A stretch of DNA of 64,000 nt from Verrucomicrobiia bacterium (GTDB lineage: Bacteria; Verrucomicrobiota; Verrucomicrobiia; Limisphaerales; JADLHS01). The notes beneath the pieces were generated by a model. That model worked only from the letters and a program-made list of their open reading frames with translations. It had not been told where the DNA came from and did no database searches. The position numbers were made by a program, and so were the translations under genes. Shown here in pieces: positions 1 to 64,000 of this stretch (its first letter is position 1; each line of letters begins with the position of its first letter). Location of the stretch: the NCBI GenBank assembly GCA_011525685.1, contig WYBW01000022.1, positions 248,001-312,000 of the forward strand, read 5' to 3'.

Positions 1-652
1 CGTGCGCGAGTTCCCGCAGCGCATCGAGGTGCAGCAGACCGGCGCCGCCCTTCAACGTGTGGAAGGCGCGAAAGATGGAATTGATGGTGTCGGCATCCGT
101 GGGGTTCTCCTCCAGCACCAGCACGCCTTGCTCGATGTTCTGCAGCAGTTCCTGGGCTTCGCCGTGGAATTCGCGAAGCAACTCCGAATCGTCCGCCAGT
201 TTCAAACGGATGGCCGGTTCTTCATCGGCCGGTTGCGCAGCCGGCGATTCGGAGGGAGATGATTTCGCGTCTGCGGCCGGAGTTTTGACGACGCCCCCTG
301 CGGACTGATTCCACGCAGGTGGGACCGCCGGCATTGTCGTACCGCGCTCCCACGCCGCAAGGACCGAACTCATCCACGCATGCCACTCGTTCAAGAACCG
401 GATGGATTCGCCGGCGAAAACCCCCGGCCCATCCAGGATGTGATCCAGCGACCCGCGGATTGCGGTCAGGCCTGGAGACAAAACTTCCGGTGCGCCTTCG
501 CGCGGAAGTTCCTCGAAGTCCATGACGAGGCTGTTGATCGGCAGGAGGCCGGTATCCTTGCCCGCCTCGACGAAAGCCAATTCCTCCCCCAGTTGTGCCA
601 GAATTTTGGCCGCACGAACCAGGAACGGAGCGTTGTTTTGCGGCGCTAGCAC
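1..652 (-). CDS. cheA: CheA-type chemotaxis histidine kinase, N-terminal part (runs off the window)
   Basis: Only the first ~217 residues are present. The start is a GTG at 652 preceded by a perfect AGGAGG five bases upstream. Residues ~150-217 form an Hpt domain, with the phospho-accepting His at ~198 inside FHTLKGGAG, as in CheA P1 domains. CheA autophosphorylates this His from its C-terminal kinase domain (outside the window) and passes the phosphate to CheY/CheB. Before the Hpt domain lie ~105 mostly helical residues that I do not recognise and a Pro/Ala/Ser-rich linker (~106-145), which is unusual because CheA normally begins with the Hpt domain. Another Hpt-containing hybrid kinase is possible. 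The fragment assignment is firm, the full architecture is not. Confidence 0.8.
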   Translation of the reverse strand, partial: MLAPQNNAPFLVRAAKILAQLGEELAFVEAGKDTGLLPINSLVMDFEELPREGAPEVLSPGLTAIRGSLDHILDGPGVFAGESIRFLNEWHAWMSSVLAAWERGTTMPAVPPAWNQSAGGVVKTPAADAKSSPSESPAAQPADEEPAIRLKLADDSELLREFHGEAQELLQNIEQGVLVLEENPTDADTINSIFRAFHTLKGGAGLLHLDALRELAH

Positions 653-747
653 AGGAGCCTCCTACCATTTCTTAAACGACGCTGGCAAGCCTGCTTTTCC
701 AACGCTTTCTCCTTCCGGAACGCGACAATGGTGGAAGGGTTCACGGG

Positions 748-1998
748 TTACTCGAATCGTTCAGGTTGTCCGGTGGCGGCCAGCACGGCGCTCCAGGCGA
801 AGCCGGCTTCGTCCAGTTGTTTCTTGCGGCTGGCAAGCAGTTCAATGGGCACGTGAATAAACCGGTTGTGCAGGTAACCAATCACGAGGCCGGTCTTGCC
901 GGCCATGGCCGCGTGAGCGGCGTGCCGCGCGAAGAGGTCGCAGAGGATTGAATCCTCGGCGTTGGCCGGGCTGCTGCGGACGAAGTAGCTCGGATCAAAA
1001 TAGCGCATGACCACGGGAATTTTTTCGGCCTGGAAATGCGCCTCGATGCGCTCGCGCAGAAACTGGCCGATGTCCTTGAGTTTGACGTTGCCGGAGGCGT
1101 CGCGCTCCGCAGCATTCGCCGCCAACAAGTCCTGCCCGGCGCCCTCGGCCACCACGATGACCGCGTGCCCGCGTTTGCGCATGCGCTGGTGGAGGGCCGA
1201 AAGAAATCCGCGCGGGCCGTCCAGTTTGAAGGGCACTTCCGGGACGAGGGTGAAGTTCACATCCTGACTGGCGACCGTGGCGCCGGCGGCGATGAAGCCG
1301 GCGTGGCGGCCCATCAGTTTCACGAGCGCGATGCCGTTCGCCACACTGCGGGCCTCGGTGTGCGCCCGGTCGAGCACCTTGGCGGCCTCCTCCACGGCGG
1401 TGAAGTAGCCGAAGGTCCGCGTCACGAAGGGCACGTCGTTGTCCACCGTCTTGGGAATCCCCACCACGGCCAGCGGATGGCCGCGCCGTTTTGCTTCCTG
1501 AAAGAGTTCGTTGCCGCCGCGCTGCGTACCGTCGCCGCCGATGGTGAAGAGAATGTTGACGCCGCGCCGAATCAGATTGTCCACCGCGAGACCGGTGTCC
1601 ACCGGCCCGCGCGAAGTGCCCAGCACCGTGCCACCTTCCTTGTGGATGTCGTCCACGAATTCGGACGTCAGCACGATCGGCTCGGCGCCGCGCGCCGGAT
1701 CAAGGCCCTGATAACCGCCCCGGAAACCGAGCACCTCTTTGAGGCCGTAGGCGTAATGAAGTTGGAGGAACAACGAACGGATGACGTCATTCAGGCCGGG
1801 GCACAAGCCGCCACAGGTGACAATGCCGGCGCGGGTTTGACCGGGATCGAAGAAGAGTCTGGCGCGCGGCCCGGCCAGCTCGAACTGGAGGCCCGGCTCG
1901 GCCCCGACTTCAATGAACTCCGGGATGCGCGCCTCATCACTGACGGTGCGGTTCAACGGCGAGTGGAACGGGGGATGGCCAAGGGTGGATATGTTCAT
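748..1998 (-). CDS. 6-phosphofructokinase, long plant/spirochaete type
   Basis: A ~416-residue member of the PFK family, which phosphorylates fructose 6-phosphate to the 1,6-bisphosphate in the cytoplasm. Visible motifs are the glycine-rich phosphate loop (TCGGLCPGLN), GGDGT at ~154-158, PKTVDND at ~182-188 with the catalytic base Asp ~186, and MGRHAG at ~229-234. Gly at the GGDG position predicts ATP rather than pyrophosphate as donor; Lys in PKT is typical of the plant-like clade. An N-terminal extension of ~55 residues precedes the Rossmann core, as in long PFKs. A TTG 42 bases further upstream is an alternative start; the ATG at 1998 has no clear Shine-Dalgarno. This is one of three PFK-fold genes here and the only one of the long subtype. 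Confidence 0.88.
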   Translation of the reverse strand: MNISTLGHPPFHSPLNRTVSDEARIPEFIEVGAEPGLQFELAGPRARLFFDPGQTRAGIVTCGGLCPGLNDVIRSLFLQLHYAYGLKEVLGFRGGYQGLDPARGAEPIVLTSEFVDDIHKEGGTVLGTSRGPVDTGLAVDNLIRRGVNILFTIGGDGTQRGGNELFQEAKRRGHPLAVVGIPKTVDNDVPFVTRTFGYFTAVEEAAKVLDRAHTEARSVANGIALVKLMGRHAGFIAAGATVASQDVNFTLVPEVPFKLDGPRGFLSALHQRMRKRGHAVIVVAEGAGQDLLAANAAERDASGNVKLKDIGQFLRERIEAHFQAEKIPVVMRYFDPSYFVRSSPANAEDSILCDLFARHAAHAAMAGKTGLVIGYLHNRFIHVPIELLASRKKQLDEAGFAWSAVLAATGQPERFE

Positions 1999-2065
1999 GG
2001 GATCAGCGAGTCGGCAGGAATCCGGGCGGCGAGGAGGCAAAGGGTTCGCACATAAATTTCATCAT

Positions 2066-2737
2066 TCAAAAGCTCAGAGTGACTCCAACGACCACCGTTG
2101 GCTTGCTGTCGTCCGGGTTGAAGACATAGGTCGTCACATCCAGCGCTTTGTACGAAAAACCCGCCAGCAGACCCCGCTGAATGTCGCGGTCGGTTTCATA
2201 AACGCGGGTCCGCTGGGTCACCAAGCCGAACCGAAACCAATCCACCGGCGCCAGCGTCAACTCGGACCAGTTGTAAAAGAAACTGTCGGAGGAATCGCCC
2301 GTGTCGAACACGTATTCGCCCTCGCTGTAAAGTTCGAGCTTCCACCAGCTAAGCGAGCCTTTGTAGCCCGGCGCGACCCCGTCGGTGTTGCCGAAGACGC
2401 CGCCGAGCATGGGAGTGATTTCCCAGGCGAGTTTGTCGCCGCCCGAAAAATTGCAGCCCACCCAGACCGATCCGGTTTCCAGGTCCTCGTAGTTGTAGCG
2501 GGCTTCCAGATGCAGCCAGCCGCGATCCAGGGTGAGGGTGGGCTGCGCGTAGTCACTGTCCTCAGGCACGATGTAGGTGTAAACCGCGGCGGAAAAGGAC
2601 CAGGCCTGCTCGGCTTCATCCGTGGTGTCCGGGGGCGTCGAGCCGGGAGCCGTGGGCGAGTTGGTTGCCGTTGTCTGGCCCAACGTTTGACCAGCGAACA
2701 GAAGCAGCGTCGGCAGGATGAGGGAATGGGAACGCAT
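2066..2737 (-). CDS. Exported beta-barrel-like protein of unknown function
   Basis: A ~223-residue protein. The ATG at 2737 follows GGGAGG eight bases upstream. Residues 1-20 are a Sec signal peptide ending near GQT, followed by a Pro/Thr-rich linker. The rest alternates aromatic/hydrophobic and polar residues in short strands rich in Trp and Tyr and ends in SF, the kind of terminal aromatic seen in outer-membrane barrels. I infer a small outer-membrane barrel or periplasmic beta protein. The gene follows a VIT-like membrane protein with about 4 bases between them, so the two are probably co-transcribed. No specific family recognised. Confidence 0.6.
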   Translation of the reverse strand: MRSHSLILPTLLLFAGQTLGQTTATNSPTAPGSTPPDTTDEAEQAWSFSAAVYTYIVPEDSDYAQPTLTLDRGWLHLEARYNYEDLETGSVWVGCNFSGGDKLAWEITPMLGGVFGNTDGVAPGYKGSLSWWKLELYSEGEYVFDTGDSSDSFFYNWSELTLAPVDWFRFGLVTQRTRVYETDRDIQRGLLAGFSYKALDVTTYVFNPDDSKPTVVVGVTLSF

Positions 2738-2741
2738 AACT

Positions 2742-3404
2742 TCAACCTCCCAGCGCCATGGTGAGGGCGACCAATATTGAGCCCAGCACCACCATGCCAA
2801 TCCCGAACACCCCCGGCGCGCGGCCGACGCAGCGACCATACGCGACGCCGGCCAGGAACAGCATCACGATGGCGATGGCATTGGAGACGCGCATGGCGCG
2901 CCCGACCTCATTCATAAAGATGAACGGGATGGCCACCGGGAAGGTGGTCAGAAACACCCAGAGGAACACCGCCAATGCCCCGAGCCAGTCATCCGGGCGC
3001 AACCGCGCGCGCTTGGGCGGCTCGGGCAGTTTCCGCAATCGCTGATGCATCGCTTCGAGTTCAGCCGGCTGCACCACCGATGCGAGCACCGAGGGCAAGG
3101 CCTCGGTGATCAGTCGTTGCGCCCGTTGCGGGTCGGTGGTTTTGTGCAGTGCGCGAAAGGTCGTCAAGTCACGGCCCTTCGCCGCCAGACTGCCCATCAG
3201 ATACAGGACCCCGTCAATGATGCCCCACGCGAGATTGCAGCCGAGCGCGCCGATGAGCATCACGCGCACATCGTCCCGCCCCGCCTCGGCCACGCTCAAC
3301 GAACCGGTGAAGGTGAGGACCATGATCAGGCCAAAGAGCACTTCTGCGATGCGCTCGCTGGGATCAAGCACCCGTTTGGAGGATTTGAGGGAGTCTTCAG
3401 GCAT
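2742..3404 (-). CDS. VIT1/CCC1-like multi-pass membrane protein
   Basis: 220 residues with about five hydrophobic segments: two near the N-terminus (~22-75) and three in the C-terminal half (~140-220). A charged cytoplasmic stretch (~85-135) lies between them. The early segment with AEAGRDDVR and GCNLAWGIID resembles a widespread bacterial protein group annotated as VIT/CCC1-related, whose eukaryotic relatives move iron or manganese. The substrate here is unknown. The gene sits between a DAACS symporter fusion and a small exported protein on the same strand with short gaps, probably one transcript. Family placement comes from memory of the motif and is moderate. Confidence 0.5.
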   Translation of the reverse strand: MPEDSLKSSKRVLDPSERIAEVLFGLIMVLTFTGSLSVAEAGRDDVRVMLIGALGCNLAWGIIDGVLYLMGSLAAKGRDLTTFRALHKTTDPQRAQRLITEALPSVLASVVQPAELEAMHQRLRKLPEPPKRARLRPDDWLGALAVFLWVFLTTFPVAIPFIFMNEVGRAMRVSNAIAIVMLFLAGVAYGRCVGRAPGVFGIGMVVLGSILVALTMALGG

Positions 3405-3437
3405 AGTGGTTGCAAGTCTGGGGTGGTGTATCCACTC

Positions 3438-5621
3438 TCATTTGACCCAGTGGAGAACGTTGCGGAGGACCGACCACCGGGGTTTCTTTTCCACGGCGCC
3501 GCGCCCCAGAATCCAGTAATCGTAGAGCCGCGCCGTTGTGCCATCCTTTTGCTTCAATTCAATCCACGCATTGACATAGTCCGCCAATTCCGCTTCCCCG
3601 CGCGGCATCGCGTAGGCCAGCGGGATCGTCAGCAGTCCGGGCTGCGGCACCGCTACCGCGAACTTCGGGTAAAGCAGCGTCCAGGCGGAACCCGCCTCGG
3701 CGGTGTACAGCACGGCGTCCAAGCCCGCCGCGTCACTCTCAAAAAACTCCCGCGGCGAGGACAACTCAATGGTCTCGGCCTTGGGCAAGGCCGCCCGAAG
3801 TTGCGCGGCGTAGTACGGATCGCTGAGGATTCCCACCCGGAGTCCCTTCCGTTCCTGAATGGCCGCACGCAGACGGAACTCCTTGCGCCGATGGCTCGGG
3901 AAAACGAAGGCCAGCGTTTCGTCGCGGTAGGACGCCGACAGGGTCAGCCGCACCGCCCGGTCGGGAGTAACCGCCAGCCCGGACATCAGAAGGTCGCACC
4001 CGCCGGCGTTGACCTGCTCTGCCAGCCGCTCGCGCTCCACCGGCACAAATTCGAGTTGCACTCCCAGCGTACGCGCGAGGTCGTGCGCCATCTCCACGTC
4101 GAACCCGACGAGTTCCCCGTGCGCATTCGTAAACACGTACGGCAGCCGGTCCGGCAGGTAACCCACGCGCAGGAAGCCGCGTTGCTGGATTGCCTGCAAC
4201 CGGGAAACGCCCGGCGTCGGCGCGAGCGCGGGTGGCGGGGTGGAATGGACTTGCGCGGGCAGCGGTTCGCGCAACAGATGCATCTGGCCCACCACTTCGG
4301 CCATGGTGTAGTTGTTCTTCACGAACGCGCTGAAGTAGAGGCGGAGTCCGCCCACCATGCCGATCGTGAGCAAGGCCGTCAGTCCCACGAACGCCAGCAT
4401 TTTGGCCCGCTGGATTTTCGCCACCCCGGTCAACAGGGCGGTGGCCAGGATCGTAAACACCAGCAGATTCATCGCCGCCAACAGCGTGGCGAACGAACCG
4501 GTGACAATGCCCGCAATCAGGTAGAGTTGGAAGAGGTCGGCCGGCAGCTTCAGCGCATCCAGCAGGTAGGGAATGGCGATGTTGAGGCTGCCAAAAAATG
4601 TCAGCAGCCCGGTCAGCAGGAAACCAGGATACTGCCCGGCCCCGAGCGGCGAGCCGGAAAACCAGGCGGCAAACAGCAGAAACACCAGCAACAACACCTT
4701 GCCCACGTTGGGGAAGTTGAACGACACCGGCACAATCACATCCACGTAGGCCTCGGTGGTGTCCCGCCGCAACTGGCACTGCTGGAACATTTCCTTGATG
4801 CGGTTGGTCAACACCGGCAGGACGATGAACAGGTTGCCGGTGACAAACGCCGTGATCAGCGCATCGCGCGAGCAGCCGACCACTTCCCGGTAGGTGAACG
4901 GCGTGGCCACCGCCACCAGCGCCGGCAACACCCAGAGCGTGAGAAACAGCGCCGCCACCATGTATGCCAGCAGGAACACCTGCAACCGCCCGAATTCCTC
5001 CACGCTCATCGTGCCGGCGGCGGACCCGGCGATGGCAAACAAACCAATCGGCGTGAGGCGGGCGATCAAATTCGTGACCCGGCTCAACGCCTCCGTGGCA
5101 ATGGTCAGACCGCGCAGCAGTCCGGTCTTTTCCTTCACCGCCATAAGCGCGATGCCCACCAGGATGCTGAACAAAACCACCGCCGGCACCACATTGTCCG
5201 CGAGCGAGCGAAATGGGTTGGACGGGATGTAGAGGTCCAGAAAGTTTTGCGGTCGGGGCGGCTCGACCAGCGACGTGCTGAAAAACGCCCCCGATTCCCA
5301 GCGCGGGAATGACAACGGCAGGAGGAGCACGATCAGCAACGCCACCCCCCAGAACCCCAGCATCAGCGTGCCGGCCTTGAGCGCCAGTTCCCGGGCCTGC
5401 GCGCCGGTGAGACCGCCGATCCCCAAGATTAACGACACCACGATGTACGGCAGCACGGTGATTTGCAGCAGCTTCACGAAGGCATCGCCCACGACCTTCA
5501 GCGGGGCGCAATACTCGCCAAAGAACAGGCCGCAAGCCAGACCCAAGGCCAGGCCCCAAAGAATCAACTGGGACTGGCCGGGGGCTTTCTTTGCCTTCAG
5601 GCGCTGCGGGTTTTTGTTCAT
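3438..5621 (-). CDS. Dicarboxylate/amino acid:cation symporter fused to a family-3 solute-binding domain
   Basis: 727 residues with two complete domains in one frame. Residues ~15-435 are a DAACS (sodium:dicarboxylate/glutamate) symporter with the usual ~8-9 hydrophobic segments and re-entrant-type Ser/Gly-rich stretches. A Pro-rich linker (~460-475) follows. Residues ~476-727 form a type-3 periplasmic solute-binding domain with LRVGY, GFDVEMAHDLARTLG and the DLLMSGLAVTP segment that contacts amino-acid ligands. Binding proteins normally serve ABC transporters or are separate receptors; a covalent link to a secondary symporter suggests substrate capture handed to the carrier, or ligand gating. 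Ligand is probably an acidic or other amino acid (inference). Flanked by VIT-like and CAX transporters on the same strand. Confidence 0.88.
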   Translation of the reverse strand: MNKNPQRLKAKKAPGQSQLILWGLALGLACGLFFGEYCAPLKVVGDAFVKLLQITVLPYIVVSLILGIGGLTGAQARELALKAGTLMLGFWGVALLIVLLLPLSFPRWESGAFFSTSLVEPPRPQNFLDLYIPSNPFRSLADNVVPAVVLFSILVGIALMAVKEKTGLLRGLTIATEALSRVTNLIARLTPIGLFAIAGSAAGTMSVEEFGRLQVFLLAYMVAALFLTLWVLPALVAVATPFTYREVVGCSRDALITAFVTGNLFIVLPVLTNRIKEMFQQCQLRRDTTEAYVDVIVPVSFNFPNVGKVLLLVFLLFAAWFSGSPLGAGQYPGFLLTGLLTFFGSLNIAIPYLLDALKLPADLFQLYLIAGIVTGSFATLLAAMNLLVFTILATALLTGVAKIQRAKMLAFVGLTALLTIGMVGGLRLYFSAFVKNNYTMAEVVGQMHLLREPLPAQVHSTPPPALAPTPGVSRLQAIQQRGFLRVGYLPDRLPYVFTNAHGELVGFDVEMAHDLARTLGVQLEFVPVERERLAEQVNAGGCDLLMSGLAVTPDRAVRLTLSASYRDETLAFVFPSHRRKEFRLRAAIQERKGLRVGILSDPYYAAQLRAALPKAETIELSSPREFFESDAAGLDAVLYTAEAGSAWTLLYPKFAVAVPQPGLLTIPLAYAMPRGEAELADYVNAWIELKQKDGTTARLYDYWILGRGAVEKKPRWSVLRNVLHWVK

Positions 5622-5640
5622 TTTTCGTTGGGTGGTTTCC

Positions 5641-6738
5641 TCACTGCGCTTGGGGCGGCAACAGATAAAGCGTCAGGGCGAAAATCAGGTAAACCATCAG
5701 CACCAGCACGCCAACGAACCACGCCGAGCGCCCGCTGTTGGTGACGAGCGCGGCGGTGAGGGTGGCGATGAGCATCATCACCACCGCGCCCGGCCAGAAT
5801 TGCAGGTCCATCGGCGCTGGGGCGATGACGTAGCTGAGGAGCACCAGCACGGGGGCGACGAACAGCGCGATTTGGGATGCGCTGCCCAGGGCGATGCCCA
5901 CACTGAGATCCAAGCGGTTTTTGCGCGCACCCGAAAACGCGGAAGCCATCTCCGCCGCACCGCCGACCAGCGCCACGACTATGAAACCCACAAACGCAGG
6001 AGTCATCCCGAACGTTTCCGCCGCCTTCTGCACGGACTCGACGAAAATCTCGCTCACCAAGGCGACCAGCACCGTGACGCCCGCCAACGTGGCCAGGGCC
6101 AGACTGATGGGCCACGGCGCTTCGCCGGCTTCCTCGCTGTGGGCCGCGCTGGCAAAGAGTTCGCGGTGGGTCTTGAGCGAGAACAGCATGCCCAGTCCGT
6201 AGGCCACGATCAGCAACACGGCCAGACCCACGCTCAACTTTTGGGTGAAGGCTGCCGCTGTCGCAGAGTCGGCTTGCGAAACCGCTGAAGGAATCAACAA
6301 CGCGATGGTGGCGAGGAAGAGCAGACCCGCTTGCACTCGCGCGCTGACCCGGTTGTATTCCTGCACGTGGTGCTTGAGTCCGCCCAGGAGAAATGACGCG
6401 CCCAGCATGAACAGAGTGTTCGTAACAATCGCGCCGGCAATGGACGCTTTTACCAGCATGTATTGCCCGGCGCGCAAGGCGGCCAGGGCGATGATCAGTT
6501 CCGTCAGGTTACCCAGCGTGGCGTTGAGCAATCCGCCGACCGCATCCCCGGTTTTGGCAGCCACGGATTCGGTGGCATGGCTCAACAACGCGGCCAACGG
6601 CACGATGGCCAGCACCGACAGGACGAAGAGCAGCGTGTGCGATTCGGGCTTGAGTTTCGCCGCCGCAAACACCACAGGCACAAAGGCCAGCAGCCAGAGC
6701 AGCGGGTTGTGCCGGATTTCCTTGAGCAGTGCATGCAT
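5641..6738 (-). CDS. CAX-family calcium/proton antiporter
   Basis: 365 residues with ~11 membrane segments in the duplicated arrangement of the Ca2+:cation antiporter superfamily. The first alpha repeat is visible at ~64-82 (GDAVGGLLNATLGNLTELI, with the ion-binding Glu ~80). The second is near ~246-280 (GGAAEMASAF followed by KNRLDLSVGIALGSASQ). These are the hallmark CAX motifs. It would export cytoplasmic Ca2+ in exchange for protons across the inner membrane. An acidic loop between the two halves (~193-205) fits the family. It starts nine bases after the SulP transporter gene ends and is followed within 20 bases by the symporter fusion, so it probably belongs to one transport operon. Confidence 0.9.
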   Translation of the reverse strand: MHALLKEIRHNPLLWLLAFVPVVFAAAKLKPESHTLLFVLSVLAIVPLAALLSHATESVAAKTGDAVGGLLNATLGNLTELIIALAALRAGQYMLVKASIAGAIVTNTLFMLGASFLLGGLKHHVQEYNRVSARVQAGLLFLATIALLIPSAVSQADSATAAAFTQKLSVGLAVLLIVAYGLGMLFSLKTHRELFASAAHSEEAGEAPWPISLALATLAGVTVLVALVSEIFVESVQKAAETFGMTPAFVGFIVVALVGGAAEMASAFSGARKNRLDLSVGIALGSASQIALFVAPVLVLLSYVIAPAPMDLQFWPGAVVMMLIATLTAALVTNSGRSAWFVGVLVLMVYLIFALTLYLLPPQAQ

Positions 6739-6746
6739 CGTGGTTC

Positions 6747-8432
6747 TCAGGCTGGCATTTGTTTCTGAAAAGCCTCCACCGCATCCGCCACGGAAGTGAA
6801 CCGGTTGATCCCGCCCAGTTTCTCTTCCACCCCTTCACTGCGCAACCGGTCGCGCACGGAGGAGCGCGCCTCCACGGCCTGGAAGCGGATGCCCACCTCC
6901 GTGAGTTCGCCGGCCAGTTCCGCCAGCATGTGCGCGGCATGCATGTCCACGTGCGGGGCGGCGGACAGGTCCAACACCACCAGCTTCGGCGGCGGGGTTT
7001 CGGCGCGGGCTCGTTCCAAAATCGTGTCGCGCACATGATCCATGTTGAAGTAGAGCAGGCCGGACTCCGGGCGGAAGATCAGGATGCCCGGGATCAACTC
7101 GTTGTCCGGATGCCGCTCACGATCCGAGAAGCGTCGCGAGCCGGGGATGCGTCCGAGCAGGGCCACGTGGGGGCGGGACGCGCGCCGGATCAAAAGCACC
7201 AGCGAGATGATGGCGCCGATCAGCACGCCGTGCAGCAGGCCAAAACTGAGCACCCCGATCAGGGCGGTCACGGCCACGATGTATTCGGTCCGGTTGGTGT
7301 GGCGGAGTTGTCGTAGCGTGGAAACCTTGAACAGACCCGTTACCGCCACCAGTACGATCGCCGCCAGGACCGGTTGCGGCAACGCGCTCAGCAGGTGGGA
7401 AAAGAACAGCACCACGACGAGAATGATCAGCGCGGCCAAGGCGGTCGAAAGCGGCGTGCGGGCGCCGCCCCCCTCGTTGACCAGCGATTGCGACATGCCG
7501 CCGCTGACCGGAAAGCCGCGGCCCAAAGCGGCGGCGAGGTTGGCCGCGGCCAGGGCGAGGAATTCCTGATTGGCGTCGAGGCGTCCGCCGTGCTTCGCGC
7601 AGAACGTCCGTCCGATGGCGGCTGTTTCCACGGCGCCCAGCATGAAGCAGGCGAGGGCCAGCGGCAGCAGGTTGTCCAGGTCGGACCACTGAATCGCGGG
7701 CAGGCCCACGTCCGGCAGGCCCTGCGGCACTTCGCCGAGCAACTTGACGCCGCGCCCTTCCAGCCCGAGCCAGGCCGAGGCCAGGATGCCGCCGATCACC
7801 ACGAACAACGCCACGGGTTTGTGCTTGAGGAAAATCTTGCCCAGGATGAGCACGGCCAGGGCGAGTCCCCCAATCGTGAGCGAAGTGTAATTGGTGTCCG
7901 GCAGATGCTTGAGGAAGGTGGCGCTGTTCTCCCAGAAATTTCCATGCGCGCCGTGGACGCCGAACAACTTGGGCAACTGTGTGCTGGCGAGGAACAACGC
8001 CACGCCGCACTTGAATCCGACCATGACGCTTTCGGAAATGAAGTTGACGATGGCCCCCGCCCTGGCCAGCCAGGCTATGAACGCGATAAGCGCTACAAGT
8101 AACGCCGTGGCCGCCGCCAAGGCGCCGAACCGGGTGGTGTCGCCGCCCGCAATCTCGCCCAGCGACACGCCGATGAGCAACGAGATGGCCGATGTGACCG
8201 TGATGGAGGTGTGCCGCGAACTGCAAAACAGCCAGAAGACCAGCCCGCCGAAGAGGCACGCGTAGAGTCCGGCCTCGGGCGGCAGGTTGGCGAGCGAGGC
8301 GTCACCCAAGCCGGCCGGCAGCAGATACGCGGCGAGCGTGATGGCCGCGACGACATCGCCGCGCAGCCAACTCTTGTCGTAGGTGCGCAACCATTTGAGG
8401 GCGGAGATCGGATTATTCATCGTTTGGACCAT
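6747..8432 (-). CDS. SulP-family anion transporter with C-terminal STAS domain
   Basis: 561 residues: ~10-14 membrane segments (about 15-410) followed by a cytoplasmic STAS domain (~450-561). SulP proteins carry sulfate, bicarbonate or other anions, often with Na+ or H+. The family signature AAYLLPAGLGDASLANLPP near the N-terminus is clear, as is PVSGGMSQSLVNEGGGARTP. In the STAS domain the usual DS/DT phospho-acceptor is replaced (PHVDMHAA), so kinase-type regulation seems unlikely. The ATG at 8432 has GAGAGG just upstream; a second ATG at 8420 overlaps the stop of the protease gene (ATGA), so translation is probably coupled either way. Substrate not predictable. Confidence 0.88.
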   Translation of the reverse strand: MVQTMNNPISALKWLRTYDKSWLRGDVVAAITLAAYLLPAGLGDASLANLPPEAGLYACLFGGLVFWLFCSSRHTSITVTSAISLLIGVSLGEIAGGDTTRFGALAAATALLVALIAFIAWLARAGAIVNFISESVMVGFKCGVALFLASTQLPKLFGVHGAHGNFWENSATFLKHLPDTNYTSLTIGGLALAVLILGKIFLKHKPVALFVVIGGILASAWLGLEGRGVKLLGEVPQGLPDVGLPAIQWSDLDNLLPLALACFMLGAVETAAIGRTFCAKHGGRLDANQEFLALAAANLAAALGRGFPVSGGMSQSLVNEGGGARTPLSTALAALIILVVVLFFSHLLSALPQPVLAAIVLVAVTGLFKVSTLRQLRHTNRTEYIVAVTALIGVLSFGLLHGVLIGAIISLVLLIRRASRPHVALLGRIPGSRRFSDRERHPDNELIPGILIFRPESGLLYFNMDHVRDTILERARAETPPPKLVVLDLSAAPHVDMHAAHMLAELAGELTEVGIRFQAVEARSSVRDRLRSEGVEEKLGGINRFTSVADAVEAFQKQMPA

Positions 8433-9883
8433 CGCTCCTCTCGCGCAATCTTGACGCTTTGCCCCGCCTGCAATCCGGCATCCACGGTCAATCCGTTCAC
8501 CAAGGCGGTGTAGGCGGGTGACCAGACATTGCCCGTGCGCGCGCCGAGTTCCTCCAGTCGCTCATCCTTCCGCGCCGTCGCGATTCGCAGGCACGTGCCG
8601 GTGATTGAGTTTCGCTCGGCGTCCGTAATGGGCCGCAGGCTGAGGGCGGCGTTTCTCAATGCCTCCTGATGCTTTTCCGGCGCGAGGCCGACCACCTGGA
8701 AGGTCTTTCCGGCCATCGTCACCCACGCGAAGTGCAGGTAAGCTGGAGCACGGCCGGAACGATCCAGATAGGTGACGACAAACGCCGGAAACTCACCAAC
8801 GGCGGCCTGACGCGTGGAAGCCGGTTCGACCCGGGCCTTGGCGCGCATCTGTTCGATGAACTTCCGGCCCGCGGTCTCCGGATCGGCGGTGGTCTCCGCC
8901 ACCCCCAGCAACAGCACGGCCTCCTGCTTCGGATGGAATGAGATCACGTACTGCGGCGTGTTCTGGTTTTTCCAGCCCTCGGGAAACGAGAGGGTGAAAC
9001 CGATGGCCGGTTGCAAAAACTGGTTCTTGCGGAAGACCCCAGCCTCGGGATTCTCGCCCCACCAAAGCCCCTCCAGTTTTGCGAAGAGCGAGGAAGGGTC
9101 GGGCGCCACGGGCGGTTTCGAGGCCGGAGTCAAGGCGGCAGCCAGACGGCTGATGTCCTTCAAGCGCGCTTCGGTCATGGGATGCGAATCAAAGATGCTG
9201 AAGCGCCGCTGTTCGCCGGTCTGGCTGGCCACGTCCCGCTCGATCCGGGCGAGAAACCCGCCCAAGGCGGCGGGATCATACCCGGCTTGTGCGGCGGTGC
9301 GAGTGCCGATGCGATCCGACTCGCTCTCCTGGCCGCGGCTGTACCGGCTCAACCACGCCCCGCCCACCACATCGAGCGGGGCGTTGATCAGCGCCCCCAG
9401 GTTTTCACCCACCACACTGCCAACGACGTTGCCCGGCAGCGAGAGCAGACCGGGGAGGATGCCTTTGCGTTGTTGCTTGGCCGAATGACGTTGTGTGACA
9501 TGGGCGATTTCGTGCGCCAGCACCCCGGCGAGTTCATCCTCCCGGTTGAGCAAGGTCAGCAGACCGCGCGAAACGTAAATACCGCCGCCGGGAATCGCGA
9601 ACGCGTTGGGTTCGGACAGGTCCACGATTTGAAAGCGGAATCTCCAGCGCGAGTCGTTCACGGTGGCCACGAGCCGATCGCCCACCTCGCGCAAGTAAGC
9701 TTCGGCGTCGGGCGCCCGATAGAGGCCGATCTCCTGCTCAACCAGTCGGGCTGTTTCCGCGCCCTGTTCGACGTCGCGCTCCATAGATGGCTTCAGCAAT
9801 TGGCCCCGCGCCGGGAAGACGCAAAGGCCGCATACCAGAGTGACAAGCGATGGAATGATCAGAGGTCGAAACAGGCGATCCAT
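8417..9883 (-). CDS. M48-family zinc metalloprotease (BepA-like), exported
   Basis: 488 residues with a signal peptide (~1-27). The zinc site is HEIAH at 124-128, with the third ligand in the ESESD segment at ~186-190. The IPGGGIYVSRGLL strand and the glycine-rich insertion after the zinc helix are typical of BepA/YfgC-like periplasmic proteases that survey outer-membrane protein assembly. The C-terminal ~220 residues hold an additional alpha/beta domain and a final LysM-like/TPR-replacement stretch (NVWSPAYTALVNGL) common to other M48 proteins with this architecture. The stop overlaps the alternative start of the SulP gene. Role in envelope quality control is an inference from the family. 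Confidence 0.9.
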   Translation of the reverse strand: MDRLFRPLIIPSLVTLVCGLCVFPARGQLLKPSMERDVEQGAETARLVEQEIGLYRAPDAEAYLREVGDRLVATVNDSRWRFRFQIVDLSEPNAFAIPGGGIYVSRGLLTLLNREDELAGVLAHEIAHVTQRHSAKQQRKGILPGLLSLPGNVVGSVVGENLGALINAPLDVVGGAWLSRYSRGQESESDRIGTRTAAQAGYDPAALGGFLARIERDVASQTGEQRRFSIFDSHPMTEARLKDISRLAAALTPASKPPVAPDPSSLFAKLEGLWWGENPEAGVFRKNQFLQPAIGFTLSFPEGWKNQNTPQYVISFHPKQEAVLLLGVAETTADPETAGRKFIEQMRAKARVEPASTRQAAVGEFPAFVVTYLDRSGRAPAYLHFAWVTMAGKTFQVVGLAPEKHQEALRNAALSLRPITDAERNSITGTCLRIATARKDERLEELGARTGNVWSPAYTALVNGLTVDAGLQAGQSVKIAREERWSKR

Positions 9884-9892
9884 GGTTGGAAT

Positions 9893-10837
9893 TCAATCGG
9901 GAGAGAGTTGCCAGTTCTTGTCCGGGTCACAGGCCCGCAGGCGGCTGACGATTCTCGTGGTGTTGGGTCCGAGATCCCGCTGATGAACCCGGCCCTGCTG
10001 GTTCACGATGAAAGTCATGATGCCAGAATCGCCGTATTCCGCCGGCCAGGCGACGAGGGCAAAACCGCCAATCATGTTTCCGTTGATGACGTAATCGTAT
10101 TTGCCGCCCGGCGCGTGTTTGCCCTGGCGCGTGAGAATTTTGAACAAGTAGCCGTGGAACGGCTTGGGGCCGGAATCGTCGCCACCCGGCGGGCGGGTGT
10201 AGCCCTCGCCCTGGGCGTAGGCGAACAACGGGCCGAGCGGACTCATTTCACCGTTGACCTCCGGATACCAGAAGAGGCCATCCGTCCGGCCCCGAGAACT
10301 GTTGATCCTTTGCGCGAATTCCAGAACGCCATCTCCGTCGCGGTCACGGCTGGCATACTCGCGCTGCGCCTGCACATAGGCGCGCAGCACCCGCAGCACG
10401 TCCAGTTCGTTGCGCCCAATGCGGCGATTCAGCAACTCCTCCACACCCGCCGCGGTGTCGAATTGCCAGCCGTTCGGGACTTTGACGAGCGGAATCGGGA
10501 ACGGCCAGGCGTTCGGGCCGACTTCGAGCATCATCCGCGACTCAGACTCGCGCACCAGCCGGTTTGTGGAATTGAAGGCCGCAGAAAACTCCGCGAACTC
10601 CGCCGCGCCCTGGACTTCGTCCGGATTCACCAGAACGCTGGCGGCAGGGCCAAGAATCGTGCCCAGCCCCACGCGGTTCGTTGCGCTCACGGCCCTGTGC
10701 AACGCCGTCACCGCTTCCTCGGGCGTTGCGAAAGTCTGTCCTGACTCTGCTGCGGAAGCGCGGGCTGGCCCGTTCAGCAACACCGACAGCGACAGGAGGG
10801 CGGGAACAAAGCAACTGATTGAGAAATATGTTTTCAT
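9893..10837 (-). CDS. DUF2950 family exported protein
   Basis: 314 residues with an N-terminal signal peptide ending near ASA (~29). The body matches DUF2950: TFATPEEAVTAL near the N-terminus, a central DGDGVLEFAQ segment and a C-terminal block with YDYVINGNMIGGFALVAWPAEYGDSG read in parts. Function unknown. In many Gram-negative genomes DUF2950 is encoded next to DUF3300, and the same pair occurs here (DUF3300 ends 21 bases upstream), which supports both calls and suggests a shared periplasmic role. The gene ends nine bases before the M48 protease starts. Confidence 0.88.
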   Translation of the reverse strand: MKTYFSISCFVPALLSLSVLLNGPARASAAESGQTFATPEEAVTALHRAVSATNRVGLGTILGPAASVLVNPDEVQGAAEFAEFSAAFNSTNRLVRESESRMMLEVGPNAWPFPIPLVKVPNGWQFDTAAGVEELLNRRIGRNELDVLRVLRAYVQAQREYASRDRDGDGVLEFAQRINSSRGRTDGLFWYPEVNGEMSPLGPLFAYAQGEGYTRPPGGDDSGPKPFHGYLFKILTRQGKHAPGGKYDYVINGNMIGGFALVAWPAEYGDSGIMTFIVNQQGRVHQRDLGPNTTRIVSRLRACDPDKNWQLSPD

Positions 10838-10858
10838 GGAAAATCCTTCGGCTGAACT

Positions 10859-12205
10859 TTATCGGCGACCCCCTCCGCCCCGGGCTGCGCCGCCGCCGCC
10901 GCGACTGACGGCGCCGCGACTGCTGGCGCTGTGCGCGGCCGACCCGCTGCTCACGCCGCCAAAGGCGCTGGAGGGCTGCGCACTGGGACGACTGACCGAG
11001 GGTGACGAAGCCGGCCGCGCTCCAGCGGAAGGAGTTGGCGCCGGCCGGGCCGCAGCGGAAGGAGTTTGTGCCGGCCGCGCTCCCGTGGAGGGGGACGGTG
11101 TTGGCCGGGCAGCGGACGGTTGTTGCCACGTGGTGGTCGGCCGCGCTCCCGCGGTCGGCGACGCCGGACGTTGGGCGGGCGTGGCTGGCCGGGCGGCACC
11201 CGCTCCCGCCGCGGGTTGTTGCGCGGGTCTGGTGGCGGCAGCGCCCGCGGCGGGTCGCGTGGCTGGCTGAGTCGAAGCTCCGCTCCACCCACGCGCCTCA
11301 CGGGTGGCCGGGCTGGCGGCACCGGACCGGTTAAGGCGGCTCTGATCCGGTTGCCATTTTTGTTGGGTGGCGCTGGTGCCGGTCCGCGCCCCGGATTGTG
11401 AGGCGGGCCGGTCGCCCCGATTGATGGTCGTATTCCGGTCAATATCAATGTCCACGTCCCCGCCACCCCCGACCCATATGGCGCCGCCGCCGCCCACCCA
11501 GACCGCGCCCCCGTGCCAATCGCAATTGTTGGCAATGATGGCGCCAATGCCCACCGCCACCCCAAACGAAACCAACGGCGCCACTGGATTGTAAACATAA
11601 CCCGGCGGTGGATAATAAACCGTTGGCGGATACGTCGGCACATAAACGACCTGGGGATTGGCCGGCGCGACCTGGACGATCTGGTTGGTGACCGTGACGA
11701 CCTGGGTCACGTTGGTCTGGACGACCACAAAGTTGGTGACCGTGACAATCTGTTGCGCCGTGGTTTGCAGCGTGCCGGCCTTGTGCGCCTTGGCGCGAAG
11801 GGACTGGATCGTATCCATCAATTCCTTGGGCTGATCGAGAAACGCCTGTCCCAGCGCCACCGTCCATTCCAGGTCCTTGTCCAATTGCGCGATCAAGTCG
11901 GGGATCTTGGCCACCGCCTTGACGTTTGTGTCCCAAGATTGCTGATCCACCTTGGCAACGTTGTTGGTGTCCCTCACGAACCGCGCGGCCTGCACGATCT
12001 CCAAAGGATAAACTGAGGCCGGGAGGATGATGCTGATGAGCGGGTCGGGATGCAGTGCGATGGGCATGGCGAGTTTCTCTAGTTCCGCGGAGCTGCGTTG
12101 CGTGGGCGCGGATGGCGGCGGCGCGGGCGCGTCGGCAGCGCGAAGCTCGAATCCGCAGCCCGAGGCGCAGCAGAGTGCCACGATGATGAGAAATGGAAGT
12201 TTCAT
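10859..12205 (-). CDS. DUF3300 family exported protein with low-complexity tail
   Basis: About 448 residues. The ATG at 12205 opens a signal peptide with a possible lipobox-like CASGC; upstream in-frame codons are not convincing. Residues ~40-215 are the DUF3300 domain, including LAMPIALHPDPLISIILPASVYP and repeated VTVTN segments. A Gly/Trp/Asp-rich block follows (~225-260: HGGAVWVGGGG, then DVDIDID). The last ~190 residues are Pro/Ala/Thr/Gly repeats of the type PTPSxGARPA and end in a Gly/Arg/Ser tail, probably disordered and surface- or wall-interacting. DUF3300 is usually paired with DUF2950, as here. Molecular function unknown. Confidence 0.85.
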   Translation of the reverse strand: MKLPFLIIVALCCASGCGFELRAADAPAPPPSAPTQRSSAELEKLAMPIALHPDPLISIILPASVYPLEIVQAARFVRDTNNVAKVDQQSWDTNVKAVAKIPDLIAQLDKDLEWTVALGQAFLDQPKELMDTIQSLRAKAHKAGTLQTTAQQIVTVTNFVVVQTNVTQVVTVTNQIVQVAPANPQVVYVPTYPPTVYYPPPGYVYNPVAPLVSFGVAVGIGAIIANNCDWHGGAVWVGGGGAIWVGGGGDVDIDIDRNTTINRGDRPASQSGARTGTSATQQKWQPDQSRLNRSGAASPATREARGWSGASTQPATRPAAGAAATRPAQQPAAGAGAARPATPAQRPASPTAGARPTTTWQQPSAARPTPSPSTGARPAQTPSAAARPAPTPSAGARPASSPSVSRPSAQPSSAFGGVSSGSAAHSASSRGAVSRGGGGAARGGGGRR

Positions 12206-12242
12206 AAGGGTGAGTGGTTGAATGTCAGCGGCTGTAAAGCAA

Positions 12243-12890
12243 TCAGAGTTGAATTTGAAGGGACAACATGCGTCCCGCGGCGAACAGAAACGCTGCCAGG
12301 CCCAGCCCCAGCACGGTTCGCCGGCCCCATAGCGAATCAAACTTCGCTGCCGTTCCACCGCAAAACAGCGCCGAAGCCAAAAGCACGGTGAGCAGCACGT
12401 AATTCCGCGAGGTGCGACCGGCTTCGCCGGCCTGCTGCCAAAAGACCTCGCTTTCGGCTTCCGCCTGTCGCGAGTCTTCCAGGAGCCGTGGTTGATAGAA
12501 GTTGGTCACGAACGGGTGCGGCGGGGCGTTTGCATTCTCGAAGGGATTTGTCGCCAGCCACGCGTCAAAGGCTCTTTTGGCCTCGCCGCGGAACCGGTCG
12601 GAATAGAAGCGCGCCAGGGATTCATTGGAGCCGGCGCGGGCGTTGATGTACTGGCTGAACAACAGCACATCCGCGAGCCTCAGTTGGTAGGATTGAAGTT
12701 CAGCCGCCGCCGCGCGGCGGCCCGCCATGGCGGACAAGTTCATGGTCCGTTGCGATAGGCCTCCCCAGGCAGCGGCCTGAAAGGAACACCACGCCGTGCC
12801 CACCGTGGCCAGCGAAAGCAGCACGAGCGCGGCCGGCTCGAACAACGGTTGCTTTCGGGCGACGTTCGCGAGCTGTGGCGGCGTGCTCAC
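12243..12890 (-). CDS. Hypothetical membrane protein with two terminal TM regions
   Basis: 215 residues. One hydrophobic helix lies at ~18-40 (with WCSFQAAAWGGLSQ just after it). Two more lie at ~163-185 and ~190-213. The ~120-residue region between them is helical and charged and would face the periplasm or cytoplasm. I recall similar proteins as uncharacterised (DUF4337-like organisation), but no diagnostic motif can be named. It lies between the DUF3300 gene and a small lipoprotein gene with gaps of 37 and 6 bases, so it is likely part of the same transcript. Confidence 0.6.
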   Translation of the reverse strand: MSTPPQLANVARKQPLFEPAALVLLSLATVGTAWCSFQAAAWGGLSQRTMNLSAMAGRRAAAAELQSYQLRLADVLLFSQYINARAGSNESLARFYSDRFRGEAKRAFDAWLATNPFENANAPPHPFVTNFYQPRLLEDSRQAEAESEVFWQQAGEAGRTSRNYVLLTVLLASALFCGGTAAKFDSLWGRRTVLGLGLAAFLFAAGRMLSLQIQL

Positions 12891-12896
12891 GAGCGT

Positions 12897-13220
12897 TCAT
12901 CTCCGTCCGCCCCCACCACGCGGCATGGCTCGCGGCGCGGATGGGATGGAAGGCATCGGTGTTGGCCGTGGTGCCGGTGTTGGCCGGGCGATCGGGTGCT
13001 CGGGGTGCGCTCCCCCACCCGGCCGATCAGGTCGCTCGGGCGGCGTGACAATGATGTCCACGTCGTCATAGTCCCCGCCGTAATACCAAGGATCGTAGAA
13101 ACCGACACCGTAATACATGCTGCCACTGACGTTGCCGCCGCCATCCGTGCTTTCGCAACCGGTGAAGACCACAAACGTCAGCGCGAGCGCCGCGAGAACT
13201 TTGCGACGAAGTCTTGTCAT
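12897..13220 (-). CDS. Small lipoprotein, Pro/Gly/Arg-rich tail
   Basis: 107 residues. The ATG at 13220 starts a lipoprotein signal peptide (MTRLRRK, hydrophobic core, then VVFTGC) with lipidation Cys at ~22. The mature part has an aromatic/Gly/Asp segment (SMYYGVGFYDPWYYGG) and a Pro/Arg tail ending PRGGGGRR, similar in style to the tail of the neighbouring DUF3300 protein. No catalytic motif. The tail similarity suggests these neighbours share a location or polyanionic partner (inference). It ends 6 bases before the next gene and starts 1 base after the VOC gene stop. Confidence 0.6.
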   Translation of the reverse strand: MTRLRRKVLAALALTFVVFTGCESTDGGGNVSGSMYYGVGFYDPWYYGGDYDDVDIIVTPPERPDRPGGGAHPEHPIARPTPAPRPTPMPSIPSAPRAMPRGGGGRR

Positions 13221-13221
13221 A

Positions 13222-14142
13222 TCAGCGCGCTCCTCCCATTTCACCACTCCACTCGAGCAGGCCAATGGCCGCGCCGGTCGGGTCCGCAATCACGGCCACC
13301 TTGCCCCCGAAGAGTTCGGTTCTTGGCTCAACGAGCGCCTTGCCGCCGAGGTGTTTTGCCTGTGCCACCGATTCCCCCACGTTCTTCACGCGAACAAAGG
13401 GCAGCCAGTTGGGCTTCACCTGTTCCCTGGATTGCGGGATCGTCCGCACGGTGGCTCGTGCGTAACCTTTGCTGACCAGCACATAGTCGCTTGACCCGGC
13501 GCCGGCAGTCTTTTCGACGATTTCGTAGCCGCCTACATCGCGATAGAATTCCGCCGCGTTGCGGGCGTCCCGAGTCAACAACTGAATCCAAATCCAATCG
13601 CCTGGCTCGGGCAGAAAATCCTCCGGGTCGCCCGAACCGGACTTGATCACGCCGAACACCACGCCCTCGGCATCGGCGAAGAGAGCTTGTTCGCCGCGAT
13701 CAGGCATCTTGCGCGGCGCCGCCAGGACACGTCCGCTCCGCTCGGTCACGGCACGTTGCGCGCGTTCGACGCTGGGAACGGAAAGGTAACCGATCCAACG
13801 CGGTTTGGCCTCGGGTCGGTCTGCGGGACGCGGACGTTGAAACATCCCGCACAAAGGACGTTCGTCATTGGCGGCGATCGTGTAATTGCCGTAATCCCGA
13901 AACGTCCAGCCGAACAACCGTGAATAGAAAGCCCGCGCCGCCGGCACGTTGTCGGTGACCAGATCGGCCCAGACGAATTTGCCGGGCAGGCGCGGGCTGC
14001 CGGAAACCGTGCTCAACGGCGGCAGCTTCGTAGCATCGGAGGCCGAGGCGACCGATGCGCCAAGTAGCAGGACGGCGGACACCGCCAGCGAACCAGGAGC
14101 GCAGCATTGGCGCAGGCGAAGAATCGAAGCTTTAAGATTCAT
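13222..14142 (-). CDS. Exported VOC/glyoxalase-fold protein, two domains
   Basis: 306 residues with a signal peptide (~1-35, ending ASAS). Two vicinal-oxygen-chelate repeats follow: ~55-165 (FVWADLVTDNVPAARAFYSRLFGW) and ~180-300 (WIWIQLLTRDARNAAEFYRDVGGY). This arrangement matches the glyoxalase/bleomycin-resistance group of tandem VOC proteins. Metal-ligand positions are not fully conserved by eye (first strand carries D, not H), so enzymatic activity is uncertain. Periplasmic location is unusual for VOC proteins, which are mostly cytoplasmic. The reading frame is clean and the two repeats are the main support. Confidence 0.8.
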   Translation of the reverse strand: MNLKASILRLRQCCAPGSLAVSAVLLLGASVASASDATKLPPLSTVSGSPRLPGKFVWADLVTDNVPAARAFYSRLFGWTFRDYGNYTIAANDERPLCGMFQRPRPADRPEAKPRWIGYLSVPSVERAQRAVTERSGRVLAAPRKMPDRGEQALFADAEGVVFGVIKSGSGDPEDFLPEPGDWIWIQLLTRDARNAAEFYRDVGGYEIVEKTAGAGSSDYVLVSKGYARATVRTIPQSREQVKPNWLPFVRVKNVGESVAQAKHLGGKALVEPRTELFGGKVAVIADPTGAAIGLLEWSGEMGGAR

Positions 14143-14187
14143 GGTTCAAATTGCCGGGTTGGAGCGCCAACCCGGCGTCCAAAACGG

Positions 14188-14799
14188 CTATTCGGCACTC
14201 TTCTTCTTCACCTTCTCCAGCGAGATCGCCAGCGCTTCCGTGCAGGTGACGATGATATTCTCGCCGATTCGCATTTGAGTCAGGCGCGATGGATCGTCCA
14301 CGCGCGCCGTCACGTAGTTCCCTTGCGGCCCCTTGACCGTGATCGTCTGTGTGGGGCGGTCCAGTCCTTCGATGGTCGCCACAACTTTGAACCGGCGGAG
14401 ACCGCCGCCGGCCGGCGAGGTCCCGGGCGGCGCCTTGCCCGCGGCGTCCAGCACCACGAAGGGAGTCTTCTCCTCCTCGGGCGTGGGTCTGCGCAGTTCG
14501 GCCGCAAACGACAGATAGTAATCCGCCTCCACGAGGTCACCGACCTTCACCTCGTTCAACCGCTTGACCCGCTGGTCCACCGTGATGGTCACGGTGTTCC
14601 CCAGCGGCCCCTTCAACGTGACTTCGCGTTTGGCGGGGTCAATGGCCTCGACCGACGCGGTCAACGTGACGAGCACGGCCTCCTCGCGGGCCAGGCGCGG
14701 GCCGGCGGGCGAAGGCTGACCTTCGCCACACCGGACAACGCACTGGCCGGCGGCCAGCAACACACTACACAAGAGGGAGCAACCAAAAGGTCTGTTCAT
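14188..14799 (-). CDS. Exported protein with two ~58-residue beta repeats
   Basis: 203 residues with a signal peptide. The mature part holds two copies (~43-100 and ~130-190) of a motif that can be written xTAxVxAIDxxxRxVTLKGP, then GNxVTxxV, then VGDxV or IGENI and finally EAL. It resembles small OB-like beta domains. The same unit occurs twice more in the protein at 33736-34767, so these are paralogous exported repeat proteins. No catalytic residues are apparent; a role in binding or in envelope assembly is only a guess. The reading frame has normal codon use for the region. Confidence 0.6.
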   Translation of the reverse strand: MNRPFGCSLLCSVLLAAGQCVVRCGEGQPSPAGPRLAREEAVLVTLTASVEAIDPAKREVTLKGPLGNTVTITVDQRVKRLNEVKVGDLVEADYYLSFAAELRRPTPEEEKTPFVVLDAAGKAPPGTSPAGGGLRRFKVVATIEGLDRPTQTITVKGPQGNYVTARVDDPSRLTQMRIGENIIVTCTEALAISLEKVKKKSAE

Positions 14800-14844
14800 T
14801 AGGCTGATCGAATTTGATCTTGTGTGGGTTGGAGCCTCCCCACT

Positions 14845-15462
14845 TCACTTGGCTTCCGAGGACAGGGCTTTCTCCATCTTGTCCATTTCCTTGAGCGCGG
14901 CGTTCACCGCCTTGCTGACGAACTGGTGGTTCCAGTTGGCACTCTTGACCGTGCTCTTGATGGCCTTGACACCACCGGCGGTGACGTCAGTGGACAGGGC
15001 CTTCTGGATGTCACCCAGGTCGGACAGGAACGGCGCGAATTTCTCGCTCGCTACTTTCAGCGAGGCTTCAACCTTGTCGTAGCTGACTTTGACAGCGTCC
15101 AGCCGCTTCTGAGCCTTCTTGCGCAAGGACTCGTTCGCAATGCTATTGACGGTGCTTTGCCAGCTCTGGAAGTACTGCCGGCCGTCGCTGGCCATCCATT
15201 GGACGCGCGTCTTCGTCCAGCCCGCGGCGGATTCCGTCTTGGCCACTTCCGCACAGTAAGTGTTGTAGGCGGGCTTCAGATCACCCTGAGTCTGTTTGGT
15301 CAACGCGTTGAGCGCCTCGAGCGTGGCCTTGAGCTGGGCGTCGGTGCGGCTCGTTTCGGCTCGGGCGTCCTTGATGCTCCTGGCGAGTTGCTCCTGGCTG
15401 GCCTGGGCGGCCGTGGCCAGCAGGGTCGCGAGGCCGATGAGGATGCAGAGTTGTTTTTTCAT
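14845..15462 (-). CDS. DUF2959-like exported helical protein (paralogue 1)
   Basis: 205 residues. The ATG at 15462 begins a short signal peptide ending QAS. The mature protein is helical and charged, with many Lys/Glu/Ala heptad-like stretches, and resembles DUF2959. A paralogue at 25947-26564 is nearly identical along most of its length (for example SYDKVEAS and FLSDLGDIQKAL in both). The start region on the mRNA is A-rich with no Shine-Dalgarno, the same as for the paralogue. Function unknown; periplasmic location inferred from the leader. Confidence 0.65.
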   Translation of the reverse strand: MKKQLCILIGLATLLATAAQASQEQLARSIKDARAETSRTDAQLKATLEALNALTKQTQGDLKPAYNTYCAEVAKTESAAGWTKTRVQWMASDGRQYFQSWQSTVNSIANESLRKKAQKRLDAVKVSYDKVEASLKVASEKFAPFLSDLGDIQKALSTDVTAGGVKAIKSTVKSANWNHQFVSKAVNAALKEMDKMEKALSSEAK

Positions 15463-15588
15463 TTTCGTTGGTCCGTTCTTGTTGGTGTTGTTGTTTCTTG
15501 TTTGTTGCCGTCTCCACCGCCGATTCACTCGGGTCTGAAGATCAGCAAATCTGTTGGTCTTGGTTTCATTCGCAGACCGCCCGGTTCG

Positions 15589-16461
15589 TTACAGCGCCCC
15601 GGCGCCGAGCGAGCCTTCCGGCACCGTCAACAGCGGGCAGGACGCCATTCGCAGCACCCGCTCGCTGTGGCTTCCACGCAGGGCATCCAGGAAGCCGTTG
15701 CGTCCATCCGTGGACATGACGATCAGGTCGGCGGATTCCTTGGCCGCCGTGTCCACAATGCCGTGAATCACGTCTCCGGTTCGGGTCACTTTTTTCCATT
15801 CCCAGCCGGGCAGGTCCGGACATTGCACCGCCGGCATTGCGCCCGATTCTCCGACGTGCAGGAGCACAAACTTGCCGTGCGTCCGCTGCAATCGCGCCGC
15901 GAGGCGAACGGCAGCGGCCACGGCAGGTTGCGGGCTTGGCCTGGCGGCGATCGGGATGAGAATCCGGCTCAAGGAAACCGAACCGTCCTTCGCGGAAACG
16001 AAGCCTGGAACGTGATCCGGGATGAAGAGCGTCATCTGCCCCGACTGGCGGGCGATCGGCTCGGCCAGTGATTGCCGCAACCAAGTGGCTCGGCCATTGT
16101 GGGAATGGGTGGCCAGCACGATCAGGTCGGCGGGATGTTCCTCCAAGTAACGCAGGACGGCCTTGGCCGGGTTGGTGTCGCGGGCGACGGTTTTGCGCAC
16201 GTCAATGCCCAGTTGCGGGACCGCGGATTTCGGACTGCCGGGGGGAAGCAATCCCCACTGCTCCAAGGTTTCGCGAACCCCCGGGAATTCGGTCCACGCC
16301 GCCCCGCCATCGGGGGCCACGTGCAAGATGCTGAACTTGGACTTCGCGACGATGGCGGCCTTCAGCGCGTGATGGAAGGCGGTCAGGCTGCCGGCGGAGA
16401 AGTCCGACGGATGCAGGATGCTGTCAACGACGGGAGCGGAATAATCAGGGGTTTGGCTCAT
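15589..16461 (-). CDS. Tandem universal stress protein (UspA family)
   Basis: 290 residues with two Usp domains, roughly 10-150 and 160-285. Each begins with a hydrophobic strand followed by a DFS/IAARPS loop and ends with a conserved segment: DLIVLATHSHNGRATWL in the first and DLIVMSTDGRNGFLD in the second, then SERVLRMASCPLLTVP. The final part contains the usual nucleotide-binding G-x2-G-x9-G(S/T)-like region in degenerate form. Universal stress proteins are cytoplasmic and respond to starvation, oxygen or energy stress. PPK2 and an ABC-type binding protein lie nearby, in line with a stress/energy neighbourhood. Confidence 0.88.
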   Translation of the reverse strand: MSQTPDYSAPVVDSILHPSDFSAGSLTAFHHALKAAIVAKSKFSILHVAPDGGAAWTEFPGVRETLEQWGLLPPGSPKSAVPQLGIDVRKTVARDTNPAKAVLRYLEEHPADLIVLATHSHNGRATWLRQSLAEPIARQSGQMTLFIPDHVPGFVSAKDGSVSLSRILIPIAARPSPQPAVAAAVRLAARLQRTHGKFVLLHVGESGAMPAVQCPDLPGWEWKKVTRTGDVIHGIVDTAAKESADLIVMSTDGRNGFLDALRGSHSERVLRMASCPLLTVPEGSLGAGAL

Positions 16462-16491
16462 GAGCGGGCGGATGGGTTTTGTTCGAGGGGT

Positions 16492-17265
16492 TCAGCGATA
16501 AAGCGGGATCCAACGTTTCACGATGGCGGCGGTGCGCCCTTCCTTTTGGAGTTGTTCCAGGGCTCGGTTCACGGCCTCCAGGAGTTCGGGGTCCGACTTG
16601 CGCACGGCCCACGCGAGTTGTTCCTCGCTCAGAAGCACCTTCACCGCGACCAAACCCTCGACTTCATTCATTCCGGCCAGCCACCAGATGATGGGGACAT
16701 CCGAGACAAACAGATCAATCTTCTTCTTCGCCAATGCCCTGGCCGCCTCCTGCGGAGACTTGAAGGCTTTGCGTTTGCTGCGCGAAAACTCCTGTTGTAC
16801 CAGAAAGTCGCCGGTGGTGGCCTGAAGAACGCCGATCGTGCCTTGCGGACTGGGCGGAAAACCCAGCAGATACTTGTTGGCGTCTTCGCGCCGCACCAGC
16901 ACGGTCTGACCCACGGCCAGATACGGTTTGGTGAACGCGACCCGGAGTTGCCGCGCGGGCGTGATGGACATGCCGGACATGATGATATCCGTGCGGCCGT
17001 CGGTCAGCGCAGGGATCTGATCTTCCCAATTGATTTCCACGAGTTGCACGGGGCGGCCAAGTTTCTCGCCCAAGGCGACAGCCAGATCCGCTTCTACGCC
17101 TACCAACCGTCCTCCCTCCTTGTAAATCATGGGCGGAAACATTGCGCTCACGCCCACGCGGAGCGGTTGAGCCGAAGCACCGGCGCCGCCCTGTGCGAAA
17201 ACCAGCGACGGCAACAGGCAGCCCAGGAGACTCAGGCATTTCTTCCAGTTCATAAATCGCATCAT
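16492..17265 (-). CDS. Family-3 extracellular solute-binding protein
   Basis: 257 residues with a signal peptide ending VFAQ (~25). The mature part has the classic type-3 fold: LRVGVSAMFPPMIY, GVEADLAVALGEKLGR, the DIIMSGMSITPARQ substrate-contact segment and the hinge GVLQATTGDFLVQQEF. These proteins bind amino acids or other small organic solutes in the periplasm, usually for ABC import. No permease or ATPase gene adjoins it, so the partner is elsewhere. A similar domain is fused to the symporter at 3438-5621. Three in-frame ATG codons (17265, 17262, 17253) are possible starts. Confidence 0.88.
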   Translation of the reverse strand: MMRFMNWKKCLSLLGCLLPSLVFAQGGAGASAQPLRVGVSAMFPPMIYKEGGRLVGVEADLAVALGEKLGRPVQLVEINWEDQIPALTDGRTDIIMSGMSITPARQLRVAFTKPYLAVGQTVLVRREDANKYLLGFPPSPQGTIGVLQATTGDFLVQQEFSRSKRKAFKSPQEAARALAKKKIDLFVSDVPIIWWLAGMNEVEGLVAVKVLLSEEQLAWAVRKSDPELLEAVNRALEQLQKEGRTAAIVKRWIPLYR

Positions 17266-17313
17266 TTAGAGTGGGTGTTTGGGTGATGATTGAGAGGAGG
17301 CTGGCATTGAAAT

Positions 17314-18729
17314 CTAAAACAGACCGGCAAAGAGACTGAAGTATCCCTCCTTGACCCGTTCAAACAAGCCGCGTTGCTTCCATTGCTCCAGGAGGATCTG
17401 CTGAGACCGGGCCAGGTCCGCCTCGAGGGAAGCGCGCACCTGGCCGGCGAAATCCCGGTCGTAAAGGGCGACATTGGCCTCGGCGTTGGATTCCATGGAC
17501 CGGCTCGTGAAGTTGATCGAGCCAATGGAACTCCACAGGTTATCCACCAGCATGACTTTGCTGTGCAGCATGGTGGGCTGGAATTCGTAGATGCGCACTC
17601 CCGCCTCCAACAATTTTCGGTAACGACTTCGTCCGCTGTAACGCACGGTTTTCAGGTCGGTGTGCCGCCCCGGCACCAGAACTCGGACCTCCACGCCCCG
17701 GCGCGCCGCTTCACAAAGCGCGGCCACGAACTCTCCGTCCGGAATGAAGTAGGCATTCTCAATCCACACCTGCTGCCGGGCGGCCTTGATGGGCATGTAA
17801 TAATGGAGCTTGGCCAGCGAGAGCTGGCTGGTGCGGGAACTCCCCACCGCCTGCGCCTTGACCTCGCCCGCGCGGGTGGCCGCGGGAAACTGGGATTCGC
17901 CATCGAGGAATTCACCCGTGGTGAAAATCCAGTTCTCCAAAAACAATCGCTGCATTTGCAGCACCACCGGTCCTTCCAGGCGCACCACAATGTCGCGCCA
18001 TTCCCGGGGATTGCGCGCGTCCCCGGCCCAGCGGTCGTCAATCGCCAGCCCGCCCGTGAAACCAATCCGCCCGTCCACCGTGATGAGCTTGCGATGGCTG
18101 CGGTCGCTGACCTTGGTGAGGGAGCGGAGACCGTTCGGCTTGTAAACCTGAAATGTCACCCCGGCGGCCCGCATCTGCTCGCCCAGCCGACCGAGCCGCT
18201 CTCCGATGGCGTCCACCAGCACGCGCACCTCCACTCCTTCGCGCACCTTGGCACACAGCGCCTCCACAAAACTCTCCGCCACGCGCCCTTTGGCGAAGAT
18301 GTTCAGTTCAATGTTCACGTTGTGCCGCGCCGACCGGATGGCTTCCAGCATGGCCGGAAAGAAGGCGTCGCCATTGTCCAGGAGCATCGCCTGATTGCCC
18401 GGCAACAGCCCGCCGCCCAACGCCACCAGCGCGCGCTCGAACTCCTCGCTGGCCACACCATAGACGGGGTCATAGTGATAAACGGTGCGCTTGGCGTGCG
18501 AGGTGGCGCAACCCGAACACAGCATGGCGATCCAAGCCGCCAAGAGCCAAAGGCACCGCGCCCCGTCCCACCTTCGCCTCACAAACGAAAAAATCCCGCT
18601 CGTCGCCCCTGAGTTCCGCACCGCGCCACACCCGCCAAAACCCGCATCAACTCCGGTTTCAAACGGTCCTGACTCGCCGCTTCGCGAGCGAGTCCCCGGC
18701 GAGAGCTGGACTTTGAAAATGCGATTCAT
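17314..18729 (-). CDS. Phospholipase D-like / cardiolipin synthase-type lipoprotein
   Basis: Up to 471 residues with two HKD motifs: H212-x-K in SHRKLITVDGRIGFTGG and H389-x-K-x4-D in LHSKVMLVDN followed by GSIN. This is the signature of cardiolipin synthases (phosphatidyl transfer) and related phospholipases. The hydrophobic core with lipobox CSGC (Cys ~74) would anchor it as a lipoprotein. About 50 uncharacteristic residues precede this core when the ATG at 18729 is used. A GTG at 18582 would instead give a standard lipoprotein leader (VRRRWDG), so the true start may be there. Cardiolipin synthase 2-like role is an inference. Confidence 0.85.
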   Translation of the reverse strand: MNRIFKVQLSPGTRSRSGESGPFETGVDAGFGGCGAVRNSGATSGIFSFVRRRWDGARCLWLLAAWIAMLCSGCATSHAKRTVYHYDPVYGVASEEFERALVALGGGLLPGNQAMLLDNGDAFFPAMLEAIRSARHNVNIELNIFAKGRVAESFVEALCAKVREGVEVRVLVDAIGERLGRLGEQMRAAGVTFQVYKPNGLRSLTKVSDRSHRKLITVDGRIGFTGGLAIDDRWAGDARNPREWRDIVVRLEGPVVLQMQRLFLENWIFTTGEFLDGESQFPAATRAGEVKAQAVGSSRTSQLSLAKLHYYMPIKAARQQVWIENAYFIPDGEFVAALCEAARRGVEVRVLVPGRHTDLKTVRYSGRSRYRKLLEAGVRIYEFQPTMLHSKVMLVDNLWSSIGSINFTSRSMESNAEANVALYDRDFAGQVRASLEADLARSQQILLEQWKQRGLFERVKEGYFSLFAGLF

Positions 18730-18761
18730 GGGATGGGTCTGACGCCGCCTGCGGCCAGCGC

Positions 18762-19571
18762 TCAATATTTCTCGGGCACGAACTTTCTGCCCTTGAGCGA
18801 GGTCTGGTCGTCGTAAGCGTGTTTCGTCTCCCGCTTGGGTAATTTGATCTTCTCGCGCTTGATCTCCTTGTAGGGAATCAGGCTGAGAATGTGGCGGATG
18901 GCGTTGAGCCGGGCGCGTTTCTTGTCGTCGGACCGCAGGATGTACCACGGCGCCCATTTGGTGTCGGTGTATTTGAACATCAGGTCGCGGGCGCGCGAAT
19001 ACTCATACCACTTGCTGCGCGAAGGCAGGTCCATGGGACTGAGTTTCCATTGGCGGACGGGGTCGGTGATGCGCGCCTCAAACCGGCGCTTCTGTTCCTC
19101 GTCACTGACCTCGAGCCAGAGTTTGATGAGCAGGATGCCGCTCTCGACCATGAACTTTTCGATCTGCGGACATTTCTCGAGGAATGTGTCGTGTTGTTCC
19201 TTCGTGCAAAAGCCCATGACGTATTCCACCCCGGCGCGGTTGTACCAACTGCGGTCAAACAGGATTACCTCCCCGGCGGCGGGGAAGTATTGCATGTAAC
19301 GCTGTATGTACATCTGCGACTTCTCGCGGTCGGAGGGCGCGGGCAGCGCGATGACGCGAAACACGCGCGGGCTGACCCGCTCGGTGATGGCCTTGATGGT
19401 GCCGCCCTTGCCCGCGCCATCGCGGCCTTCAAACACGATGATGACCCGCAGGCCTTTGTGTTTGACCCACTCCTGGAGGGCGCACAGTTCGCCCTGCAAC
19501 TTGCGCAGTTCCTTCGCGTATTTCTTGTTCTTCAATTTCGCGGGCTGGTCGGTCTTGAGATCTTTGCTCAT
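18762..19571 (-). CDS. ppk2: Polyphosphate kinase 2 (PPK2)
   Basis: 269 residues matching class I PPK2. Walker A is GRDGAGKGG at 49-57. The Walker B/lid region contains VILFDRSWYNRAG at ~102-114 and the segment LWLEVSDEEQKRRFEAR later. The C-terminus has the YEYSRARDLMFKYTDT block and the KRARLNAIRHIL helix typical of the family. PPK2 uses polyphosphate to phosphorylate nucleoside diphosphates or monophosphates in the cytoplasm, storing or releasing energy. The gene is followed by the PLD-like gene (33 bases) and precedes the stress genes, fitting an energy/stress role. Confidence 0.95.
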   Translation of the reverse strand: MSKDLKTDQPAKLKNKKYAKELRKLQGELCALQEWVKHKGLRVIIVFEGRDGAGKGGTIKAITERVSPRVFRVIALPAPSDREKSQMYIQRYMQYFPAAGEVILFDRSWYNRAGVEYVMGFCTKEQHDTFLEKCPQIEKFMVESGILLIKLWLEVSDEEQKRRFEARITDPVRQWKLSPMDLPSRSKWYEYSRARDLMFKYTDTKWAPWYILRSDDKKRARLNAIRHILSLIPYKEIKREKIKLPKRETKHAYDDQTSLKGRKFVPEKY

Positions 19572-19630
19572 GGATTACCTTGTTGGTTCGAGTTTCGGAG
19601 TTGGTTTCATGCGGTGGTTGGACTTGGGCA

Positions 19631-21061
19631 CTATTTCATCGAGACCCCGGCCTGGAGCGGCTCCGACGGCTGAAAACTCCCGCCCAGGGCGAGATGGAGG
19701 TTCACGCGTTGTGCCAGTTGTTCGCTCTGCACTCGCAGCAAAGCGAGACGGGCGGCATGAACATTGAGTTGCTGTTGTTGCACGGGGCGCAGATCCCCGA
19801 CGCCCACCCGATAGCTGGTCTGCGCCAGCGCCAGGGCGCGTTCGCTCTCGGCCAGGACCTGGCGCAACCCGCGTTCCCGCTCGGCCAGCGTCTGTCCCGC
19901 GGCCAGGGAGTTTTCCACGTCGCCCAGCGCCTTGAACACCTGGCGGGCGTAGGCAGCCACGGCCTCCTTCTGTTCGAGGGTGCGGATGCGCACCTGGGTT
20001 TTCAGGGCGCCGCCTTGGTAAATCGGCGCGAGGAACTTGGCGCCCACTCCGCCGGTGGGATTGTCGAAATCTTCCTGCAACTGGAGAATATCGCTGTCAA
20101 TCGCGGCCACGTTCGCGTTGAGAATAATGCGCGGCAATTGGGCCGCCTTGGCTTCGCCCACGCGGTTAAAGGCGGCGGCCACGCGCCGCTCCGCGGCCAC
20201 CAGGTCCGGGCGCCGCTCGAGCATTTCGAGCGGCAGCCCGGCGGGAATCTCGCCGGGCATGGTGGTGAGCTCGTGCCGCGCGGTGAGTTCCGCCGCCGGA
20301 TAACGACCCAGCAGCAGTTCCAAAGCGCGTTGGGTTTGTTGATGCGCCAGACGCACCTGGCGGGCGTTGTCCTGATAGTTGCCAAGGCTGGCCCGGGCGA
20401 GCGCGACCTCCTGCTCGCTCCCGGGACCAACCTTCTGGCGTTGCGTGGCCAGCGTCACGAGTTCCGCCGCCGCCTTGACCATGTCTTCGGCGATCTGTTG
20501 TTGCTGCCAGGTCTCGCTGGCAGCGAACCAGCTCTTCGCCGTGCTGGCGGCGAGCGATTGGCGGGCGAACTCGAAGTCCGCCTGCGCCGAGGCATAGTTC
20601 GCCTGCGCCGCATTTCGGCCGTAACGCATGCGTCCCCACAGATCCGGCTCCCAGGAGGCGCCGAGTGAAATGCCCTGCAAGGCCGAGCTGATGTCCCCGC
20701 CGCCCATGTTCAAACCGCCGGTGCCGAAGACGTTCACGGCGGGCCGCAACGCCGCCTTGGCGAGTTCAACATACTCCCCGGCCTGCTCCACCCGGGTCGC
20801 CGCGACGCGCAGGTCGGGATTATTGGCCAGCGCCTCGACAACCAGCGCATCAAGCTGCGCATCTCCAAAACTGGCGAGCCAGTTGTCCTGAATGGAGTTG
20901 GTTGAAACCGGCGCGGCCTTCCACGCGTTCGTCAACGTGAGATTGGTCAGCGTGCCGGATTGTTGTTGAATCTCGACGCGCGTGGGCGGCTGCTTGGTGG
21001 CACAGCCGGTCAGGAGGCCGGCGCCAACCAAGGCATTAAGTAGGGTTTTCGATGCTCGCAT
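19631..21061 (-). CDS. Outer-membrane efflux lipoprotein, NodT/TolC family
   Basis: 476 residues with a lipoprotein signal (LLTGC, Cys 20). Two homologous halves follow with long amphipathic helices and short strands, as in OprM/NodT-type factors. Recognisable segments are NPDLRVAATRVEQA, the FGRNAAQANYASAQADFEFAR-like helix and RRPDLVAAERRVAAAFNRVGEAK, the family hallmark. It would form the trimeric outer-membrane channel of an efflux or export pump. Downstream of it in the transcript order lies the membrane-fusion gene (21069) with 7 bases between, so the two form a partial efflux cassette with no inner-membrane pump gene present here. Confidence 0.92.
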   Translation of the reverse strand: MRASKTLLNALVGAGLLTGCATKQPPTRVEIQQQSGTLTNLTLTNAWKAAPVSTNSIQDNWLASFGDAQLDALVVEALANNPDLRVAATRVEQAGEYVELAKAALRPAVNVFGTGGLNMGGGDISSALQGISLGASWEPDLWGRMRYGRNAAQANYASAQADFEFARQSLAASTAKSWFAASETWQQQQIAEDMVKAAAELVTLATQRQKVGPGSEQEVALARASLGNYQDNARQVRLAHQQTQRALELLLGRYPAAELTARHELTTMPGEIPAGLPLEMLERRPDLVAAERRVAAAFNRVGEAKAAQLPRIILNANVAAIDSDILQLQEDFDNPTGGVGAKFLAPIYQGGALKTQVRIRTLEQKEAVAAYARQVFKALGDVENSLAAGQTLAERERGLRQVLAESERALALAQTSYRVGVGDLRPVQQQQLNVHAARLALLRVQSEQLAQRVNLHLALGGSFQPSEPLQAGVSMK

Positions 21062-21068
21062 ACGCGCC

Positions 21069-22250
21069 TCAATGCATCTTCAAGATCAGCCAATCCAGCT
21101 TGGCGCTGATGCGGACCAGCACCTTGCGCAGAATCTGGATGGCATGACCGCTGTCGGTGTAAACTGCCCCGGCCCCGTGAGCGCCGGCGGCGAGAAAAAG
21201 GTCCTTGTCCTTCGCATCCGGCAGCAAACGCACCGCCAGGCTGTGCGCTGGAATGGGGGCCACCCCACCGGCCGGATTCATCGAGCCGATCGGCAACTGC
21301 CCTTGCGCGGTGGCCCACATGATGGAATCCACTTTGGCCTTCACGATCCGGCCGGGGTACATTTTGAAGGCGATCTCGGCCTCCTGTCCCGGTTTGATCT
21401 TACGAACTTCGTTCTGATGGTAAATGGCGAGAATCCACTGTTCGTCCTCGACGAAATTCATCGCGGGGGACATTGGCAGCGGCACCGCCATCGCGCCCGG
21501 ACGCAGGGTCAGGGCCACCACCGTGCCGTCGGCGGGCGCGTAATAGGTGGTCTGACTGAGTTCCCATTTCGCGTCGGCGAGTTGCGCCTCAGCGCGAAGG
21601 ATCTGGGCCTTCACGTTGGCAATTTCGTCCTGCTCTCCCTCGGGCGTCTTGGCCCCAAGCTTTTCGCGGGCCTGAGTTTCGGCGGCAACCGTGGAGGCCA
21701 ACTGGCCTTCGAGGTTCGCCACGTCCGCCTGCGCCTGTTCGTAATCGAACTTGTTGCCCGCGCCGGTCTCGGCGAGTTCTTTGAACTGCTGTAACCGCAA
21801 CTTTGAGAGTTTGAGCTTCGACTCAATCGCGTCCCGTTGTCCGGTCGCGCTCTTCAGCGACTCCTGCAGGTTGCGCGAATTGGCCTCGGCGGTGAGGAGT
21901 TGCACCTTGAGCTGGGCGATCTGCGCCTCGTAATTCTTGACCGCGATTTCGTAGGGCGTGGGGTCAATCTTGAAGAGCACATCACCCTTCTTGACGGGGC
22001 GGTTCGGTTCGACCGGCACTTCGGTGACCAGGCCGCGCACCGGGGGATTGATGGGCACGACGTAATTGACGACGCGGATGTCATGCGAGGAGGGCGCGAC
22101 GATGTTCAAGCAGAGGATGAGCACGGTCAACGCGGCGATCGGCAGGGTGATGGTGATAACCTGGGTGGTGATGTTCCAAGGAAGCCACTTGAACTTGAAG
22201 AAGATCAGCCAGGCGAAAAAGGCGTAAATGCCAAGTAATAGGATTTCCAT
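21069..22250 (-). CDS. HlyD-family membrane-fusion protein (YiaV/YibH-like)
   Basis: 393 residues: two N-terminal membrane segments (~3-20 and ~30-52), then the biotinyl-lipoyl beta domain (~65-110, with GLVTEVPVEPNRPVKKGD), a long coiled-coil hairpin (~112-235) and the returning beta domain (~240-300, with YYAPADGTVVALTLRPG). This organisation matches EmrA/YiaV-type adaptor proteins, which connect an inner-membrane transporter to an outer-membrane factor. The next gene encodes DUF3302 (YiaW), the same pairing as the E. coli yiaV-yiaW operon. It starts 3 bases from the DUF3302 gene end. Confidence 0.9.
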   Translation of the reverse strand: MEILLLGIYAFFAWLIFFKFKWLPWNITTQVITITLPIAALTVLILCLNIVAPSSHDIRVVNYVVPINPPVRGLVTEVPVEPNRPVKKGDVLFKIDPTPYEIAVKNYEAQIAQLKVQLLTAEANSRNLQESLKSATGQRDAIESKLKLSKLRLQQFKELAETGAGNKFDYEQAQADVANLEGQLASTVAAETQAREKLGAKTPEGEQDEIANVKAQILRAEAQLADAKWELSQTTYYAPADGTVVALTLRPGAMAVPLPMSPAMNFVEDEQWILAIYHQNEVRKIKPGQEAEIAFKMYPGRIVKAKVDSIMWATAQGQLPIGSMNPAGGVAPIPAHSLAVRLLPDAKDKDLFLAAGAHGAGAVYTDSGHAIQILRKVLVRISAKLDWLILKMH

Positions 22251-22253
22251 AAA

Positions 22254-22763
22254 TCAGGCCTTTCCTCCTTCGACAGCGGCTTTACCCGCCAGTTTGCCCT
22301 CCAGTTCCGCCACCCGCTGGCGAAGCTGCTTGAGTTCTTCGGCCTCGTTCTCGCCCGGCGGCGGTGCGGCATCGTGCCCATGCGCCACTTTGTCGGTGCC
22401 GTACGCCATTTTGTGCAGCACCGGCTTCGTGTAGGCCCACAACCAGGCGATGGGCCAGAGCAGACCCCCGAAGACCAGCGACAGCAGGCAAAGGCATTGG
22501 ATGGCCTTGGCCTGCGGATGCTGTTTCTTCTCCGCGATTTTCTCGGGGAGAATGTGAATCAGCAGAAACACCACGATGCCGACGACCGGGGCGACGATGA
22601 GCACGACCCAGGTCAGGACATCGGCCACTTTGTCCAGCGCCTCGCCTTTGAACATGGAGGCGTGCGCGTGTGTGGGCAGAAGCGTTAAGGCTAGGAAACC
22701 CAAGGCCGGCCAAGCACGGTGGCCGCAGGATCGGGAACGGCACGAGGTTGAATTGAATTTCAT
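22254..22763 (-). CDS. DUF3302 inner-membrane protein (YiaW-like)
   Basis: 169 residues. An N-terminal leader (~1-36, ending HAHAS) is followed by the DUF3302 core: two membrane segments (~50-72 and ~88-112) joined by a charged loop PEKIAEKKQHPQAKAIQCL. The C-terminal ~45 residues form a charged coiled coil (EAEELKQLRQRVAELEGKL). DUF3302 proteins are small inner-membrane partners of YiaV-type fusion proteins, and here the two genes are adjacent in the same order as in E. coli. Role beyond this partnership is unknown. Confidence 0.85.
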   Translation of the reverse strand: MKFNSTSCRSRSCGHRAWPALGFLALTLLPTHAHASMFKGEALDKVADVLTWVVLIVAPVVGIVVFLLIHILPEKIAEKKQHPQAKAIQCLCLLSLVFGGLLWPIAWLWAYTKPVLHKMAYGTDKVAHGHDAAPPPGENEAEELKQLRQRVAELEGKLAGKAAVEGGKA

Positions 22764-23119
22764 AAATATTAATGACGGTCAGTTGCGCCTTGATCGGCGC
22801 GGTGCGACTCGAGGCTGACAATAATGGATTTGTGGTCGGTTCATGGTGGGGATTGCGTTTCGATTCAGCAGAGCCTCACGCTGTGGGTAACGGTATCGAG
22901 ACCGCTGGCCAAAGGCACGTCTTTTGTTGGCGACCGCGATTGCGGTTTGCGAGGCGTCGGGCATTGTGGAGGGGGCGGTAGGAGTTACTGGCGTCTTGAG
23001 CGCAGGCGGGCAGCCCGAGGCCGAAGAGACCCCGGCGACCAGGAGGAGTGTCGGGCTGGTGGTTGTGAGTTTCATGGTGTATCTCTGTATGTTGGCGTGT
23101 CGGTTGAAATGCCCTGCTC
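22764..23119 (-). other. Intergenic stretch with a doubtful small exported ORF
   Basis: 356 bases between the NfuA gene and the DUF3302 gene. A minus-strand ATG at 23075 opens a 98-codon frame that begins like a lipoprotein leader (MKLTTTSPTLLLVAG, then SASGC). The rest of the frame is Arg/Pro-rich and looks non-coding. A shift of one frame after the leader would give a better signal-peptidase site (LPACAQ), so this may be a decayed or frameshifted exported protein. I see no other gene, repeat or RNA here. Confidence 0.25.
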
Positions 23120-23797
23120 CTAACGATAAAAAGGATTCCTGCCATTCGCGTGCTGGGTGACATCCCGAACTTCCCGAATCTCCGGGACCTTGTCCCGAAT
23201 GGAGGTCTCGATGCCGTTCTTCAAAGTGGAGTCTGCCATGCTGCATCCCTGGCAGCCACCGGTGAGTTCCAGGAAAACAACGCCGTCCCGGTAGTCAATC
23301 AACTCGGCGCCGCCGCCATGCGTGCCCAGCGACGGATTGACAACCTCATCAAGGACTTGCTGGACTTTCGCGGCGATGCGGCCATCGGGCGTGTCCGACT
23401 TGCGCAGGGGAGCCAGCACTTTCAACTCGCTGCCGATCAATCGAAACACGAAGTCAATGGTCGCACCTTCAAGATAAGGCGCGCTGTCCGGGGCGATGTA
23501 GAGATCGAGGCCCTCGAACGACTGGATGGAATCCGTCGGGGATTCCGGCTCCTCGGCCGGCACGAACCGCATGGAATAAGCCGCCCGCAGCGCCGAGCGC
23601 GGGATCGCATTCACCCTAAGCCCCTTGACCGGGAGTCCGAGGCTTTCCCTCTGCTCGCGAATATACTTCAGGGCGTTCTCGGTGATGGTGATTCTGGGCG
23701 TGCCGGGGCGGGAGTTTCCGGGTCCGGCGTGTCTGGGAGCCCGCTCACGGCCGGTGGATTCGGGACGGTCGGGGCGGGTTGGATATTGAGTCTGCAT
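23120..23797 (-). CDS. nfuA: NfuA-type Fe-S carrier (A-type-like domain plus NifU C-terminal domain)
   Basis: 225 residues in the NfuA layout: a degenerate HesB/IscA-like domain (~34-125) without cluster-binding cysteines, then a NifU-type thioredoxin-like domain (~140-215) with the cluster-binding C182-x-x-C185 in GGCQGCSMAD. NfuA carries [4Fe-4S] clusters to client enzymes in the cytoplasm. Its start codon overlaps the stop of the glycyl-radical activase gene (ATGA), an enzyme that needs several [4Fe-4S] clusters. Translational coupling with that activase implies it may supply clusters to this system rather than only general housekeeping. The first ~33 residues are Pro/Arg-rich and probably disordered. 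Confidence 0.9.
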   Translation of the reverse strand: MQTQYPTRPDRPESTGRERAPRHAGPGNSRPGTPRITITENALKYIREQRESLGLPVKGLRVNAIPRSALRAAYSMRFVPAEEPESPTDSIQSFEGLDLYIAPDSAPYLEGATIDFVFRLIGSELKVLAPLRKSDTPDGRIAAKVQQVLDEVVNPSLGTHGGGAELIDYRDGVVFLELTGGCQGCSMADSTLKNGIETSIRDKVPEIREVRDVTQHANGRNPFYR

Positions 23798-24780
23798 CAG
23801 ATGGATGTGGATGGTTCTTGTGAGGAAGACTTTCGTCCCGGGCTGCGCCCGAACGCCTCGTCAATGATCGCTCGCAACCGGGCGAGCGTTTCGGCGGCCG
23901 GCGGATTGAAATCCTGCATTTCGTAAACCTTGCCCAGAAACCCGTACTTGCTCTCACCGAAGCGCATGTAGGGCAGGAGTTCGTAATCCACCACGTTCTT
24001 GTGGGGTTTGATGAACTCCAAGGTTGCCCGAATGTGCTCTTCGTCGTCGTTCACGCCCGGGATCAGCGGCGTTCGCGCGATAAACTTCTTGTCGGGAAAA
24101 GTTTCGTAGGCGCGTTTGAGGTTCTCGCGGATGCGCTTATTGTCCACGCCGGTCCACTTCTTGTGACGCTCCGGATCGGTCAATTTGATGTCGTGGAGGT
24201 AGGTGTCCACATGCGGGAGAACCTTGGCCATGAACTCCCAGGGAACATTGCTTGCGGTTTCGATCGCGGTGTTGATGCCGCGCTGGTGGGCCCCGGCCAA
24301 CAACGCCGCGGCGAAATCCGCCTGAAGCTGGCACTCCCCGCCGCTGAGTGTGATGCCGCCGCCGGATTCGTGGTAAAAGCTGCTGTCCTGTTCGACCTCG
24401 TCGAGCACCTCATCCACCGTCATTTCCTTCCCGAACATGTAAAGCGCCTGGGGCGGACAGACGGGGACGCACTTGCCGCAGTTGGTGCAGAGATCCCAGT
24501 TGATGCGAACTTTGGTGTCGGAATCCACGTTGAAGATGGCCGACTCCGGACATTCTTTGAGGCAGAAACCGCACTGGTCCTTGCCGATGCACTTGCTCAG
24601 GTTGTAGCCCAATTCGGGCTTGGGGCTGATGCTCTCGGGATTGCTGCACCATTTGCAGCGCAGCGTACAACCCTTGAGAAAAACAGTCGTCCGCATTCCC
24701 GGCCCGTCGTGCGTGGAGAAATGCTGGATGTTCAGGACGATGCCCTTGGGAGCCGGTGTGGTTGGAGAAGAGTTTTCCAT
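23797..24780 (-). CDS. Glycyl-radical enzyme activating enzyme (radical SAM, two extra 4Fe-4S clusters)
   Basis: 327 residues. The radical-SAM motif CxxxCxxC is C38, C42, C45. A ferredoxin-type insertion follows, with eight cysteines in two clusters (C64/C70/C73/C77 and C98/C101/C104/C108), and the SAM-binding GGE segment is near 147-149 (TLSGGEC). This matches the activases of glycerol, choline, arylacetate and other non-PFL glycyl-radical enzymes. It abstracts hydrogen from the glycine of its partner; the partner here is almost certainly the enzyme at 31140-33686. GAGGTG six bases before the ATG is a clear ribosome site. The gene lies 9 bases downstream of the PFK-like gene and overlaps nfuA. 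Confidence 0.93.
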   Translation of the reverse strand: MENSSPTTPAPKGIVLNIQHFSTHDGPGMRTTVFLKGCTLRCKWCSNPESISPKPELGYNLSKCIGKDQCGFCLKECPESAIFNVDSDTKVRINWDLCTNCGKCVPVCPPQALYMFGKEMTVDEVLDEVEQDSSFYHESGGGITLSGGECQLQADFAAALLAGAHQRGINTAIETASNVPWEFMAKVLPHVDTYLHDIKLTDPERHKKWTGVDNKRIRENLKRAYETFPDKKFIARTPLIPGVNDDEEHIRATLEFIKPHKNVVDYELLPYMRFGESKYGFLGKVYEMQDFNPPAAETLARLRAIIDEAFGRSPGRKSSSQEPSTSI

Positions 24781-24789
24781 GGCGTCACC

Positions 24790-25941
24790 TCAATCTCCCA
24801 GAGCGATGCCGAGCGACCGCGCGGTCTGGACGAAGACGCTGTCAGCGGGCACGGTTCGGAACTTGTTGATGGCGTCCGCCAAGGGCACGAATTTCAAATC
24901 CGGCGGTTGGAAGGCCACCATCACGCCGGTTTGATTCTCATGGATCGCGCGCACGGCGGCGGCGCCGTAGGCAAGCCCAAGCTGCCGATCCACAGCCGTC
25001 GGCGCCCCGCCCTTGACCAACGGGCCCAAGGCAAGCGGGTAGGTCGCCTGATCGGTCAACCGTTGGAGTTTAAGAGCCACAGCCTGGGCCGCTTGACCGG
25101 ACGATTCGATGACGTGCGAGCCGCCTTCGCCGGTTGCCCCCGGAGAAAGCGAGGCTTTGAGAGAGTCTGGTGTCGCCGCCGCTCCGGCAGTTTGCTGTCC
25201 GTCTCGCGACCGCGCGCCCTCGGCGACCACCACCAGACCGGAAGTGCGTCCCGCCCGGAGTTTCTCCGTAAGCTTCGCGGCCACCTTCTGCAAGTCGTAG
25301 GGAATCTCCGGGATCAGCACCGCATCAGCGCACACGGCGGTGCCGGCTTGCAGGGCCAGCCATCCAGCGTGCTCGCCCAGGACTTCGACCACCCCGATTT
25401 TCCGCGCCGCCTGCGCCGCCTGGCGCACGCGGTCGAGCATGTCCACCGCAAAGCTCAGGGCGCTATTGAATCCGAACGAGAGTTGGGTCACGGCCACGTC
25501 GTTTTCCACGGAAGTCGGCACGCAAACCGTTTTGAGTCCCTGCCGGTGCAGCCGGAATAGAATGCTCAACGCCTGCGGGCCGACGACGGAAATGACCGCG
25601 TCAATTTTTTCGGCGGCGAGCTTGGCGATCAATTCACCGGAACGGTCCACTTCCTCGACCATGTTCTCGGGGTTCACCTGCCGGACGCGGAACGGATCCG
25701 TGCGGGTGGCGTTGCCCAGGATCGCGCCGCCGGTGGCGGAACTGTATTCGAGCAGTTGCGGAAAGAGTTCGAGCAGCCCGCCCTCGCGGTAGCGTTCCGG
25801 AAAGAGCAGCCCATCGAAGCCGTCGCGGATGCCGGCGACCTCCCACCCGAGTTCCTTCGCGGCGAGGACCACGCCGCTGACCACGGCGTTGATCCCCGGG
25901 ACATAGCCTCCGCCGCAATTAAGGGCGATGTGTCTTGTCAT
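24790..25941 (-). CDS. Phosphofructokinase-fold protein with altered active site
   Basis: 383 residues clearly homologous to group III PFK: the N-terminal loop reads GGGYVPGINAV (normally GGDCPGLNAV), then a PEIPYD strand, a KGGAPTAVDR segment where active PFKs have QRGGSPTPFDR, and the same C-terminal LGIALGD as the active PFK at 44720. The key sites are changed: GGDGS becomes VVGPQA (~119-124), PKTIDND becomes PTSVEND (~142-148, catalytic Asp replaced by Glu) and MGR becomes LGE (~188-190). Normal kinase activity is therefore unlikely. It could be a binding or regulatory protein, or have a new activity. It lies between a DUF2959-like gene (5 bases) and the activase gene (8 bases). The ATG at 25941 is preferred; a GTG at 25950 overlaps the upstream stop. 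Confidence 0.85.
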   Translation of the reverse strand: MTRHIALNCGGGYVPGINAVVSGVVLAAKELGWEVAGIRDGFDGLLFPERYREGGLLELFPQLLEYSSATGGAILGNATRTDPFRVRQVNPENMVEEVDRSGELIAKLAAEKIDAVISVVGPQALSILFRLHRQGLKTVCVPTSVENDVAVTQLSFGFNSALSFAVDMLDRVRQAAQAARKIGVVEVLGEHAGWLALQAGTAVCADAVLIPEIPYDLQKVAAKLTEKLRAGRTSGLVVVAEGARSRDGQQTAGAAATPDSLKASLSPGATGEGGSHVIESSGQAAQAVALKLQRLTDQATYPLALGPLVKGGAPTAVDRQLGLAYGAAAVRAIHENQTGVMVAFQPPDLKFVPLADAINKFRTVPADSVFVQTARSLGIALGD

Positions 25942-25946
25942 GGCGC

Positions 25947-26564
25947 TCACTTGGCTTCGGAGGACAGCGCTTTTTCCATCTTGTCCATTTCTTTGAGGGC
26001 GGACTTGACGGCCTTGTCCACAAACTGGTGATTCCAGTTGGCGCTGCTCACCGTGCTGTTGATTGCCTTCACGCCGCCAGCCGTCACATCCGTGGCGAGG
26101 GCTTTCTGGATGTCTCCCAGGTCGGAGAGGAAGGGCTTGAACTTTTCGCCAGCCAGCTTGAGCGACGCCTCCACCTTGTCGTAGCTGACTTTGACGGCGT
26201 CGAGGCGGTTCTGTGATTTCTTGCGCAGGGATTCATTGGCGATGCTGTTGACGGTGTTCTGCCAGTCTTGGAAGTACTTTCTGCCATCGGTAGCCATCCA
26301 TTGGATCCGCGTTTTCGTCCAGCCAGCGGCGGCCTCCGTTTTGGCGACTTCCGCACAATAAGCGTTGTAGGCAGGGCGAAGGTCGCCCGACTTCTGCGCG
26401 GTGAGCGCATTGATTGCGGCAAGCGTGGCCTTGAGCTGCGCGTCCGTCTGGCTCGTTTCCACCCGGGCCTCTTTGATGCTCCGCGCGAGTTGTTCCTGGC
26501 TGGCCTGCGTGGCGAATGTCAGCAGGGTGGCGAGGCCGATCATAACCATGGTTGTCTTTTTCAT
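25947..26564 (-). CDS. DUF2959-like exported helical protein (paralogue 2)
   Basis: 206 residues, start ATG at 26564 with an A-rich, Shine-Dalgarno-free leader. The signal peptide ends TQAS. The mature part is helical and charged and matches the paralogue at 14845-15462 over nearly its whole length, with mainly conservative changes, so the two arose by duplication. It sits inside the glycyl-radical gene cluster, between the BASS transporter and the PFK-like gene, whereas the other copy is in a stress/envelope block. Presence here may be accidental or may mark a periplasmic component of the system. DUF2959 assignment is moderate; function unknown. Confidence 0.65.
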   Translation of the reverse strand: MKKTTMVMIGLATLLTFATQASQEQLARSIKEARVETSQTDAQLKATLAAINALTAQKSGDLRPAYNAYCAEVAKTEAAAGWTKTRIQWMATDGRKYFQDWQNTVNSIANESLRKKSQNRLDAVKVSYDKVEASLKLAGEKFKPFLSDLGDIQKALATDVTAGGVKAINSTVSSANWNHQFVDKAVKSALKEMDKMEKALSSEAK

Positions 26565-26616
26565 ATTTTGCTTTCGTTGGTGGTTTGATTTGACTGTTGA
26601 GATGCTCGCTTGAAAT

Positions 26617-27492
26617 TCAGGCAGTTGGCCTTGGCGCGCCGGCCGGAGCGCAAAAACGTCTGAGGATCGCGGCCGCGGCGAATCCGGAGAGAATGGCTCC
26701 CAGGAAGATTGCGAGGATGCACATCGTGGTCGCGCCCTGGGGCGCGCCGGCAACCCCCATCAACGTCGCCAAGGCCGGGCCGACGTTGCGCGTGCAGATG
26801 CCGAGGACCATCGGGGCTTTCTGGTCGTAGGAAAGTCCGAACCCGAGCAGATACGATGCGGCACCCAGCAGCGCGTAGTATAGGATTTGGGTGGCGATCG
26901 CATACGTGCCGACTGCGCTGAAGATCTCGCTCCGGTACACCCACAGCAGAACGGCGCACAGGATGAGGGTGTTCAAGCCGGTGATTTTCTTGACGACAGG
27001 GGCGGCCTTTTCCGCGCCGGATTCTGTGGCGCGGCGAATCCCCGCGCCGATGACCAGCGGCAGCGCAATGAAAAACAGGAGCGGCTTGGCGATGGTCCAG
27101 GGATCGGCAGTGAATCCCTTCGCCAACCACGGCACCATGAACGGCATCAGCACCACCGTTCCGGCGTAGGCCAGCAGCATGAAGGCCGACATGTAAGCCA
27201 GGCTCCCGCCGGATTTCCTCCGCATCACTGGAATCGCAGGAGAACAGGGCGCCATGCCCAGCAACACCAGGCCGAGGGCATAGGGTTCGGCCAGCGGAAT
27301 CAAGTTTGTGAGGAGCACGGCCAGGGCGGGACCGAAGACAAAACACCACAGCAACGTGAGCAGCACGAAACGCGCGTTGCGGAGAGCGGCGAGGGCTTCG
27401 GCCACATTGAGCCGCAGCCCCACCTCGAGCAGATTGCCCACCATGAAGATGACAATGGTGACCGATTGGATCTTGGCGAGGACTTGTTCCAT
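26617..27492 (-). CDS. BASS-family (bile acid:sodium symporter-like) transporter
   Basis: 291 residues with ~9-10 membrane segments in the BASS fold. Recognisable points are the N-terminal VGNLLEVGLRLN, the GMAPCSPAIPVM crossover region, which usually carries ion-binding residues, and GICTRNVGPALATL in the second half. BASS carriers import organic anions (bile acids, pyruvate, pantothenate, keto acids) with Na+. In this cluster it is the only transporter, so it likely brings in the substrate of the dehydratase/radical enzymes or exports a product (inference). The ATG at 27492 is 28 bases after the methyltransferase-like gene. Confidence 0.85.
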   Translation of the reverse strand: MEQVLAKIQSVTIVIFMVGNLLEVGLRLNVAEALAALRNARFVLLTLLWCFVFGPALAVLLTNLIPLAEPYALGLVLLGMAPCSPAIPVMRRKSGGSLAYMSAFMLLAYAGTVVLMPFMVPWLAKGFTADPWTIAKPLLFFIALPLVIGAGIRRATESGAEKAAPVVKKITGLNTLILCAVLLWVYRSEIFSAVGTYAIATQILYYALLGAASYLLGFGLSYDQKAPMVLGICTRNVGPALATLMGVAGAPQGATTMCILAIFLGAILSGFAAAAILRRFCAPAGAPRPTA

Positions 27493-27520
27493 GGTCTTGC
27501 GTCTCGGTGATAGTGACGGT

Positions 27521-28945
27521 CTAGGATCCTGAAGCGGCCCGCGTGAACACGGACCAATCCAGTTTTGACGCTCCGTTGGGTTCTCCACTCAAGCGCGGTC
27601 CGATCTTGATTCTGGACAACTCGACTTGGGGCGGCTTCTCCGCCTCCGGGTTGGTAAGGCCGAGGTGAATGAAATCTGCTTCTGACATGAAGGGTCTCGG
27701 GTCTGACCCCAACGCGCCTCCATAGGCATCTCTCGCATCATCCGTGAAGACCGGAATCCCCTTCAGGCCGCCCTCGGCTGGCAACCTCCGCAAGGCCTCC
27801 CGGATCGCGATACGAAGGGTCTCTTCCACAGGCAAGGCTCGGAAAAAGGTCATAAAGACATGCCTGATATATTGATGAACAAGGATTCGGTGATTCTTTT
27901 GACTCCACTCCGGGGAGCTCAGCTTCCTGCCGAGACATTCAATAAGACGGCTGGCTATCCGTTCCACTTCCGGCTTTAAGCGAATCTGTCGCCACGATCC
28001 CGAGCCGGGGACACGCTGCTGAACTTCAAGCTTCTTGGTATTGATCCACCTCACGCACTCACGCGTCTTCTGGGCGCCCTGTCCTTTGACCTGGAGAACT
28101 TCGATAAAAGCCGTCGCCACCTCATCCACCTGGACAATGACCATATCCCGCTCCTGCATATTGGTGGCAATCCTGTCGAGCTCACGGGCCTGCTCATCTT
28201 GCGGGTAATTATTCAGGACATTTCCCACAAACAGGACGTTCTGCCTGTCCGCGATCCTTTGAGGAACGTCTGTCTTCTGCAAGGTGATCCCGAATTTCGC
28301 GAGACCTGCTTCCAGCGGATATTTCTCCAGCTTGTATCCATTCCAAGAAGGGGCAGGCAGACTCGGATCCACCTCCCGCTTTCTTTCCGAGGCGATCCTT
28401 GCCTCGATTTCCGCCACCTCGGGGGCCAGCGCCGCATCCAACTGCGGGTTGGAAAACTCAACTTGTTCACCCGCGTACATGAATGTCCGGCCCATGAAAT
28501 ACGCCTCCCACACCTCATTGCCATGCAGGTGGTAAGAATAAGCAACGGAGGAGACCTTGCCGTTACGATCAACGACAAAATGCCAGTCCTTGACCTCGCA
28601 CGCAGCCCCCTTGGAAGAAAATATCGCGGATAAGCACCCACGGATCTTTTCCGCCCGGTCTCCCAGGAGGGTGACGTTCGCGTAAGGCACCGCCTCAACG
28701 CGCTCGGTGGCTACATAATCCACGTCCATCTCAAGGTCGTTTGCCAAAAGCGTTTTTAAGGCGGTCGCCACCTTGGCACGGGATGCGCCGACATCAATGA
28801 ACGCAAACTCACGGTCCAACAGAGCCAGCCCGTCCCGGACAGGATCTTGGGGATTCTGGAGATCCCACAGAAGGCTACCGATCCCAACATTCCGGTCGGG
28901 GATGATGTTGGTATCAACAAAGGGAACTGCGATCTGAGCCTTCAT
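27521..28945 (-). CDS. Putative SAM-dependent methyltransferase-fold protein, divergent
   Basis: 474 residues. I do not recognise a family. The N-terminal part has a methyltransferase-like strand-turn (FIDVGASRAKVATALK, ~47-62, a degenerate motif I) and a following acidic strand (DVDYVATERVEAVPYAN). The middle has NVLFVGNVLNNYPQDEQARELDRIA, resembling motifs IV-V of CheR-type enzymes. The C-terminal half is helical (EETLRIAIREALRRLP and following). Base composition looks less GC-rich than the neighbours, with more AT-ending codons, which may mean recent acquisition. It lies between aconitase X and BASS in the cluster with short gaps. A CheR-like or unrelated Rossmann protein is possible; this call is tentative. 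Confidence 0.45.
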   Translation of the reverse strand: MKAQIAVPFVDTNIIPDRNVGIGSLLWDLQNPQDPVRDGLALLDREFAFIDVGASRAKVATALKTLLANDLEMDVDYVATERVEAVPYANVTLLGDRAEKIRGCLSAIFSSKGAACEVKDWHFVVDRNGKVSSVAYSYHLHGNEVWEAYFMGRTFMYAGEQVEFSNPQLDAALAPEVAEIEARIASERKREVDPSLPAPSWNGYKLEKYPLEAGLAKFGITLQKTDVPQRIADRQNVLFVGNVLNNYPQDEQARELDRIATNMQERDMVIVQVDEVATAFIEVLQVKGQGAQKTRECVRWINTKKLEVQQRVPGSGSWRQIRLKPEVERIASRLIECLGRKLSSPEWSQKNHRILVHQYIRHVFMTFFRALPVEETLRIAIREALRRLPAEGGLKGIPVFTDDARDAYGGALGSDPRPFMSEADFIHLGLTNPEAEKPPQVELSRIKIGPRLSGEPNGASKLDWSVFTRAASGS

Positions 28946-28961
28946 GGAGTCGGGCGGATTC

Positions 28962-28989
28962 GAGCGCCCCCGGCGAACCGGGGGCACTC
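28962..28989 (-). other. GC-rich hairpin between acnX large and the methyltransferase-like gene
   Basis: An inverted repeat with an 8-bp perfect stem GCCCCCGG/CCGGGGGC around a CGAA tetraloop, extended by one mismatch and three more pairs (GAG/CTC). It fills most of the 64-base gap after the aconitase-X large-subunit stop. There is no T-tract on the minus-strand side, so it is a poor rho-independent terminator. An mRNA processing or attenuation hairpin that sets the ratio of upstream to downstream gene products fits better (inference). Confidence 0.55.
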
Positions 28990-29009
28990 GGCGAATCTGA
29001 ACTTCGCTG

Positions 29010-30500
29010 CTAGTCCACCATCGGTTTTTCCCCCTGATACAGAGGGCGTTCCTTTTCGCTGGCCAACCGTTCCTTGCGCGGTTTGCTCCAGTATTCCCAG
29101 CGCGCGGTTGGCGTGAACACGCCGGTCACGGCAGCGTTGACCAGGGCTTCCGGGTTGCCATAGATCCACTTCGGTCCGAAGCCGCCGCCCAGCTTCACGT
29201 ACTTGAAGCTGTCCGTGGCGATGACGGTGTCTTTCGGGTAGTGGCGAATCGGGGACATGGCGATGCAGGTCTGGTGGAAGATGTGGCCGCCCGCATCCTC
29301 GATGGTCTTGGTATCGCCGTAATGCTGGGCCATGAAGTAGGTCGGCGTGTCGGTCTGCACCCACAGCTTCACTCCCTTCTTCACCTTCTTGCCCTTCACC
29401 AGGCGCGCCACCTCGCGGACTTCATCCCAGGTCGCGTGCGGACACCCGAAGAAGACGATGTCCACCGGCTTCGCCTTTTCCGGACCGGGGGCCGGCGCGA
29501 TGGCGTTGAGATGGCGGTACATCTCGACGACGTCCTCCATCGTGACTTTATACCGTTCGGGTTTCCTGGGCATCTTACCCTTGAAGGCGGCTTCGAGTGT
29601 CGGGGACTCCGGCGTATAGCCCATCAGGTGCATCATCGGGTCGTTCATGCCGGGTGAGGCGCACGAGATCAGGTTCTTGGTCGCGCCCGGGCCCATCTTC
29701 TTGGGCAGGTTGAGCACGGCCATGATCCGGTTGCCGGCCTTCTCGGCAATGGCGGCACCCAGGGCGCCCCAATCCGCCATTCCCTTGATGTTGTCACGGA
29801 CCTCGTTAGTCAGCTCGACAATGCATTTGGCCGCGCGGAATTCGTCGAGGTGCGTGCCGTATTTGGGCAGGCAGCCGGTGTAAGCGCAATAAACCGTGTT
29901 GACGGCGGCTTCCCGGTTGGTCCGGGCGCCCAGGATGGTGTTGATGTAGCACGCGGCACTGGATTCCGAGCTGGCCGCGTATTCGCCCATCTTGGGGATG
30001 CGGGTGTTAAGGTAAGGATTGCACGAGAGCCAGGGGAGCCAGCCATGCTTCATGAGCATGTCGTAACCCGCCTGGAAGCCGGCGACCATTTCCTGGTCGA
30101 GCTTGAAGCTGCCCTTGCCCGGAATCTCGAAGTTCCAAGGTTTGCCGTTCGGCGGTCCCAAAATCTCCTTGGCTTTGTCCAACTGCATCATGTACGGATC
30201 GTTTCCGCACTGGGTGCCGGACTCGTCGGCGACGTGCGCATCCTTCATCGCGAAAATCGGATCGTAGAGCGGGCTGTGTCCCAGGTCGTATTCATTGAGC
30301 TTCTTTAATCTCTCCGGCTGCATGCGGTCCTTCACGTAGATGGGGCAGCAGTTGAGCGTGAGGACAAGATCCACCATTTCCGTGGCCTCGACCGCTTTGC
30401 CGAAGTCCAAGAGTTTGTCCATGCAGAACTGCTTGGCTTCGCCATGCTTGCCATCCAGCATTTCCTGTTGGAGCTTTGTAAGTTTCATTTTCTTTTTCAT
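29010..30500 (-). CDS. Aconitase X large (catalytic) subunit
   Basis: 496 residues matching the AcnX (former DUF521) family: the block ESSAACYINTILGARTNRE (~179-197), the preceding SCNPYL with Cys 160, and the later FFGCPHATWDEV segment are family hallmarks. Known AcnX enzymes are cis-3-hydroxy-L-proline dehydratases in bacteria and phosphomevalonate dehydratase in archaea; they use an Fe-S cluster and eliminate water. Usual large subunits are ~400 residues, so this one is long (extra N-terminal ~60 residues). The small subunit is encoded 37 bases upstream. Substrate here is not predictable from sequence. The start has an A-rich leader and no Shine-Dalgarno; an ATG at 30488 is an alternative. 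Confidence 0.9.
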   Translation of the reverse strand: MKKKMKLTKLQQEMLDGKHGEAKQFCMDKLLDFGKAVEATEMVDLVLTLNCCPIYVKDRMQPERLKKLNEYDLGHSPLYDPIFAMKDAHVADESGTQCGNDPYMMQLDKAKEILGPPNGKPWNFEIPGKGSFKLDQEMVAGFQAGYDMLMKHGWLPWLSCNPYLNTRIPKMGEYAASSESSAACYINTILGARTNREAAVNTVYCAYTGCLPKYGTHLDEFRAAKCIVELTNEVRDNIKGMADWGALGAAIAEKAGNRIMAVLNLPKKMGPGATKNLISCASPGMNDPMMHLMGYTPESPTLEAAFKGKMPRKPERYKVTMEDVVEMYRHLNAIAPAPGPEKAKPVDIVFFGCPHATWDEVREVARLVKGKKVKKGVKLWVQTDTPTYFMAQHYGDTKTIEDAGGHIFHQTCIAMSPIRHYPKDTVIATDSFKYVKLGGGFGPKWIYGNPEALVNAAVTGVFTPTARWEYWSKPRKERLASEKERPLYQGEKPMVD

Positions 30501-30537
30501 ATTGATTTTACTTTCGGTAATGGGTGTTGTGCGGGTC

Positions 30538-30984
30538 TTAGGCCTGCTTCCGAGTAATCGTGACGGTGGCCTTCTCGCCGACTTCGGGTGCGTTGATCTC
30601 CACCCAGTCCCCGTCCTTGATGACCTTGAGCGGGTCCTTGTTCAGTTTGTCCACGGCGGGAATCTCACCGGCAATGGCGCCGTTAATGTCAATCCAGTGG
30701 ACTGTTTGGCAGATGAGGCCGGCGGGGCCATGCTTCGAGACCTTGCACTTGTAGTACAGGCTGAAGGCGCCGCTGGTGGAGCCGGCCGTCGTGGGATAGA
30801 CGAAGATCTTGCCGGTGACGATCTTGCCTTTCGTGTCGGCGCCGGGTGCCATCACCATGCCGTCTTCGTTGCCGACGTGGTTGAACGCCCATCCGATCCG
30901 CTGGCGATTCACCAGCGCTTCACCCGCCGCTTTTCCTTTCGACCGGGCGATACCGGTTAGAACGATTTTCTTTTTCTTTTCCAT
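30538..30984 (-). CDS. Aconitase X small (swivel) subunit
   Basis: 148 residues of the AcnX-type swivel domain (DUF126). The conserved catalytic-loop region appears as TTAGSTSGAFSLYY (~65-78), in which the family's active-site serine sits in GST. The preceding FVYP strand and the later PAGLICQTVHWIDINGAIAGEIPAVD are also typical. It assembles with the large subunit encoded 37 bases downstream to form the dehydratase. The gene has no Shine-Dalgarno but an A-rich leader. 155 bases separate it from the glycyl-radical enzyme gene upstream, the largest gap in the cluster; a promoter or processing site may lie there. Confidence 0.9.
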   Translation of the reverse strand: MEKKKKIVLTGIARSKGKAAGEALVNRQRIGWAFNHVGNEDGMVMAPGADTKGKIVTGKIFVYPTTAGSTSGAFSLYYKCKVSKHGPAGLICQTVHWIDINGAIAGEIPAVDKLNKDPLKVIKDGDWVEINAPEVGEKATVTITRKQA

Positions 30985-31139
30985 ACGTTGCTTTTTGTTT
31001 TTGATTTAGCGCCGCTTTCCGGGGCGGGAAGTACGGTGCGGATCTGTATCCCGCCGCCAGTCAATCTGGTGCCGGGAGCCCTTAAATCTCCATGGAGGCT
31101 GATTGGTCATTTCATCAAGTGCAGTCTCTTCTCACTTGT

Positions 31140-33686
31140 TCATTGCTCTTCGGTCCGGGCGATGATCTCCGCCTGCTGTGAGGGCGAAAGGTCGGTGAAG
31201 TACGCGCAGTAGCCGGCGACCCGCACGACGAGATCCCGGTACTTCTCCGGGTTCTTCTGGGCGTCCAGCAGGGTTTGTTTGTTGAGGATATTGAACTGGA
31301 TGTGCGCATGCTTCTGGCTGCTCCAGGCGCGGATCAACTGCATGAGCCGGCGCGTTCCTTCCTCTCCGGCTACGTTCATGGGCGACATCTTCATGTTGAG
31401 CAGGTCTTCACGATGCGTCTTGTAGATCTGGCAAGTTGCCCGGGCGATGGACTGCAGGGTCACCGTCGGCCCCTTGGTGTCGCAGCCGTGCGAGGGAACG
31501 ATTCCATCGGAGAGGAATTCTCCGGCCGGCCGGCCGTTCGGCGTGGCCATGGTTACCTTGCCGCAGGGGTTATGGAAGGTGATCGGGATGATGCGCATGT
31601 TGGCGCTCTGGCCATGCGGCCTGGGATGGTTGTGGGTATACTCCATAACGGTGCGCTGGATGTGATAGCCGATCGTGTCCACCCATTCGATGCCGTTGCC
31701 GTACTTGGGAGCATTGAGGCACATCTGGCGAATGGCTTCCTTGCCCTCCCAGTTCTTCTCCAAGGCCTCGAGGAGCTGGTCCCAGGTGAGCTTCTTCGTG
31801 TCGTAGATGAGGTGCTTGATGGCGGCCAGAGAATCAATGCAGGTCGCGAACCCGCCAAGCCCGTCAATACAGGAAGCATCCAGCGCTCCGGGGATGTAAT
31901 CTGCGTGTGAGTGGAGGTCCCGGCCATGCTCCATGCACAGGTCATGCAGCGTGGAGGCCAGCGGAGCCGCGATGTACTTGGACTTCATCCCGGCCGCGAT
32001 GTAGTTCTGGATCATGATGTGCTTGACGACGTTCTCCAACTGCAGCCGGTAGGCATTCCACACGTCGTCGTAGGTCTTGAAGGTCCGCGGGTCACCCGTC
32101 TTCAGGCCGAACTGCTCGTCCTTGTAGATCTTCACCTTGCCGTCGCGGAGGGTCATCTCCATGACGATGCCGTAATTGATGCCGCCATTGCCGGTCTTGT
32201 GGGTCTCGCGGTTGGGCAGGCGCGATTCCGAGCACCCCGACATAGCGTAATCCAGGGCTTCCCGCTTGACGATCCCGTTGCTCATGAACCACGGCACCTC
32301 GAACTCGTCGTTGATCAGTTTGGGCGAGCCCTTGCCGTCCTTGATGGTCTCGGCCACGGCATGCAGGAACTTGTCGGGAGTATTGGCGTGGATCCGGACT
32401 CCCAGCTCCGGGTAGCTGCACTTGAGCGGCCGGGTTGACTCCAGGATCAGGTAAGAGAGCTCGTTGGTGGCGTCGAAACCGTCGGTGGTCTGGCCGCCGA
32501 TGGTCACCGTCTCGTGGTGGGAGAATCCCTCGCGGCCCTTGGCCGCGGATGGTGACATTTGCGACTCGATGCTCTGCATGATGTTCAACCAAAGGCACTG
32601 GAAGAGCTCCTGCGCGCCTTCCGGCGTGATCCGCCCTTCTTGAACGTCCTTCTTGTACGTGGGATAGAGATACTGGTCCATCCGGCCCTGATTAACTTGC
32701 CCTCCCACCATCTCCTCCAGACGCGAGAAGAGCTGGGTGAACCACTGCGCCTGGACCGCTTCCCGGAAGGTGCGCGCCGGATTCTCCGGCACCCACGCGC
32801 AGATGGCTGCGATCTCCTCCAGTTCCTTCTTGCGCTGGGCGTCTTTCGTCTTGGCGGCCATCTCGGCGGCCAATTCGGAGTAGCGTTTGGCGAGGAGGCT
32901 CAAAGCGTCGCAGGTGATGATGGCCGCTTCGTAGAAGGGCCTCTTGAAGGCGAGGTCGCGCGGGTCTTCCAGCGCGGCCAACCGTGCCTGGGCTTCCTCG
33001 CGCAAGCCCTTGCAGCCCCGCTTCAGCATCTTCTCAAAATCAGGGACCCAGTTCTGGGAATGGCGCATGGTTGAAGTGGAAATGATCACGAACGAAAACT
33101 TGGTTCCGACATTCTCGGGGTCAGCACCCCAGAACAAGTGCCGGGTTTCAGGAGGCAGGGCCTTGATAAAGTTGGGGGTAAAGTCCTTGCCCTTCCAATA
33201 AGGGAAAAGGACCTCATCAATAATCTGCTTGTCTTCGTCGGTTACGGTAACGGCATCCGGGGCTCCGGCCTTTTTGGCCTCAATGAACGCTTTTGCTCCC
33301 TCTTGGATGATGGTGCCGTCAAGCTCCGGGTAGACCAGCGAGTATTTTCCGAACCAGGTGCAGGGCCGGCCGACGATCAGCTCATCGTCGAAAATAGCGA
33401 CAGACATTTTCTCCGCGATGTTCTTCAGGGCTTTGGCCCAGCGCAGGACGAGCGGCTGACATTCTGTGGTCTTGAACGACTCGGTGAAATAGACCGCCCG
33501 TTCCAGAGCCACGCGAGGCGCACCGGCGGTGCGGATGGCTTCAAACATCCTGATGACCCGATCGGTGGCGGTTCCCGTCAGTATCTTCTTGCCCTCGGCA
33601 ATGGCCTGTTCCTGGGCGGAGAGCATCCGGGTCGCGGCCGTGGTGGCGGTCGTTCCTTCGGTTGGTGTAATCGTTGTCGTATTCAT
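31140..33686 (-). CDS. Glycyl-radical enzyme of unassigned substrate (C-x-E type)
   Basis: 848 residues. The glycyl-radical motif is near the C-terminus: VRVAGYCAYF with Gly 825. The thiyl cysteine is C485 in SGCSES, with Glu 487, so the C-x-E pair of dehydratases, decarboxylases and C-N/C-S lyases is present. Pyruvate formate-lyase has two adjacent Cys instead, so this is not PFL. The barrel segments MHGQ-type HSHADYIPGALDAS and the GVRIHANTPDKF loop are standard. Residues after the active Cys (SRLPNRETHKTGNGG) differ from the GCVEP pattern of well-studied members, which argues for a less-known subgroup. AGGA precedes the ATG directly. The large activase at 23797 is its probable partner. Oxygen-sensitive, cytoplasmic. 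Confidence 0.93.
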   Translation of the reverse strand: MNTTTITPTEGTTATTAATRMLSAQEQAIAEGKKILTGTATDRVIRMFEAIRTAGAPRVALERAVYFTESFKTTECQPLVLRWAKALKNIAEKMSVAIFDDELIVGRPCTWFGKYSLVYPELDGTIIQEGAKAFIEAKKAGAPDAVTVTDEDKQIIDEVLFPYWKGKDFTPNFIKALPPETRHLFWGADPENVGTKFSFVIISTSTMRHSQNWVPDFEKMLKRGCKGLREEAQARLAALEDPRDLAFKRPFYEAAIITCDALSLLAKRYSELAAEMAAKTKDAQRKKELEEIAAICAWVPENPARTFREAVQAQWFTQLFSRLEEMVGGQVNQGRMDQYLYPTYKKDVQEGRITPEGAQELFQCLWLNIMQSIESQMSPSAAKGREGFSHHETVTIGGQTTDGFDATNELSYLILESTRPLKCSYPELGVRIHANTPDKFLHAVAETIKDGKGSPKLINDEFEVPWFMSNGIVKREALDYAMSGCSESRLPNRETHKTGNGGINYGIVMEMTLRDGKVKIYKDEQFGLKTGDPRTFKTYDDVWNAYRLQLENVVKHIMIQNYIAAGMKSKYIAAPLASTLHDLCMEHGRDLHSHADYIPGALDASCIDGLGGFATCIDSLAAIKHLIYDTKKLTWDQLLEALEKNWEGKEAIRQMCLNAPKYGNGIEWVDTIGYHIQRTVMEYTHNHPRPHGQSANMRIIPITFHNPCGKVTMATPNGRPAGEFLSDGIVPSHGCDTKGPTVTLQSIARATCQIYKTHREDLLNMKMSPMNVAGEEGTRRLMQLIRAWSSQKHAHIQFNILNKQTLLDAQKNPEKYRDLVVRVAGYCAYFTDLSPSQQAEIIARTEEQ

Positions 33687-33735
33687 TCCTGTTTTGGCTG
33701 TTGGAGACGGGTGGGCTTGACTGTTTGTTGTGGCC

Positions 33736-34767
33736 TCACGGTTTCTTCACTTCGATCGCGACGGCTTCGGTCAGGCGGAGGACGAGCCGATCGCCAATGT
33801 TGCGTTGGCTCAGATCCACGTCACGACGAACGGTGACGGTTCTGGTGGTGCCATCCTCAAACTGGAGTGTCGCCTTGCGAGCTTCGCGATCCAGGGCCGT
33901 GACCCGGGCGGTGACTTGCACCGTCTTCGCCACGAGGCCCTCCGGTTTTGCCCCCAAGGGCGCCAAGGCCACCAGACCGGCCGCCGCGTCACTGGGCGGC
34001 TCGCTTTCGTTGGCCACAGAGACCACGAGCGCCTCGGCCAAGGTGACCTTGAGTTGGTCGTCCACCTGAATCTGATCAAAGTTGACCGCCTCCGGCCCGA
34101 CGGTAACGGTTTGCTTGATGCCGTCCGGGCCGAGCAGGGTGAGCTTGCGACTGGCCCGATCCATGGCGATCACCGTCGCGGTCAACTCGTAAGTTTGCAC
34201 CGCCGCCCCGCCGGGTTCGCCCTCTGCCGCCAGCAACGCTGCCGTGGCCTCGCCGGTCAATTTCCCTTCGATGGGTAGCAGCGGGATGGCCGAGGCCAGT
34301 TGCCGACGCAGGACCAAATCCATCCGGTTTTCCAGTTGCGCATAGCGGAGGGCCTTGGAGGCCGGCAAGGTCTTCGCCGCATTTTTGAACTGCGCGGTCC
34401 GCAGATCCGCGAGCTTGCTCTCCAAAGCGGTGTAATCCTTGAGCATCTGCGCCGCCTGCGCTTCGGAGACGTTTGGATAGGCATCGGAATATTCGAGCAC
34501 CAGTTTGACCAATTCATCGCCAAGTTTTTCGCGCTCCACCCAGTAACGCTCGTAAACGGGCAGAAACGCCGTCCGTTCCTTCGCGGTCAATTGCAGTGCT
34601 TCGGCCATCAAATCACGCCGCTCGACCGCGTAATCTTTTCGAACGTCAGTGATGAGTTCCTGGATGTCCTGCGCGACGGCCCAGCCAGCCGGCCAGAGCC
34701 AGCAGGCGGAGATCACGGCGAGCAACGTCGTGGATCGCAGCGAAAGGAATAATGGCTTCATAGTCAT
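33736..34767 (-). CDS. Exported protein: helical N-terminal domain plus two beta repeats
   Basis: 343 residues with a signal peptide ending AVAQ (~33). Residues ~35-165 are helical with regular Leu/Glu/Arg spacing, resembling Spy/CpxP-like periplasmic helical proteins (ELVKLVLEYSDAYPN, LRYAQLENRMDLVLRRQL). Residues ~190-250 and ~280-340 carry two ~58-residue repeats of the same kind as in the protein at 14188-14799 (TATVIAMDRASRKLTLLGP in one, TARVTALDREARKATLQ in the other). The gene lies 49 bases upstream of the glycyl-radical enzyme gene in transcription order and may be on the same mRNA, but its export makes a direct role less likely. Confidence 0.6.
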   Translation of the reverse strand: MTMKPLFLSLRSTTLLAVISACWLWPAGWAVAQDIQELITDVRKDYAVERRDLMAEALQLTAKERTAFLPVYERYWVEREKLGDELVKLVLEYSDAYPNVSEAQAAQMLKDYTALESKLADLRTAQFKNAAKTLPASKALRYAQLENRMDLVLRRQLASAIPLLPIEGKLTGEATAALLAAEGEPGGAAVQTYELTATVIAMDRASRKLTLLGPDGIKQTVTVGPEAVNFDQIQVDDQLKVTLAEALVVSVANESEPPSDAAAGLVALAPLGAKPEGLVAKTVQVTARVTALDREARKATLQFEDGTTRTVTVRRDVDLSQRNIGDRLVLRLTEAVAIEVKKP

Positions 34768-34802
34768 GGTGTTTCGATGGGTTTTGGTCTTGTGAAAAAT
34801 GA

Positions 34803-35432
34803 CTAGGGCGTGCGGTTGATGGTGAGCGGTTGTTGCAGGGTGAATTCCAGCAGGGTGCCCGGAGGGAGGGTCACAGCCTGCCCTTTCTTGAGGCCAGAGG
34901 CCACGGCTCCAATGGCCGCGCCGGTGGCCGCGCCCTGCCCGCCGTCGGCAATCGCCCCAATGGCCGCTCCCGCCGCCGCGCCCCGGGCAGTCTTGCGCCC
35001 GGATTTGTCACCCGTCTGGCTGTAACCACCAGTCATCATGGGCACGAGGCTCGAGCCAATCGCGATTTCACTCAGGCGCAGTTCCAGCCCGCTCTGGCCG
35101 GCGAAGCGCCCGGCTTGTTTCGCGCCTTCGACCCGCCCATATAGCTTCGTGCCCGCCCGGGCAACCACCTTGCCGTTGACGGCGAGGTCGGTCTCCAAAG
35201 TGGTCGTGAAGCGTTTGCCCTGCGGATCCTTGGAGCTTACGGGATCCACCGTCCGCACCAGCAACGACGTGCCGGCGTTGACGGTGACCGTGCCGGCGGT
35301 TGGCGCGGGCGCGGCGGCGGCCGGTTGGGATTGCTGCGCAATGCCCTGTCCCAGCCCGCCAACCAGGCAGAGGCTGGTCGCAATGCCAAGTTTTAGCAGT
35401 GTCATACCAATCGAAGGTGGGTTCGTTTTCAT
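34803..35432 (-). CDS. Exported glycine-zipper protein
   Basis: 209 residues. The ATG at 35432 starts a signal peptide ending IAQQ. The mature protein has an Ala/Pro linker, a beta-rich region (TSLLVRTVDPVSSKD, TTTLETDLAVNGKVVA) resembling TrbI/VirB10-like or ornithine-type surface domains, and two glycine-zipper segments (~150-185: AAAGAAIGAIADGG and ATGAAIGAVASG). Glycine zippers insert into or pack against membranes, so an outer-membrane or peptidoglycan-associated role is plausible (inference). It ends 35 bases before the next exported gene, so the two are probably co-transcribed. Confidence 0.6.
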   Translation of the reverse strand: MKTNPPSIGMTLLKLGIATSLCLVGGLGQGIAQQSQPAAAAPAPTAGTVTVNAGTSLLVRTVDPVSSKDPQGKRFTTTLETDLAVNGKVVARAGTKLYGRVEGAKQAGRFAGQSGLELRLSEIAIGSSLVPMMTGGYSQTGDKSGRKTARGAAAGAAIGAIADGGQGAATGAAIGAVASGLKKGQAVTLPPGTLLEFTLQQPLTINRTP

Positions 35433-35623
35433 GTTCAAGTTTCCTTTCGGTGGTGGGTTGCGACTTCCATCGCCGCCAACAATGTGTCGCAATCCACGGG
35501 TTTTTTGAGATATGCAACCGCGACTTGGCTCGCGCTCCCGCGCGAACAGGGGCAGGAACAAGGCCGAGCCTGACGCGAGGCGGAGCAACCTTGAAGACTT
35601 TTCCAGTTTCATCCCGGTCAAGG

Positions 35624-36046
35624 TCATAACACGTGAGTTTGCAGTTGCGGTTCGGGCATGGCGTGGGGATCGTCGCCGCCGCGCACCGCCTCGGTCACGG
35701 CGGAGAGCAACGTGTGTTCATCCAGCGGCTTGTTGAGAAAGGCGGCGGCGCCGGCGGCGCGCGCCTGCGCCTCGACGCCCGGTTGGTCGTGCCCCGTGAT
35801 GACAATGGTCGGCACGCGCACGCCGGACGCTCCCAACTGCTGGAGCACTTCCAATCCGGACAACCCCGGCATGTGGAGATCCAGCACGAGGCAATCCGCC
35901 GGATGTCGCTTCAGTGCCGTCACGACTTCCCCGCCGTCGGCAAACGATTCCACCTCCATTCCAGCGGAACGAAACAGCCGCCGCAGCGCCTTGCGCACGG
36001 CTGGCTCGTCGTCCACAACGACGATCGTGAGCCTGGGTTTTATCAC
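35624..36046 (-). CDS. Stand-alone response-regulator receiver domain
   Basis: 140 residues, a single REC domain starting at a GTG (36046). Phospho-acceptor Asp 56 lies in LVLDLHMPG. The acidic pair is VDDE at 11-14, and the conserved Lys is at 106 (NKP). No output domain follows; the last ~20 residues are a polar tail. It is closely related to the receiver of the FixJ-like regulator at 36233-36892, and both lie downstream of one sensor kinase, so both may be phosphorylated by that kinase, with this one acting as a phosphate sink or as a protein-interaction output (inference). Confidence 0.88.
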   Translation of the reverse strand: MIKPRLTIVVVDDEPAVRKALRRLFRSAGMEVESFADGGEVVTALKRHPADCLVLDLHMPGLSGLEVLQQLGASGVRVPTIVITGHDQPGVEAQARAAGAAAFLNKPLDEHTLLSAVTEAVRGGDDPHAMPEPQLQTHVL

Positions 36047-36080
36047 GCGAGGATTTTTACCCAGCGCCGGGACGGTTGCC

Positions 36081-36100
36081 TATTGGACCTTGGGCCAATA
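36081..36100. promoter_or_regulatory. 20-bp near-palindrome upstream of the single-domain regulator
   Basis: The sequence TATTGGACCTTGGGCCAATA is an inverted repeat with matching TATTGG/CCAATA arms, located 35 bases before the GTG start of the receiver-domain gene. The position and symmetry fit an operator for a dimeric regulator such as the adjacent LuxR/FixJ-type protein. A weak terminator is less likely because there is no T-tract. Functional assignment is inference. Confidence 0.3.
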
Positions 36101-36120
36101 CGCGTGCAGAGGGTTCGTCT

Positions 36121-36229
36121 GTTTAGACTGCGCCGGCAGAGCTTGCCCCGTGGGATAATGACAAGGCCCTCCGCCACCGAAGAGCGCGACGCATATCCCA
36201 CGGGGCAAGCTTACCACCGCCGTCCAAAC
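36121..36229. repeat. ~37-bp imperfect inverted repeat, REP/MITE-like
   Basis: Two arms face each other across ~36 bases: 36121-36157 and 36194-36229. An 18-bp core AGCTTGCCCCGTGGGATA is a perfect match with its complement; the outer parts (GTTTAGACTGCGCC versus GTTTGGACGGCGGT) match with a few changes. The element lies in the 186-base gap between the two response-regulator genes. The size and symmetry suggest a dispersed REP-like or miniature mobile element rather than a simple terminator. No transposase-like gene or target duplication is visible in this window. Confidence 0.55.
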
Positions 36230-36232
36230 AGG

Positions 36233-36892
36233 TCAGCTCGCGGGTGGATGCACCCCTGGATTGGCGGCAGCGGTCACTCCGGTAATCCCGGCCCGCTCGG
36301 CCAGGCGCACCAGCTCGGCCAGTGATTGCACGCCCATTTTTTCCATCACGCGCGCGCGATGGACCTTGACGGTCTTTTCCACGGTGCCGAGATCGGCGGC
36401 GATTTGTTTGTTGAGCTGGCCGGAAACGACGTGTTCGAACACTTCCCGTTCGCGCGGCGTGAGGGTGGCGAGTCGTTGCTGAACCGCGGCGGCTTCCGCG
36501 CGTTTCAATCGCGCCTCGCCTCCGCGCCGGAACGCCTCATGGATCGCGGCCAGCAGGCGGTCGTCGCTCACCGGCTTGGTGAGGAAATCCACCGCGCCGG
36601 CTTTCATCGCGCGCACGCTGGCCGGGATGTCGCCATGACCGGTCAGGAAAATGACCGGTAGCGGGTCTTGCGATTGCGCCAGCCATTGCTGCAATTCCAG
36701 TCCGCCGAATTCCGGCATGGACAGGTCGAGCACGAGACAGCCCGGCGCGTCCGCCCGATGTTGCGCGATGAACTCCCGGGCGGAATTGCAGGCCGTGACC
36801 GCAAAGCCCGCCGACCGCAACAAACGCGAAAGCGCCTTGAGCACCGCCGGCTCGTCGTCCACCAGGTAAATCCGGGCCGCCGCCAAACTCAT
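36233..36892 (-). CDS. FixJ/LuxR-type two-component response regulator
   Basis: 219 residues: REC domain (~5-120) with Asp 56 and Lys 106 (LTKP) in the usual places, then a LuxR-type helix-turn-helix (~140-205) with the GerE signature TLTPREREVFEHVVSG and NKQIAADLGTVEKTVKVHRARVM in pieces. It binds DNA when phosphorylated by its kinase. The ATG at 36892 overlaps the last bases of the kinase gene (36889), so the two are translationally coupled. Targets are not evident; the 20-bp near-palindrome at 36081 is one candidate operator. Confidence 0.93.
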   Translation of the reverse strand: MSLAAARIYLVDDEPAVLKALSRLLRSAGFAVTACNSAREFIAQHRADAPGCLVLDLSMPEFGGLELQQWLAQSQDPLPVIFLTGHGDIPASVRAMKAGAVDFLTKPVSDDRLLAAIHEAFRRGGEARLKRAEAAAVQQRLATLTPREREVFEHVVSGQLNKQIAADLGTVEKTVKVHRARVMEKMGVQSLAELVRLAERAGITGVTAAANPGVHPPAS

Positions 36893-38760
36893 GCCTTGGC
36901 CTCCTGGTGGATGGGAATCGTGAAATGAAACAACGCGCCCGGCCCGTCGGGCTTTTCCGTCCAAAGCCGCCCGCCGTGCGACGCGACCAGTGACCGGCAA
37001 ATCGCCAGCCCCATGCCGATGCCGGTGGCTTTCGTGGAATAGAACGGCTCGAAGATTCTCGCGGCGTCCCCGTCCGGAATGCCCGGGCCGCAGTCGGACA
37101 CCGAGACGCGCGCGTGTCCCTCCCCGTCGCGGACGGTTTCGATGGCCACGCGCCGCGCCGGGGCGTCCTGCCTGGCCATCGCGTCGCAACTGTTGACGAT
37201 CAGGTTTATCAACACCTGCTGGATTTGAATGCGATCGCCCCGCACCAGCGGCAGGCGGGGCGATAATTGAACCGCGACGGTCACGTGGCGGGTGACCAGA
37301 TCGCTCCGCATGATGGCGAGCACTTCCTGGATCGTCTGGTTGAGGTCCAACGGCTCAAATTTCGCCTGCCCCTTCTTCAGCATCGTCCTCATGCGCTGGA
37401 TGATTTCGCCGGCGCGCCGGTCTTCCTCCACGATGTCCTTCAGGATGTCGCGCACCTCGTCGAGGTCCGGATTATCGCCGGCCATAAACCGCCGGGCGGC
37501 CTGCGCGTTGCTCAGAATGGCCGTCAACGGCTGGTTCAACTCGTGCGCCAGCGAGCCGGAAAGTTCCCCGAGCGTGGACACGCGGGTGACGTGGGCCAGC
37601 TCCGCGGCGTGGCGGCGCGACTCCTCTTCCAGCCGCCGGCGTTTGATCAAATTGGCCACCAGGCCGAAGATCAGCAGCGCCTCGGCGAGAACCAGCGAAA
37701 CGATTGCGATGATACGCCACTTGTACTGTTCCCAGGTCGTCGGCTCGCGGAACAGCACCTGGCTGCCGGGCGGCAACCGGTCGGCACTGATGTTCCAACG
37801 GCGCAACTCCCGCCAGTCGTACTGCGGGCTCTCTGCCCCGAGGACCTGGGGTGGGAAATTCGACGCCGGCTCGCCCTGCAGGGTGCGGACCGCCACGCGG
37901 GCAGCTTCCACGCCTTGACGTTCCACCCGGTGAAGCCGCCCGCCCAGGATTCCGAAACCCAACTGATGGTAAAAGGCGCCGTTGATGGGCGCGTTCGCAA
38001 CCGTGCGGATTCGTTTCAATGCCTCGTCCGCATTGTGGGTCACGCCACTCGCGTCCCGGATCAACAACGCGAAAAAAACAAAGGAACGCGGCGGCAGGGT
38101 GGAGACACGCGCCAGCATCTGGTCAAACGACAGGTCGTTGAGCCAGGTGAAGTTCACACGGTTGGTGAACGGCAGCCACTCATGTTGTATTGCAGCAGTC
38201 CAATACTGTTCGAATTGGGACGCGCCAATGACGACCGTGATATTCGTCGTGGCCGGCGCCACCTGGAGGATGTCCTCCACCAGAGCGGGAAGGTTCAAGG
38301 CGCCACCGACGAACGCGGCGTTTTGTTGCAGCGCGTCGGGCGGCAGCCGCCGTGGGTCCATGCCGGAGTAAATGATGGGCGTCACCCTTGGAAAGAGGCG
38401 ATCCCGATGTTGCGCCACAAAAACGCCCGCAGGCGAGCTCATCGTCACCACCAGGTCCGGCTGCCACTTGGCCTGGCGTTTGCGCATCAACTCGATGAGC
38501 GCCTCCTCCATGTCCAGCGTCGCGTAACGCGCCACGTCGAGCGAAACTTCATCGAGATCAATCCGTTCGCCCATTTTTGTAGTCAACTCCGATTCAAACG
38601 CCGTCGAGTGGATGGTGAACGGCGGGGCGGCGTTCGCGAAGGAATGAACCACCAGCACGCGCTTCGCCTCGGGGGCCGCGCCGGCGAAGCTTGTCAGCCC
38701 AACAAGCAGCAGGCCCGGCACGCCGAGACGCCAGCATGATCTGAATACGAGCTGAGTCAT
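36889..38760 (-). CDS. Sensor histidine kinase with periplasmic ABC-substrate-binding-like sensor
   Basis: 623 residues. A signal peptide (~1-29) precedes a periplasmic domain of ~310 residues that resembles ABC_sub_bind proteins (KRVLVVHSFANAAPPF, TPIIYSGMDPRRLPPDALQQ, TNITVVIGASQFEQ). A membrane segment (~349-371) follows. HisKA has its phospho-His at 406 (AHELNQP), then the ATPase domain with N box, SDCGPGIP (G1) and TGIGMGLAI (G2). The periplasmic domain presumably binds a small ligand and controls the FixJ-like regulator, whose gene overlaps by four bases. A TTGAAA box lies ~30 bases upstream of the ATG. Confidence 0.93.
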   Translation of the reverse strand: MTQLVFRSCWRLGVPGLLLVGLTSFAGAAPEAKRVLVVHSFANAAPPFTIHSTAFESELTTKMGERIDLDEVSLDVARYATLDMEEALIELMRKRQAKWQPDLVVTMSSPAGVFVAQHRDRLFPRVTPIIYSGMDPRRLPPDALQQNAAFVGGALNLPALVEDILQVAPATTNITVVIGASQFEQYWTAAIQHEWLPFTNRVNFTWLNDLSFDQMLARVSTLPPRSFVFFALLIRDASGVTHNADEALKRIRTVANAPINGAFYHQLGFGILGGRLHRVERQGVEAARVAVRTLQGEPASNFPPQVLGAESPQYDWRELRRWNISADRLPPGSQVLFREPTTWEQYKWRIIAIVSLVLAEALLIFGLVANLIKRRRLEEESRRHAAELAHVTRVSTLGELSGSLAHELNQPLTAILSNAQAARRFMAGDNPDLDEVRDILKDIVEEDRRAGEIIQRMRTMLKKGQAKFEPLDLNQTIQEVLAIMRSDLVTRHVTVAVQLSPRLPLVRGDRIQIQQVLINLIVNSCDAMARQDAPARRVAIETVRDGEGHARVSVSDCGPGIPDGDAARIFEPFYSTKATGIGMGLAICRSLVASHGGRLWTEKPDGPGALFHFTIPIHQEAKA

Positions 38761-38852
38761 GGTCCAGGCCGTATGTTGCCCGAACGCGGGCGTGTTTCAA
38801 GCAGGGGGATGAAGGTCATTTCCACCCACCTGGAGATTGAAGCATCTTCGTC

Positions 38853-39677
38853 CTACCGGAAGGAGTACGTCATTACGAAATTCACCTGAAAATCCTTGTT
38901 GCGGTTGTTGAAGGGTTTCTTGATTGAAGCGGTGAGGCTGATCGGCACTTTTTGAAATGCCTTGGAAACATACAGCTTGCCGGACTGCGTCACGTAGTTG
39001 TCGTCCTCGAAATCAATCTTGGCCTCGTAACGCGCGGTCACCGACCACTTGTGCGGCAGAATGAACGTCGCGGGAGCGTACAGTTCCAGGTAATGCTGGC
39101 GACTGGCCCCGCTCTGCTCCGCCACGGAGTGGTTGTATTCGAAGGTCGGGGTGAGCGTCAGCCAGCGCGTCGCGTCCCAGGCCAGCGTGCCGAATTCCTG
39201 CAATTTCCAGACATCGTCGCCCAGGCCATCCTCGGCGGTGGGCATGCGCAATTCCAGACCGCCGCCCGCCCGCACCGTTTCGCTGAACCGATAAGCCCCG
39301 CCGGTCGCCACCTTGATGTCGCCGAAGCCGTTGTCATCCGAATCGCCGGGATCGTCGCCGGCGAAATGCCACTCATAAGGCAGTTTGAGCCGCACCGCCC
39401 AGTCCGCGTTGTCGGTCAACCGCCACGCCCAAAGTCCGCCCAGCGTCTCCTCCAGGTTGTCGCTGCCGTCGCGGTAGCTGTTCCACTCGGTTTCGAGCCA
39501 GACGCGACGCTTGAGCATCGTGGGGTCGGATTCAGATTTGAGTCGCTCGCTGGCGATCTGCTCGCCGGATACGACCCTCTCCCCAGTGGCCTCGCCAGCC
39601 CACAAATCCGCCGCAGCGGTCACGAAAACCAGGAGGATTGCGAGCTTTCTGAACCAGTTGTCAGCCGTGATGTTCAC
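38853..39677 (-). CDS. Exported beta-barrel-like protein (transporter/porin-like)
   Basis: 274 residues with start GTG at 39677 set by a strong Shine-Dalgarno. The signal peptide ends at LWAGE (~28). The mature part shows repeating amphipathic strands rich in Trp and Tyr (WLETEWNSYRDG, WAWRLTDNADWAVRLKLP and others) and ends SFR after VNFVMTYSF, typical of outer-membrane barrels. It resembles the transporter/MetA-pathway-of-phenol-type porin group by general layout, but no family motif stands out. The gene follows glycogen phosphorylase with one base between, so it is translated from the same mRNA. Confidence 0.6.
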   Translation of the reverse strand: MNITADNWFRKLAILLVFVTAAADLWAGEATGERVVSGEQIASERLKSESDPTMLKRRVWLETEWNSYRDGSDNLEETLGGLWAWRLTDNADWAVRLKLPYEWHFAGDDPGDSDDNGFGDIKVATGGAYRFSETVRAGGGLELRMPTAEDGLGDDVWKLQEFGTLAWDATRWLTLTPTFEYNHSVAEQSGASRQHYLELYAPATFILPHKWSVTARYEAKIDFEDDNYVTQSGKLYVSKAFQKVPISLTASIKKPFNNRNKDFQVNFVMTYSFR

Positions 39678-39678
39678 G

Positions 39679-42171
39679 TTAAACAACCTCCTCCAACAGA
39701 CACGGTTCGACGCGCCAGATTTCTTTCGCGTATTCGGCGATGGTGCGGTCGCTGGAGAACCTGCCGGAAGCCGCGATGTTCAGGATGGCCTTGCGCGACC
39801 AGGCTTCCTGGTCCTGGTAGAGTTCGCCCAACCGTCCGTGCGCTTCGCTGTAACTCATGAGGTCGGCCAGGTGCAGGTAGTGGTCGCCCTTGCCCAGCAG
39901 CGTGTCGAGAATCGGCGCGAACACATCGGGCTCATCCTTGCTGAAATGATTGCCAGCGATGAGATCCAACGCGGCATGGGTTTCCGGCTCGTGGTCAAAA
40001 TGCCACACCGGACTGTATGAGCCACGGCTCTGGGCGACTTGTTCCGCGCGCAAGCCGAACATGAAGAAGTTCTCCTCGCCCGCCGCCTCGGCCATTTCAA
40101 TGGTTGCGCCATCGCGGGTGCTGATGGTAAGTGCGCCGTTCATCATGAACTTCATGTTGCTGGTGCCGCTGGCTTCGTAACCCGCGGTGGAGATTTGTTC
40201 CGACACATCACTGGCGGGAATCAGCCGCTCGGCGACCGAGACGCGATAGTCCGGCACGAACACCACCTTGAGGCGGCCCGCCACCGTGGGATCACCATCA
40301 ATCGTCGCCCCGAGGTTGTTGATGAACTTGATGACGAGTTTGGCAAAGACGTACGCGGGCGCGGCCTTGCCCGCAAAGAAGAACGTGCGCGGCGGAACGT
40401 TCAGCTTTGAGTTCTCACGCAGGCGATTGTAGAGCACCACGATGTGCAGCGCGTTCAGAAGCTGTCGCTTGTACTCGTGGATGCGCTTGATCTGGGTATC
40501 GAAGATCGTGTCGGGGTCAACGATCTGTCCGGTCGCAGACTTGAGCCAGTCGGCAAAACGAGTTTTTGCCTCGCGCTTGGCTTTGCGGATGGCCGCGCGA
40601 AACGCCTCGTCCTCGGCAAGCGGCTTAAGCTGCTTGAGTTGGTCCAGGTCGGCAATCCAACCGTCGCCGATGGCGTCCGTGATGACTTTGGCCAGCGGTG
40701 GATTCGCCAGCAGCAGGAAGCGCCGTTGGGTCACGCCGTTGGTTTTGTTGTTGAACCGTTCCGGGAACAACTCGGCGAAGTCCGGCACCACCGTCTTCTT
40801 CAACAAGTCAGTGTGAATCGTCGCGACGCCGTTGGTGCTGTGCGAGCCGACGATGGCCAGGTGCGCCATGCGGACCTTCTTCGTCTCGCCTTCCTCGATC
40901 AGGCTCACCCGCGCGACGAAGGCATCGTCGCCGGGATACTTCGCCCGCACATCGTCCAGGAAGCGGCGGTTGATTTCATAAATGATCTCAAGCTGGCGCG
41001 GCAACATGGCCTCGAACCACGGCAAGGGCCACTTTTCAAGCGCCTCGGGCAATAGCGTGTGGTTCGTGTAGCCGAGCGTGCGCCGGGTAAGATTCCATGC
41101 GTCGTCCCAATCCAGCTTCGCATCGTCGAGCAAAACACGCATGAGTTCCGGCACGGCCAGGGTGGGATGGGTGTCGTTGAGTTGCATCGCCACCTTGTCG
41201 GGGAGCGAGGACCAGTCGTTGCCGGCGGCGCGGAAGCGGCGCAGAGCATCCGCAATCGTGCAGACCACCAGGAAGTATTGTTGGAGCAGGCGCAGTCCCT
41301 TGCCCTGCGTGGTCGAGTCGTCAGGATAAAGCACGCGCGTGAGCGTCTCCGCCGTGAGGGTTTCGGCCAGCGCGCCCACGGAATCCCCGCTGCTGAACTG
41401 TTGGAAGTCAAAATAATCCGGCGTGCCAGCGGCCCAGAGACGCAGCGTGTTGATGGTCTTGCCGCCGTAACCAACAACCGGGCGATCATACGGAATGCCG
41501 TAAAGGGTCGAGGGCCGACCGTGCGCCACGCACAGCGCGCCGCCGCGAATGTCAAACGAGCAACCCAGCTTCACCTCAACCGCTTCGTTGGGCCGCGCGA
41601 CTTCCCACGGATCAGGCCGGGCGAGCCAATGATCGGGTTGCTCGCGCTGCCAGCCTTCGCGGATGCTTTGCTGGAAGATGCCGTATTCGTAGCGCAACCC
41701 GCAGTCCATGCCGGGAATGCCGAGCGTGGCCATCGAATCCAGAAAGCAGGCGGCAAGCCGGCCCAGCCCGCCATTGCCCAGCCCGGCGTCCGGTTCTTGT
41801 TCGATGATTTCGAGCGGATCAATCTTGTGCCGTTTGCAGAAATGGCTCAGCACCGGGTCGAGCATCAGATTGGTGATGTTATTCGCCAGCGCGCGGCCCA
41901 CGAGGAATTCCAGCGAAAGGTAATAGACCCGTTTGGCGTTGCGCTCCTGATACGTCTGCTCGGTCTTGAGCCAGCGCTGCGAAAGCACATCGCGGACGGA
42001 GCGCGCGATGGCCTCGAACTTGTCGCGCGCCGTGGCGCTCCCGACTGGGATGACCTGGTCAAAGGCGAGGTGGCGCTCGTAGAGGGCATTTTCGCCGCCC
42101 GTGAACTTCACCGGGCCACCGTTGTCACGAGCGAGCAGGTTCTCCCTTGTGGTTGACGTGGTGGGTGACAT
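39679..42171 (-). CDS. glgP: Glycogen phosphorylase
   Basis: 830 residues, the usual length for the family. The C-terminal PLP site is EASGTSNMKFMMNGALTIS with Lys 674 (canonical GTGNMK, here GTSNMK). Upstream are NDTHPTLAVPELMR, GLGNGGLGRLAACF near residues 130-145 and the FNNKTNGVTQRR block. The enzyme releases glucose 1-phosphate from glycogen using orthophosphate in the cytoplasm. Pyruvate kinase, D-lactate dehydrogenase and PFK genes lie upstream in the same orientation, so this block would turn stored glycogen into lactate. The AMP/oligosaccharide sites were not checked. Confidence 0.97.
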   Translation of the reverse strand: MSPTTSTTRENLLARDNGGPVKFTGGENALYERHLAFDQVIPVGSATARDKFEAIARSVRDVLSQRWLKTEQTYQERNAKRVYYLSLEFLVGRALANNITNLMLDPVLSHFCKRHKIDPLEIIEQEPDAGLGNGGLGRLAACFLDSMATLGIPGMDCGLRYEYGIFQQSIREGWQREQPDHWLARPDPWEVARPNEAVEVKLGCSFDIRGGALCVAHGRPSTLYGIPYDRPVVGYGGKTINTLRLWAAGTPDYFDFQQFSSGDSVGALAETLTAETLTRVLYPDDSTTQGKGLRLLQQYFLVVCTIADALRRFRAAGNDWSSLPDKVAMQLNDTHPTLAVPELMRVLLDDAKLDWDDAWNLTRRTLGYTNHTLLPEALEKWPLPWFEAMLPRQLEIIYEINRRFLDDVRAKYPGDDAFVARVSLIEEGETKKVRMAHLAIVGSHSTNGVATIHTDLLKKTVVPDFAELFPERFNNKTNGVTQRRFLLLANPPLAKVITDAIGDGWIADLDQLKQLKPLAEDEAFRAAIRKAKREAKTRFADWLKSATGQIVDPDTIFDTQIKRIHEYKRQLLNALHIVVLYNRLRENSKLNVPPRTFFFAGKAAPAYVFAKLVIKFINNLGATIDGDPTVAGRLKVVFVPDYRVSVAERLIPASDVSEQISTAGYEASGTSNMKFMMNGALTISTRDGATIEMAEAAGEENFFMFGLRAEQVAQSRGSYSPVWHFDHEPETHAALDLIAGNHFSKDEPDVFAPILDTLLGKGDHYLHLADLMSYSEAHGRLGELYQDQEAWSRKAILNIAASGRFSSDRTIAEYAKEIWRVEPCLLEEVV
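39687..39694 (-). promoter_or_regulatory. Shine-Dalgarno GGAGGAGG that fixes the next start
   Basis: On the minus strand GGAGGAGG lies nine bases before the GTG at 39677. A TTG at 39686 in the same frame directly abuts this motif and is too close to be used. The motif lies inside the last codons of glycogen phosphorylase, coupling the two genes. Confidence 0.7.
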
Positions 42172-42267
42172 GGCTAGTTACTTTCTCCTGAACGGCTTTT
42201 CCCGCGAGCACGATGTTCTCGGTGCCTTCGACAAACATTCGCATGCGGGTTCATCGCGAGCGGCGTA

Positions 42268-43710
42268 TCAGTTGCGTCTCGGTCTCTTTGCCAGGTGCAA
42301 ATACTCGATGCGGTGGTTCGCGTCGGGGTTGCGCGGCGAGGGGCCGGCGACCAGCATCGCCAGATTGCCTGAGACCCGGTTCTGCTTGAGCCAGCGCCGG
42401 GCAAATCCACGCCAATTTTCAGGCTCTTCAGTGATTTGCATGGCCTGCACGCCATAGGAGAAAGCCAGCCCCCGGCAGACGTTCTCCTCGCGGCTCAATG
42501 CCACAGTCCACACCGGCGGGTTGAACCGGGAAATCATCCGCGCCGTGGTGCCCGTGCGCGTCGGCACAAACACCGCCGCGCAAGGCACGGCTTCCAGCGC
42601 GTGTTCGACCACCGAGGCGACCAGCTCCGCCGCCGTGTCCTGCTGGCGTTGGCTTGTTCTGGCCTTGAGGTCCTCGAGCCGCGTGGGCGGACGATGGGCC
42701 TCGGTGTAGGCGGCAATCTTCGCGAGCATGGCCACCGCTTCCTCCGGGTACTTGCCCATGGCCGATTCGCCCGAGAGCATGAGGCAATCGGTGCCGTCGA
42801 GGATGGCGTTGGCGACGTCGGTGGCCTCGGCCCGCGTCGGCAGCCGGCTGCTGGTCATGGATTCGAGCATTTGCGTGGCGGTGATGACCGGTTTGCCCGC
42901 CAGGCTGGCGCGCGCGATGAGTTGTTTTTGCAGGATGGCCATCTCTTCGATGGGCACTTCCACCCCGAGATCCCCGCGCGCGACCATGATGCCGTCCGCA
43001 ACTTTCAAAATCTCATCGAAACGCCTGAGGGCCTCCGCGCGTTCGATCTTGGCGATGATGAATGGTCGTCTGCCCATCGCTCGCGCCGCGCCGCGCACCG
43101 CTTCAATGTCCGCGGCGGATTCCACGAACGACTGGCTCACCGCATCCACGCCCGCCTTGAGCGCGAACTTCAGGCAGGCCCGGTCGCGATCGGTGAAGGC
43201 GCTGATGCCGAGGTCAATGCCCGGCAGATTGAGACCCTTTCTGGAGCGCAGCTCGCCGCCGACCGCCACCCGGCAATGAACGTCCCGGCTCTGAACGCGC
43301 TCGACGACCAGTTGCACCAACCCGTCGTTGAGGAACAGCCGGTTGCCCGGCCTCACCACCTTGGGCAACCGCTCGAAGGTCATCGAAACGCGCCGGGCAT
43401 TGCCGATGATGTCATTGCTGGTCAGAGTGAAGCGGTCTCCCGGCTGTAATTGAATCGGCTCGGGCTGGATCTGACCCAACCGCATCTTCGGGCCGGGCAG
43501 GTCGGCCATGATGGTGACGCGCCGGCCCGTGGCTTTTTCCGCCGCGCGAATGCGGGTGATGGTTTCCGCGTGGCCGGGGAAGTCGCCGTGGGAAAAGTTG
43601 AGCCGGGCAATGTTCACTCCCGCGCGGAGGAGACGCCGCAACATCATCGGCGAATCCGAAGCCGGGCCGATGGTGGCGACGATTTTGGTTTTATGGTCAG
43701 GCAGCGGCAT
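42268..43710 (-). CDS. pyk: Pyruvate kinase
   Basis: 480 residues from the ATG at 43710, which has GAGGA seven bases upstream (TTG at 43722 is less likely). Recognisable motifs are TKIVATIGPASDSP at the N-terminus, NFSHGDF, MADLPGPKMR, the active-site strand IIAKIERAEAL (Lys) and MVARGDLGVEVP, then PTRAEATDVANAILDGTDC and SGESAMGKYPEEAV. The canonical MARGDLG is present. The enzyme transfers phosphate from PEP to ADP, giving pyruvate. It sits between D-lactate dehydrogenase (8 bases upstream) and glycogen phosphorylase, in a glycogen-to-lactate block. Confidence 0.97.
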   Translation of the reverse strand: MPLPDHKTKIVATIGPASDSPMMLRRLLRAGVNIARLNFSHGDFPGHAETITRIRAAEKATGRRVTIMADLPGPKMRLGQIQPEPIQLQPGDRFTLTSNDIIGNARRVSMTFERLPKVVRPGNRLFLNDGLVQLVVERVQSRDVHCRVAVGGELRSRKGLNLPGIDLGISAFTDRDRACLKFALKAGVDAVSQSFVESAADIEAVRGAARAMGRRPFIIAKIERAEALRRFDEILKVADGIMVARGDLGVEVPIEEMAILQKQLIARASLAGKPVITATQMLESMTSSRLPTRAEATDVANAILDGTDCLMLSGESAMGKYPEEAVAMLAKIAAYTEAHRPPTRLEDLKARTSQRQQDTAAELVASVVEHALEAVPCAAVFVPTRTGTTARMISRFNPPVWTVALSREENVCRGLAFSYGVQAMQITEEPENWRGFARRWLKQNRVSGNLAMLVAGPSPRNPDANHRIEYLHLAKRPRRN

Positions 43711-43718
43711 GATGATCC

Positions 43719-44717
43719 TCAAGTGAGCACCGAGCCTTCCACAAACGGTTGGCCGGCGGCCAGGGCCGCAAGATTGGCAACAGTGGTGCGCGCGATGTCG
43801 CCCAAAGCCTCGCGCGTGAGGAACGCCTGGTGCGATGTGATGAGCACGTTGGGGAACGTGAGCAGCCGCGCCAGTTCGTCATCCTGCAAAACCTGGCCGG
43901 ACAGATCCTCGAAGAAGATGCCTTCCTCCTCCTCGTAAACATCCAGCGCCACGCCGCCCAGCTTGCCAAGCTTGAGCGCCTCGATGAGCGCCGTCGTGTC
44001 AATCAGCGCGCCGCGGCTCACGTTGATGAGAATCGTCCCGGGCTTCATCAACTCGATGGTTTCGCGCCGGATGAGGTGTTTGGTTTCCGGCGTCAGCGGA
44101 ACGTGAAGTGAAATGACGTCGCTCGCACCCGCCAACGTGCGCGAGTCCACATACTCGACGCCATGCTCGGCGGCCCAGTCGCGATTCGGAACCGGATCAA
44201 AAGCGAGGACCTTCATGCCGAAGCCCCGCAGGATTTCCGCCACGATGCGGCCGATCTTCCCCGTGCCCACGATGCCCGCCGTTTTGCCGCGCATATCGAA
44301 CCCCACCAATCCGTTGATCGAAAAATTCAGTTCGCGCACTCGGTTATAGGCGCGATGCACCTTCCGGTTGAGCGTGAGCAGCAGCGCCAGCACGTGTTCG
44401 GCCACCGCGTAGGGCGAATAGACGGGAACGCGCGTAACCGTCAGCCCGAGTTCCTTGGCGGCGGCAAGGTCCACGTTGTTGAAACCCGTGCAACGGAGGG
44501 CGACCAGCTTCACCCCTTGGGCCGCCAGCGCCTCAAGACAGGGCCGATCCACCTGATCGTTGACGAAAACACAAACCGCCTGGGCGCCCCGCGCGGTTGG
44601 CGCCGTGTCCTTCGTGAGGCGGAACTCGAGGAAGCGCCATTCGAGGCCGGCGCTTCCCGGGACGCTCTGCAACGCCTCGCGGTCGTAAGGTTTCGTATCG
44701 AACACAGCGGTGATCAT
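43719..44717 (-). CDS. ldhA: D-lactate dehydrogenase (2-hydroxyacid dehydrogenase family)
   Basis: 332 residues from the ATG at 44717, preceded by GGGAGA. The NAD-binding loop is GTGKIG at 151-156, followed by acidic residue Asp 174 for NADH specificity. Catalytic residues match the fermentative D-LDH numbering: Arg 235 (SRG), Glu 264 within EEEEG, His 296 (SHQAF). This reduces pyruvate to D-lactate and regenerates NAD. It lies 2 bases after the PFK gene and 8 bases before pyruvate kinase, so the three are surely co-transcribed. Substrate could be another 2-oxoacid, but context favours pyruvate. Confidence 0.93.
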   Translation of the reverse strand: MITAVFDTKPYDREALQSVPGSAGLEWRFLEFRLTKDTAPTARGAQAVCVFVNDQVDRPCLEALAAQGVKLVALRCTGFNNVDLAAAKELGLTVTRVPVYSPYAVAEHVLALLLTLNRKVHRAYNRVRELNFSINGLVGFDMRGKTAGIVGTGKIGRIVAEILRGFGMKVLAFDPVPNRDWAAEHGVEYVDSRTLAGASDVISLHVPLTPETKHLIRRETIELMKPGTILINVSRGALIDTTALIEALKLGKLGGVALDVYEEEEGIFFEDLSGQVLQDDELARLLTFPNVLITSHQAFLTREALGDIARTTVANLAALAAGQPFVEGSVLT

Positions 44718-44719
44718 TT

Positions 44720-45802
44720 TCAATCTCCCAGCGAAATGCCCAGCGCGCGGGCGGTCTTGACCAGATTGCCGTCCGGTCCAACCGTCTTCAGCCGTCCGAC
44801 GGCCTCGCTGATGTTCACCGCGCCCACTTGCGCGCCCTGCCAGCCGACCATTTTTCCAAAGTCGCGGGCAGCCACCAATTCCACCGCATGCGCGCCAAAG
44901 ACCGAGCAAAGCGTCCGATCAAAGGGCGTCGGCGAACCGCCCCGCTGCAAGTGGCCCAGCACACAGACGCGCGTTTCCTTGCCGGTGCGTTTCTCAATTT
45001 GAGATGCGACCACGGCACCCATGCCACCCAGTCTGGCCTCGCGATTCTTTTCCGGCCCGGCCGAGGTGACAAACCCCCCGCCTTTCTCTCTCGCGCCTTC
45101 TGCCACGACGATGAGCGTGAATTTCCTTCCCTGACGTTCGCGCTCCCGGATTTTGGCCGCCACACTCTGGTAGTTGAACGGGATTTCCGGAATCAAAATC
45201 ACGTCCGCGCCGCCGGCCACGCCCGCGAACAGCGCGATCCAGCCGGCGTAACGGCCCATCACTTCCAGCACCATCACGCGGTTGTGGCTTTCCGCGGTCG
45301 TGTGCAGCCGGTCCAGCGCATCGGTGGCGCACGCCACCGCGGAGTCGAACCCGAAGGTGAACATCGTGCCTTCAAGGTCGTTATCAATCGTCTTGGGCAC
45401 CCCCACGATCGGGATGCCATGCTCGAACAATTGTTGCGCAATGCTCAACGAGCCGTCGCCGCCCACCGACACGAGACCGCGAAGTTTCAAGGCTTTGAAT
45501 CCACGCTTCGTTTCATCCAACAGCTTCTTCGGCAGGCCGCGCGATTCGCCGTGGCCGGTCTTGGCGGAGAATTTACCGCGATTGGCCGTGCCGAGGATCG
45601 TGCCGCCGCGCAGCAGCAAACCGCTGATGGCCGTGTAATCCAGCCGCACGTAGCGGCGCGGTTGGAGCAGGCCCTCGTAACCGCCAAGAAACCCGAGCGT
45701 TTCCCAACCGCGCCGGGCGGCGGCCTTGGCCACCGCGCGAATGACCGCGTTCAAGCCGGGGCAATCACCCCCGCCCGTGACAATTCCAATTCGTGAGTTC
45801 AT
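44720..45802 (-). CDS. pfkA: ATP-dependent 6-phosphofructokinase (group III)
   Basis: 360 residues from the ATG at 45802 (the region upstream in frame is not PFK-like). Motifs: GGGDCPGLNAVIR at the N-terminus, GGDGS at 114-118, PKTIDND at 136-142 with catalytic Asp 140, MGRYAG at 182-187 and HLQRGGSPTPFDR. Gly in GGDG indicates ATP as donor. This is the fully equipped PFK of the glycolytic block (followed by ldhA and pyk). It is also the closest relative in this window of the inactive-looking PFK homologue at 24790. Confidence 0.95.
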   Translation of the reverse strand: MNSRIGIVTGGGDCPGLNAVIRAVAKAAARRGWETLGFLGGYEGLLQPRRYVRLDYTAISGLLLRGGTILGTANRGKFSAKTGHGESRGLPKKLLDETKRGFKALKLRGLVSVGGDGSLSIAQQLFEHGIPIVGVPKTIDNDLEGTMFTFGFDSAVACATDALDRLHTTAESHNRVMVLEVMGRYAGWIALFAGVAGGADVILIPEIPFNYQSVAAKIRERERQGRKFTLIVVAEGAREKGGGFVTSAGPEKNREARLGGMGAVVASQIEKRTGKETRVCVLGHLQRGGSPTPFDRTLCSVFGAHAVELVAARDFGKMVGWQGAQVGAVNISEAVGRLKTVGPDGNLVKTARALGISLGD

Positions 45803-45828
45803 GAGTTTCTTCCCATCAAGCGCCGGCC

Positions 45829-46197
45829 TCAAGTTGCGGGTTCGGCCAGCCAGGCCCGCGCTCTGGCGACATCGGCCGGCGGAAAGTATTCGATCGGGAA
45901 TCTGCGCAAACCCTTTGAGGCAAAGACGAGCGCGAGATCTTCCCACTGCCGGTCCCCCACGATGGCCATCTTCTCGATCAGGTCGTCGTACTTCATGGAA
46001 AACGACAGGTCACCCCAATCGCCGCCGCGCTGCCAACCCTCGAAATTCTCCGCCACGACCAGCAGACGCGCCCTGCCCTGCTGTTGAATAAGATCACCCA
46101 CCATTCCCTGCAGCGCGGCCAGTTCCGGTTGAGTCAACTTGCCGGCGATTCTGGCGGTAATGATGCCGCCGGACGTGTCAGTAATTTCAGCGCTCAT
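45829..46197 (-). CDS. STAS/SpoIIAA-like domain protein
   Basis: 122 residues of the SpoIIAA-like STAS/SEC14-type family (DUF3478). The segment LLVVAENFEGWQRGGDWGDLSFSMKY and the C-terminal RRFPIEYFPPADVARARAWLAE are characteristic. The usual phosphorylated Ser of anti-sigma antagonists is not evident. Its role is unknown; proteins of this group bind lipid-like molecules or regulate partners. It is the first gene of the PFK-ldhA-pyk-glgP run, 26 bases upstream of the PFK gene. Confidence 0.75.
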   Translation of the reverse strand: MSAEITDTSGGIITARIAGKLTQPELAALQGMVGDLIQQQGRARLLVVAENFEGWQRGGDWGDLSFSMKYDDLIEKMAIVGDRQWEDLALVFASKGLRRFPIEYFPPADVARARAWLAEPAT

Positions 46198-46595
46198 GGT
46201 TTAACCTTAAACTTTATCGTGTTTCAGTTCTGGTCGGCGTGGATCCGCATGGGTGAACGATGCCCAGACAGCTCAGGGCGGCCGCTGTCATACGCCGCAT
46301 CCACTGCGTCAGCTCCGAATACCGCTTGCCTGCCGGACAATGCATTGCCCGCTTCTGGAAAAGTCACACACAACCTCGGGCCGCCAGCCTGCAGCGCGCC
46401 CTCCATGAGATTGAGACTGGTCACAGGGCCGGCACACAGCACGCCAGCCAATCTGGCTTCAGCGGGCACCACCCTGACAGAGTTGCCGGATTCTGCAATC
46501 TGGTAGATTTACGGGGTTCATTTCGACGAGAACGACCTTGGAGAACATCCCGGCAATTTCACCGGGCCTTCCCCGTGGTGCTGACTTGTGCCGCT
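46198..46595. other. Intergenic region, no gene seen
   Basis: 398 bases between the DUF4091 gene end and the STAS-like gene start. The only frames are short, without a good start, ribosome site or protein-like composition. A short AT-rich stretch at 46198-46230 next to the STAS-like start could hold the promoter of the glycolytic block, but no clear -35/-10 pair can be named. Confidence 0.5.
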
Positions 46596-48911
46596 TCAAG
46601 GTCGCCCCAACTCCTCAATAGCCCGGGCCACCTCGTGGCGATGCCGCTCGATGGGAACGCCGTCGGCGGCAAATTCCGTGAGGCTGCGCGTGATGTCTTC
46701 GGGCACTTCCAAGAGGCGGGCGAGGCGCGCATGGGTTGCGGCGGACAGATTCGCCCGGCGTTCTGCCAGTCGTCGGCGCAGGATGCAAAGGTACTCGTAG
46801 TCCTCAATGCCGTCGCGCAGGTGTTCCCAGCGAATTGAATCCACCGGTCCCTCCAACACCGGCGCGTCGCTGCCGGACGCGGCGTTCAAAGGCGGATAGA
46901 GGAAGCGCCCGTCACCGTTGCCCCAGGGCCGGCGCTCCCCCGCCGGCGTGCTGTAGCCGGAAGTCCAGCTCATGGCATCGGTGTAGGGATTCTGCGGGTG
47001 CTTGGCATCCGGATAGGCGGCGCTGCTGGTCCAATAGGTGGTTTCCCACACCAGCACACCCTCGATGTTGCGCTGGAAGGTTTGCCACAACCAGAGCCGC
47101 ATCTCGGGCGCGGGATGATCAATAAACAGACCGGCGTAAGGCGCTTTCGGTCCCGTGCAGACATACCACCAGAACTTCTCACCGGACTTCCGGCGTTCCT
47201 CGGCCCGCGCGTGGTCGTACTGATCGGTGATGCTGCACCAGATATTCGGCCCACCGATCAACCCCGGCTCGACCTGCTCGGTCAGCATCCGGGCGATGCG
47301 CGGGCAGGAGCGCTTGAGCTTGGCGAACCCATTCATCACGAACGGGTATTGGTCGGCGCTGGGTTCGTCGAACCAGTAGATGAACGCCCGGTCGAGCCAG
47401 CCTTTGGCCTCCAGGTGCGTCTCCAGTTGCCGGCAGTAGGAATCGAACAGCACCGGATACTCGGGTGTGTCCTCGTCAAACCCCAGCAAGCGCGGCGGAT
47501 AAGTCTCGTGGAAAGTCCCTCCGCCGATGCCCGGGATGTGAACCTGGAACGAACTGAAATGATATTGGTCCATCGCCCGCGTCATCGCGCGGTCCCACGC
47601 GCTGAAATCAAATTCCACCTTGAGTTGATCGAGCGGCACGACCGGCTCGGTGCGCGGCTGACGCTCGAAGTCACCGCCCTGCACCAGTTCTTCCCCGGTT
47701 TCCGGATCGGTGATGGAAATGTCATCGAACCAGACCAGACCGACTTCCTCGCCTCGCTCCGTCCAGACCGTCGCACGGGCATGGAAGCGGACATACTCGG
47801 CGCCGGGCGGAAAGCTCGTCAGCAGTTCGTTCAGGTTCTGCCACGAGCCACTGCCGCGCAGGACGATGTCGTTGTTGCGACCGGACATCCACTGCCTCTG
47901 AGCGTCAAAATGATTCAGGGTCACCAGGAAGCGATGGCCCGGCACGGCGGTGCGATACCAGCACTTCACCCGAAGTCCCTTTCGCGGAATCTTGATGAGC
48001 GGCTCATAGGTCACCGTGACGTTGGCATTGACCTGGTCGTCATAAATCAACAATGCCCCCTGACCCGAATGGACTTCATTGCTCACGATGCGCAGGCCGG
48101 ACCAGTGGTCCCATGAAGTCTTTGGCGGTTGAATTTCCGGCCACTTCACGCGAATCGGATCCAGCGGCGCCGGGTTGTAAGGCGACACCCGGTGCGCGGC
48201 GAAGTTGGCCAGATACTTCTCCAACACGAGCCGCTTGTCCTCCTCGGACTTCAAACCGTGATACCGAAACACATTGCCCGGTGAGAAGCCGAACGCCGTG
48301 GTGCAGGTCATCCGATCCGGCAGCGTAAAGCCATAGACCGTCAATTCGATGGGAACGCGGGCTTGGAGACCCTTTGCCCGCAACTCCACGATGCCGCGGT
48401 AGTTGCCCGCCGGTGTGTTGGCAGGAACGAACACGCGCAGCCAAAAGGCGTGATTGAACTCGGGCTTCAACTCCAGCGGTCCATGAACTGGCGGCAATGG
48501 GTCCGGCCAAAGGCCGGGCCGGGAAGCGCGGTCCGTGGGTTGCGTAATCTCCAGGTACATGACCTGGAGCACTTCGATCTGTTGCCGCGTCATCCGGGCG
48601 TCGTTCGGCCCGACCAGATCGCCGCAGACGATCTCAAAACCCTCGAGCCGTTTGGAGGAACGGATCAGTAACTGCACAGCTTCGTACTCGTTCGCGGCAC
48701 TGCTCAACTGAATGGTCTCATCCGTCAGAGTCGGCGGCGCATCGTCGGGACGGATTTTGGCCGCGCTGGACAAGGCCCACCAGAGGGTGACGTCCGAGAG
48801 TTCAGAGGGAATCAATCGGGCCGCGCCGGCTGAAGCAGAAACGGGCCACTGCACCAGGGCCAGAGCGAGGGCGAGAAGCCAGCCAGTGGAGAGTGAGTTC
48901 TTCATGACCAT
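46596..48911 (-). CDS. Exported DUF4091 glycoside-hydrolase-like protein with internal carbohydrate-binding-type domain
   Basis: 771 residues with a signal peptide ending ASAG. The C-terminal two-thirds match DUF4091 proteins: the barrel core with YWFDEPSADQYPF, PNIWCSITDQYDHARAEERR, WWYVCTGPKAPYAG and GVLVWETTYW, and a terminal DSIRWEHLRDGIEDYEYLCILR segment that is very characteristic. Between ~260 and ~440 an inserted beta-sandwich-like domain (SWDHWSGLRIVSNEVHSGQGALLI...) resembles carbohydrate-binding modules. The family is thought to hydrolyse or bind complex polysaccharides; the catalytic residues are probably in the FDEP loop, but I cannot prove this. Common in Verrucomicrobiota and Planctomycetota. 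Confidence 0.85.
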   Translation of the reverse strand: MVMKNSLSTGWLLALALALVQWPVSASAGAARLIPSELSDVTLWWALSSAAKIRPDDAPPTLTDETIQLSSAANEYEAVQLLIRSSKRLEGFEIVCGDLVGPNDARMTRQQIEVLQVMYLEITQPTDRASRPGLWPDPLPPVHGPLELKPEFNHAFWLRVFVPANTPAGNYRGIVELRAKGLQARVPIELTVYGFTLPDRMTCTTAFGFSPGNVFRYHGLKSEEDKRLVLEKYLANFAAHRVSPYNPAPLDPIRVKWPEIQPPKTSWDHWSGLRIVSNEVHSGQGALLIYDDQVNANVTVTYEPLIKIPRKGLRVKCWYRTAVPGHRFLVTLNHFDAQRQWMSGRNNDIVLRGSGSWQNLNELLTSFPPGAEYVRFHARATVWTERGEEVGLVWFDDISITDPETGEELVQGGDFERQPRTEPVVPLDQLKVEFDFSAWDRAMTRAMDQYHFSSFQVHIPGIGGGTFHETYPPRLLGFDEDTPEYPVLFDSYCRQLETHLEAKGWLDRAFIYWFDEPSADQYPFVMNGFAKLKRSCPRIARMLTEQVEPGLIGGPNIWCSITDQYDHARAEERRKSGEKFWWYVCTGPKAPYAGLFIDHPAPEMRLWLWQTFQRNIEGVLVWETTYWTSSAAYPDAKHPQNPYTDAMSWTSGYSTPAGERRPWGNGDGRFLYPPLNAASGSDAPVLEGPVDSIRWEHLRDGIEDYEYLCILRRRLAERRANLSAATHARLARLLEVPEDITRSLTEFAADGVPIERHRHEVARAIEELGRP

Positions 48912-48998
48912 TCACAGTTGAACGCCGCAAGCCAGGAAGGATTCCAGCCCTCGTGCCGGCCAGGCAAAGGAAATTGGCTCGCCGACGGCGGTCTGAAC

Positions 48999-49727
48999 TC
49001 AGTCCGCCGCCACGAGACTCATGTCGCGGGTGTAATAGAGGATGCGACCGCAGTTCGTGCAAGAAACGATTTCCTGTTCCTGCTGGCAGGTGACGAGCAC
49101 CTGGGCCGGCAGTTTCATGTGGCAACCACCGCAGACGCCGTGTTGAACACCCACCACCACGTTTTCGCCCTTGCTCTTCACCAACCGCTCATAGCGCGAC
49201 CGCACCGCGGCATCCACGGCATCGGCCAGTTCGGCCCGATTGCTCTCCAGTTCCGCCAGTTCCTTCCTCAGGTTCGCCTCCCGCTCTCCCAGCTTGCCCA
49301 CCTGGTCATCAATCAGTTTGCGAGTTTCCTCCGCCTCACGGCTGAGTTGAACCACTTCCTTCTGCGCCGCCTCACCCTGCTCCATCAATTCGATCTCCCG
49401 GTCCTCGATCTTGGTAATCTCCGCTTTGCAAGTCTCAATCTCGTGACTCAGAGCGCGGTATTCCTCGTTCTTGCGCGTTTGAAGCTGCTGGTTGGCGTAA
49501 CGCTCGATTTGCTGCTTTTTGGCCTCGACGTCCAGTTCGAGGCGCTTGCGCTCGGATTCGAGTTGCTTGACCCGGAGTTTGGCCGCCTCGAGGCGACCCT
49601 GCACGTCCGCGCCCTTGGCCTTGAACATCTGCCGTTGTGGCTCGACATGGGCCAACTCCCCCTGCACCCGGCGGATCTTACGGTCCCGATCCTGCAGAAT
49701 CAGCAACTTCTCGATGGTTTCCAGCAT
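48999..49727 (-). CDS. Zinc-ribbon coiled-coil protein (CT398/DUF164-like)
   Basis: 242 residues from the ATG at 49727, which has AAGG upstream; a GTG immediately before it is an alternative. Residues ~20-175 form a long antiparallel coiled coil rich in Glu/Lys/Arg. The C-terminal ribbon has two CxxC pairs: CGGC and, ~25 residues later, CTNC. This is the architecture of the C4-type zinc-ribbon family (DUF164; chlamydial CT398 and related). Relatives interact with secretion or with RNase/NIF3-type factors. It lies divergent from the HtrA-like protease gene, sharing a 164-base upstream region. Confidence 0.85.
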   Translation of the reverse strand: MLETIEKLLILQDRDRKIRRVQGELAHVEPQRQMFKAKGADVQGRLEAAKLRVKQLESERKRLELDVEAKKQQIERYANQQLQTRKNEEYRALSHEIETCKAEITKIEDREIELMEQGEAAQKEVVQLSREAEETRKLIDDQVGKLGEREANLRKELAELESNRAELADAVDAAVRSRYERLVKSKGENVVVGVQHGVCGGCHMKLPAQVLVTCQQEQEIVSCTNCGRILYYTRDMSLVAAD

Positions 49728-49891
49728 CACTTGCCTTTCTTAGAGCGAGCCAGCCTAGGCACAGGACCGGGCCAAGTCAATCCAGCCGAACAAGTCAAAC
49801 GCGCAACTCGCGATCGGCCGCCAACTTTTTGTGGCCAGTCGGCTTGCTCCGACCTATGTTCCCGCGAGCAGCAACTGACATTGACGCGACC

Positions 49892-51373
49892 ATGAAACTA
49901 TTTCGAGTGATGCACCCGTCCGCAAGCATTGCAATTGCCGGACTGCTGGCCATCGTCCCTCCCGGTTCGGCCTCGCCCAATCTGGACCTGGCCCGTCAAC
50001 TCAACGCCGCGTTCGTCGAGGTCGCCGACAAGGTTTCTCCCACCGTGGTCGTCATCACCGTCACGCAGAAGGAGGCGAGCTTCGAATTGCCGGAAACAGA
50101 TGAGGACTCAGAGGAGTCGCTGCCCCATGAGCTTTACCGGTATTTCCACGAGCAGTTCCGGCGGCAGGTCCCGCGGGAATCCACCGGTGCCGGCTCGGGT
50201 GTGATCATTCGTGAGGACGGTTATATCATGACCAACCGGCACGTGGTGGAGGAGGCCGAGACCATCCAAGTGCGGCTCAAGGATGGCCGCACGTTCAAGG
50301 CGCGCATCCGCGGCGTGGACCCGCAATCCGACGTGGCCGTGCTGCAGATTGACGCCACCGGGCTGCCGGTGGCGAAGTTCGCCGACTCGTCCAAGACCCG
50401 GGTGGGTGAGTTCGCCATCGCCATCGGCGCGCCGTTTCAACTGGATTATTCCGTCACCTTCGGCCACGTGAGCGCGAAAGGCCGCAGCAACATCGTGCCG
50501 TTCTACGCGGGCGGCGCCATGATGGACCAGGATTTCATCCAGACGGACGCGAACATCAATCCCGGCAACAGCGGCGGGCCGTTGGTCAACATCGAGGGTG
50601 AAATCATCGGCATCAACACGCTTATCCGGGGTTTGCGGACCGGCATCGGCTTCGCCATTCCCAGCAACCTTGCGCGCGAGGTTTCCGACCAGATCATCGC
50701 CCAAGGCAGATTCGTCCGGCCCTGGCTGGGCGTCAGCATCACCGCGCTCAAGGACGCCGCCGGACTGCGTGAGCGGCTCAAAGACATCGAGAACGGCGTG
50801 GTGGTCAGCGCCATTCTTCCCACCGGACCGGCCTATAAGTCCGAACTGCGCGCCAGCGACGTCATCACCGCGGTGGATGGCCAACCGGTGGGCACCGCCC
50901 AGGAACTGCGCAATGAAATCCGGCGCAAGTCCGTCGGTCAACCCGTGACTCTTGAAGTCTATCGGCCTCAGTCCTCCGGCAATGCCCGCAAGCTGGCCAT
51001 TGAGATCAAACCCGCCGAGTGGGAAGCGGAACCGCCTGCCGCCATTGCCAAAGCCGATGACGCGGCGCCCAAGGAAAGCCCGGCCCCCAATCTCGGACTG
51101 ACGGTCAAGCCACTGACTCGCGAACTTGCCGAGAAATTCGGAGTGGAAACCACCGAAGGCGTGGTGGTGGCCACCGTGGAGCGCGACAGTCTGGCGGATC
51201 GCCAGGCCATTCGTCCGGGCGACGTCATCACCGCCATCAACAGCCAGCCCGTGGGCAGCGTCCGGCAATTTCGCAACGCCCTCCAGAAAGCCGACGTGAA
51301 GCAGGGCGTGCTGGTCAACCTCCTCAGCGGCAAGACGGCGCGGTTTGAGATTCTCAAGCCGGAGGGTGACTGA
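49892..51373 (+). CDS. HtrA/DegP-type periplasmic serine protease, two PDZ domains
   Basis: 493 residues. Signal peptide ~1-28. Trypsin-like domain with catalytic triad His 117 (TNRHVV), Asp 147 (SDVAVLQ) and Ser 227 (NPGNSGGPL). PDZ1 (~255-350, with SAILPTGPAYKSELRASDVITAVDGQPV) and PDZ2 (~395-490, with RPGDVITAINSQPVGSV). The acidic insertion (ETDEDSEES, ~68-76) lies in the LA loop region. It degrades or refolds damaged envelope proteins. The ATG at 49892 follows GACATTGACGCGACC without a strong Shine-Dalgarno. In-frame codons further upstream are not protease-like. Confidence 0.95.
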   Translation: MKLFRVMHPSASIAIAGLLAIVPPGSASPNLDLARQLNAAFVEVADKVSPTVVVITVTQKEASFELPETDEDSEESLPHELYRYFHEQFRRQVPRESTGAGSGVIIREDGYIMTNRHVVEEAETIQVRLKDGRTFKARIRGVDPQSDVAVLQIDATGLPVAKFADSSKTRVGEFAIAIGAPFQLDYSVTFGHVSAKGRSNIVPFYAGGAMMDQDFIQTDANINPGNSGGPLVNIEGEIIGINTLIRGLRTGIGFAIPSNLAREVSDQIIAQGRFVRPWLGVSITALKDAAGLRERLKDIENGVVVSAILPTGPAYKSELRASDVITAVDGQPVGTAQELRNEIRRKSVGQPVTLEVYRPQSSGNARKLAIEIKPAEWEAEPPAAIAKADDAAPKESPAPNLGLTVKPLTRELAEKFGVETTEGVVVATVERDSLADRQAIRPGDVITAINSQPVGSVRQFRNALQKADVKQGVLVNLLSGKTARFEILKPEGD

Positions 51374-51418
51374 GATCGGACGATTCGTCGCGAGTCATCG
51401 CTGGCGATTCGACGGAAA

Positions 51419-51453
51419 TTGACAACTTCGCGGCCCTGCGACACTCTGCGCGC
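51419..51453 (+). promoter_or_regulatory. Possible promoter directly before parB (leaderless geometry)
   Basis: TTGACA (51419-51424), then 17 bases, then CACTCT (51442-51447), whose end lies six bases before the ATG at 51454. Transcription would start at or very near the start codon. The same geometry appears before the HupE gene at 59854 and the proA gene. The -10 match is weak, so this is tentative. Confidence 0.35.
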
Positions 51454-52404
51454 ATGGCAAAACCTGCATTGGGTCGCGGATTGGGCGCATTGTTGGGTGG
51501 CACTCCGGTCATCCCCAAACCAGCGCCGGTCCCGCCAACTGAACCAACCACCCCGATCATCGTGGTGCCGCCTCCGGCACCCGCACCCATGCCAGACCCG
51601 CGCGACCAGGTCCAACGGGTGCCGTTGGATCGCATCCGACCCGGATCGCTCCAACCGCGCAAGGATTTCCCGCCCGAAAGTTTGCAGGAATTGGCCGATT
51701 CGATCCGTCAGCAGGGCATCGTTCAGCCTTTGATCGTGCGCCAGCAGAGCGGGCATTTTGAGCTGATCGCCGGCGAGCGCCGCTGGCGGGCCGCCCAACT
51801 CCTGGGCCTGACCGAGGTGCCCGTGCTGGTCCGCGAGGCCGATGACCGAGCCGTGCTGGAGATGGCGCTCATCGAAAACCTCCAGCGCGAGAACCTGAAC
51901 CCGATCGAGGAAGCGCAGGGTTACGCGCAACTGGTCGGCCAGTTCCAACTCACGCAGGAGGAGGTCGCCGCCAAGGTGGGCCGCAGCCGCGCCGTCGTCG
52001 CCAACGCCCTGCGCCTGCTCAAGCTGCCGGCCGTCATTCAATCCTACGTCCGTGAGAACCGGCTCTCCGTGGGGCACGCGAAAGTCATCCTGGGCCTGAC
52101 GGATGAAAAGCACCAGAAGCTGGCCGCCGAGCGCGTCATCAAGGAGGCGCTCAACGTGCGCCAGACCGAAGGATTGGTGGCCAAGCTGCTGGCGCGAGAG
52201 AGTCATCGCCCGGTGAAGCCGGGCGTCATCACGCCCTTGCCCAAGGACGCAAACGTGGCGGATTTGGAGAGCCGCTTGCGCGAGCGCTGCGGGACCCGCG
52301 TGCAGTTGCGCTACCATCAAGGCAAAGGCGCGATCGAGATTTCCTTTTTCAGCGATGCTGAACTGGAGCGCATCCTGCAAATCCTTGGAGTCGGGCCCGA
52401 GTGA
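51454..52404 (+). CDS. parB: Chromosome-partitioning protein ParB
   Basis: 316 residues. The ParB start LGRGLGALLGG is followed by a Pro-rich linker (~17-48) and the ParB/Srx CTPase domain: RKDFPPESLQELADSI, QQGIVQPLIVR, then the CTP motif GERRWRAAQ at 107-115 and ENLQRENLNPIEEA. A helix-turn-helix (~160-215; TQEEVAAKVGRSRAVVANALRLL) and a C-terminal dimerisation region complete it. ParB binds parS sites near the origin and loads condensin. No ParA gene or obvious parS (TGTTTCACGTGAAACA-type) is near it in this window, so it may be isolated from its partner. Confidence 0.95.
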   Translation: MAKPALGRGLGALLGGTPVIPKPAPVPPTEPTTPIIVVPPPAPAPMPDPRDQVQRVPLDRIRPGSLQPRKDFPPESLQELADSIRQQGIVQPLIVRQQSGHFELIAGERRWRAAQLLGLTEVPVLVREADDRAVLEMALIENLQRENLNPIEEAQGYAQLVGQFQLTQEEVAAKVGRSRAVVANALRLLKLPAVIQSYVRENRLSVGHAKVILGLTDEKHQKLAAERVIKEALNVRQTEGLVAKLLARESHRPVKPGVITPLPKDANVADLESRLRERCGTRVQLRYHQGKGAIEISFFSDAELERILQILGVGPE

Positions 52405-52449
52405 CCGCTCCCAGCCAGCCGCTCCAACCTTTCCGATGTTTCCCAAGAA

Positions 52450-53571
52450 ATGAATACTCCTGAACTGCGCGAACAGTGCGCCCAAAAACTCCAGGCGGCC
52501 GAAGGCCGCGCCCGCCAACTCAAGGCGTTCGTCGGGCTGGACGGTTTCGTGGATGAAATCCTCCATGTGGTGGACAAACGCGAGAGCGCGGAGAAATACC
52601 AACGCCTGCCCACCATCGCCAAGCTGGCCGATCGGCTGCAGGCCGCCGCCGGCAAGAGCACCAACATCGAATTGGTGGGCCAGATCACCAAGCTCGGCGG
52701 CAACGGACCGATCATGGCCAATGCCCTGGCCAACCTGGGGTTGAAAGTGTCCTACCTCGGCAACCTCGGGTATCCCAACCTGCATCCCGTCTTCACCGAC
52801 TTCGCCAAACGGGCGGAGGTTCATTCCATCGCCGAACCGGGCTATACGGACGCGCTCGAGTTCGAGGACGGCAAGATCATGCTCGGCAAGCATCAGTCGC
52901 TCAAGCAGGTCAACTGGGAGAACATCAAATCGCGGTTCGGTCTGGAGCAGTTCGTCTCCCGGTTCAACGGCTCGGACTTTGTCGGGTTCGTCAACTGGAC
53001 GATGTTGACCTACATGAACGACATCTGGTCGGCGATTCTGCGGGAGCTTTGCCCCAGGCTGAACGGGCCGCGCCGCACGTTGTTCTTCGACCTGGCCGAT
53101 CCGGAGAAACGCACCCACGAGGACATCCTCAAGGCGCTGGAGCTGATTTCGGCTTTCGAGCAGCACTTCGATGTCATCTTCGGATTGAATGAAAAGGAAT
53201 CCTCAGAAATCGGGAAGAACCTGGGTTTGGACACCCGCGATCATTCGCCCGAGGGCCTGGTGAACCTGGGCCGGCAAATCCTGGAACGCGTGCCGGTCAA
53301 TACGCTGGTGATTCATCCAACCTCGTATGCCGTGGCCGTCAGCAAAACGGACGCCGCCACCGTGGAAGGACCGTTCACGCTCAAGCCGCTCATCACGACT
53401 GGCGCGGGCGACCACTTCAACGCCGGGTTTTGCCTGGGCAAACTGCTCGGCCTCGACAATGCGATGAGCCTGCTGGCCGGCGTCTCGACCAGCGGATTCT
53501 ATGTGCGCACCGCCAAAAGCCCGGGCATCGCGGACCTGGTGACCTTGCTTCGCAACTGGCCAACGGCATGA
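52450..53571 (+). CDS. PfkB-family sugar/nucleoside kinase
   Basis: 373 residues. N-terminal GLDGFVDEIL fits the PfkB substrate-binding strand, with KLGGNGPIMANALANLG following (~81-97), and the C-terminal signature TTGAGDHFNAGF (~316-327) has the catalytic Asp 321. The first position is Thr rather than the usual Asp (DTGAGD). PfkB kinases phosphorylate sugars or nucleosides with ATP. The substrate is unknown; sequence context with peptide deformylase (overlap of 4 bases) gives no clue. Length is typical. Confidence 0.88.
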   Translation: MNTPELREQCAQKLQAAEGRARQLKAFVGLDGFVDEILHVVDKRESAEKYQRLPTIAKLADRLQAAAGKSTNIELVGQITKLGGNGPIMANALANLGLKVSYLGNLGYPNLHPVFTDFAKRAEVHSIAEPGYTDALEFEDGKIMLGKHQSLKQVNWENIKSRFGLEQFVSRFNGSDFVGFVNWTMLTYMNDIWSAILRELCPRLNGPRRTLFFDLADPEKRTHEDILKALELISAFEQHFDVIFGLNEKESSEIGKNLGLDTRDHSPEGLVNLGRQILERVPVNTLVIHPTSYAVAVSKTDAATVEGPFTLKPLITTGAGDHFNAGFCLGKLLGLDNAMSLLAGVSTSGFYVRTAKSPGIADLVTLLRNWPTA

Positions 53572-54146
53572 TTCTGGAGGTCGTCAAGTATGGTCACCCG
53601 ACGCTGCGCCAGAAGGGCGCGCGCATTGAGACGATCACACCCGAAGTCAAGGAACTGATCGCGGACATGTTCGAGACGATGTACGCCAACAAGGGCGTCG
53701 GGCTGGCGGCCCAACAAATCGGGCAGGCGCTCCAACTGACGGTCGTTGACGTGCGCGGAGTGACGGACCGGCCTTCCTCGCTCGAACTCCAGGGCAAACC
53801 CGCAAACGTGCAGGACTTCATGCCGCTGGTGTTGATCAATCCGGAGATCACTCCCGTGGGCGATCCCGCCACCGGCCCGGAAGGTTGTCTCAGCTTCCCC
53901 GAAATCTTCGCGGACATCACGAGGCCCGAGTTCGTCGAAGTCAAGGCGTTGGACGGAGACGGCAGACTGATGGAATTCCGCGCTGGCGGTCTGCTTTCCC
54001 GCGCGGTGCAGCATGAGGTGGATCACCTCAACGGCATCCTTTTCATTGACCGGATGGATCGCAAGACGAAGGAGAATCTTCGAGCTGAACTGGACGAATT
54101 GCAGACGGCCACGCGCGAGCGGTTGCAGTCCGCCAGGAAGAAGTGA
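53568..54146 (+). CDS. def: Peptide deformylase
   Basis: 192 residues. All three deformylase motifs are intact: GVGLAAQQ at 43-50, EGCLSF at 105-110 with the metal ligand Cys 107, and QHEVDHL at 148-154 with His 149, Glu 150 and His 153. It removes the formyl group from nascent proteins at the ribosome. The ATG at 53568 overlaps the PfkB stop (ATGA), so translation is coupled. A charged ~20-residue tail is present at the C-terminus. Confidence 0.97.
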   Translation: MILEVVKYGHPTLRQKGARIETITPEVKELIADMFETMYANKGVGLAAQQIGQALQLTVVDVRGVTDRPSSLELQGKPANVQDFMPLVLINPEITPVGDPATGPEGCLSFPEIFADITRPEFVEVKALDGDGRLMEFRAGGLLSRAVQHEVDHLNGILFIDRMDRKTKENLRAELDELQTATRERLQSARKK

Positions 54147-54192
54147 CCGAGCCAATGACGGCTGTTTGTCGCGACTTTCATCAAACCATCCG

Positions 54193-54423
54193 TCAGGCGG
54201 CCTGCAGTTCTTCGATTCGAGTGATGTGGATGATTGCGCGGCGAACGAACCGTTCGGCAATCCCGTTCGGGTCTGGGTTGACGCCTATTTCCACGGCGTT
54301 CCGGCTCACCAAAGCCATGTCGTGGTTGGTGATCTCATAAGCAGCGCCATCGGAGAGGCAGAGGCGAAAAGGTTTGAAGTCCTTCGCGGTGAGCAATTCT
54401 CTGATTTGTTCGGCATTGAACAT
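54193..54423 (-). CDS. Small conserved hypothetical protein, Verrucomicrobia-type
   Basis: 76 residues: an N-terminal short helix, then YEITNHDMALVSRNAVEIG. I recall near-identical short proteins in verrucomicrobial genomes, usually as stand-alone genes. Function unknown. It is on the minus strand between two gene groups, with no obvious operon partner. The composition is protein-like and the frame is free of rare codons, but support is by pattern memory only. Confidence 0.6.
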   Translation of the reverse strand: MFNAEQIRELLTAKDFKPFRLCLSDGAAYEITNHDMALVSRNAVEIGVNPDPNGIAERFVRRAIIHITRIEELQAA

Positions 54424-54521
54424 GATTCCATAGTAATCGCGATATCGTCGTTTTCAACCCATCCTCTCCCGTCGGGCTGAGGCCACACCGGTCGTCTGGT
54501 CGGAATCGCGAACCCCGGCCG

Positions 54522-55013
54522 TTACGGCGGCGGTTTGGCCCGCTCGCGAAGTTCGTTCAGGTCCTTGACAACCGCGTTGTAGTTGGTGGCCAGTTCGTTG
54601 AACCTGATGATGGAGGCGTTGAGTTCATCCGCCAGTTCGCGGATCCGGTTGTTGGCCTGTTCCAGGTGCCTGTCGCGGACCTCCACGGCGGTCGCCCAGT
54701 TGGTCAGGGTCGCCCTCAACTGGTCGCGTTCCGCCGCCACTTGACGGAGCTGTCGTTCGGCGGTCAGGAGTTTTGCCTGGGTTTCGTTCAATCCCGCCTG
54801 GGTCGTGGTCAGGGAATCCTTGAACTCCAGGAGGTCCGCCTTGAGGCCGCGCGCGTCGCGTTCCTGTTCCACCAGCCTGCCTTCCAGATCCAGACGCGCC
54901 TTTTCCAACCGGTTGATCTCGAGGTTGAGTTGCCGGTCGTGCCGCCATTGCGCGACACAGAGCACGACCAGCGCGAGGACTCCGATCAGATTGACATAGT
55001 GCAACCGCTTCAT
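54522..55013 (-). CDS. Membrane-anchored coiled-coil protein of the Ton cluster
   Basis: 163 residues: one N-terminal membrane segment (~8-22), then one continuous coiled coil rich in Leu/Glu/Arg/Gln to the end. It would project into the periplasm. It is the last gene of the ExbB-ExbD group, and its start overlaps the ExbD stop. Coiled-coil partners of Ton/Tol-like motors (TolA-, PomB- or similar) occupy this position in other genomes, so it may link the motor to the envelope (inference). No family recognised. Confidence 0.65.
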   Translation of the reverse strand: MKRLHYVNLIGVLALVVLCVAQWRHDRQLNLEINRLEKARLDLEGRLVEQERDARGLKADLLEFKDSLTTTQAGLNETQAKLLTAERQLRQVAAERDQLRATLTNWATAVEVRDRHLEQANNRIRELADELNASIIRFNELATNYNAVVKDLNELRERAKPPP

Positions 55014-55450
55014 GGGGCGGAGATCGCAGACTCCGGCAGGGGCCGGATTTCAAACGCCACCTTCTGGATGCCGGTGGAGCGCACGGCGTCGAGCACCCGG
55101 ATGATGTCGCCGTGACGGGCGTCCGCGTCGCCACTGATGAAGACACGGACATTTTCGTTCGTGCGATGCCAGGCCGTCAGGCGCTGGGTCAGTTCGTTCA
55201 GGCCGACAAGCTGCTTGTCGAAGTAGGCTCGACCACTTTTGTCCACGGAGATGCTGACAAAATCGCCCTTGATTTCCAGGGTCGCGGTCACGGCGGTGGG
55301 GAGATTCACCTTGAGGCTCTTGAGGTTCACCATGCTCAGGCTCACCAGCATGAACGCCGCGAGGAGAAAGAACATGATGTCAATGAGCGGAATGATCTCG
55401 ATCCGCGCATCGCTCTCGGCCGGGAGTTTGGAACCAAGTTTAACCGGCAT
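55010..55450 (-). CDS. exbD: ExbD/TolR-family proton channel component
   Basis: 146 residues. One membrane helix (~21-44) holds the conserved proton-carrying Asp 24 (PLIDIMFFLL). The periplasmic part (~45-146) has the family fold. It works with ExbB at 55504 to energise TonB. The ATG at 55450 lies 53 bases downstream of the ExbB stop; the gene's stop overlaps the coiled-coil gene start. Confidence 0.92.
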   Translation of the reverse strand: MPVKLGSKLPAESDARIEIIPLIDIMFFLLAAFMLVSLSMVNLKSLKVNLPTAVTATLEIKGDFVSISVDKSGRAYFDKQLVGLNELTQRLTAWHRTNENVRVFISGDADARHGDIIRVLDAVRSTGIQKVAFEIRPLPESAISAP

Positions 55451-55503
55451 GGAAATCGGGGGGTGGCTCGGCGTTCGCGAATTGTGAATCGGCCTTCAAT
55501 TCA

Positions 55504-56214
55504 TCATCGGGGGGAGTCGTCCACCGCGCCCACCGCCTCGCCGCCCGGGCGGGCGGCCCGTCCGCGCGCAAAGGCCTCCACGTCGTGCCCGTGGTGGCGG
55601 CCCGATTCAACCAGCAACTCGACGTGATTGATGGTGCGCTCGAGCCGCGAGCGGAATTGCGCGAGCTTGCGATGGAAGAAATTGTAAGGCAACAGACACA
55701 GAATGGCGATGCCCAGTCCGCACGCCGTCGCAATCAATGCTTCGGCAATGCCGCCGCTGACCTTTACCGCCGCCAGCTCCTCGTGCCCGACGAAATGAAA
55801 GGAATCCATGATGCCGATAACCGTGCCCATGAGGCCCAGCAACGGCGCCATCGTGATGAAAGTGCCGAGCACCCACAGGCGTTTCTCAGCCCGCTCGATT
55901 TCCCGCATGGCCCGCAACTGCATGGCCCCCAGCAGCGAGGCGTGGGCGTGCAGCAGTCCCTCGCGCACGGTGATGAGGTACGGATCGTTCGTGCGTTCGC
56001 CCAGGCTGGCCGCGCGTGCGAAGTCGCCATGGCTGATGGCGGCAAATGCCTCGTTCAGCGCGGCGGGCTGGCAGCGGCGCTTGAGATGCCACCACCAGAG
56101 TGAACGTTCCACCAGGACGAAAAGCGCGGCGATGAGGCACACCAGCATCGGCCACATGAGCAAACCGCCCCGCAGAAAGAAATCAACGGCAAGATGAGCC
56201 AGCATGGGTTTCAT
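55504..56214 (-). CDS. exbB: ExbB/TolQ/MotA-family proton channel component
   Basis: 236 residues with three membrane segments (~10-37, ~105-130, ~150-175), the last two being the ExbB pore helices; LGLMGTVIGIMDSF and GGIAEALIATACGLGIAI are family signatures. It forms the pentamer around ExbD and supplies energy to TonB. The gene ends 53 bases before exbD and starts 19 bases after the TonB stop, in the usual order. A second ATG three codons later is possible. Confidence 0.93.
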   Translation of the reverse strand: MKPMLAHLAVDFFLRGGLLMWPMLVCLIAALFVLVERSLWWWHLKRRCQPAALNEAFAAISHGDFARAASLGERTNDPYLITVREGLLHAHASLLGAMQLRAMREIERAEKRLWVLGTFITMAPLLGLMGTVIGIMDSFHFVGHEELAAVKVSGGIAEALIATACGLGIAILCLLPYNFFHRKLAQFRSRLERTINHVELLVESGRHHGHDVEAFARGRAARPGGEAVGAVDDSPR

Positions 56215-56233
56215 GGTTCGGGACTCGGCGACT

Positions 56234-56980
56234 TCACTTCGCGATCTGGAAACGGATGGCCACTTCGTAAAGCCGCGCCGGTCCGGCGGGAAAATGCCAG
56301 CGTTCGCGCACCACTTTCAAGGCCGCTTCATTCAACAGCGGCCACGGACACGATTCGACCGCCTCGGCCTGGAGCACACGTCCATCTTCACCCACGGACA
56401 GGCGGACGACCACCGTTCCTTCCTGGCGTTGACGTTCGGCCTGGCGCGGGTAATTGGGTTTGGGCTGGTTGCCTTCGCCCTCGCCCAGCGTGAGTGGTCG
56501 GACAGGCGGAGGCGCCGGCTGCGCGTTGCCGACGGGACGGCTGACGTACTCCGCCCGGCTGGCCTCAACGACCCGCGTCGGTCCGGCCACGGGCAGCGCA
56601 AAGGCGATGGCGGGACTTGGTTGTGCAACAGCAATGGGCAGGGTGATGGCGGGAGTCGCGAAGGTGTCCGGCGGCGGGGGCGGCGCCGAGGGATCCGGCG
56701 GCTGCGGTTCGGAATCCGGCGGCGGGCTTGGGGACAGGTCCACCTGCAACTGCTGCGCCAGCAACGGTTCATCCCGAACCTGCCGGGCGTGCGGTCGTTC
56801 ATAACTCAGGACGAACCCGAGCAAGCCGACGAGCAAACAAGAAACCCACAAAAGCAGTGTCAACGCAGGCAGGCTGGCCGAGTCCTCGGCATCCGGCCAG
56901 AGCACCACCCCGGCGCACGCCGCGCCGTCTGGCTCGGTCGTCTGAGGCGAGGTTTGATCACCCGGGTCCGGAATTCGCAT
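56234..56980 (-). CDS. tonB: TonB-family energy-transducing protein
   Basis: 248 residues from the ATG at 56980. Membrane anchor ~37-58, then a Pro-rich periplasmic linker (~70-155, SPSPPPDSEPQPP and similar) and the TonB C-terminal domain (~155-248) starting at NYPRQAERQRQEGTVVVRL. It transmits energy from ExbB/ExbD to an outer-membrane receptor, presumably the receptor encoded just upstream (57007-59586), which ends 27 bases before. The TTG at 56992 is a less likely start. Confidence 0.9.
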   Translation of the reverse strand: MRIPDPGDQTSPQTTEPDGAACAGVVLWPDAEDSASLPALTLLLWVSCLLVGLLGFVLSYERPHARQVRDEPLLAQQLQVDLSPSPPPDSEPQPPDPSAPPPPPDTFATPAITLPIAVAQPSPAIAFALPVAGPTRVVEASRAEYVSRPVGNAQPAPPPVRPLTLGEGEGNQPKPNYPRQAERQRQEGTVVVRLSVGEDGRVLQAEAVESCPWPLLNEAALKVVRERWHFPAGPARLYEVAIRFQIAK

Positions 56981-57006
56981 GGTTGTGGCCAAATGCTCAC
57001 AGACGA

Positions 57007-59586
57007 TTAGAACCGTGCCGTGATCGCAAAGCGAGCCTGAATCGGCTCGACCGGATGGAAGTGGATTTCCTCCCTGGCCGCCGCGGTGGGCGAGATGCGC
57101 GACTCGTAGTAGTAATCAATGTCATGATCCCGCCGGTCGAGGATGTTCAATACCTCGGCCGAAACCGTCCAAGTCTTGTTGATGCGCCAGCCAATCCGTC
57201 CGTTGAGCAGAATGGTCTCGTCGGAACGGACGCTGTCATCCTCGATGAGCGGGCGCGGTCCGAAGTAACGCAACCGCAGGCTGGCGAAAAATCCGCAGTC
57301 GTGCCGGTAGGTGATGCCCGCCGCAATCACGCTCTCAATCGAACCGGGAATATAGTCGCCTGCCGGATCATGGTCCCGGAAGCGGGCGTGCGAGAAGGAG
57401 AAGTCCGCGTCAAGGGTGAGGGATTTTGTGAGGTTGTAGAAGTTGGCCCACTCAACCCCGAACCGGCGGCTGGGCCGGCTGGCCTCGGTCGCCCCGGCGT
57501 CCCCTACGAAGATGAGTTCCGAATCAATGTCCAGCCACCAGAAGGACAGCGTGCTCTGCAACCCGTCCACCGCCAGCGTGCGCACGCCGATCTCCGCGCC
57601 GTAGGTCTGCACCAAGGGATCGGCTCGCGAGACCGAATCTCCAGTCACCGGATCAACCGTGGTGGTCGCGCCGCGGCCGTCGTTGCTGTGAAAACCAAGA
57701 CCGCCCTGCACATAAACTTCCGTTTTCGCCCAGGGACCAAAGATCAAGCTGAGTTTCGGACTGGCGATGGCATCGCTCCGGATGTCGGAATTCGCGGCGA
57801 GGGTGCTGTCCACGTCGAAATTGTAAAAATCGCCGCGCACGCCGGCCACGCTGCGGACTTTCTCGCCCCACTGCAACGTGTTCTTGTAATAGAGGCCGAA
57901 GCTGGTTTGCACGATGTCGTCTTCCCGCGTGGTCGCAGGGATAGTCCCGCCCGCCTTCGCGACGCGATTGCGGGCCTGCGTATTGAACAATCCGTTCTCG
58001 ATCCAGTCGTTGCGCATCTGCAAGCCGAAGGTGTTTGCCACTTCGCGCCCGAACCATTCGCCATAGAGTGTATGGTCCGCGACGAGTCCGATCGCCACCC
58101 GCTCGTCCACCTGCTCGAATTGATCCCCCAGATCGGGATCGGTCAGGAAGTAGGTGAAGTTCGAAAACAGGTCCATGTCGTAGTAGAAGCCATACGCCAT
58201 GAGCCGGGTGGAGGAGTGGTCGTCGGCGCGGTGCAATTCCGCCTGTAAGCTGTAGCGTTGTGATTCGCCGCCGGTGGTGCGGTCCAAGGAGTCGTAGAAC
58301 GAAATCAGACCCGTATCTATGGCGCTCTGCGCAACCTGGTCGCTGGAGTTCCATTCGCCGTGATAACCGCGCGCGGTGATGCTGAACCCGTTGGCGTCGT
58401 CGCCCTGGCTGTAAGTGACCTGACCGTTGAACTTCCAGTAGTTGTCCGGCTTTTTCCACGGACCATCATGATGAAGGATTTCTCCCGCGTAAAGCAGCCA
58501 GCCCTCGCCGACCTTGGGCGAGGAGGCGAAAACGCCGCGCCCGTAACCATACATGCCGGCCTCGGCAATGGCGATGCTCTCCGGCAGGACCTTGAACGTC
58601 TCCAGATGCGCCGCGCCCGCCGAGGAGAAGTCTCCGTTCTCGGCGTAATAGACCCCCTTCTGGTAGTTCACGCGCTGGACCAGTTCCGGGATGACAATGT
58701 TCATGTCCGTGTAACCCTGCCCATGACCGTGCGACGGAAGGTTGACAGGCATGCCGTCCAGGCTCGTGTAAAAATCCGTGCCGTGATCGAGATTGAAGCC
58801 GCGCAGGAAATACTGGTTGGCCTTCCCGCCACCGGCGTGCTGCGTGATGATGACTCCGGGAACGGTTTCGAGGATTTCGCCCGAGCGCAGAATGGGCCGC
58901 TCCGCAAGCTGCGCCGCGCCCACCGTGCCTTGGTTGGCGGACTCCGCCACGCCGATCAAACTGTCGCCACGGCCTTCCACAATGATCGGCGCGAGCCGCG
59001 TGGGAACTTCGGTCGCCGGCGCGTTCGTGCTGGTCTGGCCAAAAGCGTTGCCGCCGACGAAGCAACCAAAGCCCACCATCGCCACCCTCGTCACCAGCAC
59101 TCCGACACCGTGCAACAGCAACGTGGCCAGCACGAACCCAGCCATGAAGGAGGCGACACTGGTGGTAACCGGCACTTCGCTGCCGTGCGCCAGTCCGTGG
59201 AAGAAGGCGAAGAAAGCCACCAGGGCCAGGCTCACGGAAGGTTTCACTCTTGCCGGCTCAATCAGCAGCATCCCGAACACCGGCACCGACAGCATGAGGA
59301 TGAATTCCACTCCAGGCAGGCGCAGGCCGGAAGCGCCCAGCACCGCACCCAACGCCATCACACCGACGAACAGGAGCGGCACACGCCATAGAGCGCGGCC
59401 TCCTTTGCGCGCCGCCCACACGCCGACCGCCACCATCACCAACAAATGATCCCAGCCCTGGAGCGGGTGGTTGAACCCGGCGGATAGACTGTTCCCGCCG
59501 TGGCCCGCGGAGTGCGCCAGCGCCAGACCGGGAAGCAAAAACAGGAAACCAGCAGTTAAAACAAGCGGACTGAGAGCGGTTTTCAT
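57007..59586 (-). CDS. HupE/UreJ domain fused to a TonB-dependent receptor
   Basis: 859 residues from the ATG at 59586. Residues ~1-165 are a HupE/UreJ-type nickel/cobalt permease domain with signal-like N-terminus, the signature NHPLQGWDHLLVMVAVG (~39-55) and FFHGLAHGSEVP. Residues ~165-185 (VTRVAMVGFGCFVGGNAFGQ) look exactly like a Sec signal peptide. Residues ~195-320 form a receptor plug domain, and ~330-859 a beta barrel ending in ARF. Inner-membrane permease and outer-membrane receptor in one frame is topologically impossible without cleavage or separate starts. A GTG at residue 165 (59094-59092) has CGGAG five bases upstream. The TonB-ExbB-ExbD genes lie directly downstream. Confidence 0.9.
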   Translation of the reverse strand: MKTALSPLVLTAGFLFLLPGLALAHSAGHGGNSLSAGFNHPLQGWDHLLVMVAVGVWAARKGGRALWRVPLLFVGVMALGAVLGASGLRLPGVEFILMLSVPVFGMLLIEPARVKPSVSLALVAFFAFFHGLAHGSEVPVTTSVASFMAGFVLATLLLHGVGVLVTRVAMVGFGCFVGGNAFGQTSTNAPATEVPTRLAPIIVEGRGDSLIGVAESANQGTVGAAQLAERPILRSGEILETVPGVIITQHAGGGKANQYFLRGFNLDHGTDFYTSLDGMPVNLPSHGHGQGYTDMNIVIPELVQRVNYQKGVYYAENGDFSSAGAAHLETFKVLPESIAIAEAGMYGYGRGVFASSPKVGEGWLLYAGEILHHDGPWKKPDNYWKFNGQVTYSQGDDANGFSITARGYHGEWNSSDQVAQSAIDTGLISFYDSLDRTTGGESQRYSLQAELHRADDHSSTRLMAYGFYYDMDLFSNFTYFLTDPDLGDQFEQVDERVAIGLVADHTLYGEWFGREVANTFGLQMRNDWIENGLFNTQARNRVAKAGGTIPATTREDDIVQTSFGLYYKNTLQWGEKVRSVAGVRGDFYNFDVDSTLAANSDIRSDAIASPKLSLIFGPWAKTEVYVQGGLGFHSNDGRGATTTVDPVTGDSVSRADPLVQTYGAEIGVRTLAVDGLQSTLSFWWLDIDSELIFVGDAGATEASRPSRRFGVEWANFYNLTKSLTLDADFSFSHARFRDHDPAGDYIPGSIESVIAAGITYRHDCGFFASLRLRYFGPRPLIEDDSVRSDETILLNGRIGWRINKTWTVSAEVLNILDRRDHDIDYYYESRISPTAAAREEIHFHPVEPIQARFAITARF
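59092..59104 (-). promoter_or_regulatory. Internal Shine-Dalgarno and GTG start inside the HupE-receptor fusion
   Basis: Minus-strand CGGAG (59104-59100), a five-base spacer and GTG (59094-59092) in frame with the receptor. Initiation here would give an ordinary receptor precursor starting (M)TRVAMVGFGCF with its own signal peptide. Confidence 0.5.
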
Positions 59587-59661
59587 GGATGCTTGAGCGG
59601 GGAGTGCGCCGCCTCGAAGCCATCGAGCATCGCGCCGCCCAAGGCGGACCGTGCTCCTGCG

Positions 59662-59698
59662 ACACGCGGTAAGCGACCGCTGTAACCGCAAGGCGTGT
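59662..59698 (-). other. Possible hairpin in the leader of the HupE-receptor gene
   Basis: Complementary segments ACACGC/GCGTGT with an inner GGT/ACC and a five-base bulge could form a stem in the transcript ~75-110 bases before the start codon. No known riboswitch consensus (in particular no cobalamin-type box) is visible. Significance uncertain. Confidence 0.25.
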
Positions 59699-59819
59699 TG
59701 TGGTTCAGGCATGGCTGTTGCGGACGACTTGTTGCTTATAGGCCCGACTTCGCACGGGTGACAAGACGTTTTTCCCGATGAGGAGGTTTTCAGAAACAGA
59801 ATTTGAGTTCAAATCCGCA

Positions 59820-59853
59820 TTGACGCCCTGCCCTCGCGGCCTAGGCTGTTCGC
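59820..59853 (+). promoter_or_regulatory. Possible leaderless promoter before the HupE gene
   Basis: TTGACG (59820-59825), 16 bases, TAGGCT (59842-59847), ending six bases before the ATG at 59854, the same spacing as before parB. No Shine-Dalgarno follows. This is consistent with a transcript starting at the ATG (inference). Confidence 0.4.
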
Positions 59854-60525
59854 ATGTCTCCCCATTACAACCCCACGCCGCTTTACCGGCAATCCGTCGC
59901 GCTGACTGTCGGCGCCGCGCCCATCGCGGCCGGATGTTCACGCAGAGTTCGCCTTGGCGCTGTCTTGATTCTGATGGCACTGCTGCCAGCCACCGCGAGC
60001 GCTCACACGGAAACCGGCGCACTGGGCGGGTTTGTCAGTGGGTTCACGCACCCGTTGACCGGTCTGGATCACATGGTGGCCATGGTGGCCGTGGGTCTTT
60101 GGGGCGCGTTCCTCGGCGGACGCGCCATGTGGATGCTGCCCGTCGTGTTCCCGGTCGTGATGGCGTTCGGAGGCGCGCTGGGGGTCTTGGGCGTGCCCTT
60201 CCCGGCGGTGGAAACCGGCATCGCAGTTTCCGGAGTTGTGCTGGGCTTGATGGTGGCGTTTGCGGTCAAACCGCCGCTCTGGGTGGCAGCCCTCATCGTC
60301 GGTTTGTTCGGAATGTTTCATGGTCATGCGCACGGAACGGAACTGCCGGCGACCGCCAACGCGCTGGCCTACTCCGTGGGCTTCGTGGTGTCCACCGGTT
60401 TGCTTCACTTGAGCGGGATTGCGCTGGGATTGCTGGTGCGCTGGCCCTGGGGAAAGATTGTCGTGCGAGCGGGCGGGTTCGCCATCGCCGTGGTCGGACT
60501 GGGATTCCTGTTCAACTTCCTGTGA
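59854..60525 (+). CDS. hupE: HupE/UreJ-family permease
   Basis: 223 residues. A cleavable or uncleaved leader (~1-50) ends at the processed site SAHTETG, which exposes a His near the mature N-terminus as in HupE/UreJ. Signature THPLTGLDHMVAMVAVG (~66-82) has the His-Asp-His metal-binding pattern, followed by FHGHAHGTELP (~155-165) with three His. About six membrane segments. These proteins take up nickel or cobalt for hydrogenase, urease or cobalamin enzymes. It overlaps the next gene (GTGA), and is divergent from the HupE-receptor fusion. Confidence 0.9.
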   Translation: MSPHYNPTPLYRQSVALTVGAAPIAAGCSRRVRLGAVLILMALLPATASAHTETGALGGFVSGFTHPLTGLDHMVAMVAVGLWGAFLGGRAMWMLPVVFPVVMAFGGALGVLGVPFPAVETGIAVSGVVLGLMVAFAVKPPLWVAALIVGLFGMFHGHAHGTELPATANALAYSVGFVVSTGLLHLSGIALGLLVRWPWGKIVVRAGGFAIAVVGLGFLFNFL

Positions 60526-61139
60526 GCCAAATCAGCGTCAGGTTCGGCGCCAGCCGGTGGCTTCCGCTGGCTATCCTGCTCTTCGCGTTCCCGGCCACAG
60601 CGCAGGCGCACACGCCCATCGAGGGCATCGGCGATTTTCTCGCCGGACTGATTCATCCGCTCACGACGCCTTCGCACATTCTGCTGTTGTTGGCCTTGGG
60701 TCTCCTTTTGGGTCAACGGTCGCCGCTGAGGTTGAAAATGCCGATGCTAGTCTTTGTTTCTGCTTCGGCCGTGGCGCTCACGCTGACGACGGCTGGTTGG
60801 TTTACGAAAGTCCATCCGGCCATCCTGCTTGGTCTTGCCTTGTGCGCGGCGACGTTTGTGGCGTTGGAACGGCCGCTGCCGCCGCTCGCGCTGCACACTC
60901 TGCTGGCGCTGGCGGCGCTGGCACTGGGACTGGACTCGGCAGTCGAATCCGGTTCGCGCGCCGCGGTGTTCAAAACGCTGGCCGGCACGTGGATCAGCCT
61001 CGCCGTGTTGCTGGCCGACGTGGCGATCTATGTTTCTTTCTGCGCCCGGAAGAACTGGTTGAAGGTCGGGGTGCGGGTGCTCGGGTCGTGGATCATCGCG
61101 GTCGCGTTGTTGGTGCTGGCATTTTCGCTCAGAAGTTGA
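60522..61139 (+). CDS. HupE-like permease, divergent copy
   Basis: 205 residues starting with GTG at 60522, overlapping the upstream stop by GTGA, so coupled. Leader to ~residue 31 with processing near AQAHTPIEG again exposes a His. The first signature is IHPLTTPSHILLLLALG: the Asp of GLDH is lost (PSH), and there is no FHGHAHGTE-type second motif, so metal handling is probably altered. Around six membrane segments. It may be a partner or regulator subunit of the upstream HupE (inference). Confidence 0.8.
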   Translation: MSQISVRFGASRWLPLAILLFAFPATAQAHTPIEGIGDFLAGLIHPLTTPSHILLLLALGLLLGQRSPLRLKMPMLVFVSASAVALTLTTAGWFTKVHPAILLGLALCAATFVALERPLPPLALHTLLALAALALGLDSAVESGSRAAVFKTLAGTWISLAVLLADVAIYVSFCARKNWLKVGVRVLGSWIIAVALLVLAFSLRS

Positions 61140-61226
61140 TCGCGGACCTTCCTATCTTGGCCGCAGCAGGTCGGCGGGGCGCGTAAGAACTGGCTTTCAA
61201 ATGGAGTGCGGTTACTCTCCGGAATC

Positions 61227-62174
61227 ATGAACTTGTCCTTCCGAAATCGTGGATTGAATCCGCTGGGTTGGGCATTGGCTGTCGCGCTGGGTCTCGCCGC
61301 AGGAAAAGCTGCGGATGTTCCGCTCAAGACATCCACCAACACCGTCGCCAAACCCGTGGAACTCGCCGGTGTCCACAACGCCTTTCAAGTGACGGAGCGA
61401 ATTTATTCCGGCTCACAGCCCGAAGACGAAGCGGCGTTTGCCGCGTTGGCGAAGCTCGGGGTGAAGACCATCGTGAGTGTTGACGGCGGCAAGCCCGACG
61501 TGGAGACCGCGCGCAAGCACGGCATCCGCTACATTCACCTCCCCATCGGATACGATGGTGTGCCCACCAATCGCGTCATCGAATTGGCCAAGGCGGCTTT
61601 GACCCAGCCCGGGCCATTCTTTGTTCATTGTCACCATGGTCTTCACCGCGGGCCGGCGGCTGTGGCAATCATCTGCCAGGCCCTCGAAGGCTGGAGTGCC
61701 CGGAAAGCGGAAGCTTGGATGCGGGAAGCCGGCACTTCCCCCGACTATCCCGGACTTTTCCGATCAGCGAGGGAGTTCAAGCAGCCCACGCAGGAGCAAC
61801 TGGCCGCGACCGGACCGCTGCCAGAGTTCACCCAGCCCTCTTCGCTGGTGGAGGCGATGGTGACGATTGACGAGCATTTCTCGCGGCTCAAGCTTTCGCA
61901 GCAAGCCGGCTGGAAATCCCCGCCCGGTCACGCGGACATTTCGCCGCCGCACGAGGCCACGATGCTTTGGGAACAACTCCGGGAAATGGCCCGCCTGCCG
62001 GACACCGCTCAACGGCCGGAGGATTATCGCGCCAAACTCGCCGACTCCGAACAGACGGCGGACGCCTTGCGCCGGCTGCTGCGCGAATCGGCCGACCCTG
62101 CACTGCTGGATGCCACCTTCAAACGCGCCGCTCAATCCTGCAGCGCCTGTCACAGATCCTATCGCAATCAGTAA
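61227..62174 (+). CDS. Exported protein-tyrosine-phosphatase-like domain fused to a cytochrome c domain
   Basis: 315 residues. A signal peptide (~1-29) leads to a dual-specificity/tyrosine phosphatase-like domain (~45-185): general-acid candidate Asp 110 (GYDGVP) and the CX5R loop HCHHGLHRG with Cys 135 and Arg 141. The C-terminal ~110 residues are helical and end in a heme-binding CSACH (Cys 305, Cys 308, His 309), as in cytochrome c'/c556-type domains. The frame is continuous with no sign of error. A periplasmic phosphatase-like domain linked to heme is unusual; redox control of the phosphatase Cys or a redox sensor are possible (inference). Confidence 0.85.
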   Translation: MNLSFRNRGLNPLGWALAVALGLAAGKAADVPLKTSTNTVAKPVELAGVHNAFQVTERIYSGSQPEDEAAFAALAKLGVKTIVSVDGGKPDVETARKHGIRYIHLPIGYDGVPTNRVIELAKAALTQPGPFFVHCHHGLHRGPAAVAIICQALEGWSARKAEAWMREAGTSPDYPGLFRSAREFKQPTQEQLAATGPLPEFTQPSSLVEAMVTIDEHFSRLKLSQQAGWKSPPGHADISPPHEATMLWEQLREMARLPDTAQRPEDYRAKLADSEQTADALRRLLRESADPALLDATFKRAAQSCSACHRSYRNQ

Positions 62175-62302
62175 CCGGACGACCACGCCAGCGGGTCGCG
62201 GCAGCTCGATCCGCTGACGCGCCCGGGTATGCACACCGGGCGCACATAGCCGGTGGGCAAGTTCCAGCTTTTCACAAGCCGGTTTTGACTTACCTTGCCA
62301 CC

Positions 62303-63589
62303 ATGACCTTGACGGAACAAATGACGCGCCTCGCGAAGCAGGCCAAAACCGCCTCGCGCGAACTCGCCAAGTTGACGACGGCCGAAAAGAACTCCTGTCT
62401 TCTTGCGATGGCCGAAGCTCTGGAAAGGCAGGCCGATGCGCTCAAGCAAGCCAACGCGCTGGACATGGAGGTCGGCGCGAAGATGGGTCTCTCCGCCGCG
62501 ATGCTCGACCGGCTCAAGCTGGACGACAAACGAATCGCGGCGATGTCGAAGGGCTTGCGCGAAGTCGCGGCGTTGCCCGATCCGGTCGGGCGCATTCTCG
62601 ATGAGCGGACGCGCCCCAACGGATTGAAGCTCCAGAAAATGTCCACCCCCATCGGCGTGGTGGTGATCATTTATGAATCGCGCCCGAATGTGACGGCCGA
62701 CGCGGCCAGCCTTTGTTTCAAGTCGGGCAACGCGACGATTCTTCGTGGCGGCAAGGAGGCGCTGAATTCAAATCAGATCATCGCGAAGACCATGATCGAA
62801 GCAGGCAAGCAGACGCTCGCGAGTTTTCCCGAACACGGAATTCAGGTCGTGCCCACGCCCGAGCGGGAGGCGATTCCGGCGTTGCTCTCGCTCACCCAGT
62901 ACGTGGACCTGTGCATGCCCCGCGGCGGCGAGGGGTTGATCCGCGCCGTGGCGGAGTGCAGCAAAGTGCCGGTGATCAAACATTACAAAGGGGTTTGCCA
63001 CGTGTTCGTGGATGCGGACGCAGACTTGAAGATGGCGGAGGAAATCGCCTTCAACGCCAAATGTCAGCGACCGGCGGTGTGCAACGCCATGGAAACGCTG
63101 CTCGTGGATCGCAAAGTCGCCAGGGACTTCCTGCCGGTCATCGGCCAAAGGCTGGGAGAAAAGCGGGTTCAACTGCGCGTGGATGCCGAGGCGGAAGCCA
63201 TTTTGAAATCCGGAATCCGAAATCCGAGGTCCGAGATCAAGCACGCCACGGAGCAGGACTGGTTCACCGAATACAACGATTACATATTGAACATCCGCGT
63301 CGTGGATGGCGTGAAGGCGGCCATTGACCACATCAACTACTACGGCTCGGCCCATTCGGATGCCATCGTGACGCGGAACGAAGCGCGGGCGAGGCAATTC
63401 CTGGCCGAGGTGGATTCGGCCACGGTTTATTGGAACGCTTCGACTCGTTTCACTGACGGTGGCGAGTTCGGCATGGGCGCGGAGATTGGCATCAGCACCG
63501 ACAAAATCGGCGCACGCGGGCCGATGGGGCTGGAGGAATTGACCAGCTACAAGTGGGTGGGCATTGGGAACGGGCAGGTGCGGACTTGA
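62303..63589 (+). CDS. proA: Gamma-glutamyl phosphate reductase (ProA)
   Basis: 428 residues. ALDH-superfamily enzyme: YESRPNVTADAASLCFKSGN (~124-143) and the catalytic Cys at 260 in CQRPAVCNAMETLLV. C-terminal TVYWNASTRFTDGGEFGMGAEIGIS is typical for ProA. It reduces glutamyl phosphate to the semialdehyde in proline synthesis with NADPH. Residues ~302-313 (KSGIRNPRSEIK) are an extra loop produced by a short DNA repeat, which appears to be tolerated. A TACCTT six bases before the ATG fits the leaderless promoter pattern. The end overlaps the next gene region. Confidence 0.95.
   Translation: MTLTEQMTRLAKQAKTASRELAKLTTAEKNSCLLAMAEALERQADALKQANALDMEVGAKMGLSAAMLDRLKLDDKRIAAMSKGLREVAALPDPVGRILDERTRPNGLKLQKMSTPIGVVVIIYESRPNVTADAASLCFKSGNATILRGGKEALNSNQIIAKTMIEAGKQTLASFPEHGIQVVPTPEREAIPALLSLTQYVDLCMPRGGEGLIRAVAECSKVPVIKHYKGVCHVFVDADADLKMAEEIAFNAKCQRPAVCNAMETLLVDRKVARDFLPVIGQRLGEKRVQLRVDAEAEAILKSGIRNPRSEIKHATEQDWFTEYNDYILNIRVVDGVKAAIDHINYYGSAHSDAIVTRNEARARQFLAEVDSATVYWNASTRFTDGGEFGMGAEIGISTDKIGARGPMGLEELTSYKWVGIGNGQVRT
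63205..63239 (+). repeat. Short tandem repeat (AATCCG-type) inserted in frame in proA
   Basis: About five imperfect units of the type (G/A)AATCCG run in a row (GAAATCCG, GAATCCG, AAATCCG, AGGTCCG, AGATC). They encode ~KSGIRNPRSEIK in ProA. Such AATCCG-type runs are dispersed in some bacterial genomes. The insertion is a multiple of three and keeps the frame. Confidence 0.5.
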
Positions 63590-63633
63590 TGGCCGCGCTT
63601 GTCAGCCGAATGTCATTCAGCCAGATTGCGACC

Positions 63634-64000
63634 ATGCAGACAGCGGAAAAGGCCGAATTCGTCAGTGCTCAAGAGTATCTGGACGCCGAAGCTATAAGCC
63701 AGGTTCGCCATGAGTATCTGGGGGGTTTGGTTTACGCCATGGCGGGAGAGACTGTGACTCACAATCTTATCTCGCAAAACCTGCTCTTTCATATTCGCAG
63801 AGGAACGAAAGGTGGGCCATGCCGGGTTTTCATCAGCGATATTCGCGTGAACTTCCATGTGAACACCGATGAATATTTTTATTACCCGGACATCGTGGTG
63901 ACCTGCGACAAACGCGACACCCACCCTCGATTCGTGCGCCATCCGAAACTCATCATCGAGGTGTTGTCCGAAAGCACCGAGCGAATTGACAAGCGCGAGA
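63634..64000 (+). CDS. Uma2-family (DUF820) nuclease-like protein, truncated by window end
   Basis: The last ~122 codons of the window are the start of a Uma2/DUF820 protein: MQTAEKAEFVSAQEYLDAE, RHEYLGGLVYAMAG, the YYPDIVVTCD strand (candidate catalytic Asp) and LIIEVLSESTERIDKRE. The PD-(D/E)xK fold suggests a nuclease, but Uma2 proteins have mostly unknown function and are common in Cyanobacteria, Planctomycetes and Verrucomicrobia, often in many copies. An ATG at 63589 overlapping the proA stop is an alternative start and would couple the two. Confidence 0.85.
   Translation, partial: MQTAEKAEFVSAQEYLDAEAISQVRHEYLGGLVYAMAGETVTHNLISQNLLFHIRRGTKGGPCRVFISDIRVNFHVNTDEYFYYPDIVVTCDKRDTHPRFVRHPKLIIEVLSESTERIDKRE

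Follow-up and report, generated by a model that had tools for sequence, protein, structure and literature searches.

Why would a relative of a glycolytic kinase, with its catalytic motifs replaced, be encoded beside the radical SAM activase of a glycyl radical enzyme (GRE)? The question is raised by a PFK-like gene in the 64,000-nucleotide stretch of contig WYBW01000022.1 (Verrucomicrobiia bacterium, assembly GCA_011525685.1) that was analysed here (hereafter the window). We address it through the residues, predicted fold, selection and gene neighborhood of the protein and its relatives.

The PFK-like gene and its cluster

The PFK-like gene lies on the minus strand, with an ATG at 25941 (a second possible start is a GTG at 25950), a stop codon ending at 24790, and no internal stops. 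Its product matches Pfam PFK (PF00365) at 216.5 bits (cut-off 30.9) and scores below the cut-offs of two curated models (TIGR02483, 252 vs 430.6 bits; NF002872, 232 vs 253 bits). Residues 3–383 align with the canonical PFK of the window (44720–45853, minus strand) at 40% identity (E 2.5e-61). Both the clean frame and the end-to-end alignment claimed in the original prediction are thus confirmed.

Besides the PFK-like gene and its paralog, the six PF00365 genes identified in the genome comprise two ordinary PFKs like that at 44720, one at 910–1833 of the window, and one on another contig. The paralog (64% identity) belongs to a second cluster 46 kb away (locus L043; G000:C176:218000–237999), together with an activase and a GRE of a different kind (GRE2), and shows the same motif losses. 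The DUF2959 gene of that cluster is 79.5% identical to its counterpart in the cluster of the window. The window itself has two DUF2959 paralogs 11 kb apart (14845–15528 and 25947–26564).

The cluster of the window begins with a GRE gene (GRE1; 33686–31140), followed in order by genes for AcnX, a protein of no known family, a BASS transporter, a DUF2959 protein, the PFK-like protein, the activase, and an NfuA-like protein (Table 1). The PFK-like gene has the neighbors originally described: the DUF2959 gene, with its stop at 25947, ends 5 bases before it, and the activase gene, with its ATG at 24780, begins 9 bp after the PFK-like stop codon. The NfuA-like gene in turn shares one base with the activase gene.

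Table 1. Genes of the GRE cluster and the reference PFK, with window coordinates.
Feature	Position	Strand	Basis
PFK-fold protein without kinase residues, 383 aa	24790..25941	minus	ORF, Pfam PFK, residue mapping, AlphaFold model
GRE activase (radical SAM), HpsH-like	23797..24780	minus	TIGR02494 349 bits, above cut-off 174; HpsH 392.5 vs cut-off 430
NfuA-like Fe-S carrier	23120..23797	minus	Pfam NifU 80.6, above cut-off 27; TIGR03341 129, below cut-off 269
DUF2959 protein, directly upstream of PFK-like gene	25947..26564	minus	Pfam DUF2959 68.5 bits, above cut-off
BASS-type transporter	26617..27588	minus	Pfam SBF 62.4 bits, above cut-off
476-aa protein, no known family	27521..28951	minus	no match in Pfam or NCBIfam
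Aconitase-X family protein	29010..30500	minus	Pfam AcnX 295.7 bits
GRE1, HpsG/IslA-like glycyl radical enzyme, 848 aa	31140..33686	minus	HpsG 998.4 bits vs cut-off 1000
Ordinary PFK of the same genome (reference)	44720..45853	minus	NF002872 385.6 bits, above cut-off 253; GGDGS, TIDND, MGR intact

A distinct clade of PFK paralogs

When 84,980 species genomes were scanned with a profile of eight members, 106 relatives were found and 80 loci kept. These split without intermediates into 32 loci with 52–82% identity in which the losses are present (hereafter clade loci) and 48 canonical PFKs with 46% identity or less. All 32 clade loci lack GGDGS, MGR and the substrate His. In a PFK tree, from which three fragments (L071, L074, L075) and a duplicate row (L073b) were left out, the clade is separated from 50 canonical rows with support of 100/100.

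The clade spans about a dozen named phyla (Verrucomicrobiota, Planctomycetota, Acidobacteriota, Myxococcota, Thermodesulfobacteriota, Cyanobacteriota, Pseudomonadota, Bacteroidota, Ignavibacteriota, Balneolota, Hydrogenedentes, and Aminicenantes), assigned mostly by MAG labels, any single one of which may reflect a misbinned contig. The cyanobacterial members include Elainella saxicola and Phormidium sp. LEGE 05292, and others occur in Methylobacter and Xanthobacteraceae. Within any one group the clade is rare: it was found in 7 of 146 genomes at the level of the order of the window and below, 3 of 384 for the class, and 1 of 387 for the phylum, these being different samples; the single genome in the phylum sample is that of the window. 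GRE activases (E 1e-60 or better) were detected in 80 of these 387 genomes, those of the other genomes having 48% identity or less among the matches listed. In a tblastn search for relatives on plasmids, the best 15 of 75 records were PFKs with 35% identity or less.

Catalytic residues lost and retained

Residue numbers follow E. coli PfkA. Compared with the canonical motifs, the PFK-like protein of the window has SVVGPQALS for SVGGDGSLS, SVEND for TIDND, and VLGE for VMGR, and alignment with the canonical PFK of the window bears out the claim that all three catalytic motifs are replaced. The losses go beyond the three motifs, comprising D12 (Tyr), D103 (Pro), G104 (Gln), S105 (Ala), and D127 (Glu), with further changes at R162 (Lys), R171 (Glu), R243 (Tyr), H249 (Pro), and R252 (Lys); N128, D129, and E222 are unchanged.

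The same sites were compared across 35 rows (the protein of the window, its paralog, the 32 clade loci, and the second copy in L067; three of the loci are fragments). The Mg-ATP site (D12, D103, G104, S105) is replaced in every row that covers it: D12 by Tyr or Phe in 32 of the 33 covering rows, G104 mostly by Gln or Arg, and S105 by Gly, Ala, or Glu, while T125 is Ser or Ala. GGDGS has not been regained in any of the 35 sequences. The catalytic D127 is Glu in 33/35 rows, including that of the window, so that the change from Asp to Glu stated in the original prediction holds for all except two relatives, which keep Asp. Among the F6P contacts, R171 and H249 are absent in 35/35 rows and R243 is replaced in at least 34/35, with mostly Tyr or Phe at the R243 position and mostly Pro or Gln at the H249 position. 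All of these catalytic residues are present in the 50 canonical rows (50/50). Four pocket residues are conserved within the clade (E146, D148, E241, K/R310), and the effector-site residues give no clear signal, the nearest canonical PFKs also being variable there. The Mg-ATP site is therefore erased and the sugar-phosphate site partly so, with a carboxylate remaining at the base position.

The protein might still be a phosphotransferase that uses another donor (PPi or another nucleotide) or works in the reverse direction, which would fit the retention of N128 and D129 (34/35 each), E222 (31/35), Arg or Lys at R252 (35/35), and a Glu or Asp base at D127 (35/35). Against this, D12, D103, G104, S105, R171, R243, and H249 are lost, and the replacements at D103, G104, and R171 differ from member to member within the clade, which is unlike a new phosphoryl site. 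Known PPi-PFKs retain the first Asp of GGDD. We consider continued phosphotransfer quite improbable, and the original suggestion of an enzyme with a different phosphoryl chemistry fares poorly, given the erasure of the Mg-nucleotide residues and these variable replacements.

Predicted fold and selection

An AlphaFold model of the PFK-like protein reached a pLDDT of 85.4 and a pTM of 0.83, and superposed on 3pfk over 318 residues at 2.2 Å (Z 36.5); its alignment of 66 sequences included 35 canonical PFKs (35 of the 48 canonical loci), which biases it towards the PFK fold. An earlier model from 31 clade members alone also had PFKs as its top match (E 6.6e-24), with a pLDDT of 75, a TM of about 0.45, and poor domain placement. 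Structure comparison of the PFK-like model (VIA-align 2) gave no non-PFK rows above Z 9.1.

The loss of several catalytic residues might suggest a decaying paralog that hitchhikes in the cluster. However, NG86 dN/dS of the PFK-like gene is 0.06–0.19 in 10/10 pairs, which argues that the gene is not decaying (0.04–0.12 for the activase in the same pairs; 0.03–0.19 for five canonical PFK pairs), and the frames are clean, the clade extends across its many phyla, and the place by the activase is fixed. Decay is hardly credible on these grounds, and was ruled out by dN/dS and conservation. The original view of a new role rather than decay is upheld by the single clade, the complete absence of GGDGS, and this dN/dS range.

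Pairing with a GRE activase

In tblastn searches with the activase of the window and two GREs, an activase was found on the contig in 29/32 clade loci and a GRE in 27/32, compared with 0/48 canonical PFK loci for either; chance neighborhood was ruled out by this difference for the activase. L070, a 3.8-kb contig, is the only clade locus with neither gene, and in L071 and L075 the contig ends directly after or inside the PFK-like gene. The activase start, as projected from the activase of the window, lies between –10 and +23 bp from the PFK-like stop in 27/32 clade loci; outside these are L053, with a gap of –164 from a match that is partial and lies where the contig ends, and L073, for which the gap was taken from its second PFK-like copy. 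Second copies occur in two clusters (L067:13303–14448 and L073:10001–11170), each beside a gene for a 4Fe-4S protein and not beside the activase; the first copy in L073 is broken across two frames.

The pairing involves one clade of activases. Among the 146 genomes, seven activases with 65–100% identity (in six genomes) all adjoin a PFK-like gene, which was found near none of 16 activases with 44% identity or less and none of 13 other GRE loci. Relatives of GRE1 or GRE2 with more than 88% identity are present in six of the 146 genomes, all six of which have the PFK-like gene; the seventh genome with a PFK-like gene (G142) is the source of the 3.8-kb contig L070. For 18 of 34 loci, those with complete proteins, PFK-like protein distances correlate with activase distances at r=0.84 (maximum over 2000 permutations, 0.38) and with GRE distances at r=0.70. 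The 27 linked activases form one clade (100/100), set off by a branch length of 1.46 changes per column.

The activase of the window exceeds the cut-off of TIGR02494, and the CX3CX2C cysteines (Cys 38, 42, and 45) are present in 27/27 linked activases. Many linked activases lack some of the eight ferredoxin-type cysteines: three columns hold Cys in just 12, 9, and 12 of the 27 sequences, compared with 16, 15, and 16 of 16 other activases, although the activase of the window retains all eight. A putative SAM synthetase gene, identified by eye from the start of its sequence, is present in 3/32 loci (L057, L060, and L061). Together with the Fe-S carrier gene behind the activase of the window, the Cys losses and the SAM synthetase are hints, not proof, of an activation module.

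Two GREs with one PFK-like/activase pair

Two kinds of GRE recur in the clade clusters: GRE1 (59–95% identical to that of the window) and GRE2 (73–96% identical to that of L043). A third kind, 42–44% identical to GRE1, is encoded at two Desulfobacteraceae loci of one MAG. GRE1 matches IslA at 801 bits and PDB entry 6lon at 771 bits, and narrowly misses the curated cut-off of HpsG (NF048011). At IslA positions, R189, R678, C468, and E470 (of the CxE motif) are kept in GRE1, with Asn for Q193 and His for W374; the sulfonate ligands of IslA are R189, Q193, and R678 (PMC8473560). GRE2 is best matched by the HypD model (496 bits; HpsG, 413 bits). Its motif reads CVG, with Gly at the position of the CxE glutamate, in 12/12 sequences compared, and GRE2 lacks the two arginines of GRE1. 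The relation between GRE1 and GRE2 was judged from family scores, the GRE tree having held too few groups for sister relations. Genes for SsuA-like, rhodanese, and CoA-disulfide-reductase-like proteins and a SulP transporter were observed near several copies of GRE2 (L062:6625–8970 and 11 further loci). A separate GRE1 gene of 94% identity (L165; G095:C668) comes from a MAG in which it is divided between contigs, and the search reported a stop in it; no PFK-like gene was seen on its 5.2-kb contig.

HpsH is the best model for two GRE2-linked activases (350 and 344 bits), as for the activase of the window. When GRE1-type clusters are compared with GRE2-type ones, the PFK-like proteins are on average 59% identical and the activases 65.5%, against 30.5% for the GREs. 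GRE2-linked PFK-like rows are nested inside GRE1-linked ones in the PFK tree; in the activase tree the same nesting has support of only 80/91. On a plain reading, the GRE would have been exchanged while the PFK-like/activase pair stayed together, and its retention suggests that the pair serves GRE activation and not a single substrate pathway. The link to the pathway originally proposed from gene position is thus sustained as regards the radical-enzyme cluster; the tie is to the activase, whatever the GRE, and not to one pathway.

These data also bear on a partner of the GRE itself, such as a chaperone, a spare-part subunit, or a subunit for oxygen protection, in place of a partner of the activase. 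The presence of a GRE in 27/32 loci and the correlation with GRE distances would agree with such a role, as would the members in cyanobacteria, Methylobacter, and Xanthobacteraceae, which are known as mostly oxic groups. It is nonetheless very doubtful: the PFK-like protein remains 59% identical across GREs of 30% identity, and the activase tracks it better (r=0.84 vs 0.70).

Alternatively, the protein may be a substrate-pathway enzyme with a new chemistry, acting before or after the GRE on, for example, a sulfonated sugar or its breakdown product. Both sulfonate-binding arginines of IslA are conserved in GRE1; genes for an SsuA-like protein, a rhodanese, a SulP transporter, and a sulfatase are located close to several GRE clusters; the D127 position has a carboxylate throughout; and a PfkA-family sulfofructose kinase, SqiK, has been described (PMC9594981). 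This alternative seems to us somewhat unlikely, as one protein accompanies two GREs with differing active sites (CxE with two arginines vs CVG without them) and the metabolic neighbors vary by cluster. The commonest families after the PFK-like protein, GRE, and activase are BASS transporters (11/34 loci) and an SDR dehydrogenase (8/34), as lower bounds from greedy gene calls that include some antisense ORFs. AcnX is encoded in 4/32 clade loci besides the window, in only some GRE1-type clusters, and relatives of the 476-aa protein of no known family in a few AcnX-type clusters (L044, over 33 residues only, L045, L051, and L165).

A proposed non-catalytic partner of the activase

Judged from sequence, this kinase relative without catalytic residues is a conserved partner gene of a GRE activase in many bacterial phyla. 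The interpretation that fits best, to which we give an even chance, is that of a PFK-derived, non-catalytic partner of the HpsH-like activase that acts on GRE activation. Its computed basis comprises the loss of kinase residues and the pairing with the activase clade, both well supported, as well as the intact predicted fold, purifying selection, and retention of the pair across GREs. We infer from these that the protein does not phosphorylate, that it contacts the activase, and that it controls activation.

The kinase residues would have been lost once, in the ancestor of one clade of PFK paralogs. The paralog would then have come to serve an HpsH-like GRE activase as its dedicated partner, with the PFK fold retained and the Mg-ATP site given up. 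The PFK-like protein may bind to the activase, or else to the GRE in the state with an open glycyl loop; such binding could gate, stabilize, or time radical installation, perhaps with a small ligand sensed in the altered pocket.

Several observations run counter to a non-catalytic activase partner. In L067 and L073 there are second copies away from the activase, and L070 has no activase nearby; the conserved E146, D148, E241, and K/R310 leave room for catalysis; the correlation with the GRE would also fit a GRE partnership; and the nesting of GRE2 within GRE1 in the activase tree is only modestly supported. Moreover, GREs of the same family have been activated in vitro with no such protein added, as reported for IslA/IslB (PMC8473560) and IseG/IseH (PMC6453916).

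In a bolder version of an activation role, the PFK-like protein would be a third component of GRE activation. Its former ATP pocket would hold another ligand, either a metabolite signal or an adenosyl compound such as SAM or 5'-deoxyadenosine, and the protein would license radical installation, perhaps so that activation works in oxygen-exposed organisms. The Cys losses of the linked activases and the SAM synthetase gene in a few loci are in line with this version, which we regard as rather unlikely.

Comparison with known systems

The accepted GRE system consists of the enzyme and its radical SAM activase, and a conserved third gene, derived from a glycolytic kinase and retained through a change of GRE, suggests an added layer of control or help; such a layer of activation is not described in the papers searched. 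The PFK-like gene is likewise undescribed in the literature searched on GREs and phosphofructokinase, GRE neighborhoods, GREs in cyanobacteria, inactive PFKs, and SqiK, which covered few subscription papers. It also serves as a marker for two types of GRE in cyanobacteria and other organisms; one of these types lacks the CxE glutamate.

An extra conserved gene of uncertain function is also known from the GRE operons of benzylsuccinate synthase, the product of which, BssE, is described as an AAA+ “putative chaperone” (PMC7285207) and belongs to an unrelated protein family. SqiK is likewise a PfkA-family member associated with sulfonate metabolism, but it is described as an active kinase of the sulfo-EMP2 pathway (PMC9594981), whereas the PFK-like protein lacks the Mg-ATP site.

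The PFK-like protein is predicted to have the fold of PfkA (PF00365; mixed-donor subfamily TIGR02483) from end to end (Z 36.5 with 3pfk). It differs from PfkA in that the residues of the Mg-ATP site, the catalytic Asp, and the majority of the F6P contacts are replaced. HpsG and HpsH, the DHPS GRE and its activating enzyme (NF048011 and NF048010), are the closest curated models of GRE1 and the activase of the window, both of which score just under the respective cut-offs (998 of 1000 and 392 of 430). Eukaryotic PFK paralogs have turned regulatory, as in the C-terminal half of animal and yeast PFK and the alpha subunit of plant PFP. These non-catalytic halves and subunits regulate another PFK, whereas the partner gene of the PFK-like protein encodes a radical SAM activase.

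Follow-up and report, generated by a model that had tools for sequence, protein, structure and literature searches.

At one locus of a Verrucomicrobiia genome, a HupE-type permease and a TonB-dependent receptor lie in the same reading frame, which raises the question of how one gene could serve two different membranes. An earlier note on this DNA, a stretch of 64,000 nucleotides that we call the window, had proposed that the last membrane segment of HupE doubles as the signal peptide of the receptor, and had offered two routes to the receptor: cleavage of a polyprotein by signal peptidase, or an internal start at GTG 59094. Here, we weigh these routes, and the alternatives to them, through comparison of the locus with its relatives.

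One frame for a permease and a receptor

The frame is uninterrupted on the minus strand, giving 859 aa from ATG 59586 and 933 aa from stop to stop. Its Pfam matches all exceed the curated cut-offs, with HupE_UreJ (PF04955) at residues 15-168 (E 1.2e-46; 158.9 bits vs a cut-off of 23) and a complete receptor half comprising plug (PF07715, residues 221-325) and barrel (PF00593, residues 389-815). The single frame at 57007-59586 that the earlier note described is thus borne out, as are, by Pfam, the tonB, exbB and exbD genes that it placed downstream and the divergent hupE genes, of which there are two, starting at 59854 and 60597. The genes and domains are as follows, a slash marking a cleavage site.

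57007..59586, minus strand: fused HupE::TonB-dependent receptor gene, ATG 59586 to stop 57007, 859 aa
59515..59586, minus strand: HupE N-terminal signal peptide, residues 1-24, ALA/HSAGH, called from sequence and seen in all five fusions described below and in free HupEs
59101..59514, minus strand: HupE core, TM1-TM5, residues 25-162, with HPLQGWDH and HGLAHG motifs (PF04955; invariant residues kept)
57010..59037, minus strand: mature TonB-dependent receptor, residues 184-859, with C-terminal Phe (PF07715, PF00593)
56234..56992, minus strand: tonB (PF03544, E 3.5e-17)
55504..56214, minus strand: exbB (PF01618, E 2e-26)
55010..55450, minus strand: exbD (PF02472, E 4.5e-27)
59854..60525, plus strand: free divergent hupE, last helix complete (PF04955 matched at 2-178 of 179)
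60597..61139, plus strand: second divergent HupE-like gene (PF04955, E 3.4e-13)

Two further genes nearby deserve mention. A 163-aa coiled-coil, membrane-anchored protein (54522-55013, minus strand) overlaps the end of exbD and is perhaps encoded in the same operon, and a DSP-type phosphatase domain is joined to a cytochrome c' domain in one protein at 61206-62174 (plus strand); similar-looking phosphatase/cytochrome c' genes stand directly upstream of unfused receptor relatives at two other loci (L010 and L101). Control of the fused gene by a riboswitch was considered and rejected, as Rfam gave no match in the intergenic stretch 59587-59853 or in the rest of the window.

Genomes of the order, 320 in all, were searched twice, with the fused protein as query and then for the HupE family. 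The receptor family was found in 41 of them at E<=1e-100, and HupE and receptor share one frame in five, each belonging to a different family of the order. The fusion that the earlier note suggested seeking in related genomes is therefore present in four genomes of four other families (G029/L005, G072/L019, G127/L023 and G125/L024), whose fused proteins are 58-69% identical to that of the window. Across the fusions the open frames span 914-943 aa, and the last residue is Phe in all five. Samples of the wider class, the phylum, the Gammaproteobacteria and named genomes yielded receptors or HupEs only and no further fusion. A 984-aa HupE frame in the gammaproteobacterial genome G1097 was considered as a second fusion and rejected, being a free HupE behind a long spurious upstream open frame. 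Among plasmids, no record covered 80% of a 260-aa N-terminal query, the best matches ending within HupE.

The seam between the two halves

Permeases of the HupE/UreJ family carry nickel or cobalt, have six helices and are synthesised with a precursor peptide (PMC4284471, PMC7689651). The N-terminal half of the fusion resembles them in its signal peptide, its HPxxGxDH and HGxAHG motifs and five of the six transmembrane helices, but differs at the sixth, where a receptor signal peptide appears to have taken its place; the other HupEs that we found are free proteins of ~200 aa with six helices. Three features, all on the minus strand, lie at or next to this seam.

59038..59088, minus strand: seam R167-VAMVGFGCFVGG-NAFG/Q, with invariant Arg167, an apolar stretch and the c-region of the receptor signal peptide, present in all five fusions
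59035..59040, minus strand: predicted signal peptidase I cut AFG/Q, after residue 183, between 59038 and 59037, called from the site pattern
59092..59094, minus strand: internal GTG (V165), the receptor start proposed earlier, with GGAG 5 nt upstream; a start codon in no other fusion

The Pfam HupE model has 179 positions. Free HupEs of the order, with few exceptions, match it up to about position 176-179, whereas in each of the five fusions the alignment to it stops at 157-165 (156-157 in the window protein), and HupE's own last helix is therefore gone. Only TM1-TM5 of the window protein are homologous to the six helices of the HupE/UreJ family, the seam being signal-peptide-like. In each of the five fusions the seam consists of an invariant Arg, an apolar run of 11-16 residues and an AxA-type site with Gln or Ala at +1, so that the features of a receptor signal peptide (n-region Arg, apolar stretch and cleavage site) lie internally rather than at the N-terminus. 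The aligned sites read AFG/Q in the window and AAA/Q, ARA/A, AIA/Q and AVA/Q in the other four.

The manner in which this segment has diverged points the same way. Mean pairwise identity among the fusions is 34% in the seam, close to the 30% of the N-terminal signal peptide, and 55% in the HupE core; for comparison, free HupEs share 41% identity over their sixth helix. Gap columns number about 0.4 per pair in the seam vs 4.6 in the linker just after it. Given this low identity, like that of the N-terminal signal peptide, together with the near absence of insertions and deletions, the seam seems to evolve as a signal peptide of fixed length. Receptor signal peptides that are recognisably alike, with a linker of the same sort after them, are present in unfused relatives, an example being FALACSICQSAQAQ in L020. 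Judged from these alignments, HupE has lost its own last helix and the receptor signal peptide stands in its place. The earlier proposal of a double-duty HupE segment therefore holds in that a signal-peptide-like helix lies at the seam, but this helix is not HupE's own, and the hydrophobic stretch assigned to residues ~165-184 begins slightly later, at R167 (59088-59037).

The AlphaFold model of the fused N-terminus is consistent with a true sixth helix having been lost. TM5 and the seam are modelled as a single 34-residue helix (residues 144-177) with no hairpin, confidence dropping after residue 170, whereas the free HupE of L120, used as a control, gives a clean TM5-TM6 hairpin. The same model offers no support for a signal peptide that packs as helix six after cleavage, and a fold search of the PDB with the N-terminal model returned no significant match.

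In the permease half, the fusions retain the residues that are invariant in 38 HupEs, those of HPxxGxDH and HGxAHG among them (HPLQGWDH at residues 40-47 in the window), so this half is likely to be under selection. TM1-TM5 have basic residues beside their cytoplasmic ends, and the charge distribution fits an N-out/C-out arrangement. With an N-out topology, the seam helix is predicted to run from cytoplasm to periplasm, which is the direction that a signal peptide needs.

A probable single chain for two membranes and its likely cargo

We consider that the best explanation of these observations, and a probable one, is a single polyprotein which is cut by signal peptidase I into a permease and a receptor. 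The N-terminal part would be a nickel/cobalt permease of the HupE type that loses its own signal peptide by cleavage and retains five transmembrane helices, the fifth ending on the cytoplasmic side at the Arg. The helix that follows, the receptor signal peptide in place of HupE's sixth helix, would span the membrane from cytoplasm to periplasm and take the receptor through Sec, whereupon signal peptidase I would cut after AFG (AxA in the relatives). The permease would remain in the inner membrane, possibly retaining the signal peptide as a sixth helix, and the receptor would pass to the outer membrane via BAM. Permease, receptor and TonB-ExbB-ExbD would then together import nickel (or cobalt) across both membranes, with the synthesis of permease and receptor fixed at 1:1.

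Of the two routes offered by the earlier note, it is this one that the sequences favour: the fusion is shared by five families with neither a stop nor a conserved start at the seam, all five seams carry a signal-peptidase-like site, the metal-motif residues of HupE are kept, and the predicted topology places the C-terminus of the seam in the periplasm. Three details count against it, namely the Gly at -1 of the window's cleavage site, which is weaker than AxA, the continuous TM5-seam helix that AlphaFold draws in place of a hairpin, and the shortness of the turn between TM5 and the seam. The fuller version of this explanation, in which one chain supplies both membrane steps and the receptor signal peptide stays on as the permease's sixth transmembrane helix after cleavage, we put forward tentatively, with the balance tipped somewhat against it.

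Bacterial polyproteins cut by signal peptidase are, to our knowledge, rare. In Bradyrhizobium, the cytochrome b/c1 precursor FbcH is one chain that yields two proteins when its internal signal peptide is cut by signal peptidase. By analogy this is the closest precedent known to us, and the principle of polyprotein cleavage is already known from it. In both cases a polytopic inner-membrane protein heads the chain and an exported protein follows in the same gene, the two being separated by an internal signal peptide, whose cleavage in the present case is predicted from sequence. The FbcH products join one inner-membrane complex, whereas the two halves here are predicted to go to different membranes, and here the last helix of one half appears to be replaced by the signal peptide. 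The parts of the literature consulted on HupE and TonB-dependent receptors contain no HupE-receptor fusion; equally, we found no account of a signal-peptidase-cut polyprotein with products in two membranes of one uptake route, or of a transporter helix replaced by a signal peptide. If confirmed, the arrangement would fix the synthesis of permease and receptor one to one, would be an example of a signal peptide replacing a transporter helix and would offer a compact system for testing the tolerance of signal peptidase and BAM.

Nickel is our best guess for the cargo, with cobalt next, and the context supports the nickel/cobalt-type uptake suggested previously. In Candidatus Scalindua (L043, 4170-10206), a NikR gene (PF08753, E 4e-32) is followed by a permease-like membrane protein, a receptor and then exbB, exbD and tonB; this cluster is in itself a candidate complete nickel uptake regulon. 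The L043 receptor is 53% identical to the window gene and likewise has TonB-ExbB-ExbD genes beside it but, unlike the fusion, it has its own start and signal peptide, and its permease-like neighbour is a separate gene from a different family. Nickel is favoured on account of this NikR-linked operon and of the NiFe hydrogenases of the host, whose genome encodes three large subunits with both Cys pairs present. The same genome contains neither NikR nor urease, which counts against a firm assignment of the metal.

A cleaved polyprotein with a different cargo (copper, zinc or a cobalamin-like chelate) is a rival that we think unlikely. In its favour, the solved receptors closest by profile are the YncD/PQQ transporter and BtuB, the small His-rich proteins encoded ahead of unfused receptors are reminiscent of the CutF-like group, which has copper-linked members (PMC9973294), and NikR and urease are absent from the genome. 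Against this, the His-rich-only group of CutF-like proteins is tied to HupE/UreJ (PMC9973294), and HupE/UreJ permeases transport Ni or Co (PMC7689651, PMC4284471); the NikR gene within the L043 receptor cluster and the hydrogenases of the host also weigh towards nickel.

These small His-rich secreted or membrane proteins precede many unfused receptors (L006, L020, L021, L022, L026, L039, L008, L031 and L032) and, in the three tested, had no convincing Pfam match; they resemble the His-rich CutF-like proteins described as neighbours of HupE/UreJ (PMC9973294). At the locus of another unfused receptor, an Acido-Lenti-1 RNA match above the gathering score lies at L025:1358-1403 (plus strand).

Other routes to the receptor and the history of the fusion

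The second route, overlapping genes in one frame, would have a read-through product accompanied by most of the receptor made from an internal start, and we judge it improbable. The proposed GTG 59094 does exist and is preceded at 5 nt by GGAG, as ATG 59079 is at 6 nt by GAGG; moreover, the fused gene's own ATG has a Shine-Dalgarno (SD) match of only 3 nt, so starts here may not depend on such a site. However, GTG 59094 aligns with GCC, ACC, GCG and ACG in the other four fusions, and the five seams share no conserved ATG, GTG or TTG, on which grounds a conserved internal start is rejected. Upstream, L019 offers only TTG candidates, whose SD match is at most 3 nt; its other candidates lie downstream of the conserved Arg. 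As there is no stop between the halves, a ribosome that has translated HupE cannot avoid entering the receptor, and the polyprotein would be made in any event.

That the fusion stays uncleaved, its HupE half acting as a mere elaborate membrane anchor or targeting leader, seems to us very improbable. The window's seam site is AFG rather than AxA, as such a reading would allow, but the four relatives have AxA-type sites, every metal-motif invariant of HupE is kept, and a receptor made up of plug and barrel and ending in Phe has to reach the outer membrane.

The fusion itself is real and not an assembly error, since four other families each have a genome, assembled independently, with the same single frame; a missing stop, the source of doubt named in the earlier note, is thus not borne out. 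A lost stop joining two neighbouring genes through sequencing, assembly or gene decay is scarcely credible, for although the fusion genomes are drafts and most receptor relatives are unfused, the same fusion occurs in five families at 58-69% identity with seams that align, and unfused receptors have no separate hupE directly upstream.

On whether relatives have two separate genes, which the earlier note had held would speak against the fusion, the picture is mixed. About 36 of the 41 receptor-bearing genomes have the receptor alone with its own signal peptide, and none has a separate HupE directly upstream; where a HupE does precede a member of this receptor family, the two always share a frame with no stop between them. 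The fused HupEs form one clade (support 99/97) and so have a single origin, their sister being a free HupE of G125, whereas a single clade of fused receptors is rejected (AU p 6e-8), two of them being sisters of unfused receptors with full support. The simplest reading of these trees would be a single fusion event, after which the HupE half was lost repeatedly, with exchange of that half a possible alternative. Traces of HupE were sought in front of the unfused receptors belonging to the same clade, and none went beyond chance. In a genome of the same genus (G001, L137), the divergent hupE pair and proA are kept and the receptor-tonB-exbB-exbD cluster is absent from that locus (cf. window 59984-63606), so the receptor cluster is variable within the genus.
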